This document shows, in pieces, positions 1-10,432 of a stretch of 10,432 nucleotides of DNA. Position numbers and translations under genes: made by a program. Position 1 is the first letter of the stretch; every line of letters starts with the position of its first letter. Origin of the DNA: Oscillospiraceae bacterium (lineage in GTDB: Bacteria > Bacillota > Clostridia > Oscillospirales > Oscillospiraceae); the NCBI GenBank assembly GCA_017538775.1, contig JAFYIF010000254.1, positions 1 through 10,432 of the forward strand, written 5' to 3'. The notes below the pieces were generated by a model. The model made no database searches. It was not told where the DNA came from and was given only the letters and a program-made list of their open reading frames with translations.

Positions 1-162
1 GCCGGGAACGGGCGCTGTCCCTATCGGTATCTCATCTGCGGGAATTACCTGATTTTCTACCATGTCGATGCAAGCGCCGTCCGGATCGACCGGGTCCTGT
101 ATGGGCGTCGGGACTATCTTGCGCTGCTCTTTGGCGATTCGCTCAACGGCGATGCGGAATGA
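1..162 (+). CDS. RelE/ParE-family toxin, C-terminal fragment
   Basis: The first 53 codons, open from the window edge to TGA at 160-162, read as the end of a RelE/ParE-type toxin of a type II toxin-antitoxin system. The recognisable part is a run of short beta strands, YRYLICGNYLIFYHV, followed by VRIDRVLYGRRDYLALLFGD. This is the usual last half of this fold: the core strands and the Arg-rich 'RVLYGRRDY' segment before a short C-terminal helix. RelE proteins cleave mRNA on the ribosome and ParE proteins poison gyrase; the fragment cannot show which applies. The start, the N-terminal half and the cognate antitoxin (usually just upstream) lie outside the window. A perfect hairpin terminator begins 10 bases after the stop, so this is the last gene of its transcript and unrelated to the ATPase operon. 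Confidence 0.75.
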   Translation, partial: AGNGRCPYRYLICGNYLIFYHVDASAVRIDRVLYGRRDYLALLFGDSLNGDAE

Positions 163-172
163 ATCCTGTTTC

Positions 173-204
173 CTCTCCCCGGTACCGGGGAGAGCATTTT
201 TTAT
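173..204 (+). terminator. Rho-independent terminator of the toxin gene
   Basis: An uninterrupted 22-base palindrome (173-194, CTCTCCCC, GGTACC, GGGGAGAG) is followed by a six-T run at 197-202. It begins 10 bases after the toxin stop codon. The T run is only on the plus strand, so it should stop plus-strand transcription. Confidence 0.85.
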
Positions 205-276
205 TATTCCTGTTTTCTCCCGCAGTTCGGGCAGAACTTGCTCTTGATGCCCTGGTGGGATTGACGCGGGGCAGAA
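204..276 (-). pseudogene. Eroded zinc-ribbon protein, C-terminal remnant
   Basis: On the minus strand, bases 236 down to 204 read KFCPNCGRKQE and stop, an unmistakable zinc-ribbon tail. The upstream in-frame residues are QSHQGIKS, but the expected partner knuckle, FCPA at 276-265, lies in a different frame. Inserting about four bases between the two would give an ordinary paired-Cys ribbon (FCPACGQSHQGIKSKFCPNCG-like). A remnant of a small zinc-binding protein broken by a short deletion is therefore the best reading. No start codon or ribosome site could be tied to it. Codons further upstream (around 328-280) do not form a recognisable domain. A spurious match in noncoding DNA cannot be excluded. 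Confidence 0.35.
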
Positions 277-384
277 AGACCTTGTAAAAGTCTAACTGTC
301 CATCTCGTTCCAAAAGGTACTGATCCATAGCCCCGACCCCATCCTTTCGGGCTAAAATGCACATATTGCATGAGACATTACGAA

Positions 385-409
385 GTGCCCCCTTTTTTTT
401 CGGGGGCAC
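385..409 (-). terminator. Stem-loop after the E2-like gene (possible terminator)
   Basis: An 8-bp perfect stem (385-392 with 402-409, GTGCCCCC/GGGGGCAC) closes a 9-base loop containing eight T on the plus strand (eight A on the minus strand). It lies 8 bases beyond the stop codon of the minus-strand gene, where a terminator is expected. On the minus strand no T run follows the stem, so intrinsic termination would be weak; it may instead mark or protect the mRNA 3' end. Confidence 0.45.
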
Positions 410-417
410 CAATTCTT

Positions 418-1302
418 TCAGAACACGTCTTCCTTGATCTGCGTGGGCGGATGCTCCAGCTCTTTGGGGTGGGAGAGGAAGTACTTCATATATTTCATCG
501 AGTTGACCAGATAGGACCCGTCGCTGATGCGCTCGTCCATGCTGATGCGGTAGTCCACGTATTTCCGCTCTGTCGGCGCGCCGCTGCGGTCCAGCTCCAT
601 GGCCCGGCGCTTGCTGCCGAAGGCGATGAAGAAGGACAGGTTGCCGAAGTTGTAGATGTGGTGATAGACCGGGGGGGTGCCCAGGGAGCCCAGGTCGGTG
701 ATGATGAGGCTGCCGTGGAAGGGGCTGGCGTTCAGCAGGGAGCGGGGCAGCAGGTCCAGGTAGTCCATCAGCTTCAGCACCCCGACGGCGAAGCGCAGCA
801 GCGGCCCGGGGATCTTCATCAGCCCTTCGGCCACGTTCTCGGTGCTGCTGTCGCTGTCGGCGGCCTTGACCTCCTCGATCTTCTCGTTGATCTTGCGGTA
901 CACGTCGAAGACCGTGTCCGCCGGGTCGAAAATGACCTTGATGGCGGTCTCCTCCGCCTCCACGGTCAGGCTCTTCTTGACGATCATCACGACTTCGATG
1001 TTGTTGCGGGCGTAGATCTTCTGGGCGTTGATGAAGCGGTTCACGCCGGGGCACTGGCTCACGGTGCGGACATAGGCCGCGAGGAACAGGTGGAGCAGGC
1101 CCATGCCCTTCCAGCCCTGCCGCCGCAGCTCCCGGAGCCAGGTCTCCACCTCCGTAATCTCCAGCGCGTCGGAATAGTAGTTGGTGGCGTCGTTGCGGGA
1201 CTTCATGATGTAGGGGGTGAAGCGCTGGAAGGGCGACAGGCTCCGCAGCAGTCTGCCGTCCCGCCGGTCGCCGAAGCGGCGCTTTTCGTATTGTTCAGCC
1301 AT
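418..1302 (-). CDS. 2-oxoacid dehydrogenase E2-like acyltransferase domain protein, catalytic His replaced
   Basis: A 294-residue protein resembling the catalytic domain of dihydrolipoamide acyltransferases (PF00198, chloramphenicol acetyltransferase fold). Recognisable parts are the N-terminal FQRFTPYIMKSRNDATNYY segment, a TDLGSLG motif at 202-208 followed by the YNFGNLSFFIAFG strand, and the C-terminal motif MDERISDGSY. In true E2 enzymes this last motif is DHRxxDG with the catalytic His; here position 257 is Glu (D256, E257, R258, D261, G262). There is no lipoyl domain, no peripheral-subunit-binding domain and no neighbouring E1 or E3 gene, so it is not a normal dehydrogenase-complex component. 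Similar stand-alone proteins occur in Firmicutes with unknown substrates. The start at 1302 is chosen because AAGGAGA at 1312-1318 is 9 bases upstream; an ATG three codons earlier would sit almost on the Shine-Dalgarno. It is transcribed divergently from the ATPase operon. Confidence 0.8.
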   Translation of the reverse strand: MAEQYEKRRFGDRRDGRLLRSLSPFQRFTPYIMKSRNDATNYYSDALEITEVETWLRELRRQGWKGMGLLHLFLAAYVRTVSQCPGVNRFINAQKIYARNNIEVVMIVKKSLTVEAEETAIKVIFDPADTVFDVYRKINEKIEEVKAADSDSSTENVAEGLMKIPGPLLRFAVGVLKLMDYLDLLPRSLLNASPFHGSLIITDLGSLGTPPVYHHIYNFGNLSFFIAFGSKRRAMELDRSGAPTERKYVDYRISMDERISDGSYLVNSMKYMKYFLSHPKELEHPPTQIKEDVF

Positions 1303-1311
1303 GTAGCACAT

Positions 1312-1318
1312 TCTCCTT
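1312..1318 (-). promoter_or_regulatory. Ribosome binding site deciding the E2-like start
   Basis: AAGGAGA on the minus strand, 9 bases before the ATG at 1302-1300. It excludes the in-frame upstream ATG at 1311-1309, which would leave no usable spacing. Confidence 0.75.
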
Positions 1319-1326
1319 CAGATCGC

Positions 1327-1350
1327 AGCGCCGATACGCGGCGCTTTTTT
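1327..1350 (+). terminator. Terminator-shaped hairpin in the divergent region
   Basis: AGCGCCG (1327-1333) pairs perfectly with CGGCGCT (1339-1345) across a 5-base loop, followed by six T (1345-1350) on the plus strand. It has the form of an intrinsic terminator for plus-strand transcription. It sits between the start of the minus-strand gene and the ATPase promoter, so it could stop antisense transcripts before they enter the operon. On the minus strand the same sequence falls at the predicted 5' end of the E2-like mRNA, where a hairpin may stabilise the message. Confidence 0.55.
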
Positions 1351-1354
1351 GCCG

Positions 1355-1383
1355 ATTATACAGGAAAAGGCGGCGTCTGACAA
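1355..1383 (-). promoter_or_regulatory. Sigma-A-type promoter of the E2-like gene
   Basis: On the minus strand TTGTCA (1383-1378) and a perfect TATAAT (1360-1355) are separated by 17 bases. Transcription would begin near 1348, about 46 bases before the ATG at 1302. The hairpin at 1327-1345 would then lie at the very 5' end of the transcript. Confidence 0.8.
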
Positions 1384-1394
1384 GCGCTTTCTTG
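1379..1394. promoter_or_regulatory. cre-like palindromic core (candidate operator)
   Basis: AAGCGCTT at 1382-1389 is self-complementary and matches the centre of the CcpA catabolite-response element (ideal TGAAAGCGCTTTCA); about 10 of 14 positions agree when either strand is aligned. It overlaps the -35 box of the minus promoter and lies about 30 bases upstream of the plus -35 box, so a bound repressor could affect either promoter. The outer TG/CA positions are poor, so this is only a candidate. Confidence 0.25.
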
Positions 1395-1418
1395 CGTTCA
1401 GAAATCTGGATTTTCCCC

Positions 1419-1447
1419 TTGAGTTTTCCGAAAGCTGGCGATATAAT
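1419..1447 (+). promoter_or_regulatory. Sigma-A-type promoter of the V-ATPase operon
   Basis: TTGAGT (1419-1424) and a perfect TATAAT (1442-1447) are separated by 17 bases. Transcription would begin near 1454, leaving a leader of about 85 bases before the first gene. No other comparable promoter was seen before later genes, so it probably drives all nine. Confidence 0.8.
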
Positions 1448-1464
1448 AAAATTTGCGACTTGCG

Positions 1465-1504
1465 GCCGCTGTACAGATCCGTTTCCACGGACCGGCACAG
1501 CGGC
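1465..1504 (+). promoter_or_regulatory. Structured 5' leader hairpin of the V-ATPase mRNA
   Basis: GCCGCTGT (1465-1472) pairs with ACAGCGGC (1497-1504), and an inner TCCGT/ACGGA stem (1478-1482 with 1487-1491) is capped by a 4-base loop; a 5x5 internal loop separates the two. It lies about 11 bases after the predicted transcription start and 21 bases before the Shine-Dalgarno, with no T run. It is not a terminator; mRNA stabilisation or protein binding are possible roles. Confidence 0.5.
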
Positions 1505-1525
1505 TTGAAAGGAAAGAAGAACCAG

Positions 1526-1532
1526 AAGGAGG
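1526..1532 (+). promoter_or_regulatory. Ribosome binding site of the first V-ATPase gene
   Basis: Consensus AAGGAGG, 6 bases before the ATG at 1539. It fixes the start of the first operon gene. Confidence 0.8.
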
Positions 1533-1538
1533 GGTACT

Positions 1539-1849
1539 ATGTCGGCAGGTACGCTGGAAACTCTGGCTGCGGCCGAGGACCGGCTGAAGCGGGAGAAAGC
1601 GGAGACCGTTGCCGCCCTGAAACGCGCGGAGGCGGAGGCAAAGGCCCAGGGCGAGGAGCTGCTGGCCCAGGCGCGAGGGCGAGCCCAGGAGGAAATCGAG
1701 GCCCTGACGCGCCAGACCGTGGAGCGCTCCAAGGCCGCCGCCCGGACGCTGGCTGAGGAGAGCGAGCGGGAGCGGGAAGCCCTGCGCTCCAGGGCCAAGG
1801 AAAAGGAAGAGGACGCCATCGCCTACGTCCTGGAAAGGGTCATGGAATA

Positions 1850-1850
<1 letters not shown>
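1539..1850 (+). CDS. ntpF: V-type ATPase peripheral-stalk subunit H/G (NtpF-like)
   Basis: A 103-residue protein that is almost entirely one charged alpha helix. It has no Pro, Cys or Trp, and is built of Ala, Glu, Arg and Lys with heptad-like spacing, ending in the amphipathic stretch EDAIAYVLERVME. This size and composition fit the small stator subunit (H in archaeal A-ATPases, NtpF in E. hirae, G in eukaryotes). That subunit winds around subunit E in a right-handed coiled coil to form the peripheral stalk that keeps the A3B3 head from turning. Primary sequence of this family is poorly conserved, so the call rests on length, composition and position as the first gene, exactly where ntpF lies in E. 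hirae. Its stop TAA shares one base with the ATG of the next gene, implying translational coupling to the membrane subunit. Confidence 0.85.
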
Positions 1851-4308
<2,458 letters not shown>

Positions 4309-4330
4309 TCTGCGGGAAGCTGGATGCGAT

Positions 4331-4921
4331 ATGACCGGAATCGAAAAGATCATCGCCCGTCTGGAAGCGGAAGCCCAGGCCGAGCAGGAGGCCCTGCGCG
4401 CGGAGACCGAGGCGCGCAATCAGGCCCTGCTGGCCGACTGCCGGGAGAAGGCCGAGGCGATCTATGAAGCGGAACTGCGCGCCGGGAAAGCCGCCTGCGC
4501 CCTCCAGGGCGAGCGGCTCCAGAGCGCCGCGGAGATGGAGTCGAAAAAGCTGCTGCTGGGCTGCAAGCAGGAGCTGGTGAACGGCGTGTTCGAGCACGCG
4601 GTGGAGCGGCTCAGCCACATGGCCGGAGATCCCTATGTGGCCTTCCTGGTGAAGCAGGTCCTCCGCGCTGTCCAGACCGGGGACGAGGAGCTGGTCTTCA
4701 ACGCCCGGGACGCCCGGAAATACGGCAAGGACGTGGTCTGGACCGCCAACGCCCGTCTGGGCGCGAAGGGGCGGCTGCGGGTCTCCGAGGAGACGCGGGA
4801 CATCCCCGGCGGCGTCATCGTGAAGCGCGGCAACGTGGAAACCAACTGCGCCGCGGACCTGCTGGTGCAGCTCCAGCGCGCCGACCTGGCCTCCCAGGTG
4901 GCGGAGATCCTGTTCGCCTGA
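4331..4921 (+). CDS. ntpE: V-type ATPase peripheral-stalk subunit E
   Basis: A 196-residue stator protein. Residues 1 to about 100 are a long charged helix (IEKIIARLEAEAQAEQEAL onward) that pairs with the NtpF-like protein. Residues from about 105 form the globular head that binds the B subunit. The signature PGGVIVKRGNVETNCAADLL near residues 160-180 corresponds to the conserved 'GG' and 'N' region of V-type E subunits. Length is normal for the family. It follows subunit K by 22 bases; the ribosome site (GGGAAG near 4312-4317) is only fair. Its neighbours K and C are in the order seen in E. hirae. Confidence 0.93.
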   Translation: MTGIEKIIARLEAEAQAEQEALRAETEARNQALLADCREKAEAIYEAELRAGKAACALQGERLQSAAEMESKKLLLGCKQELVNGVFEHAVERLSHMAGDPYVAFLVKQVLRAVQTGDEELVFNARDARKYGKDVVWTANARLGAKGRLRVSEETRDIPGGVIVKRGNVETNCAADLLVQLQRADLASQVAEILFA

Positions 4922-4925
4922 GCAA

Positions 4926-4933
4926 AAGGGGGG
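4926..4933 (+). promoter_or_regulatory. Ribosome binding site supporting a TTG start
   Basis: AAGGGGGG lies 7 bases before the TTG at 4941. No in-frame ATG or GTG gives the full family N-terminus, so this site is the main support for the TTG start of subunit C. Confidence 0.6.
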
Positions 4934-4940
4934 ACGGGAT

Positions 4941-5927
4941 TTGGCAAGAAAGAAGCTGAAAACGAACGACTACATCGCCCTGTCGGCCTATCTCCGGGCA
5001 AAAGAGGCCCGGCTGCTGAGCCGGGAGGCCCTGGAGCGGATGCTCGCCGAGCCGAGCTTTGCCGAGGCCTGCCGCCTGGCCGTGGAGGCCGGGTACGCCG
5101 ACATGAGCGAGCAGGGGGTCCAGGGCATCCACGCGGCCCTGGCCGAGCACCGGCGCGCAGAGCTGGCGGAGCTGCGGGAGATGCTCCCCGACCCGGACCT
5201 GCTGCGGCTGGTTTGCCTCCAGTACGACTGCCACAACGCCAAGGCCCTGGTGAAGAGCGAGGGCGACCTTTCCAAGGCGGAAGCGCTCTATTCCCCCTCC
5301 GGCTGCTACAGCCTGCAGCAGCTCCGGGCGGTCTATGACGAGGAGAGCGGCGCCGGCGAGCTGGACCCGGACTTTGCCGAGGCCCTGCGGGAGGCCAAGC
5401 TGACCCTGGCCCGCACGGGCAATCCCCAGCTGGCGGACTTCCTGCTGGACCGGGCCTGGTTCGCGGCCCTGCTGAAAAGCGCCCAGGAGACCGGGCGGCG
5501 CTTCTTCCTGGACTATGTGCGGGCGAAAATCGACAAGGCCAACCTGCGCTCCGCCGTCCGCACCCTGGCGCTGCCCCGTCGGAGCGAGCTGCTGGCCGGG
5601 GCGCTGATCCCCGGCGGCACCGTGGAGCCGGAGCAGCTGCGGGACCCCACCCTGACGCGGGAGGATCTGGCGCGGCTCTACGCCCCCACTGTCTTCGCCG
5701 CCGCGGCGGAGGTGACGGACATGAGCGCCTTTGAAAAGGCCGCCGACAACGCGGAGCGGGAACTGGTCAGCTCCTGCGCCCTGATCTCCTTCGGCCCCGA
5801 GGTGGTGCTGGAGTACGTCTCCGCCCTGGAGTGCGAGATCATGAGCCTGCGCGTGATCTTGACCGGCAAGCGCATGGGCATCGGCGCGGACACGCTCCGG
5901 GAAAGACTGAGGGAGAGCTATGTATAA
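4941..5927 (+). CDS. ntpC: V-type ATPase subunit C (d subunit, rotor socket)
   Basis: A 328-residue, mostly helical funnel-shaped protein (AC39/d family) that sits on the K ring and receives the D/F central shaft. The N-terminus KTNDYIALSAYLRAKEARLL, the central LVCLQYDCHNAKALVKSEGD (the family's 'YDxHN' stretch) and the C-terminal SLRVILTGKRMGIGADTLRE are all typical, and length is normal. The family has three similar helical lobes, consistent with the repeating Leu/Ala-rich helices here. Translation is assigned to TTG at 4941, since the family N-terminus begins right there and the next in-frame Met is over 50 codons in. It starts 19 bases after subunit E, and its last 8 bases overlap the ATG of the next gene, implying coupled synthesis of the two central-stalk parts. 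Confidence 0.93.
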   Translation: MARKKLKTNDYIALSAYLRAKEARLLSREALERMLAEPSFAEACRLAVEAGYADMSEQGVQGIHAALAEHRRAELAELREMLPDPDLLRLVCLQYDCHNAKALVKSEGDLSKAEALYSPSGCYSLQQLRAVYDEESGAGELDPDFAEALREAKLTLARTGNPQLADFLLDRAWFAALLKSAQETGRRFFLDYVRAKIDKANLRSAVRTLALPRRSELLAGALIPGGTVEPEQLRDPTLTREDLARLYAPTVFAAAAEVTDMSAFEKAADNAERELVSSCALISFGPEVVLEYVSALECEIMSLRVILTGKRMGIGADTLRERLRESYV

Positions 5928-6237
5928 GATCGCGGTCATCGGCGGGCCGGACAGCGTGGCGGGCTTCCGCGCCCTGGGCCTGGACGCCTACCCGGTCCAG
6001 GACGCCCAGGAGGCGCGGCGCACCCTCCGGGAGATCGCCCGCCCCACGGACGACCCCTATGTGATCATCTATCTGGAGGAGACCCTGGCCGCCCCCATCC
6101 TGGACGAGGTGCGCCGTTATGACGCCCAGCCCACCCCGGCCATCATCCTGATCCCGGGCCGGGACGGCCCCATCGGCATCGGCCAGGAGGCCCTGCGGCA
6201 GGCGGTGGAGAAGGCCGTCGGCACGAATATTCTGTAA
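5920..6237 (+). CDS. ntpG: V-type ATPase central-stalk subunit F (NtpG)
   Basis: A 105-residue protein with the Rossmann-like (CheY-like) fold typical of subunit F. It opens with YKIAVIGGPDSVAGFRALGL, matching the usual 'IAVIGD.D.V.GFRLAG' opening, continues with DPYVIIYLEETLA and an AIILIPGRDGPIGIG strand-loop, and ends in an amphipathic helix. It binds subunit D and stiffens the rotor shaft; in E. hirae the same gene is called ntpG. Length is normal. GGGAG at 5911-5915 lies only 4 bases before the ATG, so translation may rely mainly on coupling from the overlapping C gene. Confidence 0.93.
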   Translation: MYKIAVIGGPDSVAGFRALGLDAYPVQDAQEARRTLREIARPTDDPYVIIYLEETLAAPILDEVRRYDAQPTPAIILIPGRDGPIGIGQEALRQAVEKAVGTNIL

Positions 6238-6246
6238 TTTGCTCAC

Positions 6247-6261
6247 GCCGCCCCCGGCGGC
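6247..6261 (+). other. Small GC hairpin between the F and A genes
   Basis: GCCGCC (6247-6252) and GGCGGC (6256-6261) form a tight stem with a 3-base loop in the 50-base gap between F and A, the longest gap in the operon. No T run follows. It could mark an mRNA processing or stability point that sets the level of the A and B messages; this is inference. Confidence 0.3.
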
Positions 6262-6287
6262 TTGGAAGGAAAGGAAACCGTTATTCT

Positions 6288-8054
6288 ATGAGTGGAAAAG
6301 TAGTCAAAGTCGCGGGCCCGCTGGTGGTGGCGGAGGGTCTGGCGGACGCCAACGTCAGCGACGTGGTCCGCGTCGGCCCCCGGCAGCTCATCGGCGAGAT
6401 CCTGAACATGACCGGCGACCGGGCGGACATCCAGGTCTATGAGGAGACCGGCGGCCTGGGCCCCGGCGCGGAGGTGGTCACCACCGGCGCGCCGCTGTCC
6501 GTGGAGCTGGGGCCGGGGATGCTGGAGGGCATCTATGACGGCATCCAGCGCCCCCTGACGGAGATCCGGGACCTGATCGGACACTCCATCGCCACGGGCA
6601 TCAGCGTGCCCGCCCTGAACCGCAAAAAGCACTGGGACTTCACCCCCTGCGTGGAGCGCGGGGCGAAGGTGGTGGGCGGCGACATCATCGGCACCGTGCC
6701 GGAGACCCCCACCGTCCAGCATAAGATCATGGTGCCCCCCCGTATGCACGGCACCATCGGTGGCATCCAGAGCGGCAGCTTCACCGTCACGGACCCGGTG
6801 GCGGTCCTCAAGACCGAGGACGGGGACGAGATTCCCCTGACCATGATGCAGACCTGGCCCGTGCGCGTGGGCCGTCCCTACACCCGCAAGTATCCCCCCG
6901 TGGCCCCGCTCCAGAGCGGCCAGCGCATCGTGGACACCCTGTTCCCCATCGCCAAGGGCGGCACGGCGGCCATCCCCGGCCCCTTCGGCAGCGGAAAGAC
7001 CGTCATGCAGCACGCCCTGGCCAAGTGGAGCGACGTGGACATCGTGGTCTACATCGGCTGCGGCGAGCGCGGCAACGAGATGACCGACGTGCTGAACGAG
7101 TTCCCGGAGCTGATCGACCCCCACACCGGCTATCCGCTGATGAAGCGGACGGTGCTGATCGCCAACACCTCCGACATGCCCGTGGCGGCCCGGGAGGCCA
7201 GCATCTACACCGGCATCACCATCGCCGAATACTTCCGCGACATGGGCTACCATGTGGCGGTCATCGCCGACTCCACCTCCCGCTGGGCCGAGGCCCTGCG
7301 CGAGATGAGCGGCCGTCTGGAGGAGATGCCCGGCGAGGAGGGCTATCCCGCCTACCTGGCCAGCCGCATCGCCCAGTTCTATGAGCGGGCCGGCATGGTG
7401 GAGTGCCTGGGCACGGATTCCCGCCAGGGCTCCGTCACCGCCGTGGGCGCGGTGTCGCCCCCGGGCGGCGACCTGTCCGAGCCGGTGAGCCAGGCCACCA
7501 TGCGCATCGTCAAGGTCTTCTGGGGCCTGGACAGCGCTCTGGCCTACGCCCGCCACTTCCCGGCCATCAACTGGCTGAACTCCTATTCCCTCTATCTGGA
7601 CTCCCTGAAGCCCTGGTATGAGGAGCGCTTCCCCGGCTTCATGGCGAACCGGGACCGGGCCATGGCCCTGTTGCAGGAGGAGGCCAGCCTGAACGAGATC
7701 GTGCGCCTGGTGGGCGCGGACTCCCTGGCCCCCAACGAGCAGCTGACCCTGGCCACAGCCAAGATGATCCGCGAGGACTTCCTGCAGCAGAACAGCTTCG
7801 TGGACATCGACTCCTACAGCGAGACCGAGCGCCAGTTCCTGCTGCTGGGCCTGATTCTGGACTGCGACCGCCTGAGCCGCGAGGCCATCGCCCAGGGCGT
7901 GGACATGGAGACGCTGCGGGCCCTGCCCTTCCGGGCCAGGATCGGCCGCGCCAAGAGCGTACCCGCCGGGGAGTACAAAGAAGTCTACACCCGTCTGGGT
8001 GAGGAACTGCGGGAGCAGATCGCCCAGGCGAAGCAGGGAGGCGAGGAAGCATGA
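6288..8054 (+). CDS. ntpA: V-type ATPase catalytic subunit A
   Basis: The 588-residue catalytic subunit; three copies alternate with B in the head and hydrolyse or make ATP. The N-terminal beta barrel begins [16 protein letters not shown]. The A-specific 'bulge' insertion lies around residues 115-190. The P-loop GPFGSGKT is at 231-238 with Lys237 and Thr238, and the catalytic GERGNE is at 259-264 with Glu260 and Arg261. The later Walker-B region [15 protein letters not shown] and a C-terminal helical domain follow. Length and motifs are normal and nothing catalytic is missing. The ribosome site is a purine stretch, GGAAGGAAAGG (6264-6274). The stop overlaps the ATG of the B gene in an ATGA, so A and B are translated in step, as expected for a 3:3 complex. 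Confidence 0.97.
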
Positions 8055-9439
8055 TCAAGGAATATCAGACCATACACGAGATCGCCAGCCCCCTGATGAT
8101 TGTGGATCAGGTGGAGGGCGTCACCTTTGACGAGCTGTGCGAGATCCGCCTGCCCGACGGCTCCGTCCGCCGGGGCAAGGTGCTGGAGGTGGACGGCGAC
8201 CGGGCCGTGGTGCAGCTCTATGAGTCCGCCGCGGGCATCAACCTGGCCCGCTCCAAGGTGCGCTTCCTGGGCCGCCCGCTGGAGCTGGCGGTCAGCGGCG
8301 ACATGCTGGGGCGCGTGTTCAACGGCATGGGCCAGCCCATCGACGGCGGCCCGGAGCTGCTGGCCGAGGCCCATCTGAACATCAACGGCCTGCCCCTGAA
8401 CCCCTCCGCCCGGGCCTATCCCGCCGAGTTCATCCAGACCGGCGTCAGCAGCATTGACGGCCTGAACACCCTGGTGCGCGGCCAGAAGCTGCCCATCTTC
8501 TCCGGCTCCGGTCTGCCCCACGCCAACCTGGCCGCCCAGATCGCCCGCCAGGCCAAGGTGCTGGGCGACAGCGGCAAGTTCGCCGTGGTCTTCGCCGCCA
8601 TCGGCATCACCTTTGAGGAGAGCGAGTACTTCGTCCAGGAGTTCCGCCGCACCGGCGCCATCGACCGGACGGTCATGTTCTCCAACCTGGCCGACCAGCC
8701 CGCCATCGAGCGCATCGCCACCCCCCGCATGGCCCTGACCGCCGCCGAATATCTGGCCTATGAGAAGGACATGCACGTGCTGGTCATCATCACGGATATC
8801 ACCAATTACGCGGAGGCCCTGCGTGAGATATCCGCCGCCCGTAAGGAGGTCCCCGGCCGCCGCGGCTATCCCGGCTACCTTTATACCGACCTCGCCACCA
8901 TGTACGAGCGCGCGGGCCGCATAAAGGGCTGCCCCGGCTCCATCACAATGATACCGATACTCTCCATGCCGGAGGACGATATCACCCACCCGATACCCGA
9001 CCTTACCGGCTACATCACCGAGGGGCAGATAATACTCTCGCGCGAGCTGAACAGGAAGGGCATAACCCCGCCCGTAAACGTGCTGCCGTCGCTCTCCAGC
9101 TTGAAGGACAAGGGCATTGGCAAGGGCAAAACGCGTGAGGATCACGCCGATACCATGAACCAGCTCTTCGCCGCGTATTCCCGCGGCAAGGAGGCGAAGG
9201 AGCTCGCCGTCATTCTTGGCGACGCCGCGCTTTCCGAGGTGGATAAGCTCTACGCCAAATTCTCCGACGAGTTCGAGGCGAAGTACGTTTCGCAGGGGTA
9301 TTACACCAACCGTTCCGTGGAGGAAACGCTCGACATCGGCTGGGAGCTTCTGAGGATACTCCCGAGATCGGAGCTCAGGCGTATCAGGGACGCGTATCTC
9401 GATAAGTATTACGAAAAGGACCGTGTAACGGAGCAGTAA
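8051..9439 (+). CDS. ntpB: V-type ATPase regulatory subunit B, Ser at the arginine-finger position
   Basis: The 462-residue noncatalytic nucleotide-site subunit. It opens with the beta barrel ([20 protein letters not shown]), has the family's degenerate P-loop [13 protein letters not shown] at 151-163, the [18 protein letters not shown] strand, and [20 protein letters not shown]. The segment [19 protein letters not shown] holds residue 350, where E. hirae NtpB has the arginine finger (R350, aligned with F1 alpha R373 and T. thermophilus B R360). Here codon 9098-9100 is AGC, Ser. The rest of the C-terminal domain is intact. The gene changes codon style part-way: before about 8822, 25 of 26 Leu codons are CTG with a single ATA; after it only 3 of 20 are CTG and nine ATA Ile codons appear. 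Either the gene is recombinant or the contig is chimeric. GGGAGG at 8036-8041 is its ribosome site, 9 bases before the ATG. Confidence 0.95.
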
Positions 9440-10069
9440 ATGGCTATTTCGTACAAGCCCACGCGCATGGAGATGAGCCGCCTTAAAAAGAGGCTCGTCA
9501 CCGCCACGCGCGGACACAAGTTAATGAAGGACAAGCGCGATGAAACGGTGCGCCGCTTCATCACGTTCGTGCGCCGCAACAAGGAATTGAGGGAGCGCGT
9601 CGAAGCGCTCATGGCGGAATCGATGCAGAGCTTCGTGATCGCGAAGGCGACCATGAGCTCCGCCGCCGTGGAGGAGGCGCTCTGCTACCCCGCTTCCGCC
9701 GCGAGGATAGGCGTCGAAAGCGCGAAGGTGCTCTCGACGGAGGTGCCGCGCCTCTCCTACATCCCCACCGAAACGCACGGGCTGCCCTACGGCGTGCTCG
9801 GCACCTCGTCGGAGCTCGATAACGCCGTCGCCCGCTTCTCGGAGCTGATGCCCCTTCTTATAGAGCTCGCGGAGGTGGAGAAGACCTGCAACCTTCTGGC
9901 GGACGAGATAGAGAAGACCCGCCGCCGCGTCAACGCGCTGGAGTACGTTATGATCCCCCAGCTCAAGGACGCGATACACGATATCTCCATGAAGCTCGAC
10001 GAAAACGAGCGCGGCAACCTGACCCGCCTCATGAAGACGAAGGATATGCTGAAGCAAAAAGAGGGGTAA
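9440..10069 (+). CDS. ntpD: V-type ATPase central-shaft subunit D
   Basis: A 209-residue rotor shaft protein, equivalent in role to F1 gamma. The N-terminal helix (PTRMEMSRLKKRLVTATRGH, then KLMKDKRDETVRRF) and the C-terminal helix (EVEKTCNLLADEIEKTRRRV, then NALEYVMIPQL) form the long antiparallel coiled coil that fits into the A3B3 head. A short middle portion contains the ETHGLPYGVLGTS segment. Length and sequence are normal for NtpD. The ATG directly follows the B stop codon; GGAG at 9430-9433 is 6 bases upstream. It uses the same ATA- and CTC/CTT-rich codon style as the second part of the B gene, unlike the seven genes upstream. It is the last gene of the operon; ntpH and ntpJ, which follow in E. 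hirae, are absent, and no clear T-rich terminator follows directly. Confidence 0.95.
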   Translation: MAISYKPTRMEMSRLKKRLVTATRGHKLMKDKRDETVRRFITFVRRNKELRERVEALMAESMQSFVIAKATMSSAAVEEALCYPASAARIGVESAKVLSTEVPRLSYIPTETHGLPYGVLGTSSELDNAVARFSELMPLLIELAEVEKTCNLLADEIEKTRRRVNALEYVMIPQLKDAIHDISMKLDENERGNLTRLMKTKDMLKQKEG

Positions 10070-10086
10070 GCCAGAGAATAAAGCGC

Positions 10087-10124
10087 ACAGTGTACAGTGC
10101 AAAGCTGATAGCTGATAACCGATA
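10087..10124. repeat. Short direct repeats (ACAGTG x2, GCTGATA x2 plus a variant)
   Basis: ACAGTG occurs at 10087-10092 and 10094-10099. GCTGATA occurs at 10104-10110 and 10111-10117, followed by a diverged copy, ACCGATA (10118-10124). They lie between the subunit D stop and the palindromic repeat. From memory, similar runs of TGATAACTGATA-like and ACAGTGTACAGT-like units are common filler between genes in gut Clostridia; no function is evident. Confidence 0.55.
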
Positions 10125-10136
10125 GTTGTATTGTCA

Positions 10137-10219
10137 CCTCATCCGCCGCCCCCAAAGCCTTCTCCCCCTCGGCGGAGAAGGTGGCAGCAAGGCCGTAAGG
10201 CCGAAGCTGACGGATGAGG
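10137..10219. repeat. REP/MITE-like palindromic intergenic element
   Basis: Outer arms CCTCATCCG (10137-10145) and CGGATGAGG (10211-10219) enclose an 8-bp inner stem, CCTTCTCC (10158-10165) with GGAGAAGG (10174-10181), and a small GGCC-GTAA-GGCC hairpin (about 10191-10202). The result is a three-stem, cloverleaf-like fold of 83 bases with no coding capacity. The arms and the CCTTCTCC...GGAGAAGG core resemble a repeat I recognise as abundant between genes in gut Clostridia. It probably was dispersed as a short nonautonomous element, and may serve as the 3' end of the operon mRNA. Confidence 0.6.
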
Positions 10220-10243
10220 GGGCAGACATAAACCACGGCATAA

Positions 10244-10281
10244 GAAAAAAGCATGGTCGGAGATCATTCTCCGGACCATGC
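10244..10281 (-). terminator. Rho-independent terminator of the downstream minus-strand gene
   Basis: On the minus strand GCATGGTCCGGAGA (10281-10268) pairs with TCTCCGACCATGC (10263-10251): 13 pairs with one bulged C and a 4-base loop, followed by six T (10250-10245). It lies 17 bases after the stop codon at 10299. From the plus side the stem is followed only by a weak T-rich stretch (TGTTATTAT), so it could also partly end the ATPase transcript. Confidence 0.85.
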
Positions 10282-10298
10282 TGTTATTATATCCGTTT

Positions 10299-10432
10299 TT
10301 ACCAGCCCGTCTTGTCGAAAGGCGCGCCGGTGGTCATGGTGCTGTCCGTCGCGATATGATAGGCGTCGGAGGGGAACATGAACCATTTGTAGAAGCGGCT
10401 GTCGCGGTAGGAATCCGAGCCGCTGTCGCACC
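10299..10432 (-). CDS. C-terminal fragment of an unidentified protein
   Basis: The last 43 codons of a minus-strand gene entering from the right edge, ending at TAA (10301-10299) and followed by a strong terminator. The visible residues include RDSRFYKWFMFPSDAYHIAT and end in GAPFDKTGW. The stretch is aromatic- and Asp/Ser-rich with no Cys pair or membrane segment. It could be the end of an extracellular or carbohydrate-related protein, but no family is recognised. Support for it being real is the G/C-ending codon pattern and the terminator at the expected distance. It is convergent with the ATPase operon, so it is not a further subunit. Confidence 0.65.
   Translation of the reverse strand, partial: CDSGSDSYRDSRFYKWFMFPSDAYHIATDSTMTTGAPFDKTGW

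Follow-up and report, generated by a model that had tools for sequence, protein, structure and literature searches.

A contig of an Oscillospiraceae MAG joins two bacterial lineages within the V-ATPase B gene

Chimeric contigs and mosaic V-ATPase genes

Contigs that combine fragments of different sources are known from MAGs, and the part of the GUNC paper that treats them attributes such chimeric contigs to misassembly, which it describes as relatively rare beside mis-binning (PMC8201837). The stretch of DNA analysed here (the window) is 10,432 nucleotides long and is the whole of contig C268 of an Oscillospiraceae MAG (G000; 1,825,244 bases in 360 contigs). Like the chimeric contigs treated in that part of the GUNC paper, the window joins fragments of different sources; unlike them, it does so inside one gene and with the reading frame kept.

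A second kind of system with which the window can be compared is homologous replacement that gives rise to a mosaic gene. The window resembles it in that the switch sits at corresponding positions of orthologous genes, but differs in having no second crossover, distant parents, a single contig on which the join is seen, and near-identical sequences of the right-hand type elsewhere. The affected operon is itself familiar: the bacterial V/A-type ATPase operon is ordered I-K-E-C-F-A-B-D, and both parents carry the usual subunits. Unlike the standard operon, the window has B and D genes that stem from more than one organism. Below, we call sequences resembling the beginning of the window left-type and those resembling its end right-type.

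One join inside the B gene

Codon usage changes abruptly within the B gene. Upstream of base 8822, CTG is used for 25 of 26 leucines and ATA for 1 of 20 isoleucines (codon 8), whereas from 8822 to the end of B the counts are 3 of 20 and 9 of 16. In subunit D, CTG accounts for 6 of 23 leucine codons, CTC and CTT together for 15 of 23, and ATA for 4 of 10 isoleucine codons, while ATA is absent both from the seven V-ATPase genes upstream of B and from the minus-strand gene at 418-1311. These values were obtained by recounting the codons, and they bear out the CTG, ATA, CTC and CTT counts made by eye in the initial annotation. A likelihood scan over the eight genes from I to D placed the top single change point in codon choice at base 8822 (gain 124.7). 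When synonymous codons were shuffled 60 times and each seventh position was scanned, the gain averaged 27.4 and did not exceed 38.3. The best further split gained 37.1 within the left part and 25.1 within the right part, which leaves a single strong break. The change in codon usage is genuine and abrupt.

Comparison with related B proteins puts the join slightly further upstream. We considered the 135 residues that differ between P0002 and P0093, two B proteins that resemble the parents of the window. The B protein of the window matches P0002 at the first 80 of these informative residues and P0093 at the last 55, with no exceptions. The left type is last seen at residue 240 (codon 8768-8770), and the right type first appears at residue 247 (codon 8789-8791), which places the join at 8771..8789 on the plus strand. 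Over residues 1-247 the window differs from P0002 solely at residue 247, over residues 248-462 it differs from P0093 solely at residue 350, and the reading frame runs intact across the join for all 462 residues. A base alignment with ten relatives, five of each type, puts the switch between 8788 and 8789: base 8788 is left-like (all five right-type relatives differ, and four of five left-type relatives agree), and the sequence is right-like from 8789 onward, a position at which all five left-type relatives differ. Measured in 60-base steps, identity between the window and the same-genus genome G001 is 90-100% as far as 8770 and 50-82% beyond 8890; in between, over 8771-8890, the two lineages resemble each other and the value is 85-87%. 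Against the two nearest right-type relatives it rises from 52-80% to 82-98%, with 68% at the extreme end of B. The window contains one join and has its origin in two lineages.

These comparisons refine the location that had been assigned by eye. The relatives put the join some 30-50 bases ahead of the codon signal at 8822. The switch had been located between the motif [13 protein letters not shown] and a second one, [20 protein letters not shown], but it precedes the first of the two by a short distance. The initial annotation had also suggested that conserved DNA could have brought the join about. This idea is borne out only in part: the join falls a little ahead of the best-conserved stretch, and we found no exact common run of at least 14 bases across 8771-8789 in 25 pairs of relatives (five left-type by five right-type), which stand in for the DNA of the true parents. 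An exact common run as the cause of the join was rejected because these relatives show none.

Trees built separately from the two halves of the B protein, an approach the initial annotation had put forward, are discordant, and the halves fall in different lineages. In careful trees built from 30 selected rows, the left half groups with P0002 and G001 (support 99/95), and the right half lies in a clade with P0093, L060, L057, L069, L071 and L074 (support 94/96) inside a starred 12-row clade. The AU test rejected placement of the right half in the window's own genus (p 1.27e-9, 30 chosen rows) and likewise placement of the left half within the right-type clade (p 3.67e-16, 29 chosen rows; P0002, identical to the window there, was omitted). 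The rows of both tests were picked by hand from 109, and L020, L021 and L033 were dropped from the 109-row set owing to incomplete matches. In a quick tree of the right half with all 109 rows, the forks beside the window are weak (0, 0, 79 and 94), and a 20-row clade has a support of 97.

Composition separates the two parts as well. A tetranucleotide comparison of left and right, likewise proposed beforehand, gave the right part a score of -0.281. This is lower than all 40 pieces taken from 16 readable contigs of G000 (minimum -0.049; 76,626 bases, with 7 further contigs read as N) and inside the range of right-type sequences (maximum -0.137, n = 19 pieces). By a simple ORF rule, the readable G000 contigs use ATA for 19 of 826 isoleucines and CTG for 1493 of 2068 leucines. 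The right part of the window uses ATA for 13 of 26 and CTG for 9 of 43, and five right-type loci use them at 40-51% and 21-28%, respectively. The composition of the right side is foreign to the rest of G000.

Native operon and foreign end

The left part, 1402..8770 on the plus strand, encodes V-ATPase subunits H/G-like, I, K, E, C, F and A and residues 1-240 of B, names that come from NCBIfam matches; we assign it to the MAG's own genus from its alignment with G001 and from the composition of other G000 contigs. A single alignment with G001 spans 1402-9386 at 90.6% identity overall; the DNA of subunit A is 95.3% identical over 1503 of 1767 bases, and that of the left part of B (8051-8821) is 95.7% identical. 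Each of the nine operon genes, H/G-like-I-K-E-C-F-A-B-D, was matched in NCBIfam, in most cases scoring lower than the equivalog cut-off; the match of the H/G-like gene is weak (22.4 bits), and B exceeds the cut-off of its own model, NF003235. With PF02874, PF00006 and PF22919, B carries the domain set of a full-length protein in Pfam. Beside the operon, the minus-strand gene at 418-1311 has a weak match to a 2-oxoacid dehydrogenase acyltransferase catalytic domain (27.5 bits; cut-off 23) and is also present in G003, with 82.5% DNA identity.

To the right of the join, DNA and protein identity assign residues 247-462 of B (8790..9439, plus strand) to the right type, near Christensenella sp. UBA3857. 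Over 597 of the 615 bases of 8822-9436, the DNA is 90.8% identical to L060, the locus of Christensenella sp. UBA3857, which NCBI taxonomy places in the Christensenellaceae, and 90.1% identical to L057, a related right-type locus. Subunit D (9440..10069, plus strand) is likewise right-type by its DNA identity, 90.4% to both L057 and L060, and by its membership in protein cluster P0122, and it matches PF01813 in Pfam.

Two features lie in the tail that follows D (10070..10432): an interspersed repeat, at about 10151-10224, and a convergent minus-strand gene, of which the 3' end is present. The tail is syntenic with both loci: its positions 242-325 align with L060 6544-6627 and its positions 248-358 with L057 11107-11218, in each case immediately downstream of D. 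The last 43 codons of the convergent gene, which is open to the contig end, align with the end of the L057 gene at 11084-12157, itself a weak transglutaminase-like match under the Pfam cut-off. The tail sequence, mainly the repeat, finds matches in five of five right-type genomes and in none of three same-genus genomes, and in G000 it has no copy besides the window itself; a looser search returned two short, weak same-genus matches of 34 and 16 bases (E 0.006). Since the tail is syntenic with right-type loci and unmatched in the three same-genus genomes, the foreign part extends to the contig end, and as far as the contig goes there is no second crossover back to native sequence. The earlier expectation that, in a chimera, the rest of the contig would belong to another genome therefore holds, with the foreign part beginning at about 8789 rather than about 8830. 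As for the repeat of which 10151-10224 is part, it occurs in all five right-type genomes searched, with several copies in most, and is absent from the three same-genus genomes.

The hybrid B protein forms a cluster of one sequence on one contig, the 10,432-base window itself. Of 8000 proteins scored, the best 120 include none besides the B of the window that is at least 93% identical in both halves, the next best reaching 85.2 and 86.9%. Unchimeric forms of both parents exist: P0002 (17 member sequences) is 99.6% identical in the left half and 74.9% in the right, and P0093 (3 contigs) is 68.9 and 99.5% identical. Subunit D is the representative of P0122, which has 17 member sequences on 7 contigs. 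The longest P0122 contig measures 27,105 bases, equal to the longest of P0093, and the two are probably one and the same contig. A search with 8690-8890 in 300 genomes of the family gave a best other match of 89%; thus, among those best 120 of 8000 scored proteins and the 300 family genomes, the join is absent from other assemblies.

Misassembly, recombination and local codon preference

A two-organism origin, which had been raised as a possibility, is strongly supported by the 80/55 split of informative residues, the AU tests and the DNA identities. The initial annotation had left the choice between homologous replacement and an assembler join open. We consider it very probable that the contig is an assembly chimera of two organisms in a fragmented MAG. 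Misassembly is favoured because a single contig carries the chimera, both parent forms are known, the parents are distant, the sequence never returns to the native type, and the MAG is broken into 360 contigs. The two organisms, namely the MAG's Oscillospiraceae genus and a relative of Christensenella sp. UBA3857, would have been present in one sample, each carrying a V-ATPase operon that ends in A-B-D. The assembler would have left the first genome for the second inside the B gene, at 8771-8789, such that about 8789-10432 (the last part of B, the complete D gene, the repeat in the intergenic region and a portion of the convergent gene) would belong to the second organism. The join was thus probably made by software or in a chimeric library molecule, not in a cell. 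The intact B frame, the low CheckM-type contamination estimate of G000 (0.27%, at 94.26% completeness) and the lack of a long exact run in the relatives speak against an assembly chimera. So does the search of G000 for its native B end and D, which another contig might carry if the join alone were wrong: it recovered neither, but both may lie on short contigs, since 7 of 20 sampled contigs, all of those under 3 kb, read as N.

Alternatively, an Oscillospiraceae cell could very recently have taken up right-type DNA by recombination, replacing the end of B, D and the flank. The intact frame and the position of the join at the homologous site of the same gene fit such an event, as does the failure to recover the native right half from the G000 contigs that could be read. 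However, the parents belong to different families, and from 8771 onward, as far as B extends, identity between the two B types is about 50-85% per 60-base step, one conserved step excepted, a level that is poor ground for homologous exchange. The foreign part also passes beyond the operon into a repeat and another gene and never returns, the hybrid is seen on one contig only, and near-identical right-type proteins exist elsewhere (the right part of B has one difference from P0093, and D belongs to a 7-contig cluster). Natural transfer would require distant parents, no trace of a second crossover and great recency, whereas no special circumstances are required for a chimeric join when a MAG is fragmented. 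We therefore judge recombination to be highly improbable. Its consequence, a living Oscillospiraceae strain whose working V-ATPase has a between-family hybrid B, joined at residues 240-247 in the nucleotide-binding domain, and a co-transferred D, too recent to show in any other genome, appears very unlikely. Codon use can vary along genes, but a local codon preference, shaped by expression or selection in one native gene without any foreign DNA, is hardly credible and was ruled out by the protein trees and the foreign tail, given that the protein lineage switches at the same place, both AU tests contradict it and the noncoding tail is foreign too.

Were it a biological event, the hybrid would come as a surprise, but an error in the data is by far the likeliest origin. 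The last 1.6 kb of the contig, with B from residue 247 and D, is therefore unsuitable as data on the species of this MAG, and databases and trees of proteins should not take up the hybrid B as a natural sequence. Even so low a contamination estimate does not keep an in-frame chimera out of a conserved gene, and gene-level or marker-based checks may miss a join of this kind.

We also followed the native DNA downstream of the operon in G001, which matches G000 contigs C281 and C256. These contigs were rejected as proof of a broken join: the SpoIIP gene of C281 adjoins a different locus, as in G003, and the gene order of G001 is not that of G000 there. The downstream DNA of G003, used as a query in G000, recovered no native D. 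Gene order thus differs within the genus in the position of SpoIIP, which lies beside V-ATPase D in G001 and at another locus in G000 (L134, which is C281, 5400-6888) and G003 (see also L115, 6526-7358). Between D and SpoIIP, G001 has two small genes resembling a toxin-antitoxin pair.
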